Shown one piece after another: positions 1-39,275 of a DNA stretch of 39,275 bases (its first letter is position 1; the number at the start of each line of letters is the position of its first letter). The DNA comes from a virus. The position numbers and the translations under genes are program-made. The stretch covers positions 1 through 39,275 of IMG/VR virus record IMGVR_UViG_3300035158_000812. One strand, given 5' to 3'. A model generated the notes under the pieces. It worked only from the letters and a program-made list of their open reading frames with translations, was not told the origin of the DNA and made no database searches.

Positions 1-1
1 G

Positions 2-94
2 GTAGTGAAATTGGTTGAGCTTTTGAAACAGAAAACTAAAATAGAGTTGAAGAGAAATTTGAATAGAATTTTAATGGATTTTGATAATGGTTAA
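2..94 (+). CDS. C-terminal end of an unknown protein (partial)
   Basis: An open frame enters from the left edge and ends at a TAA, leaving the last 30 residues. They are rich in Lys, Leu and Asn and probably helical. The stop overlaps the ATG of the next gene by 8 bases, the same close packing seen throughout the window. No function can be assigned from this fragment. Confidence 0.55.
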   Translation, partial: VVKLVELLKQKTKIELKRNLNRILMDFDNG

Positions 95-438
95 ATCCAA
101 ATCTTTATTTGATTCAGTTGATAAAGCATTGGATGGGACTCGAATAATAGTAGCGGGAGGATTTCCGGATAATTATAAATCATACGATGAACATTATCCT
201 GAGTTAGGTCCGACCAAAAAGTTATTATATGATTATAAATATCATGGTCTTTCTTGGAGTGGATACAAGAAACAATTTTTTAAATTAATGAAGGGGGCGA
301 CGTGCTCAAAGACGAATTAGTGAATTAGCGTTTCGAGTAAGTGTTGGTGAAATAATTACTTTACTTTGTTGGGAGCATCAAGATACATATTGTCATAGGC
401 GTTTAGTTAAGCAATTGATAGAACAGGAATTAAAATGA
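87..438 (+). pseudogene. DUF488-family protein, frameshifted
   Basis: The first frame (ATG at 87 to the TAG at 318-320) encodes a DUF488-like N-terminal part with an ELGPTKKLLYDYK-like segment and a following SGYKKQFFKLMK. The conserved DUF488 C-terminal signature, ITLLCWEHQDTYCHRRL, lies in the +1 frame and runs to a TGA at 436-438. The shift falls at a run of five G at 293-297. Reading one G fewer joins the halves into a protein of about 117 residues. The family function is poorly known; the Cys and CHR residues are its hallmark. The lesion could be a true mutation, a homopolymer sequencing error or, less likely, programmed frameshifting. Confidence 0.7.
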
Positions 439-623
439 AACAGGTAAAAATATTTGCTGATTTTCATGTTGGAAATAATTTAGATAGTGAACTACTTTTG
501 GAAGCAATGGAGGCTGCAATTAGAGATGTTCTATATGATAAAAATGCAGAATGGGAAATAGCAAACTTTGGGGATGTAATTGAATCTATAGATGTAAGTA
601 GAATAGGAGACCAGTATGAGTGA
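435..623 (+). CDS. Small hypothetical protein
   Basis: A 62-residue acidic protein with no family I recognise. It starts with an ATG that overlaps the TGA of the DUF488 frame (ATGA) and its own stop overlaps the start of the QueC-HAD gene by 8 bases, so all three are likely translationally coupled. No membrane segment or cysteine motif is visible. Confidence 0.6.
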   Translation: MKQVKIFADFHVGNNLDSELLLEAMEAAIRDVLYDKNAEWEIANFGDVIESIDVSRIGDQYE

Positions 624-1611
624 ACAAGTTTTATTATTTAGTGGTGGAATAGATTCTTATATAGCTTGGCATTATCTTCAAAAGCCAAAGACGGTGTATT
701 TTGATTTGGGAACACCATATAGTCAGTATGAAATTCAAGTGATTAAAGAATTAATTCCAGATACTATTATAGATAGATCTCTTAATCTTGCTTCACGTCA
801 AATTCCATCGCCCGCAGCAGCTCATGTTCCTATGAGAAATTTATATCTTGCTATGTTGGCCTGTAAGTATGGTGATGAAATAATTATTTGTGGCTTAAAG
901 GATGATAAAGTAAATGATAAGACACCAGAAGCTTTTAAGGAAATGTCAACATTATTAACTAATTTTAATGATAAGAAAATATATGTAACAAGTCCATTTT
1001 GGCATAAAACCAAAGCTGATATAGTTGAATGGTTTTTGAAATTTTGCGATTCACTTACTGCGTGTGATTCTGAAGCATTACTGAAAACTATAAGTTGCTA
1101 TACTCCAGATAAAGATGTTGATAATGCAAGATATTGTGGACGTTGCAGTTGTTGTTTTAGAAAATGGAATGCTTTGTATGTCAACGGAATTAAATTACCT
1201 TTCTATAATTTTGTTTTGATGAAGGAATACTTAGATAAAGCAAAACATTCAGAATATGAAACAAATAGGTGCACTACTATTTTACATGCTATATTGGAAT
1301 TTGTACGAGAAGGAAACTATTTACATCTCGGTAAAGAGTATAGAGTTGATATTGATGGTGTGCTAACTAATGAAATAGAAGGTCATGATTATGAAATGCG
1401 CACACCAAATCAAAATAATATTGCTCGAGTGAACGATATCTATCAACAAGGTGCGAGAATAATTTTATGGACAAGTAGATATGCTGAAGATGAAGAAATT
1501 ACGCGAAAATGGTTGAAAGAAAATAAAGTTTATTATGATGAACTTATACTTGATAAGCCTCATTATGATAAAATAATTGATGATAAATGTATCGATTTGG
1601 ATAGGCTTTAA
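616..1611 (+). CDS. queC: QueC-like 7-cyano-7-deazaguanine (preQ0) synthase fused to a HAD phosphatase domain
   Basis: Residues 1 to about 210 look like QueC, the ATP-dependent enzyme that turns 7-carboxy-7-deazaguanine into preQ0. The PP-loop motif SGGIDS is near residue 10, and a zinc-binding cysteine cluster occurs as ISCYTP followed by CGRCSCC. From about residue 240 to the end there is a complete small HAD domain: DIDGVLT (nucleophile motif I), LWTSR (motif II), a Lys in LDKPHYD (motif III) and IDDK (motif IV). QueC is normally about 220-230 residues, so the HAD part is a true extension. Together with the DpdA-like gene at 2233 and QueD at 18967 it supports 7-deazaguanine modification of phage DNA. 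The HAD substrate is unknown; it could act on a nucleotide or modified base. Confidence 0.88.
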   Translation: MSEQVLLFSGGIDSYIAWHYLQKPKTVYFDLGTPYSQYEIQVIKELIPDTIIDRSLNLASRQIPSPAAAHVPMRNLYLAMLACKYGDEIIICGLKDDKVNDKTPEAFKEMSTLLTNFNDKKIYVTSPFWHKTKADIVEWFLKFCDSLTACDSEALLKTISCYTPDKDVDNARYCGRCSCCFRKWNALYVNGIKLPFYNFVLMKEYLDKAKHSEYETNRCTTILHAILEFVREGNYLHLGKEYRVDIDGVLTNEIEGHDYEMRTPNQNNIARVNDIYQQGARIILWTSRYAEDEEITRKWLKENKVYYDELILDKPHYDKIIDDKCIDLDRL

Positions 1612-1612
1612 A

Positions 1613-1829
1613 ATGATTTGGGGAAGAACACATAAGCAGAAGGAAGCTACTAAACGTAAAGTTGGAACTGAGGCTATTAGATTTATTTGGTTTCCTGATC
1701 AAATGAAAGATGGAAGGTTGGCTTGTTTGGGCAAGATGTGTTTATAAGTATAGTAGAGGTGCTTTTTATTACTGGTCTATTAAAGAGGTGATTTCTAAAC
1801 CAGAAGGCAGAAGAGGAGTTATAGCATGA
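1613..1829 (+). pseudogene. Small hypothetical protein, frameshifted
   Basis: An ATG just after the QueC-HAD stop opens a frame reading MIWGRTHKQKEATKRKVGTE and continuing through FIWFPDQMKDGRL to a TAA at 1745-1747. In the +1 frame the text continues as VYKYSRGAFYYWSIKEV and ends at a TGA at 1827-1829. Joining the frames near 1736-1742 gives about 71 residues with a pattern (aromatic-rich YKYSRGAFYYW) typical of small phage proteins. One extra base is the simplest explanation. No function is known. Confidence 0.5.
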
Positions 1830-1833
1830 ATAT

Positions 1834-1998
1834 ATGAATTTATTGCATAAACATCAAAATCCAGATGCTAAGGCTGTAAAAAAGTTTATGCAGAAGCATG
1901 TTGATGATGAAGTATTTGTTAGTCGTGCAGCAGTGCTTCGGTCGATATTTGTAATGAGTAAAGCATTAAAAGAATCTAATGGGAGTCAAAATGATTAA
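1834..1998 (+). CDS. Small hypothetical protein
   Basis: A 54-residue helical protein beginning MNLLHKHQNPDAKAVKKFM, below 60 residues. Its stop overlaps the start of the next gene by 8 bases. The text fits a small phage protein but is not a family I can name. Confidence 0.5.
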   Translation: MNLLHKHQNPDAKAVKKFMQKHVDDEVFVSRAAVLRSIFVMSKALKESNGSQND

Positions 1999-2209
1999 AA
2001 CGATATTGTGGATAATTGCTATAATTTTAATCATTGCTATTGGTCTTGTGTTGGGATGTGCTGGAGGCGTGCTGAGCATACCTGTCTTAATAATACAGGC
2101 AGGTTTGAATTGGATTGTTCCTGCTCTTGGCGGGCCAACTTTCACATTTAAGATGACATTGGGGCTAATAATTGTAGTTGGATTAATAGCGGTTATACTT
2201 GGTAAATAG
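1991..2209 (+). CDS. Small integral membrane protein
   Basis: A protein of 72 residues made almost entirely of two hydrophobic segments (roughly residues 4-30 and 48-70) joined by a short Gly/Pro-rich linker. The start at 1991 is chosen because GGGAG at 1981-1985 sits five bases upstream; an in-frame ATG at 1979 lacks such a site. It probably inserts in the inner membrane. No family is recognised. Confidence 0.6.
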   Translation: MIKTILWIIAIILIIAIGLVLGCAGGVLSIPVLIIQAGLNWIVPALGGPTFTFKMTLGLIIVVGLIAVILGK

Positions 2210-2232
2210 AAGAGTAGAATATAGGAGTAGAT

Positions 2233-3228
2233 ATGCGTATATATCAAGCTGGAGTAGCCAGCTACGGTTTGAGCTACCCAATTCTTATGGATATGCTTGA
2301 GAGAAGAGAAGTTTACACTCTTGAGTCATTCTGGTACACTTCCCGACTAATCAAAGCTTTTGAAAAATATCCCAACTTCAAAATTTTCTTAGACTCTGGA
2401 GCATATAGTTGGGATCATCAGATGACGAAGCAGGGAAAGACTGTCACAGAAAAAGATGAGAATGACTATTTAAATAGATATATAGAATTTATTAAGAAGT
2501 ATGAAGATAGATTATATGTATATGCTAATTTAGATTTTGTAGGTGACCCGGAAAAGACACAAAGGATGCAAGATAAAATGGAAGCTGCTGGATTGCATCC
2601 TACTCCAGTTTTTCATTATACTGCTGCTCAAGGAAAGTATGGTGGAGTTCAAGAAGAGCATTTCAAACATTTGAAAAGAATAGTTGAACGATATGATTAC
2701 TTAGCTCTTGGCGGTGGAGTTAGCGGTGGCTTATTTAGTTATAAGTATATGACATTGTTTGGAAAGAAAGCGTGGAAGATCATTAAGTCCGTTGGAAGAC
2801 CTATTAAAGTTCACGGATTCGGTTTAACTTCTGTTCCAGTTATGCTTAGATATGATTGGTATTCTGTTGATAGTACCAACTGGATAAAAAGTGCAGCTTA
2901 TGGTATAGTGTATATGCCAAGATTTCATCCTAAAACTCACGAACCTTTATATCATGAAATTCCAAGACGGTTTGCTGTTTCTGCAGTAGCTAAACATAAA
3001 GATACAGTAGCATCACATTATGAAAATGAATTTCAAGGAGACAAAGCTTCACATAAGGAAATTGAAGATTATTTTGAATCTATTGGTATTGATATGGAAA
3101 AGATGGAAGAAACTGCAATTGAGAGAGTTTTAGCTAATTTTAAGTATTTTAATAATTTCTTAGAGCATAGGGAAAAGTATTATCCAAATGGCATAGTTGA
3201 TAAAAAGTCAACTAATAAATTCTTTTAG
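2233..3228 (+). CDS. dpdA: DpdA-like DNA-guanine transglycosylase (TGT superfamily)
   Basis: A 331-residue protein of the tRNA-guanine transglycosylase superfamily in the short phage form. Visible landmarks are FLDSGAYSWD near residue 51, the barrel segment YLALGGGVSGG around residue 155, and VHGFGLTSVPVML leading into WYSVDSTNW, where TGTs carry their active-site aspartate. DpdA enzymes swap guanine in DNA for a 7-deazaguanine base. Linked QueC (616) and QueD (18967) genes support a DNA rather than tRNA substrate. The usual C-terminal zinc site of bacterial TGT is not evident. QueE and GTP cyclohydrolase are not in the window and may be elsewhere or supplied by the host. Confidence 0.82.
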   Translation: MRIYQAGVASYGLSYPILMDMLERREVYTLESFWYTSRLIKAFEKYPNFKIFLDSGAYSWDHQMTKQGKTVTEKDENDYLNRYIEFIKKYEDRLYVYANLDFVGDPEKTQRMQDKMEAAGLHPTPVFHYTAAQGKYGGVQEEHFKHLKRIVERYDYLALGGGVSGGLFSYKYMTLFGKKAWKIIKSVGRPIKVHGFGLTSVPVMLRYDWYSVDSTNWIKSAAYGIVYMPRFHPKTHEPLYHEIPRRFAVSAVAKHKDTVASHYENEFQGDKASHKEIEDYFESIGIDMEKMEETAIERVLANFKYFNNFLEHREKYYPNGIVDKKSTNKFF

Positions 3229-3237
3229 GAGTTAGTT

Positions 3238-4320
3238 ATGAAATTAAATAGACAATGTTTTCTTGAGCGATTGGAAATGGTGTATCCTGCTATAGCAGTG
3301 AATCCTGTTGTTGCTCATTATTCATATTTTAAGATTTCCAAAGGAAAAGCTGATGCAATTGATCGATTGCAAGCATTTAATGGAGTGGTACTAATAGAAA
3401 CTCAATTGGATGAGGGCATTGAAAATGCCTGTGCTATTCCTGCTGAGCCCTTCTTAAAGTTATTGAGAAGTCTTAATGATAAAGAAATTGAATTAATTTT
3501 CAAAAAAGATGAAGTCAAAGTTAAGGCTAAAACAATAAAAGGAACTTTTACAATATTAGATGAAGTTCCAGTAAAAGATATGCCGATTTCAAAAGCTCCT
3601 ATTGATGATGAAGTAATTCTAAAAGATTTAATTGAGGGATTTAAGGCTTGCGCTTTATATGTTAATAAAGATAAGACGGCTGGTCCATCACGTGGAGTTA
3701 GAGTTGACAAAGGTATAGTTGCGGGAACAGATAGTTTTAGAGTAGTTGTGTATCGTTTAGATACTCCTTTATCTTTTACTTGTTCTATTCCACTTAAGTT
3801 TATTAATGCAGTATTAAAAAATCAAAGCGAAGTTAAAACTATTGATTATGTTGAGGATATGTGCATTACTGCTACTTTGAATGATGGTACTCAAATTGGG
3901 TCATCAGTTTTACTTGGTGAGTATCCACCTATTTTAGATTACTTTCCTGCTTCTAATGATTGTATAAAAGTAGAATTTATTGATGAGGAAATGCTTCTTG
4001 CTATGGAGAGGCATGTAACTTTTCTATCTCGAATAGATTTGATTAATAAAGAAATTAATGTTCATATTTTGAATGATAAATGTATTACTCAATCGAAAGA
4101 TGAATTGGTAGGTGAGTTGATTGATGAGGCAAATGTGGCATCTGATGACCCAGAAGTCGATATATCATTTCCAATTAATCCAATTTACTTAAAAAATATT
4201 GTTGGTACTTGTTCCTGTTTCAAATATTTTCCAGAACATGGATTAGTATTACTTGAGGCAGATAAATTATCAATGCCAGATAAAATACGATATTTAACTC
4301 AAATATTACGACCTGAATAA
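3238..4320 (+). CDS. DnaN-like sliding clamp
   Basis: A 360-residue protein, the length of the bacterial beta clamp. Segments match clamp landmarks: AGTDSFRVVVYRL near residue 162 resembles the 'TDxxRL' strand of DnaN, and GEYPPILDYFP near residue 225 resembles the 'G.fPdy..iiP' turn. AGGAG lies just upstream of the ATG. It is immediately followed by the polymerase and then the clamp loader, so it very likely serves as processivity factor. The sequence is divergent, so the assignment rests on pattern and context. Confidence 0.75.
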   Translation: MKLNRQCFLERLEMVYPAIAVNPVVAHYSYFKISKGKADAIDRLQAFNGVVLIETQLDEGIENACAIPAEPFLKLLRSLNDKEIELIFKKDEVKVKAKTIKGTFTILDEVPVKDMPISKAPIDDEVILKDLIEGFKACALYVNKDKTAGPSRGVRVDKGIVAGTDSFRVVVYRLDTPLSFTCSIPLKFINAVLKNQSEVKTIDYVEDMCITATLNDGTQIGSSVLLGEYPPILDYFPASNDCIKVEFIDEEMLLAMERHVTFLSRIDLINKEINVHILNDKCITQSKDELVGELIDEANVASDDPEVDISFPINPIYLKNIVGTCSCFKYFPEHGLVLLEADKLSMPDKIRYLTQILRPE

Positions 4321-4330
4321 GGATTAATTA

Positions 4331-7000
4331 ATGGCTAAAAAACAGCAAGCTTTCTTTATGAGTTCATGGGATAAATATCAAAAAGATAATCCCGAGAAAT
4401 TTGTAAGGCGAAAAGCGGCTCCAAGAACTGGGACATCAAAAGCATCTACTAAAAAAGTATATGATTGTGAAACTTGCGGTTTGTATAAAAGTTGTAGAAG
4501 TCCTAAGATGGAAAGATTTGGGGAAGGCAAAGAAGGAATTTTAATTGTTGGTCAAAGCCCATCTAAAAGAGCAGATAGAGATAATCTTCCAATATCAGGT
4601 CCTTCTTTTCGTCTTCTACAAAAAATGATGAGCTACGTTGGCATAGACTTAGATAGAGATTGCTGGATGACAAATATTGTTCAATGCTACGCTGGTTGTG
4701 ATAAAAAAGGTAAAGATAAAGACCCTTCAAAGAATCAGTATAAATGTTGCAGAGATAGATTATTAAAAGATATTGAAGAGACTAAACCTAAGTTAATTAT
4801 ATGTTTTGGTGCTCCAGCAATAAACGCTGTTATAACAACTGACCATTTAAAAGGTTTCACAGCTAATCAAATGCATGGAAAAGTTGTACCCTATCATAAA
4901 TTTAATTGTTGGGTAGGTTGCTCTTTTCGTCCTGAGTTTTACGCATTTAGAAAAACTAAGAAAACTAAATATCCTGATGATGAAATTATTCTTGGATATG
5001 ATTTAGCAAATATAATTTCATATCTTGATCAACCTTTGCCGCAGCCTTTAACTACGGAGGGAAATGTTTGTGCTGATACGGTTCAATCAGCTCTTGATTT
5101 TATTGAGGGTTTTACTGATACTAATAGGCCAACGGCTTTCGATTATGAGTCAACTGGATTTTATCCTTGGATAGAAGGAGCAGAATTACTTTCAATATCT
5201 GTGAGTGATAATGTGGATTTGGGAGTATTTATTCCTTTGAAATTAAATCGAAGTGATGGTTCTCCTGTTTTTGATGATAGACAACAACATATAATTTTAG
5301 AAGCTTGGAAAACATTCTTAAAAAGTAGTACTCCAAAAGTAGTACAGAATGTTAATATGGAAGAAATATGGAATAGGATGTGGATACATCAACGTTCCAG
5401 TAATATTATTCATGACACGATGGTCGCAGCTCATGTGATAAATAATAATTCATATACTACTGGCTTAGGTTTTCAAGCATATATGTTAACTGGACATGAT
5501 TACAAAGGTATGATTGACATTAGAAAATTAGCAGAAGAGCCTATAGAAAAGACTTGTGATTACAATGGATGGGATTCAAGATATACTTTGTTGTCTTATG
5601 AAAATCAAAAGAGAATGTTAGAGGAGGATCCAAGATTAGAAGAGTTTTATAAATTTTATCATCAAGGTGCTTTGGAATTAGTGAATCTACGTGAGCGTGG
5701 AAATAAAATTGATTTGAAGTTTTTGAAGGAACTTGAGGATAAGTATTTGAGGGAACGAGAAATAAGGATGCAAGAGATGCGTTCACTTGAAGGTGTTCGT
5801 AAATATGAAGAAGAGTTTGATTGTGAATTTAATCCTGATTCTACAAAGCATCTTCGATACATCATGTATGATTACTATAAGTTAGAAAAATATAAAATGA
5901 CTTCAACTGGAGGTTCAACAGATAAAGAAACGTTGGGTATTATTCTCGAGAAGACAGAGAATAAGGATGTTAAAAAATTAATCAAAGCTCTTATGCGGTT
6001 TAGAAAGACGTGTAGTTTAACAGAGAGGGTGACTAATTATAGAAATGTTATGGATTCTAAAGGCTATGTGCATCCTTCTTATAACTTAAATATGGCTGAT
6101 ACATATAGGTCTTCTTGTTGTGATCCAAATATTCAAAATGTATTTAAGCATGATAAAGAGCTTATAATATTTAGGAAAGCTATCGTTCCATCTACTGGAA
6201 GAATATTATTGGAAGTTGACCATGCGGGCATGGAAGTTAAAGGAATTGCTATGGCCTCTGGTGATCCCGAATTGATTCGACAAATCAAGGAAGGAGTAAA
6301 ATGGACAAAAGCTCATCCAGAAGGTGGGAAGAATCCTTGGGATACTCATTATAGATGGGCGGCAAGAGTATATTCAAAGCCAGTAGATGAGGTAACTAAG
6401 GATGAAAGGTATGTTGGAAAGAATGGATTTGTATTTCCAAGTTTTTATGGTTCAATAGATAAGGCTGTTGCACGTTCATTTCCAAAAATTTCAATGGAGC
6501 ATGTATGCCAAGTTCAGAAAGAATTTTGGGAAGAGTATCATTATGTTAGAGAATGGCAAAATAAAGTAATTCATGACTACTTAAAGAATGGATATGTCAC
6601 AGCATTGAATGGTTGGAGAAGAGTTGGGCCACTGACTATTAATCAGCTATATAATAATTTAATTCAAGGTGTTTCTTTTCATGTTCTTTTGCAGGCATTG
6701 ATAAAAATAGGTATTGAGTTTAAGAGAAGAAAGCTTATGACAGAAGCCAATTCTGAGGTACACGATTCTATTTTATTCAATACTGTGCCAGAAGAACATG
6801 AAGAAGTAATCAATGTAGCTACGGAAATAATGTGTTCTAAGCATTATGATTTTCAGCGAGATATTCCTTTGGGTGTTGACTGGGAAATAGGATTAAGGAA
6901 TTGGTATGATATGCGTCCAATTGAAATTAATAATTCTGGTAAGTTTGTAGATATTGATGAAAGTAGGATTAAACTTGAAGATTTTATCTTTTCAACATAA
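4331..7000 (+). CDS. Family A DNA polymerase with N-terminal UDG-like and 3'-5' exonuclease domains
   Basis: An 889-residue replicative polymerase. Residues about 45-215 resemble a family 4-type uracil-DNA glycosylase: CETCGLYKSC, ILIVGQSPS, a CCRDRL cysteine pair and ICFGAPA. The exonuclease starts near residue 268 with FDYESTG (the DxE motif). The polymerase part shows motif A as EVDHAGMEVKG near 627, motif B around GFVFPSFYGS near 698, and motif C as EVHDS near 809. The same UDG-exo-Pol arrangement is known from phage SPO1. All catalytic motifs look intact. It lies 10 bases after the clamp gene. Confidence 0.93.
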   Translation: MAKKQQAFFMSSWDKYQKDNPEKFVRRKAAPRTGTSKASTKKVYDCETCGLYKSCRSPKMERFGEGKEGILIVGQSPSKRADRDNLPISGPSFRLLQKMMSYVGIDLDRDCWMTNIVQCYAGCDKKGKDKDPSKNQYKCCRDRLLKDIEETKPKLIICFGAPAINAVITTDHLKGFTANQMHGKVVPYHKFNCWVGCSFRPEFYAFRKTKKTKYPDDEIILGYDLANIISYLDQPLPQPLTTEGNVCADTVQSALDFIEGFTDTNRPTAFDYESTGFYPWIEGAELLSISVSDNVDLGVFIPLKLNRSDGSPVFDDRQQHIILEAWKTFLKSSTPKVVQNVNMEEIWNRMWIHQRSSNIIHDTMVAAHVINNNSYTTGLGFQAYMLTGHDYKGMIDIRKLAEEPIEKTCDYNGWDSRYTLLSYENQKRMLEEDPRLEEFYKFYHQGALELVNLRERGNKIDLKFLKELEDKYLREREIRMQEMRSLEGVRKYEEEFDCEFNPDSTKHLRYIMYDYYKLEKYKMTSTGGSTDKETLGIILEKTENKDVKKLIKALMRFRKTCSLTERVTNYRNVMDSKGYVHPSYNLNMADTYRSSCCDPNIQNVFKHDKELIIFRKAIVPSTGRILLEVDHAGMEVKGIAMASGDPELIRQIKEGVKWTKAHPEGGKNPWDTHYRWAARVYSKPVDEVTKDERYVGKNGFVFPSFYGSIDKAVARSFPKISMEHVCQVQKEFWEEYHYVREWQNKVIHDYLKNGYVTALNGWRRVGPLTINQLYNNLIQGVSFHVLLQALIKIGIEFKRRKLMTEANSEVHDSILFNTVPEEHEEVINVATEIMCSKHYDFQRDIPLGVDWEIGLRNWYDMRPIEINNSGKFVDIDESRIKLEDFIFST

Positions 7001-7028
7001 TATTTCCGAAGTAGAATAGTTTTATTTG

Positions 7029-7034
7029 TATAAT
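7029..7034 (+). promoter_or_regulatory. Candidate -10 element
   Basis: TATAAT in the 72-base gap between polymerase and clamp loader. No convincing -35 is found 16-18 bases upstream. The same motif followed by A/T occurs in two other protein-free gaps (23411 and 37456), so it may be recognised by the phage sigma factor or by a -10-only mechanism. Confidence 0.35.
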
Positions 7035-7072
7035 AATATTGGGAAGAATATAAGTTTGTATGAGGAACGAAT

Positions 7073-8029
7073 ATGTCATTATATCAGGAAGTTAGACCAG
7101 ATAGTTTAAAGGATGTAGTAGGAAATTCAAGTACTATTGGTGGGCTTAATTCTTTGATAAGAAAACCTTCTACTGCTCGAAATCATGCCATACTTTTAAA
7201 AGGTCCATCCGGTTGTGGTAAGACAACTATTGCCCGCATTTTAGCTAAGGAATTTGGCTCTACAGGCGATTCCACATTTGAGTATAATGCCGCTAATACA
7301 AATGGAATTGAAACTGTTCGAGAAGTAGCTCGGACAGCTCATTTGACAGCAGGGTTTGGGTCAAAGGTTAAAACTTATATTTTTGATGAGTCACATGAAC
7401 TTACTGGAAAAGCACAGGAAGCTCTATTAAAAGTATTAGAAGACAGTCCAGACCATTGTTATTTTATCTTTTGCACAACAAGCCCTGAAAGTTTAATTAC
7501 AACTATTCATAATAGATGTGATAAGTTTACAGTTGAATCATTAGTTAAAAGTGAAATAAAAGAAGTATTGCATAGAGCTTGCAAGATAAAGAATTGGAAA
7601 ATTTCTCCTGAAGTAATAGAAGCAGTAGCATTGACTTGTGAAGGTTCTCCAAGAGCTGCCTTAGTTTCATTGGAGCTTGTTTCTGAAATAGAAGATATTA
7701 ATACAGTGCTGGAACTTTTAGTAAATGGAACGGAGAGAGATAAGAACGTATTGGATTTGATGAAACTGTTGGTATCAGCTCCTGCCATAAGAAAAAAGAA
7801 ATGGAAAGTAATTTTACAAATATATAATGCAATTAATTCAAATAGTGAAGTTGTTAGAAAATCTATATTGACTTTTTTATTCAATAAGATGCTGAAGTAT
7901 GATAATGTAGAAGATGTTCAGGATATAGCTCATTTGATATCAATCTTTTCAATAAATACTTTTTATGGTAAAAAACCGCAGCTTGGATCTTTACTTGTAA
8001 GGGCTTGTTTTGAAACATGGGGTGATTAA
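7073..8029 (+). CDS. DnaX/gp44-like clamp-loader ATPase
   Basis: A 318-residue AAA+ protein. The Walker A motif GPSGCGKTT is near residue 44, Walker B as YIFDESHE near 102, and the sensor/arginine region as IHNRCDKF near 146, where DnaX-type loaders carry an SRC motif. It should open the sliding clamp at 3238 and load it for the polymerase at 4331. GAGG precedes the ATG. No separate small loader subunit is recognisable nearby. Confidence 0.88.
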   Translation: MSLYQEVRPDSLKDVVGNSSTIGGLNSLIRKPSTARNHAILLKGPSGCGKTTIARILAKEFGSTGDSTFEYNAANTNGIETVREVARTAHLTAGFGSKVKTYIFDESHELTGKAQEALLKVLEDSPDHCYFIFCTTSPESLITTIHNRCDKFTVESLVKSEIKEVLHRACKIKNWKISPEVIEAVALTCEGSPRAALVSLELVSEIEDINTVLELLVNGTERDKNVLDLMKLLVSAPAIRKKKWKVILQIYNAINSNSEVVRKSILTFLFNKMLKYDNVEDVQDIAHLISIFSINTFYGKKPQLGSLLVRACFETWGD

Positions 8030-8030
8030 A

Positions 8031-8201
8031 ATGGATGGTGTACAAAATATAATTTATGAGGATTTACAGAGACTTGCTGATGCAGTTGAAGAGGGTAAGT
8101 TTGGTGTAGGAGATAATTTTGATAAAGATGCTTTTGAGGCAGCTTTTAGTGATGAAGTATTGATACATGCGTATGTGTATGAAACAGAAACAGAAAATTA
8201 G
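8031..8201 (+). CDS. Small acidic hypothetical protein
   Basis: A 56-residue protein starting MDGVQNIIYEDLQRLADA, very acidic, no recognised family. The ATG at 8031 directly follows the clamp-loader stop; an upstream in-frame TTG at 8010 would overlap it and is less likely. Its position could suggest an accessory role in clamp loading, but nothing in the sequence shows that. Confidence 0.55.
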   Translation: MDGVQNIIYEDLQRLADAVEEGKFGVGDNFDKDAFEAAFSDEVLIHAYVYETETEN

Positions 8202-8215
8202 TGGGAGACAAAGAG

Positions 8216-9061
8216 ATGAACAAGAAAGTAAGTAATGTGTTGTTGGTGTTGGTGTGCCTGATAGGAATGTTAACTCCTGGATGTTCTTGCAGGAATAATT
8301 TTGTTCCAGAAGGGCATGAAGCGTATCATGTTAATAAACCATTGATGTTTGGTAAACAAACATTTGAAGGTACTGTAGTTGGTCCTTCGTCTACTGGGAT
8401 AACTTGGAGATTATTTTACTTCAGTTTTGGATATGCGTCCGGATACTCATTCTGAAGATTATAAAATAACTTCAAAGGATGATCTTAATGTAACGTTTTC
8501 TTCTCATATTATTGTTTCATTAAGACCTGGCAGCTGTAAGGAAGTAGTTGATGACTATGGCGGCGAAGATTGGTATGCAAGAATATTTCAAGAACCAAGT
8601 AGAACAGTTGTTCGGGAAGCAGTGAGAACACATGATGCGTTTGATATTAAAACGGAAAGTGCAGATATAGGTGCATCAATTCATGAAACGCTAACAGTCA
8701 AATATAAAGATACACCATTTATTGTTGAATCTGTTTCTATAGGTAACATTGATTATCCTGATAAAGTTATGGAAGAAATAGAGAAGAAACTTGCTAAAGA
8801 GCAAGCACTTGCGGCCATGGATTTGAGAGGCAGATTGCTGAACAAAAAGCTGAGATTCGAATTATTGATGCTAATGGTATTGCAGAAGCTCAGAGGATAA
8901 TTGATAAAACTCTTACGCCAAATTATCTTCAGCATGAAGCTATTGAGAATCAAAAGGTCTTAGCTGGTAGTCCAAATACAACTGTTATTTACATTCCGGT
9001 TGGCCAGAGCGGCATTCCTTTGGTGAGAAATATTGATGCTGATGAAATTAAGAAAAAATAA
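8216..9061 (+). pseudogene. SPFH/prohibitin-like lipoprotein, two compensating frameshifts
   Basis: The gene begins with an N-terminal signal ending near LTPGC (a weak lipobox) followed by a region typical of SPFH/prohibitin proteins (GPSSTGITWRLF). The frame must shift +1 at the T-run 8414-8417 to continue as SVLDMRPDTHSEDYK and through LRPGSCKEVVDDYGGEDWY. It must then shift -1 near 8825 to read ERQIAEQKAEIRIIDANG, LTPNYLQHEAIENQK and VIYIPVGQSGIPLV, the classic prohibitin tail. The two shifts cancel. The full product would be about 281 residues, anchored in a membrane and probably oligomeric. The start at 8216 has GGAG at 8204. Either a recently broken gene or two sequencing indels. Confidence 0.75.
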
Positions 9062-9090
9062 AAAGAAATTTAACTTTGGAGGTAGTATTA

Positions 9091-10050
9091 ATGGACAAAA
9101 GTAGAGCACAAGCGCTTGAAGATGGCGCTAATATGAGTACCGGTGGTGTCAACTTTGATTATGTTGATACAGCTAAGTTAGAAAGGATGGGCTTAGTTAA
9201 GTATAACACTAAGAAGCCCAATGGTGATAATTTTATACGAATAGTAGCTCCAAGTTCAACTGGTCCGTTTGCACAAGAAATATGGATGCATACTAAAGTA
9301 GGTGCACAAAAAGCTACATTTTTATGCTTAAATAAAATGTTTGGTGAACCTTGTGCTATATGTGACCATCAAAAAGATATGAGACAAGATGGAGTAAGTG
9401 CTGAAATTATCAAAGAACTTAATCCAGGCCATAGATTTTTCATGTATGTAGTAGATACTACAAATGCTGATACTGAGGACGAAGGCGCAAAATGGTTTGA
9501 TTGCCCAGTTTCAATTTACAAGAATGTTTGTACTTTATCTAAGGATAGAAGAACTGGTCAAAGTTTTGATCCTACTGACCCAGTAGATGGAAGAGATGTT
9601 GAGTTTGTTAGAAAGGATGGAAAACGAACTGAATACACAGGAATGCGATTAGTTCCTACTAAGCCAATTCCTAAAAGTTGGTATGAGGATTTACCTGCCT
9701 TTAAAGAAGTTCTATTAATTCCTACTTATAAAGAAGCAATGGAAGCTGTATCAGGTCAAAGAGCTGCAAAAGAGGAGTCTTCCAGAGATTCTCGAAGAGA
9801 TGATGATAGAGGTTCTCGAAGAGAGTCAACAAGAAGAGATGATGATAGGGGTTCTCGAGATGTGCCGGAGGATGAAGTAGATGATAATGTTCGCGGTTCT
9901 CGTAGAGAAACTTCTCGCAGGGAACAGCCTGATAGAGAAAGAAGTCGAGATAGTAGTGATTCTCGGAGAGATGTCAGTCAAGAAGATGCTGTAAGAGCCA
10001 AATTGGATGATATTCAGAATCGTAAGAGAGAGCGTAGCAGAGAGGATTAA
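9091..10050 (+). CDS. ssDNA-binding protein, gp32-like, with Arg/Ser/Asp-rich tail
   Basis: About 319 residues from the ATG at 9091, preceded by GGAGG. The core resembles T4 gp32-like SSBs: a zinc-binding stretch FLCLNKMFGEPCAICDHQ near residues 76-93, then RFFMYVVDT and WFDCPVSIYKNV. The last 90 residues are an unusual low-complexity tail made of RDSRR, DDDRGSRR and RRDDDRGSR units instead of the plain acidic tail of gp32. It sits immediately before a mediator-like gene and RecA, as expected for a replication/recombination block. Confidence 0.82.
   Translation: MDKSRAQALEDGANMSTGGVNFDYVDTAKLERMGLVKYNTKKPNGDNFIRIVAPSSTGPFAQEIWMHTKVGAQKATFLCLNKMFGEPCAICDHQKDMRQDGVSAEIIKELNPGHRFFMYVVDTTNADTEDEGAKWFDCPVSIYKNVCTLSKDRRTGQSFDPTDPVDGRDVEFVRKDGKRTEYTGMRLVPTKPIPKSWYEDLPAFKEVLLIPTYKEAMEAVSGQRAAKEESSRDSRRDDDRGSRRESTRRDDDRGSRDVPEDEVDDNVRGSRRETSRREQPDRERSRDSSDSRRDVSQEDAVRAKLDDIQNRKRERSRED
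9795..9858 (+). repeat. Direct repeat inside the SSB tail
   Basis: Two 25-base copies at 9795-9819 and 9834-9858 differ by one base and are offset by 39 bases (13 codons). They encode the repeated DDDRGSR unit. Such in-frame repeats can expand or contract by slippage or recombination without breaking the frame. Confidence 0.8.
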
Positions 10051-10052
10051 GT

Positions 10053-10592
10053 ATGAACAATGACCAGATGCTTGAATTTCTTAGAGAGAAATTGCCAATA
10101 AATCAGTTTGATTTAGATAGGGAAAATAGTTTTCAATCTGTATTATATGATCAAGCTGGTGAATGGGTTGCTGGTGTTCGGGCTGAAGCTAAGGTTGCTA
10201 AAGAACATATTGATTTTGTTAAGGCCGACCTATCACTTAAAATTAGGAGAGATCCTGCAGCATACGGATTATCAGAGAAGAAAAATACAGAGGGAGCTAT
10301 TAACTCTGTTATAGTTACACATCGCGACTATCAACAAGCTATTGCTGATTCTATTGATGCGGATAGAATGGCATATGAGGCTTCTATTCTTTTAAATGCG
10401 ATAGAGAAAAGGTCGTCGGGCATTAGTAATCTTGTTCGACTATTTGTTCGAGCTTATTACTCCAGTGATAATCCTGTTGGTGACCAAGAGTGGCGAGATT
10501 CAGAAGAGGCAATAATGGCTCTAAGAAGGAAGAGACTTATGGAAGAAGATCAAATTCAGGATGACATAGAGGAGATAGATGGTGAAAGCTGA
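10053..10592 (+). CDS. Putative recombination mediator (UvsY-like by position)
   Basis: A 179-residue, helix-rich, highly charged protein lying between SSB and RecA. The text KIRRDPAAYGLSEKKNTEGA followed by a HRDYQQA helix resembles phage proteins that accompany SSB/recombinase genes. UvsY in T4 loads UvsX onto gp32-coated DNA, and the gene order here fits that role. The similarity is by pattern and context only, so an unrelated SSB partner remains possible. Confidence 0.5.
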   Translation: MNNDQMLEFLREKLPINQFDLDRENSFQSVLYDQAGEWVAGVRAEAKVAKEHIDFVKADLSLKIRRDPAAYGLSEKKNTEGAINSVIVTHRDYQQAIADSIDADRMAYEASILLNAIEKRSSGISNLVRLFVRAYYSSDNPVGDQEWRDSEEAIMALRRKRLMEEDQIQDDIEEIDGES

Positions 10593-10824
10593 GGATTGGG
10601 ATTTTGATAAATATATACCAAATCTTGAAGACTTAAAAGCTATTCAAAAAGAAAGAGAAAGATGGTTTAGATTTTGTGATAAACTTCAAATGAATCCTAT
10701 TGAGGAATCTACCAGTAGTTTTGATGCTGGTTTTTGGAGAGGTTTAACTTGGTGCATGGCCAAGCATGATATTAAGAAAAAAGTTAAGGATAAGGTAAAT
10801 GAGTCCAAAAAGAAAGAAAGATGA
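10579..10824 (+). CDS. Small hypothetical protein
   Basis: An 81-residue protein beginning MVKAEDWDFDKYIPNLEDL with a central FDAGFWRGLTWCMA segment and a very Lys-rich end. GGAG lies five bases upstream of the ATG. It overlaps both neighbours (by 14 and 26 bases), so it belongs to the SSB-RecA operon. Function unknown. Confidence 0.65.
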   Translation: MVKAEDWDFDKYIPNLEDLKAIQKERERWFRFCDKLQMNPIEESTSSFDAGFWRGLTWCMAKHDIKKKVKDKVNESKKKER

Positions 10825-11839
10825 CATAGAAGAAGTATCTAAAAAGGCATCTGAAGTTATTGATCTTGCTGCTGTTGAGGAATGGTGTCAAACTGGGTGT
10901 ACTGTTTTAGATTTAGCTATTGCAAATGTATTTCCTGGCGGCATTCCAATAGGAAGGATAATAACCTTTTATGGCGGAATGAGCACTTGTAAATCTGTTT
11001 TGGCAGCTACTATTCTTGGTTACGCTCTTCGAGGTGGCAAGGAAGCTCATTATGGTGATGTTGAACATACTCTTGATGATAGGTTTGCTCGAATATATGG
11101 ATATGAATCAGAAAAGAGTGTGATTAGCTATCCAAATACTTTGGAAGAAATGTTTGATGATTGGATTGCAGGATGCGTATATTCAGATGTTAAAAAGAAG
11201 ATTATGAATATCAATCCTAAAGTGTTAGTAGTGGATAGTGTTTCAGCTTTGCCAGCCGCAATTGAATCTGAAAAGAGAATGGATGAAGGTCAAGCCAGAG
11301 CTCCAAGAGCGAAACAATTGTCATTAGGATTTAGAAAGTATATAAAGGCTCTTTCTGAAAGTAACACAACTTTAGTTTTAATAGATCAAACAAGAACTAA
11401 TATGAATTCTCCTTTTGGTGGAGAATGTGTTTCAGGAGGCAAAGCTCCAGAATTTTATCCATCAGTCAGAGTTTATCTTAAACATGATGGCAAAGTAATT
11501 AATAGTTCCAAAAAGGTAATTGGCATTTGGACAAAATTTAAGATTACTAAAAATAAAGTTGGTCCTCCATTTAGAGAAGGTAGATTTAAGATTTTGTTTG
11601 ATTACGGGCTTGATGATATTTCTTCTAATTTATACTTCCTTAGTGAAGTACAAAATGGTCCAGATGCAGCTAAAAAGAAGTTAACAAAAATTAATCTTTT
11701 TGGTGAAGACCATAAACTTTCATGGTGGGTGAATCATATAGAAGAAAATAATTTAGAGGAGGAATTAAGAAAAGAAGTACATGAAGTTTGGAAAGTAGCT
11801 TATACACCTGAGGTAAGAAAAATAAGAAAATATGTATGA
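10799..11839 (+). CDS. RecA/UvsX-like recombinase
   Basis: A 346-residue RecA-fold ATPase. Walker A reads YGGMSTCKS near residue 58, with Cys in place of the usual Gly before Lys, a variation also seen among phage recombinases. Walker B is VLVVDSVSALP near 145, followed by the L1-type region with RMDEGQARAPRAKQLSLGFR and LVLIDQTRTNM. It should catalyse strand exchange together with the SSB at 9091 and feed the RuvC-like and Mre11/Rad50 enzymes downstream. Confidence 0.9.
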   Translation: MSPKRKKDDIEEVSKKASEVIDLAAVEEWCQTGCTVLDLAIANVFPGGIPIGRIITFYGGMSTCKSVLAATILGYALRGGKEAHYGDVEHTLDDRFARIYGYESEKSVISYPNTLEEMFDDWIAGCVYSDVKKKIMNINPKVLVVDSVSALPAAIESEKRMDEGQARAPRAKQLSLGFRKYIKALSESNTTLVLIDQTRTNMNSPFGGECVSGGKAPEFYPSVRVYLKHDGKVINSSKKVIGIWTKFKITKNKVGPPFREGRFKILFDYGLDDISSNLYFLSEVQNGPDAAKKKLTKINLFGEDHKLSWWVNHIEENNLEEELRKEVHEVWKVAYTPEVRKIRKYV

Positions 11840-11854
11840 AGTAAGGGTTGAAAA

Positions 11855-13255
11855 ATGAGAAGTCGTATAATAATAGTTTTACTTAGTATTATTCTGTGTT
11901 TATTTAACACAGTTGCATCTGCAGTACCCGTAAATGATATTCGAACAGTTGTGGAAGCTCCGGGAGTTGGAACATTAGTATTGCATCAGGCACAAACACA
12001 ACTTTCAGGTGACACACCCAATGTTGATTGGTGGTATGGTTGTTCTCCAACTGCTGCTGGTATGTGGGCAGGATATCATGATAGAAATGGATTTCCAAAT
12101 CTTATACCTGGCGGCGTTGCTGAATTAGATACGTTTCCTTCTACAGCCGGCTTGTGGGAGTATGCTATTCAAGATGCAATAGCAAGTCCAGAGCATGCCT
12201 CTGATTTTTATGGTGGCGGCTATAATGCTTCAGGAGATGATAAATCTCCCTGGAAGCATGTGTATCAAGGATATAATCAGGGATTGCATCAGTGGATAGA
12301 ATTGCCAATAGGTGGCACTAACAATATTACTGAAATACGCACACGTGGTTTTAACAGTGATTATGAAAATAGGCCGGTATATGTTTGGGAAGTGCAAGCT
12401 TGGGATGTACAAAATCAGACCTGGGTTTCGCCTACCGCACATCAGGATTATGGAACTTGGATGGCTTGGACTAATGAACACATGGCTCACGATGGTCAAG
12501 TGGGAACATCAGCAGTAGCTCCTACAATGACATTGAGGACTTGGACAGAATTTTTAGGTTTGAAGTATCCGAGTGGCGTTGATACAACCAAGATAAGATA
12601 TTATGGTCGTAGATGGCTCGACGGTGATGATGTTGATTTTGATGTTAAAATACCAGCACAAGGTTCTCGTACTTTGCCTAATTTTAATTGTCTCGCCGAT
12701 TATATGGGCACCTCTCAAGATAATTTAAGTTCTCAATTTGGTGGTAATTCTAATGGTGCTACATCATTCTTTTTTCAAAACGATAACTCAAGATTTGATG
12801 CTGCAGAAGCTCAATCTCTTGGCCACGATTATTACAATATGTCTGGTATGTTTGGTATTTTAGAATATATTGAAGCTCGTGGTTACTATGCTGAAGCAAT
12901 ATTTAATCAATATATTGCAGGATACGGTGGTGCATCTGGAGGTTTTACTTTTGATGAATATAAGTCTGAAATAGATTCAGGTAATCCAGTTTTAATTCAT
13001 GTTCAAGGTCATAGTATGATTGGCTATGGATACGATCCTGGAACATCCACTATTCATGTTTATGATACTTGGAGTCCGAATGGACAAAATCCTGGAACGA
13101 TGTCATGGGGCGGAACATATCCTCACAGTTCTGGAAATTTACAACATTATGGCGTTACAGTAATTCATCCAATGGTTCCAGAGCCTTCTACAATATTTAT
13201 TCTTGGACTTGGTGTTTTATTTATGCGTTTTGATAAGAGGAGAAAAAGAGTATGA
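11855..13255 (+). CDS. Secreted papain-fold (C39-like) peptidase with PEP-CTERM sorting signal
   Basis: A 466-residue exported protein. A Sec signal peptide covers about residues 1-23. A likely catalytic cysteine is Cys63 in WWYGCSPTAAGM, with a His near 386 in VQGHSMIGYGYD and an Asp near 404 in VYDTW: the Cys-His-Asp order of C39-like papain-fold peptidases. The last 26 residues are a full PEP-CTERM signal: VPEPST, a hydrophobic helix, then a basic cluster. In bacteria such tails are cut by exosortase and the protein ends up at the cell surface or in the biofilm matrix. It is followed by a second PEP-CTERM gene overlapping by 4 bases. Finding these inside a phage recombination block is unusual. 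The protease call is moderate; the sorting signal is clear. Confidence 0.82.
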   Translation: MRSRIIIVLLSIILCLFNTVASAVPVNDIRTVVEAPGVGTLVLHQAQTQLSGDTPNVDWWYGCSPTAAGMWAGYHDRNGFPNLIPGGVAELDTFPSTAGLWEYAIQDAIASPEHASDFYGGGYNASGDDKSPWKHVYQGYNQGLHQWIELPIGGTNNITEIRTRGFNSDYENRPVYVWEVQAWDVQNQTWVSPTAHQDYGTWMAWTNEHMAHDGQVGTSAVAPTMTLRTWTEFLGLKYPSGVDTTKIRYYGRRWLDGDDVDFDVKIPAQGSRTLPNFNCLADYMGTSQDNLSSQFGGNSNGATSFFFQNDNSRFDAAEAQSLGHDYYNMSGMFGILEYIEARGYYAEAIFNQYIAGYGGASGGFTFDEYKSEIDSGNPVLIHVQGHSMIGYGYDPGTSTIHVYDTWSPNGQNPGTMSWGGTYPHSSGNLQHYGVTVIHPMVPEPSTIFILGLGVLFMRFDKRRKRV

Positions 13256-13881
13256 AACGATTGTTTATGCTACTAATTATTTTGTTGACATTTCAAATTT
13301 GTCAAGCGATGCCAATATTACAAGAACATTATAATTATAATGATGGCATGTCTCCTGACATAAAAGCTGTTATTGGTGATTATCATTGGGAAGCACAAAC
13401 TTTTACGGCTGGCCAAGATTATACTATACAATCTATAAAGTTTTTAGTTTCAGCTGAAGCTGATGTAAGTACAAAAACTATTACAGGTCGTATTCGAGAT
13501 TATGGTTTTGATTTAAGTGGTGCGGATTTGTGTATTGGAACTTTATCAGGAGCTTCTATAGGGATAGGAGATGCAAATAAAAGCTGGCAGGAAATAGATT
13601 TTGGTGCAAGTGGTGCAAATCTAATAGGTGGTAATAAATATGGTATAGTTTTGAGCAGCGATGATGCTTCTGCGAATATAAGATTATGGGTAGATTTTAC
13701 AAATCCTTCATATTTAGAAGGGGCACGGATTAATTCAAATGATTATGGAGTAAGTTGGTTTCCTCCTTTGTCTGGCCATGACCTTGCATTTGAAACTTAT
13801 GCTGTACCTGAGCCAGCTACAATATTTATTCTTGGGATGGGAGCTGTGATTACAAGAGTGTTTAGAAAGAGAAGGCCGTGA
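13252..13881 (+). CDS. Secreted beta-sandwich protein with PEP-CTERM sorting signal
   Basis: A 209-residue exported protein with a Sec signal (about residues 1-19) and a beta-rich body (WEAQTFTAGQDYTIQSIKF, NLIGGNKYGIVLSS, GHDLAFETYA) typical of PEP-CTERM anchor-type domains. It ends with VPEPATIFILGMG, a hydrophobic stretch and RKRRP. It starts in an ATGA overlap with the peptidase stop, so the two are translated together and may act together at the host surface. No catalytic residues are visible. Confidence 0.8.
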   Translation: MKRLFMLLIILLTFQICQAMPILQEHYNYNDGMSPDIKAVIGDYHWEAQTFTAGQDYTIQSIKFLVSAEADVSTKTITGRIRDYGFDLSGADLCIGTLSGASIGIGDANKSWQEIDFGASGANLIGGNKYGIVLSSDDASANIRLWVDFTNPSYLEGARINSNDYGVSWFPPLSGHDLAFETYAVPEPATIFILGMGAVITRVFRKRRP

Positions 13882-14012
13882 AATATTTACTTACAGATAT
13901 TAAGAGTTTGATTATGAATCATTGGGATTGGCAAGTATTTTTGATGGGATTATTTGTAGGAGTACCTATTGGAGCGGCTTGTCTTTTTTTATTTTTAAGA
14001 TATATACTTTAA
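13878..14012 (+). CDS. Small single-pass membrane protein
   Basis: A 44-residue frame from a GTG overlapping the previous stop; an internal ATG at 13914 would give 32 residues. The C-terminal half (FLMGLFVGVPIGAACLFLFL) is a single hydrophobic helix. Possibly part of the PEP-CTERM module, possibly independent. Confidence 0.45.
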   Translation: MKYLLTDIKSLIMNHWDWQVFLMGLFVGVPIGAACLFLFLRYIL

Positions 14013-14024
14013 GTTAGGAACAAT

Positions 14025-14753
14025 ATGAAAATTTATGGAATGGATTTATCGCTTGATCACGCAGGAGTAGTATCTCTTAATAAGGAAGGAGTAGTTACAA
14101 ATTATCTTTATACTACAACATCTAAAAAATTAGCGTCTGTTGATTCAAAGCATTCATATCTTCTTAGTAAAAAGTCTAAAGATGAATCTAAAGATGTTTT
14201 TCGCCTTAGACGAATGGCTGAAATTGCTGTAGCATTGTTGAACTTTGATAATGGCTTTTTTTATAAAGTGACTCCTTCCACTTATACTTCTATTGAGGGA
14301 TATGCTTATTCATCTCAAACTACTTCAATATGTCAAATAGCGGAACTTACTGGATTTCTAAAACATATGATATTTGAAGGAGGAGGCAATATTAGAATTC
14401 ATGACCCTTTGACTGTAAAACTTTTTGCTGTAAATACTGGAAAATGTTTGAAAAAGGATATAGTGGAGAAGGCAAGAATAGCTTTTAATATTCCAGAAGA
14501 GTTGATAAAGAAAAAGAAGATAAAGAAAAAGAAGGGAGATGAACCAATTGAAGAGTATGATGGACCTGCCACAGATTTAGCGGACGCATATTTTTTAGCA
14601 AGGATGGTTCAAACAGAATTAAAGCTTAGGAAAGGGCAAGTCACATTGGCTGAGCTACCTGAGAATGAAAGAAGAATATTCCTTCGAGTTACAAAAGCGT
14701 ATCCAGTAAATATTCTGGATAGACCATTTATATGTAAAAATCAGGAGAAATAA
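14025..14753 (+). CDS. RuvC-like Holliday-junction resolvase
   Basis: A 242-residue RNase H-fold protein. Acidic residues sit where RuvC-type enzymes need them: GMDLSLDHAG at the N-terminus, SIEGYAYSSQ near residue 90, and PATDLADAYFLAR near 185. A Lys-rich insertion (IKKKKIKKKKGDE) precedes the last motif. It should cleave branched intermediates made by the RecA at 10799. AGGA lies upstream of the ATG. Confidence 0.82.
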   Translation: MKIYGMDLSLDHAGVVSLNKEGVVTNYLYTTTSKKLASVDSKHSYLLSKKSKDESKDVFRLRRMAEIAVALLNFDNGFFYKVTPSTYTSIEGYAYSSQTTSICQIAELTGFLKHMIFEGGGNIRIHDPLTVKLFAVNTGKCLKKDIVEKARIAFNIPEELIKKKKIKKKKGDEPIEEYDGPATDLADAYFLARMVQTELKLRKGQVTLAELPENERRIFLRVTKAYPVNILDRPFICKNQEK

Positions 14754-14963
14754 ATGTACGATCCATCAGTGATGTATAGTAGTAATGATTTTAGATTATT
14801 AAATTCAAATGAATTACTCACAATGTTTAGAGAGGCTAAGATAGTTGTAGCAGAAGTTCAAGGAATTAAGCTAATTAAAAAAGTACAAAAAGATATAGCA
14901 AATATGCGTGTACTGCTTAATGGTTTTGATGCTGTTCATAATGAGGAACAGAATGTTAGATAA
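14754..14963 (+). CDS. Small hypothetical protein
   Basis: A 69-residue helical protein starting immediately after the RuvC stop and overlapping the Rad50-N start by 11 bases. Begins MYDPSVMYSSNDFRLLNSNE. No family recognised. Confidence 0.55.
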   Translation: MYDPSVMYSSNDFRLLNSNELLTMFREAKIVVAEVQGIKLIKKVQKDIANMRVLLNGFDAVHNEEQNVR

Positions 14964-16185
14964 ACTTTCATTATCAAATTTTAAGACACACAAAGATACT
15001 GTGCTTGAATTTTCGCCAGGAATAAATGTTATTACTGGAGATTCTGGCCACGGTAAAACAAATATTTTGTGGGCTTTGAATTGGGTATTGAATGATAGGC
15101 CACGTGGGAAAGGTTATATAAGAAGAGGACAAAATGGAGCTATCGTAAGTTGTGATGTTCAGGATAATGATGTAAAGAGTAGTGTGACCAGAACAAGAAA
15201 TAAACATGAAAATAGTTATGTTATAGAACAAAATGGAGTAAAGCAAGACCCACTTACTACTTTTGGTAAGGATACTCTTGCTTTAGTTTCATCAGTGCTT
15301 GATATGACTGATATAAATGTTCAGAAACAACGTAATCAACATTTTCTTGTTTACTCACCACCCGGTCAAGTTGCTGCATTTATTAGGTCTATAACAAAAT
15401 TAGATGAGATTGATGAAGTTTCTAAAATTATAGCAAGTGATATTCGTACTGAAAAAAATGAAATAGCTCATCAAAATATAAAACTTGAGAATGTTACTAA
15501 AAAATTGGAGGCAATAGATGTTATTAATCTTGATCAGTTGGCTATCAAAATAGAAAAAGCTAAAGCTTTGACTTTGAAAATTGAACGAGTAAAAAAGAAA
15601 AAAGAAAAGATAGAAAATATTGTTAAAGTTCTTAAAATTTTGGAAGCAAATCAAATATATATTCCTGATGATGTTCATTTATTATTTAATAAATTTGAAA
15701 GATACTCTGAAACAGCGGCTGAACTATTTAAGCGTAAGAATAAATTAAGAACTTTATTAGATAATTTAATGGAGTGCGAGAAGAATCAAATACATATTCC
15801 AGAAGATGTTAATTTATTATTTGATAAGGCTGAAAAGTATTCTAAATTAATGGTTGAGTTATCTAAACATAAAGTTAAGTTGGAAGATTTATTGATAAAA
15901 ATAAAAGAACTTGAAGCAAGTGATATAATTCTTCCAGAGAATCTTGAAGTAGTTTCTACGGCAAAAGATACTTTACAAAAGTATATTGATACAGAAAAGA
16001 AAATAGAAACTATTTTTGATTTATTTGAAGATATAAAAGAGGTTGAGTCAAAGATTAGTAATAGTTCTGCTTCTTCTGTTAAAGTAGAAGCTGAAAAAAG
16101 AGAACTTGAAGAGCAGCTTGAAGAATGTCCAGAGTGTGGAACAACTTTAACAGAAGAATCAAAGAAGACTTTGTTGGGAAGATAA
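14953..16185 (+). CDS. Rad50/SbcC-like ATPase, N-terminal half ending at the zinc hook
   Basis: About 410 residues from the ATG at 14953 (GAGG at 14942-14945; upstream in-frame codons lie inside the previous gene). It opens with the SMC/Rad50 ABC N-lobe: LSNFKTHKDTVLEF and Walker A GDSGHGKTN near residue 31. A long coiled coil follows, with two imperfect internal repeats around IYIPDDVHLLFNKFERY and IHIPEDVNLLFDKAEKY. It stops just after a CPECG zinc-hook half-site near residue 393. No signature motif or Walker B is present: those are in the gene at 17767. With Mre11 at 16187 this forms a split gp46/gp47-type nuclease complex. Confidence 0.88.
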   Translation: MLDKLSLSNFKTHKDTVLEFSPGINVITGDSGHGKTNILWALNWVLNDRPRGKGYIRRGQNGAIVSCDVQDNDVKSSVTRTRNKHENSYVIEQNGVKQDPLTTFGKDTLALVSSVLDMTDINVQKQRNQHFLVYSPPGQVAAFIRSITKLDEIDEVSKIIASDIRTEKNEIAHQNIKLENVTKKLEAIDVINLDQLAIKIEKAKALTLKIERVKKKKEKIENIVKVLKILEANQIYIPDDVHLLFNKFERYSETAAELFKRKNKLRTLLDNLMECEKNQIHIPEDVNLLFDKAEKYSKLMVELSKHKVKLEDLLIKIKELEASDIILPENLEVVSTAKDTLQKYIDTEKKIETIFDLFEDIKEVESKISNSSASSVKVEAEKRELEEQLEECPECGTTLTEESKKTLLGR

Positions 16186-16186
16186 A

Positions 16187-17152
16187 ATGCTACTTGGAAT
16201 ATTTGGAGATTTACATCTTACAAATAGAGCTCCTGAGAATCGTATAGATAATTATTGGGAAACTCAAAAATGGAAATTGTGTAAATCTTTAGATATTTTT
16301 AATAAAAAGAGTGTTGATTTAGTTATAGAGACTGGCGATTTTTTTGATACTACTACGGTGGCAGATAGAGTTAAATCTGAGACCATTCAACTCCTTTTAG
16401 CGAATGAGTTTTACAATCAAAATAGAATATGCTGTGTTTATGGTCAGCATGATATTTCTGGACATTCAAAATTTACTTTACCTAATAGTCCATTGGCAGT
16501 TTTACAATCAGCAAGAGTTGTTAAGATACTTAATGAGAAGCCTTGGAAAGTTAGTAGGCGAGATATACATCCAGAAGATATAGTGAGAGATCCTTGTTTT
16601 TTATATGGGGCTTCTTTTGGAGAAGGTGTTCCTAAGCCAGAGAATTCAGAAGCTTATAATATTCTTGTAACTCATAGAATGATAGGTGATAAAGCTTTGT
16701 GGCCAGGTCAAGTATTAACTGGTCCGAGGTCATTTCTTAGAAAGAATCCCAAATATAATCTTATTATTTGTGGTGATTATCATTATAGATTTGTTGAAAC
16801 TTGGAATGGTAGAACAATAATTAATCCAGGTGCTTTAGTTAGAAAAACGAGAAGTAAATTTGATTTGGAGCATAAGCCAGCAGTTGTAATATTCGATACA
16901 GATACAAGTGAAGTAGAAATTATAGAACTTGGTGCAAAACCTATCGAGCAAGTATTTGATCTTACACGGCCACCTGAAAAGAAAGATAATCAAATACTTG
17001 TTGAACTTGTTGAGAAATTAAGATTGAGTGGAAAGAAGTTATCGGGTTGGAAGCATTTTTTAATTAAAGTTCTTGAAGAAAGAAATTCAAGGCAAGAAAT
17101 TAGAGATATTATTGATGAGCGTTTGGATAGAGTAAGAAATGGAGTTAAGTGA
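16187..17152 (+). CDS. Mre11/SbcD (gp47)-like nuclease
   Basis: A 321-residue calcineurin-type phosphoesterase. Metal-binding motifs appear in order: GIFGDLHLT at residues 4-12, ETGDFFD near 50, YGQHDISGH near 85, VTHRM near 165 and CGDYHYR near 200. It starts one base after the Rad50-N stop. Together with the two Rad50 halves it should process DNA ends and drive recombination-dependent replication. Confidence 0.9.
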   Translation: MLLGIFGDLHLTNRAPENRIDNYWETQKWKLCKSLDIFNKKSVDLVIETGDFFDTTTVADRVKSETIQLLLANEFYNQNRICCVYGQHDISGHSKFTLPNSPLAVLQSARVVKILNEKPWKVSRRDIHPEDIVRDPCFLYGASFGEGVPKPENSEAYNILVTHRMIGDKALWPGQVLTGPRSFLRKNPKYNLIICGDYHYRFVETWNGRTIINPGALVRKTRSKFDLEHKPAVVIFDTDTSEVEIIELGAKPIEQVFDLTRPPEKKDNQILVELVEKLRLSGKKLSGWKHFLIKVLEERNSRQEIRDIIDERLDRVRNGVK

Positions 17153-17415
17153 TGTCAGATATAATTGAACGTATAAAATTAAAGATAAAAAAGATTGAGC
17201 AGTTTCAGCGGGAACAAGCAAATCAAGAGGGGCAAAAAGAACAACTTCTCAAGCAATTAGAAGAAGTGTCTGGAACGTCTTCAATCAAAGAGGCGGATAA
17301 AGAGTTAGGAAATTTAGGAAAGGAGCTCATTGAGTATGAAGAATTACTTGAAGATTTGGATAATCAAATGGGTGAAATCATATCGAACGCGACACCCAAG
17401 CAAGACGATTCGTAA
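17152..17415 (+). CDS. Coiled-coil protein, probable middle piece of the split Rad50
   Basis: An 87-residue, almost wholly charged coiled coil (RIKLKIKKIEQFQREQANQE, then a SSIKEADKELGNLGKEL heptad segment). It starts within the Mre11 stop and precedes the Rad50-C gene. Similar coiled-coil segments follow the hook in intact phage Rad50 proteins, so it may supply returning coiled coil in trans. It could also be an unrelated coiled-coil adaptor. Confidence 0.6.
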   Translation: MSDIIERIKLKIKKIEQFQREQANQEGQKEQLLKQLEEVSGTSSIKEADKELGNLGKELIEYEELLEDLDNQMGEIISNATPKQDDS

Positions 17416-17434
17416 GCAAGCGAATAATCGAGCT

Positions 17435-17608
17435 ATGATGGGACGAGCAATCCTTAAGAAAGATGTTTTTACTCAGAAAAAATATTGGGTTTCTTGGGGC
17501 GCTAATGATAATAATGAAGTGAGTTTTAGTGCTGGCCAACCTCTTGTATTTCCTCCTGAGGGTTTGCCAATAGGTACTGAAGTATATCTTTTACCACCAA
17601 AGGATTAA
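17435..17608 (+). CDS. Small hypothetical protein
   Basis: About 57 residues from an ATG pair at 17435/17438, with text VFTQKKYWVSWGANDNNEV and LPIGTEVYLLPPKD suggesting a small beta-barrel-like fold. A GTG at 17372 is an alternative start that would overlap the coiled-coil gene and add a basic N-terminus. Neither start has a strong ribosome site. Function unknown. Confidence 0.5.
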   Translation: MMGRAILKKDVFTQKKYWVSWGANDNNEVSFSAGQPLVFPPEGLPIGTEVYLLPPKD

Positions 17609-17609
17609 T

Positions 17610-17786
17610 ATGAAAAAATTTCGATGTGAAACTTGTGATTTATCATTTAAGTCGGCTCATGAAATGCGAGAACATTTTAAGTCTTATGAGCATAGAGCTA
17701 AAGGAGATTTTGCAAACGTTGATGCTATGTTGAATAAATTTAGTGAATTACTTGGAGGGTCAAATAATGAACCTGACAAAGTATGA
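17610..17786 (+). CDS. C2H2-type zinc-finger protein
   Basis: A 58-residue protein. Its N-terminal half is a classical finger: FRCETCDLSFKSAHEM, then REHFKSYEH, spacing C-x2-C-x12-H-x5-H, with conserved Phe and hydrophobic core positions. C2H2 fingers are rare in phages. It overlaps Rad50-C by 20 bases and lies inside the Mre11/Rad50 block, so it may bind nucleic acid or a protein partner there. Confidence 0.7.
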   Translation: MKKFRCETCDLSFKSAHEMREHFKSYEHRAKGDFANVDAMLNKFSELLGGSNNEPDKV

Positions 17787-18411
17787 AACTTTTTTAAATG
17801 ATAAAAAAGCTGAAAAAAGATTATTTGAAGAAGACATTAAATTTCTTCAAAGTGATATTGCCAAGCGGTCTGATTATCTTTCAGCACTTGATGAAGCTCT
17901 TGACGTGTTGAATGTTGTTGGTATTTTAGTTCAAGAAGAATTTCAAGAAGTAGTAGAAATTTTAGTTACCGATGCTCTCAGATTTATATTTGGAGATAAT
18001 CATTCATTTGAAATAGATAGCATAATAGCACGAAATCAGCCCGAAGTTCATATGTTCATTGTTATAGATGGTGAAAGATTTTCTCCAGAGGATAATGAAC
18101 TTAGTGGTGGACAAGCTAATGTTGTTTCTTTTGCTCTTAGAGTAATAATGTGGGCTATTCAATATGATAGGACAAGGCCTACTTTAATTTTTGATGAGCC
18201 TTTTAGATGTTTGCATGGAACAGATAATGCTTCATCTATAAAAGAAATGATTCAATATCTTTCAAAAACATTGAATTTGCAATTCATTATTATAACTCAA
18301 GATGAAGAATTAACAAATGCAGCTGATATTTCTTTTTTGGTCAGAAAGGAAAAAGGAATAAGCAAAGTTGAAGTTTTGGAAAAGATAAAGGAATATAAAG
18401 ATGGAGTATAG
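17767..18411 (+). CDS. Rad50/SbcC-like ATPase, C-terminal half
   Basis: A 214-residue protein from the ATG at 17767, preceded by GGAGGG. A short coiled coil (residues 1-45) leads into the ABC C-lobe: signature motif ELSGGQANVVSFALR near 110 and Walker B PTLIFDEPFRCLHG near 138, then the ITQDEEL switch region. It has no Walker A, which sits in the gene at 14953. The two must assemble to make a working ATPase. The split is at or near the zinc hook. Confidence 0.88.
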   Translation: MNLTKYETFLNDKKAEKRLFEEDIKFLQSDIAKRSDYLSALDEALDVLNVVGILVQEEFQEVVEILVTDALRFIFGDNHSFEIDSIIARNQPEVHMFIVIDGERFSPEDNELSGGQANVVSFALRVIMWAIQYDRTRPTLIFDEPFRCLHGTDNASSIKEMIQYLSKTLNLQFIIITQDEELTNAADISFLVRKEKGISKVEVLEKIKEYKDGV

Positions 18412-18964
18412 GTTCAACGAAGTTTTAGATGCATCGAGAATAGAAGACGCAATGATAAGTATGGCAAAGGAAATATACAAGATAGGTTCACCATTGGCTA
18501 TTATTGCTATATTGAAGGGTGGAGCTTATGCGGCTTATGGAGTGCTAAAACTTTTGAATGCAATGGCTCTTGAAGATTTAGGAGTATTCGATGTTGTTAT
18601 AGGACATATAGGTCTTGAATCTTATGGTAATGGTACAAAATCAAGCGGCGAAGTTAAATTGATGACGCCTTTGGATCTATCGAGGAAGTGCATTAAAAAT
18701 CGTCATGTTGTTATAATTGATGACTGTATAGAGACGGGTAAAACATTTGATGAAGCTTGGAAAATTGTTAGGGGATATAATCCATTATCAATGCAGACGG
18801 CGGTTTTAGTAGATAAATCAATACTTAGATTACAGACTGGTGCACACAGGCCAGAAATTGTTGGATATACATACTCGGGTAATGGTTTTTTAGTAGGTTG
18901 TGGAATGGGAGCTGGTGAAAGATATCGTGAGCTCTCAGGATTATATGAACTTGAGGAGGTTTAA
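18401..18964 (+). CDS. Hypoxanthine-guanine-type phosphoribosyltransferase
   Basis: A 187-residue type I phosphoribosyltransferase. The PRPP loop reads VVIIDDCIETGKT near residue 105. An AIIAILKGGAYAAY segment matches the PPi loop, and the C-terminal GFLVGCGMGAGERYRELSGLY matches the HPRT end (F-V-G...RYR-L). It should join a purine base to PRPP. It overlaps Rad50-C by 11 bases and lies just before QueD, so a role in the deazapurine route or guanine salvage can be suggested but not shown. Confidence 0.8.
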   Translation: MEYRFNEVLDASRIEDAMISMAKEIYKIGSPLAIIAILKGGAYAAYGVLKLLNAMALEDLGVFDVVIGHIGLESYGNGTKSSGEVKLMTPLDLSRKCIKNRHVVIIDDCIETGKTFDEAWKIVRGYNPLSMQTAVLVDKSILRLQTGAHRPEIVGYTYSGNGFLVGCGMGAGERYRELSGLYELEEV

Positions 18965-18966
18965 TA

Positions 18967-19368
18967 ATGTATAGGATTAGGAAAACGTTTGAAATAGCGG
19001 GTTCTCATAAATTAGATTTACCTTATGAAAGTAAATGCTGCAATCAGCATGGTCATAATTGGATTATCACAATTTATTGTCAATCGGCAGAGCTTGATGA
19101 GAATGGTATGGTAATTGATTTTACTAAAGTTAAAAAGCTCATTCATGATAAGTTGGATCATAAATGTTTGAATGATGTTCCTGGATTGTGTAAATCTGAG
19201 CCAGTTCAACATATTGCTCCAGATGTGTCAAAAGGCTTTAATCCTACTGCTGAGAGAATTGCTGAATGGATATGTATGCAAATAGATTGCTGCTATGCGG
19301 TTGAAGTGCAAGAATCAGAAGGTAATGTTGCTATTTATCAAGACGAGGGCTTTGGATTAGATGGATAA
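18967..19368 (+). CDS. queD: QueD, 6-carboxy-tetrahydropterin synthase
   Basis: A 133-residue protein of the PTPS/QueD family. Zinc-binding residues occur as FEIAGSHKL (first His) and CCNQHGHNW (Cys and the HGH pair). MVIDFTKVKKLIHDKLDHKCLND matches the family core, and the C-terminal VEVQESEGNVAIY holds the pterin-anchoring Glu. It makes an early intermediate of preQ0. GAGGAGG just upstream is the strongest ribosome site seen in this region. Confidence 0.9.
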   Translation: MYRIRKTFEIAGSHKLDLPYESKCCNQHGHNWIITIYCQSAELDENGMVIDFTKVKKLIHDKLDHKCLNDVPGLCKSEPVQHIAPDVSKGFNPTAERIAEWICMQIDCCYAVEVQESEGNVAIYQDEGFGLDG

Positions 19369-19609
19369 TTTATTTTGGGCATTAGAATTTATTTCTTCAG
19401 CTTTAGTAATAGTAACTTTGTATTTGATAGGGCGAAGTTATAAATGGTGGATTGCATATGCGGCTAACAGTATTTTATTTGCAGGCGTTGCGATATATAA
19501 TGAAACATACTGGTTTGCTCTTATGGGTTGTTGTTTGTGCGTAACTGCTATTAGAAATTATTACATAGCTAAAAAGAAAGAGGCATTAAATGAAAACTCC
19601 ATTTCATAG
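19361..19609 (+). CDS. Small integral membrane protein (three helices)
   Basis: An 82-residue hydrophobic protein with about three membrane segments (residues 4-22, 29-46, 50-66) and a Lys-rich C-terminus. The topology resembles half of a PnuC- or SWEET-like transporter, but no diagnostic motif is present. It overlaps QueD by 8 bases. Confidence 0.6.
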   Translation: MDNLFWALEFISSALVIVTLYLIGRSYKWWIAYAANSILFAGVAIYNETYWFALMGCCLCVTAIRNYYIAKKKEALNENSIS

Positions 19610-19952
19610 TGAGAAAGGTGAGTTAGTTTTTCCATATCGTCCATTGAGAGATATAGCTTTTGTTTGGCCAACTCCACCTCCAAAATTTATAGGGAAGGAG
19701 CAAATTATTCATTTGCCAGAAAAGTATAGAAAACGACGGCATGATGGCATTTGTGTTATTTTGGCGGTTGGAGAAGGCTTTATGGATGGTAAAGGTAAAA
19801 GACATATTACTCCATCAGAATTAAAACCAGGAGTTTCTGTTGCAGTTGATATGAATGTTCCTTGGGGAATGTATGTAGATGGTATGGATAATAAGAAGCA
19901 CTACGTGATTATCTGCGGTACAGAGGATATTAGAGGGATTGTAGAGGGATAG
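19590..19952 (+). CDS. GroES-like co-chaperonin (divergent)
   Basis: A 120-residue Cpn10-fold protein: PLRDIAFVWP at the first strand, IIHLPEKYRKRRHDG in the mobile-loop region, CVILAVGEGFMDGKG, then DMNVPWGMYVDG and YVIICGTEDIRGIVE. It probably replaces host GroES during capsid folding, as gp31 does in T4. A second, more canonical copy is at 32796. Confidence 0.75.
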   Translation: MKTPFHSEKGELVFPYRPLRDIAFVWPTPPPKFIGKEQIIHLPEKYRKRRHDGICVILAVGEGFMDGKGKRHITPSELKPGVSVAVDMNVPWGMYVDGMDNKKHYVIICGTEDIRGIVEG

Positions 19953-19954
19953 AA

Positions 19955-20698
19955 ATGAGTACTTCCATAGAAAAGTTTGAGTGGGAAAATAAGACCAGAT
20001 TGTTATATTTTAAGCATAGAGGAGACGTGTCTCGAATACTTGCAGAACTCAGAACTACGTTTGCTGATGTTGAAAATGTGAATGAAAGATTTACTGCAGC
20101 TTTTGTTAATAAAATTATAGCAAAGTTTAAGAGAGAAGAAAAAAAGAATAGTCCTTTTGTTGCTACTTGGATTATGCAATATATATTTATGGGGACAAAA
20201 CAGAGAGAAGTAAATTGGCAAACTGATGTAGATATATTAGATGAATTTGGTTTTGTGTATCGGTCGGGTTGTTGTGATGCTGCTACTGATATGCGTCCGA
20301 ATCATGAAGGAGAGATGGCCTTTATATGTTTGAAGTGTGATAAAATATGCAATGCATACCGAAAACCAGATCTCGAGATACTTGAATTTAAAAGGAAGCT
20401 TAGAGTTGAACAAAGGAATGATGAAGCTGCAATAGTTCAAGCAATAGATAAACTTGGGTTTGGCGGAGAGAAGCCACCAGTTATTAAACAATATAATAAC
20501 ATAGTTCAAGTTCCGCAGGCTCCATCAAAAAAGAAGAGAATTAAATCAGTAGAAGTAAAAAATCTACCGGAGAGTGACCAGACTTTAGTAAAGAATTTAG
20601 ATGATATGGATCCTCGAGATAGGGAAACGGTTCGGAAACAATTAGAGAGAATAAGAAGAGACGAAGTTGGTGACGGTTGGCCAGATGAAGAAAAGTGA
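19955..20698 (+). CDS. Putative terminase small subunit or terminase-associated zinc protein
   Basis: A 247-residue protein directly before the large terminase, overlapping it by 14 bases. The N-terminal 100 residues are helical; a zinc-ribbon-like pair of cysteine groups (SGCCDAAT and FICLKCDKIC) lies near residues 105-140; the C-terminus is charged. Position suggests the DNA-recognition subunit of the packaging motor, but no clear helix-turn-helix is seen. Confidence 0.45.
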   Translation: MSTSIEKFEWENKTRLLYFKHRGDVSRILAELRTTFADVENVNERFTAAFVNKIIAKFKREEKKNSPFVATWIMQYIFMGTKQREVNWQTDVDILDEFGFVYRSGCCDAATDMRPNHEGEMAFICLKCDKICNAYRKPDLEILEFKRKLRVEQRNDEAAIVQAIDKLGFGGEKPPVIKQYNNIVQVPQAPSKKKRIKSVEVKNLPESDQTLVKNLDDMDPRDRETVRKQLERIRRDEVGDGWPDEEK

Positions 20699-22721
20699 TA
20701 AAAAAATTAATAAAATTGATAGAATAGATACTGTTTCAAAAGCTGCATTTGCCAAAGACTATGCAGAGATGCCTGTTCCTATTGGTACGTTTTTGTCACA
20801 TCCAAATTATTTAGGAAATATTACTAAGGGTGGAAATTCAGTGTTTCCTTTTTGGAGACGTGTCTTATCTGATATAGCCATAGATGATACCAGGTATTTG
20901 CAAGTTTTTACTGGAGCGATTGGAATAGGTAAGACTTGTACGGCTATCGCTGCTATTTGTTATGGGATGTATAGAGTATTATGTCTTAAAAATCCATGGG
21001 ATTATTTTGAAAAAATTGGTGGTGGTAAAATAGCTATAGTTTTCTTTAACTTAACTTTGAATATAAGCCAAGGAAAAGGTTTTAATCTTCTTCAATCTTA
21101 TTTATTGTCATCGCCGTGGTTTAGAGAAAGAGGAACAGTAGGCGGCTCAAAGAAAAATCCAAGGCTTGATTTTCCAATTTTTGAATATGTATCTGGTTCA
21201 CCTTATGCAAAGGGTTTTGGATTTGTTGGGCAGGATGTTTTGTTTGCTATTATGGATGAGGTTGACTCTGAAACAGAATCAGAAAAACAAAAAATTAGAG
21301 TTCTTGAAGCTTATGAAACTACAATTGCAAGGTTTGAATCCAGATTTGTTAGAATAGGTGAAAATTCTGATAAAGGTGAAACATTAGGACGATTTTTCCT
21401 TTGTGCATCAAAACAAGAGAAGATGTCGTTTTTGAATACCTTCATTGTTAAAAATCAAAATTCACCTATAATCAATATTGTGGATGCTCCACTCTGGGAA
21501 GTTCGAGTCGATTTAAATTTCTCTGGAGTAAAATTTCCAATTATGTTAGGAGATTTATATAGTCCTTCTAAAATTCTTGGTAGGTTAAGAGTTCCCGGTG
21601 ATATTAGTAAAGGGTTTGAAGTTGATGAACATGCTATGAGAGTGGCTCAAAGTCAAGGATTTGAAATAACGTATGTACCTATTGAACTCTTAGAACGTTT
21701 TCAAAAAGATATGGTGGGTAATTTACGAAGGCTTGCAGGAATATCAGTTAATCAACTTAGGAAGTCAAAACTATTTCCATCTGAGCGACTTATATTAGAT
21801 TGTTATGATCCACTTAAAAAAGACCCAGTTAGTATGTTAACTATTGAGTGTGGATTTAATGATGATTTAGATCTTACGAGATATATAGATTTTAATTTAA
21901 TACGTATTCCGAGACATAGGCCAAGATACATTCATGTGGATATAGCTTATGCAGGAGGTGGAGATGCTTTAGGAATAGGCATGTCTTGTATAAGTGGTTG
22001 GTCTGATAGAACTGTTGAAGACCTTCTTGAAGGAGGAGAATTACGAATAGAAAAACTTCCAATCATTGAAACAGATTTTGGAATGAGAGTAAAGGCAAGA
22101 CCCAATGATAAAATTCCATTATCAAAGATTAGAAAATTTATTGTAGATCTTAAAGTAAGATATGGATTTAATATAAAGTTAGTGACTTATGATTATGATG
22201 CACTTAGTGAAGAATCAAAACAAATTTTAGAACGAATTGGAATGGCTGTTGCCAGTCAATCATTAGATAAGAATCCACAAAAATATAGAAGTTTTAGAAA
22301 TTTGTGCGGTGAGCGTAGATGGTGTTGTCATAGGAATGATTATTTACATTTTGAATTAGTTAATTTAGAGGATGACTCGGATAAAAATAAAGTAGACCAT
22401 CCAGAAGAAGTTGTGCAAGTGGAAATTTTAGGAGATGGTACTCAAGAAGAAAAAGTATATAAGGGTAGTAAGGACATGAGCGATGGTGTTGTGGGCTCAG
22501 TCATGAGTGCTTTGGAGGATTCAGGAGCTCCTGCACCAAGAGAATTTATTGATTTAGTAAAAGAAATTATAGCTAAACCACAAGGAACTCGTGCAATAAG
22601 TAATCTTGTACAAATAGATAGAGCTCGTCCCAGCAAGCCAAAAGAGAAAGATACTTCGTTGGATGGGAACTTTACAAAGTTTAAGGATATCTGGAAAAAG
22701 TCGCAAGGATTTAGCAAATGA
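20685..22721 (+). CDS. Terminase large subunit
   Basis: A 678-residue packaging motor from the ATG at 20685. Walker A is FTGAIGIGKTC near residue 78 and Walker B is LFAIMDEVDSETES near 188. The RNase H-type nuclease domain begins with YIHVDIAYAGGGDALGIG near 416, with further acidic residues near VTYDYDALSE. The upstream in-frame TTG at 20667 would extend into the previous gene and is not preferred. It should cut the concatemer and pump DNA through the portal at 37586. Confidence 0.92.
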   Translation: MKKSDKKINKIDRIDTVSKAAFAKDYAEMPVPIGTFLSHPNYLGNITKGGNSVFPFWRRVLSDIAIDDTRYLQVFTGAIGIGKTCTAIAAICYGMYRVLCLKNPWDYFEKIGGGKIAIVFFNLTLNISQGKGFNLLQSYLLSSPWFRERGTVGGSKKNPRLDFPIFEYVSGSPYAKGFGFVGQDVLFAIMDEVDSETESEKQKIRVLEAYETTIARFESRFVRIGENSDKGETLGRFFLCASKQEKMSFLNTFIVKNQNSPIINIVDAPLWEVRVDLNFSGVKFPIMLGDLYSPSKILGRLRVPGDISKGFEVDEHAMRVAQSQGFEITYVPIELLERFQKDMVGNLRRLAGISVNQLRKSKLFPSERLILDCYDPLKKDPVSMLTIECGFNDDLDLTRYIDFNLIRIPRHRPRYIHVDIAYAGGGDALGIGMSCISGWSDRTVEDLLEGGELRIEKLPIIETDFGMRVKARPNDKIPLSKIRKFIVDLKVRYGFNIKLVTYDYDALSEESKQILERIGMAVASQSLDKNPQKYRSFRNLCGERRWCCHRNDYLHFELVNLEDDSDKNKVDHPEEVVQVEILGDGTQEEKVYKGSKDMSDGVVGSVMSALEDSGAPAPREFIDLVKEIIAKPQGTRAISNLVQIDRARPSKPKEKDTSLDGNFTKFKDIWKKSQGFSK

Positions 22722-23383
22722 CGTATGCCAATCATCAATTACTTAAAGATCTGGCTCTTGAGTTTAAGAGGGATAAAAGCCCAAAGATTTTTAAGGAAAT
22801 AGTTACAAAGGTGGATCGGTTGTTGTTTAAGACGATTCATAAGGCCAGAAGGAATAGACCTTACTTAAAAAAGGTAGATTTTTTAGACTTGTATCAAGAT
22901 GCAGTAGTTGGTGTGTATCAAGCATTAAATACAGTTAAGGATGATGAACCTGGAAGTAAAGTAATTTATAGGATAGTTAGATATGCGTATAATGAAATAG
23001 GAAAGAATAATAAAAAATCAAATAAGGTTACATTTCCTTTTTCAATAGCGGATGTTTCTTTTCAAGTTTATCTTTATTGCTCGGACATGTCTCGCTCAGC
23101 AAAGTTTATTTCTGAAATTGAGAATACTTTGGTTGAGCAAACACCAGTTTATGCAAACCTTGAGTTAGAATATACTCGAGATAGATTGTCACAACTTATA
23201 GAGGAAGGAATTATTAGTACTGAAGAATTTACAATGATATGCATGCATCATGTTAATGGTGAAACTTATACTCATATTGCTAATCAATTTGGAACATCTA
23301 TTACAACTGTTTCCAGAAAAATTAAAAAAGCTTTGAATAGATTAAGATTTGAATTTAGAAGAAGAAATTGGGAAGGTACTTAA
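22718..23383 (+). CDS. Phage sigma-70-like RNA polymerase sigma factor
   Basis: A 221-residue protein. Region 2 is visible around VDFLDLYQDAVVGVYQAL near residue 55, and region 4 at the C-terminus as a helix-turn-helix (YTHIANQFGTSITTVSRKIK) followed by a basic tail. The middle lacks region 3, as in ECF or SigF-like factors. It starts within the terminase stop and probably directs host RNA polymerase to phage middle or late promoters. Confidence 0.82.
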   Translation: MTYANHQLLKDLALEFKRDKSPKIFKEIVTKVDRLLFKTIHKARRNRPYLKKVDFLDLYQDAVVGVYQALNTVKDDEPGSKVIYRIVRYAYNEIGKNNKKSNKVTFPFSIADVSFQVYLYCSDMSRSAKFISEIENTLVEQTPVYANLELEYTRDRLSQLIEEGIISTEEFTMICMHHVNGETYTHIANQFGTSITTVSRKIKKALNRLRFEFRRRNWEGT

Positions 23384-23410
23384 AATACATTAGTTAGGCG
23401 GTATTTAAAG

Positions 23411-23420
23411 TATAATTAAT
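23411..23420 (+). promoter_or_regulatory. Candidate -10-like promoter element
   Basis: TATAATTAAT in the 55-base gap after the sigma gene, 19 bases before the ATG at 23439. No clear -35 hexamer is found at the usual spacing. It matches the motif in the gaps at 7029 and 37456. Confidence 0.35.
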
Positions 23421-23438
23421 AATGAGGGAGTTCTTAGT

Positions 23439-23609
23439 ATGGGACAGAAAAAGAGAGATAGAACAACAGCTTGGCGAAATAAGCAATTAGCTATTGAGTG
23501 GAAGAGACGAACTGAACAAGCAATAGCTGAGATTAAAGCAAAGAAAGAAGCTGTTGAGGTGGAAAAGAAAGAAAATGCTGGAGAGGAAAAGAATGAAAAA
23601 GAAGATTAG
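23439..23609 (+). CDS. Small basic/acidic helical protein
   Basis: A 56-residue protein starting MGQKKRDRTTAWRNKQLA and ending in a Glu/Lys-rich helix. GAGGGAG lies nine bases upstream. Highly charged and without hydrophobic core, it may be a nucleic-acid or protein linker. Its C-terminal end overlaps the next gene by 17 bases. Confidence 0.6.
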   Translation: MGQKKRDRTTAWRNKQLAIEWKRRTEQAIAEIKAKKEAVEVEKKENAGEEKNEKED

Positions 23610-23763
23610 TTTATGTATAGTGATGTTGTTTATATGTTTGTTAGCTGGATGTGCCGAACTTGGTCCGAATAGGATGAGTATTGGCTATGACCAACAACGA
23701 TATAAAGCAGATAATGATGCTTATAGAGGATTTAATATTGGTTTTGAATGGGATTTAAAATGA
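23593..23763 (+). CDS. Small lipoprotein
   Basis: A 56-residue protein with a textbook lipoprotein signal: MKKKISLCIVMLF, then the lipobox LLAGC. The mature part of about 37 residues has a beta-like YRGFNIGFEWDLK end, as in outer-membrane-facing proteins. GGAGAGG precedes the ATG at 23593. It could act in superinfection exclusion or lysis (Rz1-like), but no spanin partner is evident. Confidence 0.7.
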   Translation: MKKKISLCIVMLFICLLAGCAELGPNRMSIGYDQQRYKADNDAYRGFNIGFEWDLK

Positions 23764-24263
23764 AAGTTTATATTATGATTGGATTAATTGGTTCTGGTAA
23801 ATCTTCTTGGGCAAAGATGACTGCAGGAGCTGATTTTAATACTATTCGAGTTAGTTTAGATGATATTCGAGATATGATTAAGGATAGATATATTTTTGAT
23901 TATCAACTTGAACCATTGGTTCGTGAGATGGGTAGGGCTATGGCTTTAGCCGCTCTTGAAGATGGCAAGAATGTTATTATAGATGATTGTAATCTTATTC
24001 GAGAACATAGACTTGAACTTTGTAGATTAATAAAGTTAAAATTTTCTGATGTGGAGTTTAGATATGTTCATGTGCAATGCCAACCTGAAGTAGCTCTTGA
24101 GAGAAGGTTAGCTAATTTACGTGGTCAATCTAAATTTACATGGGAGCAAGTTATGGAAAAGATGGTAGCTGCTTTTGATGATGACCTTCAAGTTGATGGA
24201 AGTTATTTGCGAGATGAGTTGGGATCTGAATTATCAATTACTAAGGTAAATAATAATGGATAA
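23760..24263 (+). CDS. P-loop kinase, polynucleotide-kinase-like
   Basis: A 167-residue AAA_33/PNK-type kinase from the ATG at 23760. The P-loop GLIGSGKSSWA starts near residue 8; IRVSLDDIRDM and VIIDDCNLIREHR follow, and ALERRLANLRGQ looks like the lid. The 3'-phosphatase domain of T4 PNK is absent. Likely substrates are RNA or DNA 5' ends or a nucleotide; the sequence does not decide. Confidence 0.75.
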   Translation: MKVYIMIGLIGSGKSSWAKMTAGADFNTIRVSLDDIRDMIKDRYIFDYQLEPLVREMGRAMALAALEDGKNVIIDDCNLIREHRLELCRLIKLKFSDVEFRYVHVQCQPEVALERRLANLRGQSKFTWEQVMEKMVAAFDDDLQVDGSYLRDELGSELSITKVNNNG

Positions 24264-24899
24264 ATATATAGCAACAGCTTTTGCTGACATGGTGGCTAAC
24301 TTACTTTAAAATGAATTATGTTCAGAATTTGATTCAGCACTACTGCATGGTTTCATGGGCATTGCAAGTGAAGCTGGAGAGTTACTTGATAAATATAAAT
24401 ATATGCATAACCTTGATGAGATTGATACATTAGTAGAATTATCTGATTTACTTCACTTTGCTCAAATGCTTATGGGTCAACTTGATATATCTCTTGCTGC
24501 TGTTGTGGAAGATGAGCAGAGGATGCATTGGACAGATAATTTAATTGAAATTACTGTTATGGGATTTGATATTAGAATACTTCAAGCATTGGCAGGATTA
24601 TCAGGAGCTGCGGGTGAATTGTTAAATAGATATAAAAATTTATATACTATCACGGTGAGCCTTTTACAAGAATGGAGATAGGGAGAGGATTAGTTAGAGT
24701 TATTCATTATATATTAATGATGGCTGATTTATTTGGTTCATCAATTGATGAGATTATGGTTATAAACATGGCAAAACTTGGAGCACGATATCCAGATGGA
24801 TATTCTCATGATAAAGCAATAACTCATAAAAGAGATAAGAAAAAAGAGAGAGCTGCAATTGTAGCTGCTCTTAAAGAATATAGAATGGTAAATTATTAG
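24256..24899 (+). pseudogene. Tandem MazG-like pyrophosphohydrolase, broken by a stop and a frameshift
   Basis: Two MazG-like units in tandem. Unit one begins MDKYIATAFADMV, meets an in-frame TAA at 24307-24309, and continues in the same frame with ALLHGFMGIASEAGELLDKYK and ELSDLLHFAQMLMGQ (the E-x2-E and E-x2-D metal sites). Unit two starts near 24590 as LAGLSGAAGELLNRYKNLY; the frame must then shift near 24640-24650 to read YHGEPFTRMEIGRGLVRVIH and NMAKLGARYPDGYSHDKA. Unit two has lost most metal-binding acids, as in other tandem MazG proteins. Translation restarting at 24355 could still give a truncated unit one. Normal role: removing pyrophosphate from nucleoside triphosphates, sometimes (p)ppGpp. 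Confidence 0.7.
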
Positions 24900-24931
24900 T
24901 GTGGATTTAGCAGGAAAGGAAGAAGGGGTTT

Positions 24932-25444
24932 ATGGCTAAGCGTAGTAAGAAAAATGGTAAGGCTAATGTCAAGGGTACTACGAAAACCAGTAAGATAAAA
25001 GTTCTTGCTGAAGAAAAAAGACAATTTTCGACTGGTGCAAAACGTCAAGCATCTCGTGGAAAAGGGATGCCTGTTCTTGTGTCACCTATAGTTGAGGATA
25101 TGTTAGCGAAACATTGTGAAGGTGGTGTGGAAGCTGGCTATCCTCCGCGTAATTGGGAGCAGGGATTGCCGCTTAGTGAAACGATGAATTCTATAAAGAG
25201 ACATACTCGTGGCGAGCAAGAGGGACTTACTGATGAGAATCATGGAATTGCTGCAAGTTGGAATTGGATGGTTTATTTACATACAAAGGAAATGATTCGT
25301 CGAGGTTTGTTACCAGAAGAACTTGATGATATGCCTAATTATATTCCAAAAGAATGTCCTAAGCATCCTAAGTATAAAGCAAAGCGAAAGCCAACTGGCG
25401 ATTGCTATATTTGTCATATGATTTGGGAGAATAAACATGAGTAA
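24932..25444 (+). CDS. dATP/dGTP diphosphohydrolase-like protein (DUF5664 type)
   Basis: A 170-residue protein with a Lys-rich leader and the pattern of phage dATP/dGTP diphosphohydrolase N-terminal domains: FSTGAKRQASRGKGMPVL, VEAGYPPRNWEQGLPLSE, SIKRHTRGEQEG and DENHGIAASWNWM. The C-terminus adds a small Cys/His group (ECPKHPKYKAKRKPTGDCYI). Such enzymes adjust purine dNTP pools in phages, including some with altered bases, which fits the 7-deazaguanine genes here. Confidence 0.7.
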   Translation: MAKRSKKNGKANVKGTTKTSKIKVLAEEKRQFSTGAKRQASRGKGMPVLVSPIVEDMLAKHCEGGVEAGYPPRNWEQGLPLSETMNSIKRHTRGEQEGLTDENHGIAASWNWMVYLHTKEMIRRGLLPEELDDMPNYIPKECPKHPKYKAKRKPTGDCYICHMIWENKHE

Positions 25445-25859
25445 AGTAACAGCTTATTTTTCACACAGTATTAGAGGCAAGAAAGGAGTTAAAGCTACTG
25501 ATGAAGATATGCAAAGGAATTGTGCTGCTGCATTAGAAGTTGCTCGATGGATTCGTGAAGTAGTTCCAGACATTGAGCTATATGTTCCAGCAGAGCATGA
25601 AGATTTTGTATACATTTGTTATGTAGATAAATATCTTACTGAGGAACAGATTCTTGAAGTTGATTGTAAAATATTAGCAAATCAAGATTTTCATATTGTG
25701 CATGAGGTAGATGGCTGGCTCGGTGGTGGAATTAAAGTAGAAATGGATCATGCAAAAAAGAATGGAAAGTTAATATTTTATGTTAGTAGTATGGATGATG
25801 CTACTGCTGCAGCTTTAAGAGTAATAGTAAAAGATTTTCAGAGAGCAAGAAGTAAATGA
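25437..25859 (+). CDS. Nucleoside 2-deoxyribosyltransferase-like protein
   Basis: A 140-residue Rossmann-like protein: AYFSHSIRGKKG at the N-terminus, LYVPAEHEDFVY, a VDCKILANQDFHIV segment and GGGIKVEMDHAKKNGKLIFYV, where the Glu matches the catalytic Glu of the NDT/DUF4406 fold. These enzymes cleave or exchange the base of deoxynucleosides. It starts in an ATGA overlap with the previous gene. Confidence 0.65.
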   Translation: MSKVTAYFSHSIRGKKGVKATDEDMQRNCAAALEVARWIREVVPDIELYVPAEHEDFVYICYVDKYLTEEQILEVDCKILANQDFHIVHEVDGWLGGGIKVEMDHAKKNGKLIFYVSSMDDATAAALRVIVKDFQRARSK

Positions 25860-26656
25860 AAATTCCCAAAGAAATAAGTGAATTACCTATTATGAGTGAT
25901 TGGTGTATCCTTTTAGGATATAGAGGTTCTATGGCACATGGAACTTATCGTCCTAATAGTGACCCAAATTCTATTGATGATATTGACTTAATGGGTTTTT
26001 GTATGCCACCAGTTGATTATTACTATGGTTTGAATACGCATGGCATTCACAAAGGAACAAAAGAAATCAAGGAAGATGTATGGGATATTGTTATTTATGA
26101 ATTTAGAAAAGCTTTGAGATTACTTGAGAATGGTAATCCAAATCTTTTAGCCATGTTATGGCTGAATGATAATCTTTACCTTAAGATGACTCCTGCTGGT
26201 CGTGTACTTCTTGATAATAGGCATTTGTTTGCTACGAGAAAAGTTTATCATAGCTTTGTTGGATATGCACATGGTCAATTGCATAGGATGACTCATTTAG
26301 CATGCAAGGGATTTATGGGAGCAAAAAGAAAAGCTCTTGTTGAGAAGTTTGGATATGATACAAAGAACGCTTCGCATCTTATTCGTTTATTGAGACAAGG
26401 AATTGAATTTTTAATTGATGGTGAAATGCATGTCTTTAGAAAAGATGCTAAAGAATTATTAGCAATTAAGGATGGAGAATGGGCTTTAGAAAAGATTAAA
26501 GCTGAAGCGGAAAGATTATTTGTTTCTTCTGAGCAAGCTTTTATTCATTCAAAATTACCTGCTAAGCCTGACCATGGAAAAATTAATAGATTGTGTGTTG
26601 ATATGGTTAGAGCTCGCTATCCTGATTTTGATGAAGGAATGTTACCGGAGGATTAA
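25856..26656 (+). CDS. Predicted nucleotidyltransferase (RlaP/YcgL-type)
   Basis: A 266-residue protein with a pol-beta-type nucleotidyltransferase start: GYRGSMAHGTYRPNSD followed by DDIDLMGF (GS and DxD motifs), then DVWDIVIYEF with a third acid. The helical C-terminal half includes KNASHLIRLLRQGIEFL. Family members occur in T4-like phages; their targets (RNA ends or proteins) are largely unknown. Confidence 0.75.
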   Translation: MKIPKEISELPIMSDWCILLGYRGSMAHGTYRPNSDPNSIDDIDLMGFCMPPVDYYYGLNTHGIHKGTKEIKEDVWDIVIYEFRKALRLLENGNPNLLAMLWLNDNLYLKMTPAGRVLLDNRHLFATRKVYHSFVGYAHGQLHRMTHLACKGFMGAKRKALVEKFGYDTKNASHLIRLLRQGIEFLIDGEMHVFRKDAKELLAIKDGEWALEKIKAEAERLFVSSEQAFIHSKLPAKPDHGKINRLCVDMVRARYPDFDEGMLPED

Positions 26657-26657
26657 G

Positions 26658-27527
26658 ATGATTTGTTTTTATCATGATGATGCTGATGGAAGATGTGCTG
26701 GAGCCATAGTTCATAAGTATATTCAAGAAGAATTTCCAAATACTTCTAAAAAATTTATTAAGATTGATTATGGTTGGTCAGTTCCTTTTGACATTGTTGA
26801 GCCAAATGAACAAGTTTACATAGTTGATTTTCATTTTTCTGTAGAGAATATGAAAAAATTATTTGATATTACAACTAATGTTAAAGTATTTGACCATCAT
26901 AAATCTGCTGTGGAAGTAGTGAATAAATATCCTGAGGATGTGTGGGTTTGTCTTGATCCTGATGGAGATTTTGCTGGATGTGAATTAGTTTGGTTGAATC
27001 TTTTCTTTGGAGAAGAAATACCTACCGCTGTGAAACTTATAGCAGATAGAGATAAATGGGCATGGAAATATGGTGAAAAAACTGCTAAGTTTAATACTGG
27101 ATTAAAATTGTATTCACATCAACCTGAAGATAAAATTTGGAATGAATTATTAGATGATGAAGGAAATCGCCACATTTTAGAAGAGATTATTTACCGTGGA
27201 TATACATGTATGCAATATCGAGATAATATATGTAAAGAATTTAGAGATGCATGGGGATTTGAAGCTATTCTTGATGGATATAAATGTTATGTAATTAATC
27301 TTCTTCTTCGTGGGTCATCGTCTGAAGCGTTTGGAGATAAATTAAAGAAATATGATGTTTGTGCTGCGGTAGTTTATCGCAATGGTTTGTGGAAAGTTTC
27401 TTTAAGATCTGAAAAAGTGGATGTATCAGAGATAGCTAAAAAGTTTCCAGGAGGAGGAGGCAATGCTAATTCTGCTGGATTTGAAGGAGTGAAAGAATTA
27501 CCTTTTATAAGTATGGGAGAGATATAA
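26658..27527 (+). CDS. DHH-family phosphoesterase (NrnB-like)
   Basis: A 289-residue protein from the ATG at 26658, preceded by GGAGG. Metal motifs: FYHDDADGRCAGA at the N-terminus, VYIVDFHFS near 55, KVFDHHKSA near 78, LDPDGDFAGCELVW near 105. A DHHA1-like end carries FPGGGGNANSAGFEG. Family enzymes degrade short oligonucleotides or linear/cyclic dinucleotides. In a phage this could recycle nucleotides or destroy a host cyclic-nucleotide defence signal. The second role is speculation. Confidence 0.85.
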   Translation: MICFYHDDADGRCAGAIVHKYIQEEFPNTSKKFIKIDYGWSVPFDIVEPNEQVYIVDFHFSVENMKKLFDITTNVKVFDHHKSAVEVVNKYPEDVWVCLDPDGDFAGCELVWLNLFFGEEIPTAVKLIADRDKWAWKYGEKTAKFNTGLKLYSHQPEDKIWNELLDDEGNRHILEEIIYRGYTCMQYRDNICKEFRDAWGFEAILDGYKCYVINLLLRGSSSEAFGDKLKKYDVCAAVVYRNGLWKVSLRSEKVDVSEIAKKFPGGGGNANSAGFEGVKELPFISMGEI

Positions 27528-27787
27528 TGTATCCAAAATTTGTAACATTTAAGTTAGTAACTGATAGTGGAAGTACAACTGATTTACCAGTTAATCCAAT
27601 GAGTGTAATTTCTGTTTTAGCAATAACTATACCTGGAAAATTATCTGGACCTTCTGGTGAACCGATGTCAAAAAAGGGAGCAGGTTTAGATATTGGATTT
27701 AGAATTATTCCAGTTGATCATACTCCTGAAGAAGCTCAAGCTATGTTAGAAGGAGCTGGTGTTTCATTAGAGATAGAGGAAAGTTGA
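27527..27787 (+). CDS. Small hypothetical protein
   Basis: An 86-residue, beta-rich protein beginning MYPKFVTFKLVTDSGSTTDL with a Gly/Pro-rich centre. It overlaps the DHH stop by one base. No family recognised. Confidence 0.55.
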   Translation: MYPKFVTFKLVTDSGSTTDLPVNPMSVISVLAITIPGKLSGPSGEPMSKKGAGLDIGFRIIPVDHTPEEAQAMLEGAGVSLEIEES

Positions 27788-27788
27788 A

Positions 27789-28031
27789 ATGTTTGAAAAG
27801 CCTGATTTTACAGTAACTGAAGTTTGGTTAACAGAAGATTATGCAGAAGGTTTGATTGACATTGGTTGGGCTACTAAGTCAGCAGGCTTTGGCCATCTAA
27901 GTTTTGATAACAAGGATGGGAAAATTCATTGTAGTAGTGAAACAATGGGACGAAATTTTGTTAAGAATGTTTTAAATAAACTTGTGGATGTTGCTATTTT
28001 TGAAGACGATGTTTTTGAAAGAGATGAATAA
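27789..28031 (+). CDS. Small hypothetical protein
   Basis: An 80-residue acidic protein (MFEKPDFTVTEVWLTEDYAE) with an alternating beta/helix pattern and an acidic tail. It is coupled to both neighbours by one-base spacing or overlap. No function assigned. Confidence 0.55.
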   Translation: MFEKPDFTVTEVWLTEDYAEGLIDIGWATKSAGFGHLSFDNKDGKIHCSSETMGRNFVKNVLNKLVDVAIFEDDVFERDE

Positions 28032-28339
28032 TGTTTGTGTTGACAGAATATAGCGGTGGAAAAGTTTGTGGAATCTTTGACTCATTAGAAGAAGTTTATA
28101 ATTATTTTGAGGGAAGAGAAGAACACAATTCAAGTTTGAGAAATCCTAAGTGGTTTCCTCATGAGGGTTCTTTGGTACTTTTACATCGTTATGAAGCTAA
28201 TGGAGGGCAATGGCTTGCAAGATGGAGATTAACTGAGATGAAGAAAAACAGAAGAAGAAGCAGGCTCAAAGGACAAAGTGTATGGGAGCAGAAATCGTTA
28301 GATACACAAATAGTAGGGGAAGCTAATGTCAGCAAATAA
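28031..28339 (+). CDS. Small hypothetical protein with basic C-terminus
   Basis: A 102-residue protein: a compact N-terminal domain (VLTEYSGGKVCGIFDSLEEV) and a basic segment KKNRRRSRLKG near residue 73, possibly nucleic-acid binding. It overlaps the next gene by 14 bases. Confidence 0.55.
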   Translation: MFVLTEYSGGKVCGIFDSLEEVYNYFEGREEHNSSLRNPKWFPHEGSLVLLHRYEANGGQWLARWRLTEMKKNRRRSRLKGQSVWEQKSLDTQIVGEANVSK

Positions 28340-29285
28340 TATTGTTATAATTAAAAAAGAAGAGGATGAGAAGTTCCGAGGTTATCATAGAGATTACGAC
28401 GCTTACTGTGAGGGGCAATATGATTATGAAGGTATTTGCACAATATGCAATGGAACAAATGTTCATCACAAAGTTATGAACGGCGATGGAACTTGTCCTT
28501 ATTGTGATGATAATGGAATGATGCATCCACCAGAAGAAGATGTAGAGTTTGAAGCGGATACAATAGAAGGAGCTATTCAAGCATATAACATATGGTGTAG
28601 AAATAAAATTGATAATGATGAATTTGGAATGTTTTATGTTGAGTATGGATATCAATTTGAGGGTTTAGAGCCAAATGATGAAACTATCAAAGCTTTAGAA
28701 GAATCTGAAAGAGGTGAAGGAAAAATATTTGAAACAGTAGAGGAGATGTTTGAGGAGTTGGATAAGCCAACTATTGATGAATATCAGCAAGCTATTGATA
28801 ATAAATTTTGTACTAAGAGAGGCCATCAAGAACAATTTCTCGATGAAGGATTGCATGCATATAATGAAGGGGAGACTCCTACGCCTGGCGGCGGAGGATG
28901 CATTTATTGTATTGGGCTTCGGCTATCATCAGAAAATGATAAGTTGAGAGAAGAGATGAGAAGAACGAAAAAGATGATTAATTGGTTAAAGTGTTTATTT
29001 GTTATCATAGGAATTTCAATAGGAACTATTGTTGGGGCGATGAGTGTTATTCTTTTTCTGGCATGGTTCACAGAGTATTACTATGGAGCATTTTTAGTTT
29101 CGCTTCCAAGTATATTTTTGATAGCTACGTCAACGTGGCTTTATCGAAAATGGTATGGAGCTCCAAGAGTGTGTCCTAAATGTGAAGGTTCAGGAAAAGC
29201 TTGTTCGGGAGGGGGATTAGCTGCTACTACATATGATTGTCCAAGATGTAATACAACTGGAAAGATAAAAGGTAGTAAATTATAA
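28326..29285 (+). CDS. Membrane protein with DnaJ-type zinc-finger repeats
   Basis: A 319-residue mosaic. The start, MSANNIVIIKKEEDEKFRGY, followed by a later YGYQFEG, matches a common small phage protein. A cysteine module (CTICNGTNVHH then CPYCDDNG) interrupts it near residues 37-63. Two membrane helices follow a KKMINWLK segment near 215-265, and the C-terminus has a DnaJ-like zinc centre, CPKCEGSGKAC and CPRCNTTGK. No J-domain is present. It looks like a fusion of a phage domain, a membrane hairpin and a zinc module. Confidence 0.65.
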   Translation: MSANNIVIIKKEEDEKFRGYHRDYDAYCEGQYDYEGICTICNGTNVHHKVMNGDGTCPYCDDNGMMHPPEEDVEFEADTIEGAIQAYNIWCRNKIDNDEFGMFYVEYGYQFEGLEPNDETIKALEESERGEGKIFETVEEMFEELDKPTIDEYQQAIDNKFCTKRGHQEQFLDEGLHAYNEGETPTPGGGGCIYCIGLRLSSENDKLREEMRRTKKMINWLKCLFVIIGISIGTIVGAMSVILFLAWFTEYYYGAFLVSLPSIFLIATSTWLYRKWYGAPRVCPKCEGSGKACSGGGLAATTYDCPRCNTTGKIKGSKL

Positions 29286-29287
29286 TT

Positions 29288-29794
29288 ATGGATTTACTTA
29301 ATAAAATACATTTTGCTGATTGCTTTCAATTGATGTCGAAGATTCCTGACGATAGTGTGGATAGAGAAGATATTTTACATATAACAAAGTCAAAAAAGTT
29401 TACGTGGAATAATTTAAAAGTACTTCGAGAAGTAATTTGTCCATATATGAAGGATGGAAAACCAAGAGGATGGTTTATAGATGAGAATGGTAAGAGAGTT
29501 AGATGGACAGGGCTTGGTAATGTATGGACATATACTTCTCCTTTTTGGAAGAGTAAAAGTGATAAGCTTATTCATCCAGCACAGAAACCTTTTTTAATGA
29601 TTGAGAGGTTAGTTCTTCTTTCCAGTAATGAAAGTGATATAGTGTTGGATCCATTTTCAGGCTCAGGAACTACTGCTGTTGTTTGTGAAAAAACAAAAAG
29701 AAATTATATTTGTATTGAGAAAGATAAAACGTATCACTCCAATTCAATTGAGAGAGTAGAGAGATTTAAAAAGGAATTGAATGCAGTTCTTTAA
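29288..29794 (+). pseudogene. DNA methyltransferase remnant lacking the DPPY catalytic motif
   Basis: A 168-residue protein aligning to both ends of a beta-class N4/N6 DNA methyltransferase. The start, IHFADCFQLMSKIPDDSVD, is where the family continues directly into the DPPY catalytic motif. Instead the text jumps near residue 25 (about 29360-29366) to REDILHITKSKKF, then HPAQKPFLMIERL, the SAM-binding motif DPFSGSGTT near 120 and ICIEKD. The frame is intact, so this looks like an in-frame deletion. The product may still bind SAM or DNA but should not methylate. Confidence 0.75.
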
Positions 29795-30083
29795 GGTGAC
29801 TACCTCAGATAGAAGAAGTTTGGGATTAAGAAGGAATCCTACAATTTTAACATTCCCTTTGGGAAAATGGATTAAGTCTCCCGTAGTGAAGAAAGGTAAG
29901 AGTGACGAAGGTGGCATTTGGTTAGCAGCATCATTATCAAATGCCAAGAAATTAAAAAAGTATATGCTTGAACAGCATGGAAAGAGATGTAGAATTTTTA
30001 AGGCATCGATAGGGCAAATACTTTTTAAGAATAGTTATCGTATTAAAACAGATAAAGTAAAGTGCGAGGTTGAAATTAAATGA
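29781..30083 (+). CDS. Small basic hypothetical protein
   Basis: A 100-residue basic protein: MQFFKVTTSDRRSLGLRRNP, then GGIWLAASLSNAKKLKKYML. The SNAKKLKKYM segment resembles small phage proteins linked to ADP-ribose or nucleotide handling, but I cannot assign it. It overlaps both neighbours. Confidence 0.55.
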   Translation: MQFFKVTTSDRRSLGLRRNPTILTFPLGKWIKSPVVKKGKSDEGGIWLAASLSNAKKLKKYMLEQHGKRCRIFKASIGQILFKNSYRIKTDKVKCEVEIK

Positions 30084-30298
30084 GTGATAAAGATGTTTGT
30101 GAAATGGAGGGAACTGTTACGGCTTTTATGTGTCTTATTGATTGGAAGTATGAGGCAGGCTTTAATGGTTCTGGAAATAGTATTTTTTATTCTGAAGAAT
30201 CACTTAGGCAACATAGGCCTTGTGTTAAGAATTGTGGAATTGCTAGAGTTAAAGTTTCTTTTGATAAGGTAATACAAGATGAAGTCGAAGAGAGATAA
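30080..30298 (+). CDS. Small hypothetical protein
   Basis: A 72-residue protein (MSDKDVCEMEGTVTAFMCLI) containing an RPCVKNCGIARVKV segment with a Cys pair. It starts in an ATGA overlap and ends 20 bases inside the nuclease gene. An alternative frame across the same bases looks non-coding. Confidence 0.55.
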   Translation: MSDKDVCEMEGTVTAFMCLIDWKYEAGFNGSGNSIFYSEESLRQHRPCVKNCGIARVKVSFDKVIQDEVEER

Positions 30299-30896
30299 CG
30301 TTTATATTTGGATAACTTGGTTAACTAAACTCATTGCTGGTGAACAACAATGTGAATTTCAAGCTTGGTTTAAGGCTCATTATAAGCATGACAAAGTTAG
30401 TTCTGGTAATTTCCATTTAACTAAGTGGACGATTGAACATAATAATCTTGTTCATAAAAGTCGAGATGAATTTGAGGCTGATGGATATAAAGTAACTATT
30501 GAAGACCAAAATAGTTTTAGATTAAGACGGCCAGGTAATGTTACTGTTTCAGGCAAAGCCGATATTGTAGCATTAGCTGATGGTAGGAAAGCACTTGTGG
30601 TAGATTGTAAAACTGGAAAGTGCAAAAATAGTGACCAGGTGCAGGTACTGCTATATATGATAATTCTTCCTATGAGTATTGAGAGATATGAAGATATTGA
30701 ATTTGATGGTCTTGTAATATATAAGGACGGGGAAGTTCCTATCTCTTCAACAGATGTAGATGAAGATCTGAAAAAGGTTGTATTTGATCTCATAGATAGA
30801 ATTTCTGGAGATGAGCCTTTACGAAAAACACCGAGTGCTAACGAATGTAAGTTTTGTGATATTTCAAAAGATGATTGTCCCGAAAGAGTAGAATGA
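30279..30896 (+). CDS. PD-(D/E)xK nuclease, Cas4-like
   Basis: A 205-residue nuclease: the PD-(D/E)xK core reads GKADIVAL then ALVVDCKTGK near residues 95-115, followed by the QVQVLLYM helix. A C-terminal cysteine group, NECKFCDISKDDCPE, with an upstream Cys near residue 25, could form an iron-sulfur or zinc site as in Cas4/AddB-type enzymes. Phage Cas4-like proteins are thought to act as 5' exonucleases in recombination. No CRISPR repeats or cas1/cas2 lie nearby. Confidence 0.78.
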   Translation: MKSKRDNVYIWITWLTKLIAGEQQCEFQAWFKAHYKHDKVSSGNFHLTKWTIEHNNLVHKSRDEFEADGYKVTIEDQNSFRLRRPGNVTVSGKADIVALADGRKALVVDCKTGKCKNSDQVQVLLYMIILPMSIERYEDIEFDGLVIYKDGEVPISSTDVDEDLKKVVFDLIDRISGDEPLRKTPSANECKFCDISKDDCPERVE

Positions 30897-31102
30897 TGGT
30901 TAAAGAATTGAAATGGTATGAAAGGTCTCGTCCAGAAGGTGTAGTAGAAAAGGTTTGGCTTAGTACAGCTACTGCAGAACAACTTGCAGAGATAAATGTT
31001 TGTGATTGGCTTGAAGGATATGGAGTAGTTATGTCTTTAGCTGAGCAAGAATTTATTCGTAGGTATGGATTTCTTTTATTAAAATATAGAGATGGCAAAT
31101 GA
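30893..31102 (+). CDS. Small hypothetical protein
   Basis: About 69 residues from the ATG pair at 30893/30896, text MMVKELKWYERSRPEGVV and LEGYGVVMSLAEQEFIRRY. Coupled to the nuclease by a 4-base overlap. No recognised family. Confidence 0.55.
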   Translation: MMVKELKWYERSRPEGVVEKVWLSTATAEQLAEINVCDWLEGYGVVMSLAEQEFIRRYGFLLLKYRDGK

Positions 31103-31245
31103 AAGATATTAAAATAGATTTCAAAGGATGGTTTTATAAAAATTGTAAAAGACAAAGAAAAGCTGAAGCAAAGATTTGCCAGGTGTGTCCTTTTAGATCT
31201 TATATTGAAGAACAAGAAGCTTTACACTTAAAGGAAAATTCATGA
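31099..31245 (+). CDS. Small cysteine-containing protein
   Basis: A 48-residue protein, MKDIKIDFKGWFYKNCKRQR, with a CQVCPFR cysteine pair and an upstream Cys that could bind zinc. It overlaps the previous gene and KdsA by 4 bases each, which supports it as real despite its length. Confidence 0.6.
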   Translation: MKDIKIDFKGWFYKNCKRQRKAEAKICQVCPFRSYIEEQEALHLKENS

Positions 31246-32042
31246 GTTTTAATGTTGGACAAATTAAAATTGGTTTAGAACAAAATATGTTTGCAATGCT
31301 TGGACCTTGCGTGATTGAAGGTTTAGCCTCTTGTTTAGAGATTGCACAAGAACTTTTTCAAATTCAATCTCGAACAGATATTGGAATTATATTTAAGGGA
31401 AGCTTTGATAAAGCAAATCGTTCTTCTGTTTATGGCTATCGTGGCGTAGGAATGTATGAAGGATTAAATATTCTTAAAGAAGTGAGACAACGAACTGGGC
31501 TTCCTGTTATGACAGATATTCATACTCCTAAGCAAGCTGAGATAGCTGCACGATTTGTTGATGTGTTGCAGATTCCTGCCTTTTTGTGTAGACAAACAGA
31601 TTTACTTTGTGAAGCAGCTAAGACTGGATTGCCTATAAATATAAAGAAGGGGCAATTTCAAGCTCCTTGGGATATGCAACATGTAGTTATAAAGATAAAA
31701 GATGTAGATGATAATGCTAAGATAATTCTTACTGAACGTGGAACTACTTTTGGTTATAATCGTTATGTTAATGATATGGTGGGCATTAGTATAATGCAAC
31801 AATTTTGTCCTGTTGTTTTTGATGCTACTCATAGTGTGCAAAGACCTGGAACAAGCCATGGTAATTATTGGAGAGAAGGAATAATTTTAGCTAAGGCTGG
31901 AATAGCTTCTGGGGCAAATGGATTATTTATGGAAGTTCATCCTGATCCGCCTCATTCGAAATGTGATGCTTCAACTGTCATGCCATTGAGTTTAGTAGAA
32001 GAAATTCTTGTAACGTGTAAAAAGATTTGGGAAATAGTGTAG
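31242..32042 (+). CDS. kdsA: KdsA, 3-deoxy-manno-octulosonate-8-phosphate synthase
   Basis: A 266-residue TIM-barrel enzyme close to full family length. It joins phosphoenolpyruvate to arabinose-5-phosphate, giving KDO-8-phosphate for lipopolysaccharide or KDO-containing capsules. Landmarks are intact: LGPCVIEG, FKGSFDKANRSS, GYRGVGMYEG, MTDIHTP, IPAFLCRQTDLL, ILTERGTTFGYNR, FDATHSVQRPG and ANGLFMEVHPDP with SKCD. The Cys in the GPC motif is typical of metal-dependent KDO8P synthases. It starts in an ATGA overlap. The phage may reshape the host envelope after infection, or supply sugar for particle or surface modification. Confidence 0.92.
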   Translation: MSFNVGQIKIGLEQNMFAMLGPCVIEGLASCLEIAQELFQIQSRTDIGIIFKGSFDKANRSSVYGYRGVGMYEGLNILKEVRQRTGLPVMTDIHTPKQAEIAARFVDVLQIPAFLCRQTDLLCEAAKTGLPINIKKGQFQAPWDMQHVVIKIKDVDDNAKIILTERGTTFGYNRYVNDMVGISIMQQFCPVVFDATHSVQRPGTSHGNYWREGIILAKAGIASGANGLFMEVHPDPPHSKCDASTVMPLSLVEEILVTCKKIWEIV

Positions 32043-32341
32043 TGGAACGAATAATATTTGCTGCTATATTAAGGTTGGACAATTGCATTATTTTTGGTAA
32101 AGACCATGCGGAGTGTATTCAAAAGTCGCCGCCAGGAACTTGTATAACAATTCGTCAAGGATTTTTAACAAGTAAATATAGATTCATAAAAAGGAAAGAA
32201 GCAGCTTGGTTGGCTTTTCAAGCAGGGCAAATAGATAAGTGGAAAGATGGAGATATTTTATTAAGTGAAGAACTTTGGAGTGAGATATCAAATGGTAGGT
32301 TTGATTATGATGAAAAGGTAGGATATGTTTTAAGGAATTAA
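32042..32341 (+). CDS. Hypothetical protein of a common phage type
   Basis: A 99-residue protein from a GTG overlapping the KdsA stop by one base. Text: ERIIFAAILRLDNCIIFGKD, QGFLTSKYRFIKRKEAAWLA, then LLSEELWSE. The 'G-x-S/T ... RKEA...AF.AGQ' pattern is recurrent in phage genomes with no known function that I can state. Confidence 0.6.
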   Translation: MERIIFAAILRLDNCIIFGKDHAECIQKSPPGTCITIRQGFLTSKYRFIKRKEAAWLAFQAGQIDKWKDGDILLSEELWSEISNGRFDYDEKVGYVLRN

Positions 32342-32343
32342 AT

Positions 32344-32604
32344 ATGGCTTATGCGGCAGTTTTCTTACTATTTATGATTATGATGTGCATTGTTATTATG
32401 TGGAGACGAGATGTTAAAGCACTTAAACTTAGAATAAAACAACTAAAAAATGAATTAATAAATACTAATCTTGGCCACAATAAAGAATGGAAAAAACTTA
32501 ATGGACGATTAGAGTTGGCAATGGCTCAAAATTATTGTACGATGTGCGGTAGTATTTTAGATGGATATGTTCCTCCAGAAAAGGATAAAGAAGATGGATT
32601 ATGA
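32344..32604 (+). CDS. Membrane-anchored coiled-coil protein with CxxC
   Basis: An 86-residue protein: one N-terminal membrane helix (residues 3-20), a basic coiled coil (ALKLRIKQLKNELINT) and a CTMCGS cysteine pair near residue 65. It resembles small spanin-like or holin-associated proteins in layout only. Confidence 0.6.
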   Translation: MAYAAVFLLFMIMMCIVIMWRRDVKALKLRIKQLKNELINTNLGHNKEWKKLNGRLELAMAQNYCTMCGSILDGYVPPEKDKEDGL

Positions 32605-32806
32605 AGCTATTAAAAATTTAGTAGGTAAGGAATGCAAGGAAGTGCGATTTAATACAAATATATTAAATGATGAAATGTGTTTGAGTTTTGATGGTGGTAT
32701 AAGTGTGTACATTGGTGCTTGTATTAGTAGTGATAAGCATGGTATAAAACCATATCTTCAAATTAGAAGAGGAACATGGCCACAGGAGAGTGAAGATGAA
32801 AGTTAA
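32594..32806 (+). CDS. Small hypothetical protein
   Basis: A 70-residue protein from the ATG at 32594 (MDYEAIKNLVGKECKEVRF), beta-rich, with FDGGISVYIGACIS and YLQIRRGTWP. The ATG chosen overlaps the previous gene by 11 bases; an earlier in-frame ATG lies deeper in that gene and is unlikely. Confidence 0.55.
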   Translation: MDYEAIKNLVGKECKEVRFNTNILNDEMCLSFDGGISVYIGACISSDKHGIKPYLQIRRGTWPQESEDES

Positions 32807-33098
32807 ACCAGTTTTAGATAAAGTACTTGTTCTACCCATTGATCCTGAAACTAAAACAAATACAGGTCTTGTGCTACCTCTTCATAAAATGGTATGCAAT
32901 GAACCTAAGAAAGGTTTAGTTCTTGCTGTCGGACCAGGCGTGGAACTTAATTGTGGTAAAGTAAGGAAGACGACAGTTAAAAAGCATGATATAGTTTTAT
33001 ATACTGGATGTGAAACAACAGAAGTAGAAGTGAATGGTGGAAAAGCTTTATTAATGGCAGAGGTAGATATTATAGCAGTGGTGGATAAGAAATGTTAG
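32796..33098 (+). CDS. groES: GroES/Cpn10 co-chaperonin
   Basis: A 100-residue protein from the ATG at 32796, with GGAG upstream. It reads as a nearly canonical GroES: KPVLDKVLVLPIDPETKTNT, GLVLAVGPGVEL, VKKHDIVLYTG, VEVNGGKALLMAEVDIIAVV. A Cys-containing mobile-loop region (LHKMVCNEPKKG) replaces the usual loop. This is the second Cpn10-like gene in the window, besides the one at 19590. Confidence 0.85.
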   Translation: MKVKPVLDKVLVLPIDPETKTNTGLVLPLHKMVCNEPKKGLVLAVGPGVELNCGKVRKTTVKKHDIVLYTGCETTEVEVNGGKALLMAEVDIIAVVDKKC

Positions 33099-33295
33099 AA
33101 AAATGTAGAGAGGGTAAACATCCATTAGTTGAGATATTATCATCAAGTTTGGGATTTGATGCTTATGCTACAGTGCGTTGGTGTCCAGTGTGTGGAGCTG
33201 TTGTAGTTGATCAAGATTATGATAGTAGAACTAATGCTGGTCAAATAATGAAAATGAGGTTTCCTTCTTATTTAAGAGAGAAAACTAAAGTATAA
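33092..33295 (+). CDS. Small zinc-ribbon protein
   Basis: A 67-residue protein with RWCPVCGAVVVDQDYDSR followed by MKMRFPSYL, a small phage zinc-ribbon pattern, plus an upstream Cys/His (EKCREGKH). It overlaps the GroES stop by 7 bases. Confidence 0.6.
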   Translation: MLEKCREGKHPLVEILSSSLGFDAYATVRWCPVCGAVVVDQDYDSRTNAGQIMKMRFPSYLREKTKV

Positions 33296-33313
33296 TTATA
33301 TAGAGGAATGAAA

Positions 33314-33673
33314 ATGGAAACAGTAAAAATAAGAAAAGAAGAATTACTTGAAGCATTAAAAAAGAATCGTGCTACTCATAGAAAAATATTTGAAGAAGCT
33401 CAAGAAGGTTATCGAGAAGAAGCTATTAAGTTACTTGATAAGGCTTTAGATGATGCACGAAAAGGAAAAGAGATAAAAACTTTTATACAGTTACAGGCAC
33501 CTATTGATCAAACTAAAGATTATGATAGAGCAATACGAATGATTGAGATGTCTGTTGAAGATGTTATTGAGATAGATGAAAAAGATTTTGCTTGTTACAT
33601 AATGGATGATTGGGATTGGAAAAGACAATTTTTAACCACGAATGCTTTTTATTCAAAAACGCTAAAAGCGTAG
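33314..33673 (+). CDS. Conserved phage hypothetical protein
   Basis: About 119 residues. The start at 33314 is preferred because AGAGGA sits seven bases upstream, whereas the ATG at 33308 is too close to it. Text: KIRKEELLEALKKNRATHRK, YREEAIKLLDKAL, YDRAIRMIEMSVEDVIEI and MDDWDWKRQF. I recall this layout from several large phages, without a known role. Confidence 0.65.
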   Translation: METVKIRKEELLEALKKNRATHRKIFEEAQEGYREEAIKLLDKALDDARKGKEIKTFIQLQAPIDQTKDYDRAIRMIEMSVEDVIEIDEKDFACYIMDDWDWKRQFLTTNAFYSKTLKA

Positions 33674-33685
33674 AAAGGATCAGAA

Positions 33686-33928
33686 ATGTTTTTTGATTTT
33701 TTGTTGGAACAAAAACCAAAGACAGGGACGGAAATTGTAAATGAAGTGATAGGACAGTTTGAAAGTATTCAAAATAAGTTAGAGAATGGAATTAGTCTTA
33801 TTGAGGATGACATTGCTGTTAATGAAGAAAAGATTGCTAAGTTGGGTATGGAAAATACAGCATTGGCTGATACAAAGCATCGGGCGAGTAAAGCTATAAT
33901 TGGTCTTAAAGCGATTTTTGGTGGCTAA
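33686..33928 (+). CDS. Small coiled-coil protein
   Basis: An 80-residue protein with two helical stretches (TEIVNEVIGQFESIQNKLE and IEDDIAVNEEKIAKLGM) predicted to form a coiled coil. AGGA upstream of the ATG. No family recognised; possibly an oligomeric virion or regulatory component. Confidence 0.55.
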   Translation: MFFDFLLEQKPKTGTEIVNEVIGQFESIQNKLENGISLIEDDIAVNEEKIAKLGMENTALADTKHRASKAIIGLKAIFGG

Positions 33929-33929
33929 G

Positions 33930-34619
33930 ATGGATAAAGATAAACAGTTGGAAGAACTTCAAACTGAGAATGCAGAATTAAAACAATGGGTTAGTGATTT
34001 GCAATCTGGAATGTACATTAACTGCGTTTATTGCGGCCATCGTTTTGGTCCAGCTGAAAGCACTCCTGTATCAATGGCTGATACATTAAAGGAACATGTA
34101 GAGAATTGTCCGAAGCATCCAATGAGTAAATTGAAAGCAGATATTAAGACATTGCAGAATGCTCGACAACATGGTAATTACCTTCTAAAGAAAAAGCAAA
34201 AGAATGCTCAGCGACTGGATAAGATAATAAGACAAATAAGGGATAATGCTGAAGAGGCTAAGGTGAGTATAGCAAAAGCTATGGAAGATAATATGAGAGC
34301 AAAACTTTTACAAATTATACCTGCTAATGATTGGTGGGCAATGATGGAATCAAAACATAAGAAAATATCTTTTGTTCCTTTGATGGCTTGGGCGATAGTC
34401 GAGATTGAAATAGTAAATACTACTTTGGGCGGTTCAAGTACTCATCGTGATTTTGTTGGACTAACTAAGACTGGTTCGATTCTTACAATTTTAGAAGAAT
34501 CAGATAATTTTGTTATGTATTGTACTGCTGAACAAATGAAAAAAATAAAGACTGAGTATGCAAAGGATTTGGTAGATGAGATTTATCGAAGAGTAGCGGA
34601 AGAGGAAATAGTAGATTAG
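33930..34619 (+). CDS. Zinc-finger and coiled-coil protein
   Basis: A 229-residue protein from the ATG at 33930. A short coiled coil (QLEELQTENAELKQW) leads to a CVYCGHRF pair and an HVENCPKHP group spaced like a phage zinc finger. A second coiled coil and a C-terminal domain (WWAMMESKHKKISFVPLMAW) follow. Function unknown. Confidence 0.6.
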   Translation: MDKDKQLEELQTENAELKQWVSDLQSGMYINCVYCGHRFGPAESTPVSMADTLKEHVENCPKHPMSKLKADIKTLQNARQHGNYLLKKKQKNAQRLDKIIRQIRDNAEEAKVSIAKAMEDNMRAKLLQIIPANDWWAMMESKHKKISFVPLMAWAIVEIEIVNTTLGGSSTHRDFVGLTKTGSILTILEESDNFVMYCTAEQMKKIKTEYAKDLVDEIYRRVAEEEIVD

Positions 34620-34630
34620 GTGGGTTGACT

Positions 34631-35068
34631 ATGAAAAGAAGAAGTTTTCTCAAAGGATTTCTTGCAAGCTTAAGTGGAGCGACAGTTGGCTGTGCTGCAT
34701 TTGAAAAATCAATTGAGCCTGTTCCAACAAGAGAGAAGAAATCTATTCCAAAAAAAGAAAAGAAAGAAACACCACTACCACATAGTTATGAGTGGAGTAA
34801 TATTGTTGTTACTACTGCTGGAATTCCTGGCATACGAGTTGGTGTGTTGAGAAAGTGTGACAATAAAATATTGATAAATGAATTATCAAATGAGGATGGA
34901 GTTGTAAGTGGGGAGATTCCATTTTCAGGAGAAGTAATTGTTCGAGCACGAAAAGTTGGTTATGTGCCCTTTCAATGTTATGCGGAAATTTATCCAGATA
35001 GGGCGACGCATGTAGCGGCGATATTATCAGAAGATAGAATATTTGAGTGGAGTGAAGAGAATGCATAG
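34631..35068 (+). CDS. Tat-exported lipoprotein-like protein with a carboxypeptidase-regulatory-like domain
   Basis: A 145-residue protein from the ATG at 34631 (AGGTGGG upstream). The N-terminus is a twin-arginine signal, KRRSFLKGFLASLSG, ending near TVGCA, which could be a lipobox. A charged linker (PTREKKSIPKKEKKE) is followed by a beta-sandwich reminiscent of CarboxypepD_reg domains (GIPGIRVGVLRKCDNK, VSGEIPFSGEVIVRARKVGY). It should be folded in the cytoplasm and sent to the periplasm by TatABC, assuming the host has it. Confidence 0.7.
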   Translation: MKRRSFLKGFLASLSGATVGCAAFEKSIEPVPTREKKSIPKKEKKETPLPHSYEWSNIVVTTAGIPGIRVGVLRKCDNKILINELSNEDGVVSGEIPFSGEVIVRARKVGYVPFQCYAEIYPDRATHVAAILSEDRIFEWSEENA

Positions 35069-35684
35069 TAGAAGAGCATTTCTAAAAGGAGCTTTGGCTA
35101 CAGTCGCATCAATTAGTTTAATTAATTTGAGTAAAGCTCAATCTAAAAAGCCAATAGTTTTTAATAAAAAGGTTAAGGTTAAAAAGTCAGTAATTGTTGA
35201 TGGCTTTACGATTGATAGTAAGACTAAGAAAATTTCTTATGCTGGTAGTTCTGATAATCAAATTTCAGTATTAGATTTTTATAAACATTTGAGTGATGAA
35301 TGGGATAAGCCAAATCATATGGATGATGATGTTCCAATGGTGGCAATAACTCCTAATATGTTTGAAGTGCAAAATGAATGGATAATAACCGAAGATAGTT
35401 TTAAGAATTTTAAGGATGGCTCAATTAGAAATGGAAACGGAGATATTTATGCTCATGTTTATCATGTGGGGCAAATAGATGATACTTGTTCAACGTGTAT
35501 TTATCAGAATGGTAAACCAATTAGTAATTGGATAAGAGGTAAGGTTAATGTTTTGGTTAAAGCTAAACAGGGATTAATGAAGACTATTACAAAAAGATTT
35601 AACAGAACAGAAGAGTTTACTAATTGCATTGGTTTTGGTAGTTATCCATTTCCATATTTAGTTCAGAGGAATTTGTGGGAGTAA
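35061..35684 (+). CDS. Tat-exported protein
   Basis: A 207-residue protein from the ATG at 35061, overlapping the previous gene by 8 bases. Its signal, MHSRRAFLKGALATVASISL, is a clear Tat motif (SRRAFLK), with a likely cut near KAQS. The mature part carries DDTCSTCIYQNGKPI (a CxxC) and a C-terminal CIGFGSYPFPYL. No enzyme family is recognised. It is probably made and exported together with the gene at 34631. Confidence 0.7.
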   Translation: MHSRRAFLKGALATVASISLINLSKAQSKKPIVFNKKVKVKKSVIVDGFTIDSKTKKISYAGSSDNQISVLDFYKHLSDEWDKPNHMDDDVPMVAITPNMFEVQNEWIITEDSFKNFKDGSIRNGNGDIYAHVYHVGQIDDTCSTCIYQNGKPISNWIRGKVNVLVKAKQGLMKTITKRFNRTEEFTNCIGFGSYPFPYLVQRNLWE

Positions 35685-35687
35685 GAA

Positions 35688-36194
35688 GTGGAACATAAAA
35701 TTTGGATGGCAATAGAAATTTTGAAACAAATGGCCGATGGAAAGGTACTTAAAACATCAGATGGATACACTGTTGGTATGGCTGAGAATGGATTTGTTGG
35801 ATTCGTAATAGAAGGAAAAGTAAGTTTGTTCTCAGAGGTATCATTTGGTGACCTTGTTCAGATGTGTGATGAAGATAATATAATTGTGATTCCAGAATCG
35901 GGAAGGTGTTCAGCAACAAAAGGAAATCTATCCAACAAACCCAAGCAGGCAAAAATACGAAATGAAAATGTAATTAAAGAAATATTGGATCGTATTAATA
36001 GAAGACCTGTGGATAGATACTATGTTACTTTAGCTAATTGGCCAGAAAGTAGACATTCAGAAATTATGCATCATGCTATGCTACTTTTTGATGAAGGTTG
36101 CATCGACGGAATACTGTATCCGAATAAAGAATTTACTGCAAAACATTTGACCGAAGTGGGAGAGTTATTACTTAAGAAGTTGAAGGATAAGTAA
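35688..36194 (+). CDS. Hypothetical protein
   Basis: A 168-residue protein from a GTG at 35688 with GGGAG upstream; an internal ATG at 35706 is an alternative. The N-terminal 80 residues are beta-rich (VLKTSDGYTVGMAENGF); the C-terminal part is a helical domain (WPESRHSEIMHHAMLLFDEG). No recognised family. Confidence 0.55.
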   Translation: MEHKIWMAIEILKQMADGKVLKTSDGYTVGMAENGFVGFVIEGKVSLFSEVSFGDLVQMCDEDNIIVIPESGRCSATKGNLSNKPKQAKIRNENVIKEILDRINRRPVDRYYVTLANWPESRHSEIMHHAMLLFDEGCIDGILYPNKEFTAKHLTEVGELLLKKLKDK

Positions 36195-36195
36195 G

Positions 36196-36423
36196 ATGCC
36201 TAAGAAAACAAAACTTATTTGTGATAAGTGCGGGAAAGAAATTAAAGAAGGATATCAACAAAGATATATGATTGTAGTTAACATTGGTTATGCTCATCAA
36301 TATAATGATGGTGGAAGTTGTCCTGCTGTAGATAGAGAAAGTCAAAAGTTTTATTTACATTTTGATTGCTTTAGAGATGTTTATAAGAAGTGTCCTTATC
36401 TTGGACCTGATGATTTGAAGTGA
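36196..36423 (+). CDS. Small zinc-binding protein
   Basis: A 75-residue protein starting with LICDKCGKEIKEGYQQR, a zinc-ribbon knuckle, and ending with HFDCFRDVYKKCPY that can complete the site. It follows the previous stop by one base. Confidence 0.6.
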   Translation: MPKKTKLICDKCGKEIKEGYQQRYMIVVNIGYAHQYNDGGSCPAVDRESQKFYLHFDCFRDVYKKCPYLGPDDLK

Positions 36424-36433
36424 GGAAGCAGCT

Positions 36434-36625
36434 ATGAAATTTAAACAAACAGGAGATTCTTTATCCATCGTTTCTACTGGTGGATTAGATGCAGAATTTG
36501 AAGTGGAAACTTTAGAAGAGCTTTGGGATTTAGCTTTTGAGAAAGCAGTGATAATTTGCTTAGCACCGACTAAAACTAAAGTTGGAGAAAAGAAGTTTAC
36601 GATATTTCATCCTACTGATTATTGA
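36434..36625 (+). CDS. Small hypothetical protein
   Basis: A 63-residue acidic protein (MKFKQTGDSLSIVSTGGLDA) with GAGG upstream of the ATG. Last gene before the 159-base gap that holds the candidate RNA. Confidence 0.55.
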   Translation: MKFKQTGDSLSIVSTGGLDAEFEVETLEELWDLAFEKAVIICLAPTKTKVGEKKFTIFHPTDY

Positions 36626-36641
36626 GGAATGTAAATAACCC

Positions 36642-36764
36642 GACCGAGAGGTGGATGGGAATATTGATAGGACAGTCGGCGGTTCTATTGGTTGTCTATC
36701 TACTCAGAATGTATGATGGACTTTGCAGAATCCGCATACAGCAGGAGCAGAGCCTGCCTCGGCC
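36642..36764 (+). ncRNA. Candidate structured RNA with a four-way junction
   Basis: The only long gap in a tightly packed stretch, and by eye much more G+C-rich than its surroundings. It folds by hand into four helices. P1: 36642-36648 with 36758-36764 (six of seven pairs, core CCGAG/CTCGG). P2: 36650-36659 with 36695-36704 (ten pairs with several G-U), extended by P2b: 36663-36672 with 36683-36692. P3: 36710-36715 with 36735-36740 (TGTATG/CATACA), plus GGA/TCC inside. P4: 36741-36745 with 36753-36757 (GCAGG/CCTGC) around a 7-base loop. P3, P4 and P1' stack without gaps, as in a cloverleaf, but there is no tRNA T-loop. A ribosome site (TTGGAGAG) for the gene at 36785 follows directly, so it could be a free RNA or a leader element. 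A 38-codon frame inside (36655-36771) is the main alternative. Confidence 0.55.
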
Positions 36765-36784
36765 ATTTTAATTTTGGAGAGATT

Positions 36785-36979
36785 ATGGGATTACCATTTA
36801 AGATATTTGTTGAAGTGGATGGTGTGAAAAAGGAAGTTTCTTTTGAAGAACCCCGAACTGGTATATTAACATTAGGAGAGATGGTAGATTTACATCGAGC
36901 TCATGGTTCAGAATTAGAAAAGGAATTGGCTCTAATTATTGGTAGACAAGTAATGAGAACGGTGGAAGATGAGAAATAA
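36785..36979 (+). CDS. Small hypothetical protein
   Basis: A 64-residue protein from the ATG at 36785, placed five bases after GGAGA. Text: MGLPFKIFVEVDGVKKEVSF and LTLGEMVDLHRAHGSELEKE. The frame is open upstream to 36692, but that part overlaps the structured region and lacks a start site, so the short form is preferred. Confidence 0.6.
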   Translation: MGLPFKIFVEVDGVKKEVSFEEPRTGILTLGEMVDLHRAHGSELEKELALIIGRQVMRTVEDEK

Positions 36980-37127
36980 AGGTATAGGTTCGGATAGACA
37001 TTGTGGCAATTGTGGATGGCTGGGAAAGGATCGTAGGTTTTGTACTAATCCTAAAGGAGTATGTTGCGGGACAATATCTCAGCATCATTGTAATGAATGG
37101 AAGTCAGTAGAGAAAGTTAAAACATGA
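36969..37127 (+). CDS. Small cysteine-rich zinc protein
   Basis: A 52-residue protein with CGNCGWLGKDRRFCTNPKGV, then CCGTISQHHC: enough Cys/His for two zinc sites. It overlaps the previous gene by 11 bases and the next by 4. Confidence 0.6.
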   Translation: MRNKGIGSDRHCGNCGWLGKDRRFCTNPKGVCCGTISQHHCNEWKSVEKVKT

Positions 37128-37297
37128 AAAGAATCTTTGGCTTAGTTAAGAAAATTTGGGATAAGGGATTGAGTTGGATATTAGTGGCACCGGGATGCGT
37201 AATTATTCTGATACTTCTATTATTCGTCTATGTGGTTGCAGCTATTCTAATTGTATTCGCACCTGATAATCCACTTGTCTTGGATGTAAGGAAATAA
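37124..37297 (+). CDS. Small single-pass membrane protein
   Basis: A 57-residue protein with a basic amphipathic start (MKRIFGLVKKIWDKG) and one long hydrophobic helix (CVIILILLLFVYVVAAILIV). Layout is compatible with a small holin or other membrane factor, but no lysin gene is in the window to support that. Confidence 0.6.
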   Translation: MKRIFGLVKKIWDKGLSWILVAPGCVIILILLLFVYVVAAILIVFAPDNPLVLDVRK

Positions 37298-37299
37298 AG

Positions 37300-37428
37300 A
37301 TGGAAGACTATACAAAAATCAATATGTTAATGTGTGAAGTGGCTGACTTAAAAAAGAGAGTAGAAAGACTTGAAAGAGCGAGAAGGCCAAGACGCAAACC
37401 AATTCAGAGAAAGAAAAAAGTTGAATAA
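37300..37428 (+). CDS. Small basic helical protein
   Basis: A 42-residue protein, MEDYTKINMLMCEVADLKKR followed by a short coiled coil and a very basic end (RRPRRKPIQRKKK). Last gene before the terminator; the basic tail could bind nucleic acid. Confidence 0.5.
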   Translation: MEDYTKINMLMCEVADLKKRVERLERARRPRRKPIQRKKKVE

Positions 37429-37453
37429 GAACTCTACTTTTTCTATCTTTTTT
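37412..37453 (+). terminator. Probable intrinsic terminator
   Basis: An imperfect AT-rich hairpin (AGAAAAAAGT at 37412-37421 against ACTTTTTCT at 37436-37444) ending in a T-rich run at 37448-37453. It lies at the end of a long co-directional gene block and before the portal operon. The stem has few G-C pairs, so strength is uncertain. Confidence 0.5.
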
Positions 37454-37455
37454 AT

Positions 37456-37461
37456 TATAAT
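37456..37461 (+). promoter_or_regulatory. Candidate -10 element upstream of the portal gene
   Basis: TATAAT followed by TTAA, directly after the terminator and 125 bases before the portal ATG. No good -35 at the standard distance. Same motif as in the gaps at 7029 and 23411. A second TATAAT at 37580-37585 abuts the ATG and is too close to act unless the message is leaderless. Confidence 0.3.
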
Positions 37462-37481
37462 TTAAGTGCTCCTCCTTAGTA

Positions 37482-37509
37482 TAGTTTATATCAAGGGATA
37501 TATAAACTA
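37482..37509. repeat. Inverted repeat in the portal leader region
   Basis: TAGTTTATATC at 37482-37492 faces GATATATAAACTA at 37497-37509, an almost perfect palindrome with a 4-base spacer and a two-base AT insertion in the right arm. A T6 run follows at 37512-37517. It may be an operator, a second terminator or an mRNA 5' hairpin for the portal operon. Confidence 0.55.
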
Positions 37510-37585
37510 CATTTTTTAAAAGTATACAACCTTTTTTGATAAGCAAAACTTAATTTACACGTCTAAAAACTGGGATTGATATAAT

Positions 37586-39275
37586 ATGATTAATGACCCA
37601 AATCCTTTCGACCAATTGAATAATCTGTATAAGAAAATTCCAATGCTTCCAGGTGAAGTTTCTCAGATGAAACATTTGACTCCTGAGGACAAAACTTTGC
37701 TGCAGAGGATTGGATTAACTGCCACTCAGGTCAAAAGGGATTTATTAAAAGATATACAGATTCAGTATGATAGATACAGTTTATATCACCAGATTGAACG
37801 AGCATTAGAGCATCCTATCGTTGGAGCTGCAACTGAGTTATATGCCAACTATTGTACAGTATTTAGTACGATGCATAATGCGACAGTTTGGATTACATCA
37901 GAAAGTCCCACATACCAGAGAGAGCTTACAAAGCTCCTGGATAGAATAGGTATAGAAGAAAAGATATTTGATTGGGCTTACACTACTGGTTCCTATGGAG
38001 ATATGTTTGTAAAGATTAATGGGATACCAGGCCAAGGAGTTATTTCAGTAAATGATGATGAACATCCATTGAATATTAGTAGGGTAGACCATGAAGGAGT
38101 GCTGGTTGGATTTTACAAAACTCCTATGGGTCAGACTTCAGAAATACAACATTTACAAGCACCTTGGGAATATAGTCATTTTAGATTATTGGGTGGTAAG
38201 AAGAAGAGACCGCGGTTTGGTGACCCAATGTATTCAGAGTTTCGTACTATGCACTTATTAACGGGAATGGATACGAAGCAGGTTACAACTAAGTATGGTA
38301 CGTCGTTGATACTGAATGCACTGCCATCTTACAGGAGACTGAGGTTAGCAGAAGATAGTTTATTGCTTGCTCGGTTGAGTCGTGGTTTGATTCGTTACAT
38401 ATGGAAGCTAAAAGTTAATAGTGGAAATATGGAAGCGGTTGGTGAACTTATTGATCAGTATAGTAGAGTTCTACGAGAAGCGAGAGCTTTTGATACCAGA
38501 CAGGGTTCGGCAAACTTTGAGAGTCGTGAGAACCCAATGTCTGTAATAGAAGATATTTTCCTGCCTGTGTGGGATAATGTTGGTGACTTAGTATTTGATA
38601 AGATTGGTGGAGAGGCTGACATACGATGGATTAGGGATATAGAAGATTTACGGCAGCAATTAGCCGCAGCTTTAAGAACTCCATTACCTTTGTTAGGTGC
38701 GTATCTTAAGGAAGCGACTGGTCCACTCGGTAGTGAGGCTATTGAAAAGTTAGATATTAACTTTGCAAGGATGGCAAGAAAACTGCAGAGAGCAGTACGA
38801 AATGGGATTAAGAGGATTTGCCAAATTCATTTAGCTTATATGAATATGGATCCTGACCCACAGCTCTTTGATGTACAAATGCCTGAAATGAGTACGGCAG
38901 AAGAAGAATCGCTTAAGGCATCATTGAAAGATGGTATTGGTGTCATTGGTGACTTCATGGACGTAGTAGATAGGGTTACAGAAGATGACCCAAGGAAGAT
39001 AGATAAGATTGAAGTGTTCCAGTGGTGTAATGAGAAGTTCTTGAAACTGGAAGATTTTGACCTTAAAGACTTCGTAATAGATGAAGAAACGGGAACACCA
39101 TTACCTGAATGTGCTCGTAGGAGACAGAGGATGGAGACTCAATTGAAGCTGCAAAAGATATTTGAAAAGGAAATGAAAGAGCAAAAAGAAAGTCTGTTTC
39201 CGAAAGAACCAATCTTTGATATGGATTTAATGTCCTACTTCCCAACAGAAATCCATGATAGCAAGGGTGAAATAA
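37586..39275 (+). CDS. Portal protein, T4 gp20-like (partial, runs off the right edge)
   Basis: At least 563 residues, open to the end of the window. It begins MINDPNPFDQLNNLYKKIP. Typical T4-type portal features include QYDRYSLYHQIERALEHPIV near residue 60, a YTTGSYGDMFVKI segment near 135, and LRTPLPLLGAYLKEATGPLG near 365 in the clip/stem part. It forms the dodecameric ring at the capsid vertex and receives the terminase (20685). The reading is intact. Base composition is slightly higher in G+C than in the small-gene block before it. Confidence 0.85.
   Translation, partial: MINDPNPFDQLNNLYKKIPMLPGEVSQMKHLTPEDKTLLQRIGLTATQVKRDLLKDIQIQYDRYSLYHQIERALEHPIVGAATELYANYCTVFSTMHNATVWITSESPTYQRELTKLLDRIGIEEKIFDWAYTTGSYGDMFVKINGIPGQGVISVNDDEHPLNISRVDHEGVLVGFYKTPMGQTSEIQHLQAPWEYSHFRLLGGKKKRPRFGDPMYSEFRTMHLLTGMDTKQVTTKYGTSLILNALPSYRRLRLAEDSLLLARLSRGLIRYIWKLKVNSGNMEAVGELIDQYSRVLREARAFDTRQGSANFESRENPMSVIEDIFLPVWDNVGDLVFDKIGGEADIRWIRDIEDLRQQLAAALRTPLPLLGAYLKEATGPLGSEAIEKLDINFARMARKLQRAVRNGIKRICQIHLAYMNMDPDPQLFDVQMPEMSTAEEESLKASLKDGIGVIGDFMDVVDRVTEDDPRKIDKIEVFQWCNEKFLKLEDFDLKDFVIDEETGTPLPECARRRQRMETQLKLQKIFEKEMKEQKESLFPKEPIFDMDLMSYFPTEIHDSKGEI

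Follow-up and report, generated by a model that had tools for sequence, protein, structure and literature searches.

Does the gap between two small genes at 36626-36784 of this viral genome hold a structured RNA, a small gene, or a transcript that is both? The window, by which we mean the whole stretch analysed (39,275 bases of a linear IMG/VR record, 34.4% G+C), covers part of a larger tailed-virus genome. An earlier note had proposed that positions 36642-36764, here called the element, form a new structured RNA in a gap with no convincing gene.

The gap and its genomic setting

The genes that place the locus, and the gap itself, are as follows.

616-1611, QueC-like gene
2233-3228, queuine tRNA-ribosyltransferase-like (TGT-like) gene
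3238, clamp-like processivity factor
4331-7000, family-A DNA polymerase (PolA) with a uracil-DNA-glycosylase-like N-terminus
20667, terminase
31242, DAHP synthase
36434-36625, + strand, upstream gene, 63 aa, without family
36626-36784, + strand, gap between annotated-quality genes, in a variable block and without counterpart in relatives
36785-36979, + strand, downstream gene, 64 aa, weakly like a segment of major capsid protein
37586, portal gene, running past the right end of the window
Also in the window, an RlaP-like protein, a DHH protein and a methyltransferase fragment

The gap was confirmed, bounded by the gene end at 36625 and the gene start at 36785, as was its G+C richness relative to the surroundings. 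The element has 51.2% G+C compared with 34.4% for the window, essentially the maximum, as only ~4 of 39,150 stretches of 123 nt reach this value. Gaps are scarce in this genome, which is 97% coding, and this one makes up 0.4% of the window. No inverted repeats were found as insertion scars.

Relatives were retrieved via PolA (L002-L014) and via the portal (L015-L035). The fullest is the 179-kb contig JAHQJS010000001.1 (L159, L170-L178), assigned to a MAG with the label Candidatus Borrarchaeum weybense. It is mostly collinear with the window between 81 and 32042, then again at the portal. This contig carries portal, terminase and capsid genes and ~12 tRNAs; it is binned with Candidatus Borrarchaeum (Asgard) and is either a virus of that lineage or a mis-binned phage. 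In the two closest relatives, L030 and L017 (portal identity 84-86% in the best segment), the block from the PD-(D/E)XK or DAHP synthase gene to the portal contains different small genes and no counterpart of the element. Inspection by position of the region preceding the portal in L017, L027, L029, L030, L032 and L034 likewise found no structured counterpart; a large ‘gap’ in L034 is a portal insertion resembling an intein. The small-gene block upstream of the portal changes fast between relatives. The proteins of both neighbouring genes also lack relatives in IMG/VR, so the absence of counterparts shows a variable block and not an unreal RNA. For the 36785-36979 protein, the likeness to a segment of the relatives' major capsid protein amounts to 36% over 39 residues in the 179-kb contig and 36% over 33 residues in L026.

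Other G+C-rich gaps in the relatives hold several tRNA genes, a YopX-like gene and weak folds. One is a patch of ~200 nt downstream of a folE-like gene (L177 17430-17660, minus strand), in which neither an obvious gene nor an Rfam match nor a stable fold was seen; another stretch, L032 15083-15226, has no scored gene and folds unusually well (z -3.8, 0 of 200 shuffles).

Predicted fold of the element

The energy-model minimum comprises the following parts.

36642-36764, + strand, folded element, predicted four-way junction
36644-36648, + strand, P1 5' strand CCGAG, pairing with 36758-36762 (5 pairs, pair probability 0.98-1.0)
36650-36704, + strand, P2/P2b arm (P2 36650-36659/36695-36704, P2b 36663-36673/36682-36692)
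36674-36681, + strand, P2b loop AGUCGGCG
36710-36740, + strand, P3 hairpin (36710-36720/36731-36740, bulge at 36716)
36741-36757, + strand, P4 hairpin GCAGG-AGCAGAG-CCUGC (36741-36745/36753-36757, 5 pairs, 7-nt loop)
36758-36762, + strand, P1 3' strand CUCGG, followed by CCA at 36763-36765

This structure has a predicted energy of -43.5 kcal/mol, a mean pair probability of 0.93 and an ensemble diversity of 8. It equals the P1-P4 fold previously drawn by hand, including the ten pairs of P2; P2b, however, has 11 pairs and not ten, and the junction that had been described as almost free of unpaired bases has six (A36649 and 36705-36709).

For this interval, which like all element and frame features was picked after the fact, stability relative to dinucleotide shuffles gave z values of -2.5 to -2.7 (-2.67 with 3000 shuffles, 31 of which were as stable). 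The excess stability therefore holds for 36642-36764, but it is weak for 36626-36790 (z -1.45). A tight spanning four-way junction arose in 3 of 3000 shuffles, 0 of them as stable as the element. Scanning the window on both strands gave a mean z of -0.19 (sd 1.12), and at least 14 of ~643 plus-strand windows of the same genome had z below -2.8. The fold is thus unexceptional genome-wide, where a few percent of ordinary coding stretches fold as unusually. The z value also falls among those of tRNAs from the relatives (median -2.1), which fits a real RNA without proving one.

The sense strand folds 11 kcal/mol better than the antisense. The fold holds with flanks of up to 80 nt (0.88), while with 100 nt a long-range alternative beats it by 2.6 kcal/mol, a difference within model error. 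Real tRNAs of the relatives kept 0.0-0.92 of their pairs in the same flank test.

Homologue searches and likeness to tRNA

No homologue of the element was found by blastn in phages and plasmids, by a single-sequence covariance model over 20-odd relatives with filters on and off, or in 195 genomes of the archaeal phylum of the Borrarchaeum MAG, and the genome itself holds no further copy. Three DNA pattern scans of IMG/VR gave no true homologue among the matches listed; covariance-model and pairing checks assigned these matches to chance. At both gathering and permissive Rfam thresholds the element matched no known family. The results support a four-way junction that is stable in local folding and coincides with a G+C peak; as a new structured RNA, with no homologue found in which P1-P4 could covary, it is a candidate.

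The element shares with tRNAs and tRNA-like structures a cloverleaf topology, a 5-pair arm with a 7-nt loop beside the closing helix, and a CCA after it. The arrangement of P4 beside the P1 3' strand, as a T-arm lies beside an acceptor, was borne out as topology. The element differs in lacking a T-loop, a normal D or anticodon arm and a covariance-model match, and in having a P1 of just 5 pairs. Neither the tRNA covariance model (RF00005) nor ARAGORN matched it, and the T-loop consensus TTCRANY is absent from the P4 loop, which reads AGCAGAG; the view that it is not a normal tRNA was correct. Within the 179-kb relative, the best match of the single-sequence covariance model was a tRNA-Leu (16 bits, E 0.086) whose T-stem, GCAGG/CCTGC, is identical to P4. 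Alignment of the element with this tRNA-Leu gave p = 0.009 alone and p = 0.10 after correction over all tRNAs tested. The suggestion of a tRNA mimic thus reduces to a topological likeness, and a derived tRNA or tRNA mimic, which would account for the P4-P1 arrangement, the shared T-stem and the CCA, is very improbable given the failed tRNA searches, the loop, the short P1 and the corrected p value. Among the relatives' tRNAs, L027 14289-14377 is called tRNA-Ser(TGA) by ARAGORN, whereas its best Rfam match is the selenocysteine tRNA model (47.9 vs a threshold of 47).

The idea of a leader for the gene at 36785 gained no positive evidence. In the predicted fold of 36600-36830 the Shine-Dalgarno sequence of this gene is mostly free (unpaired 0.85), and its AUG is predicted to be paired. 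No promoter or terminator belonging to the element was found, promoter-like sites being below chance, and an antisense promoter-like site at 36828-36800 is at chance level only.

An open frame overlapping the fold

Two further features overlap the element.

36648-36653, + strand, Shine-Dalgarno-like GAGGUG, 1 nt from the AUG at 36655 (GAGG core 3 nt), within P1/P2
36655-36771, + strand, open frame, 38 aa, MGILIGQSAVLLVVYLLRMYDGLCRIRIQQEQSLPRPF, with one hydrophobic segment and a cationic C-terminal half

Contrary to the claim that the gap has no convincing gene, this frame has a Shine-Dalgarno match and a transmembrane-like segment and is a better gene candidate than had been allowed. The hydrophobic segment has a mean Kyte-Doolittle value of 2.23 over 17 residues, a level reached by 0.14% of shuffles and by 2.8% of pieces of this genome read in a wrong frame; such a segment together with an open frame of at least 38 codons occurred in 0.06% of shuffles. 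The Shine-Dalgarno energy is -6.7, with a median of -5.8 for real genes here and a 5% quantile of -6.8 for random sites, and the spacing to the AUG is short. The distances to the neighbouring genes, 29 and 13 nt, are typical of the surrounding block.

Codon use is less gene-like. The codon score of the frame (-0.42, GC3 0.50) is lower than that of any of the window's 32 small genes. L030 carries a YopX-like gene (E 3e-10 to Pfam YopX) with a similar score (-0.40, GC3 0.47); since this foreign gene is equally atypical, the codon use of the frame is compatible with an acquired gene. Scored with a model that had learned from viral genes of 46-56% G+C, the frame resembles an open non-coding frame, at the 2nd percentile of real genes with a density ratio of 0.17. 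Searches of viral contigs, 85k species genomes, phages, Pfam, PHROGs and NCBIfam gave no homologue of the peptide.

With peptide and codon counts fixed, 7 of 2000 synonymous permutations folded as stably (z -3.46); with the fold fixed, 0.24% of pair permutations yielded such a peptide. The fold is rare given the peptide and the peptide rare given the fold (~0.2-0.4% each), so each feature needs its own reason. Opening the start region of the frame costs 11.3 kcal/mol, compared with a median of 3.8 and a maximum of 10.0 for 38 real gene starts.

What the element may be

Our tentative preference, for a reading that we consider possible rather than probable, is a small gene for a membrane peptide, gained from elsewhere, with a start site that the folding of its mRNA closes off. 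The element would be a recent accessory acquisition in the variable block of small genes that precedes the portal, encoding a single-pass membrane peptide in 38 codons. Presumably transcribed within a polycistronic message, it would fold as the four-way junction with P1/P2 enclosing the ribosome-binding site and the AUG at 36655, and peptide output would stay low while P1/P2 is closed. Ribosomes ending the gene at 36625, processing or an antisense partner might open P1/P2, whereupon the peptide would be translated and insert into the host membrane.

The mode of action proposed here is that of type I toxin messengers and of small, regulated peptides for lysis or exclusion. In type I toxin messengers the ribosome-binding site and start are buried in the mRNA fold; the fold predicted here would cover the start site of the frame. 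Membrane type I toxins are shorter than 60 residues and combine a single hydrophobic helix with cationic residues at the C-terminus (PMC8309996), and the 38-residue peptide is like them in size, single hydrophobic helix and cationic C-terminal half. Unlike a type I toxin unit, the element lies within a co-directional viral gene block and has no sequence likeness to such units; the peptide matched no known type I toxin family in Pfam, NCBIfam or PHROGs, and membership is not claimed.

A non-coding structured RNA, either a stand-alone or processed viral RNA or an intercistronic element, in which the four-way junction would do the work and the open frame would have arisen by chance, is somewhat unlikely in itself and nearly as likely as the gated-peptide gene. 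It would explain why the G+C peak falls in a gap that is so small a part of the window, much as several G+C-rich gaps of the relatives are tRNA genes, and it agrees with a z value within the tRNA range, a tight junction seen in 0.1% of shuffles, the strand asymmetry in folding and the codon use of the frame. It is weakened by the failure of covariance model, blastn and patterns to find a homologue, and hence any covariation, by a fold that is unexceptional among coding windows and by the missing promoter or terminator, and it leaves unexplained a hydrophobic frame expected in 0.24% of cases given the fold. A bolder form, in which the element founds a previously unknown class of compact viral RNAs built on a four-way junction and is an accessory element of a tailed virus related to the 179-kb Asgard-binned contig, strikes us as improbable. 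Comparative genomics has revealed phage-borne structured RNAs, for example manA and wcaG in cyanophages (PMC2864571). Like these, the element is a candidate structured RNA that lies between genes of a virus; unlike them, defined by covariation across many homologues, it is one sequence.

The peptide evidence (hydrophobic segment, Shine-Dalgarno match and codon use like that of the foreign YopX-like gene) would serve equally for an ordinary small foreign membrane-peptide gene with a fold incidental to its higher G+C. G+C-rich foreign genes are known in the clade, and the packing between neighbours fits. This reading is nonetheless doubtful, as the fold exceeds that of 99.65% of synonymous permutations and the start is more buried than any of the 38 real starts. 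Decay to a foreign fragment or spacer, neither functional RNA nor gene, accords with the lack of RNA and peptide homologues, the atypical composition and the fast turnover of the region between relatives, but is quite unlikely in a genome where gaps are so scarce and with fold and frame both intact.

Collectively, the element appears to be a real but single-copy predicted fold, situated in a variable block, that can be read as an RNA or as a small gene. Should the peptide and the folding of its messenger both prove real, the locus would encode a membrane peptide gated by RNA structure, in a clade of viruses so far uncharted; should only the RNA prove real, it would add a new orphan to the viral RNAs. 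At present the case mainly shows that one sequence, however striking the fold drawn from it by hand, is not enough to tell an RNA from a small gene.

Other features of the virus clade

The QueC-like and TGT-like genes of the window, together with the folE-like gene of the 179-kb relative (L177 17739-18323, minus strand), suggest 7-deazaguanine modification of DNA or tRNA. The portal genes of L034 (8514-12520), L027, L029, L030 and L032 are broken by in-frame insertions, giving open frames of 782-997 codons; in L034 an intein-like sequence comes after the start of the portal. This suggests several portal inteins among the relatives.

More striking than the folded element is a permuted family-A DNA polymerase core in three relatives (L006 1142-3793; L005/L011 7123-4472, minus strand; L007 18-1877). 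In these, the C-terminal block with the VHDS motif (residues 787-886 of the window PolA) precedes the motif A/B block (624-792) within one open frame, whereas the window PolA and that of L002 have the normal block order.
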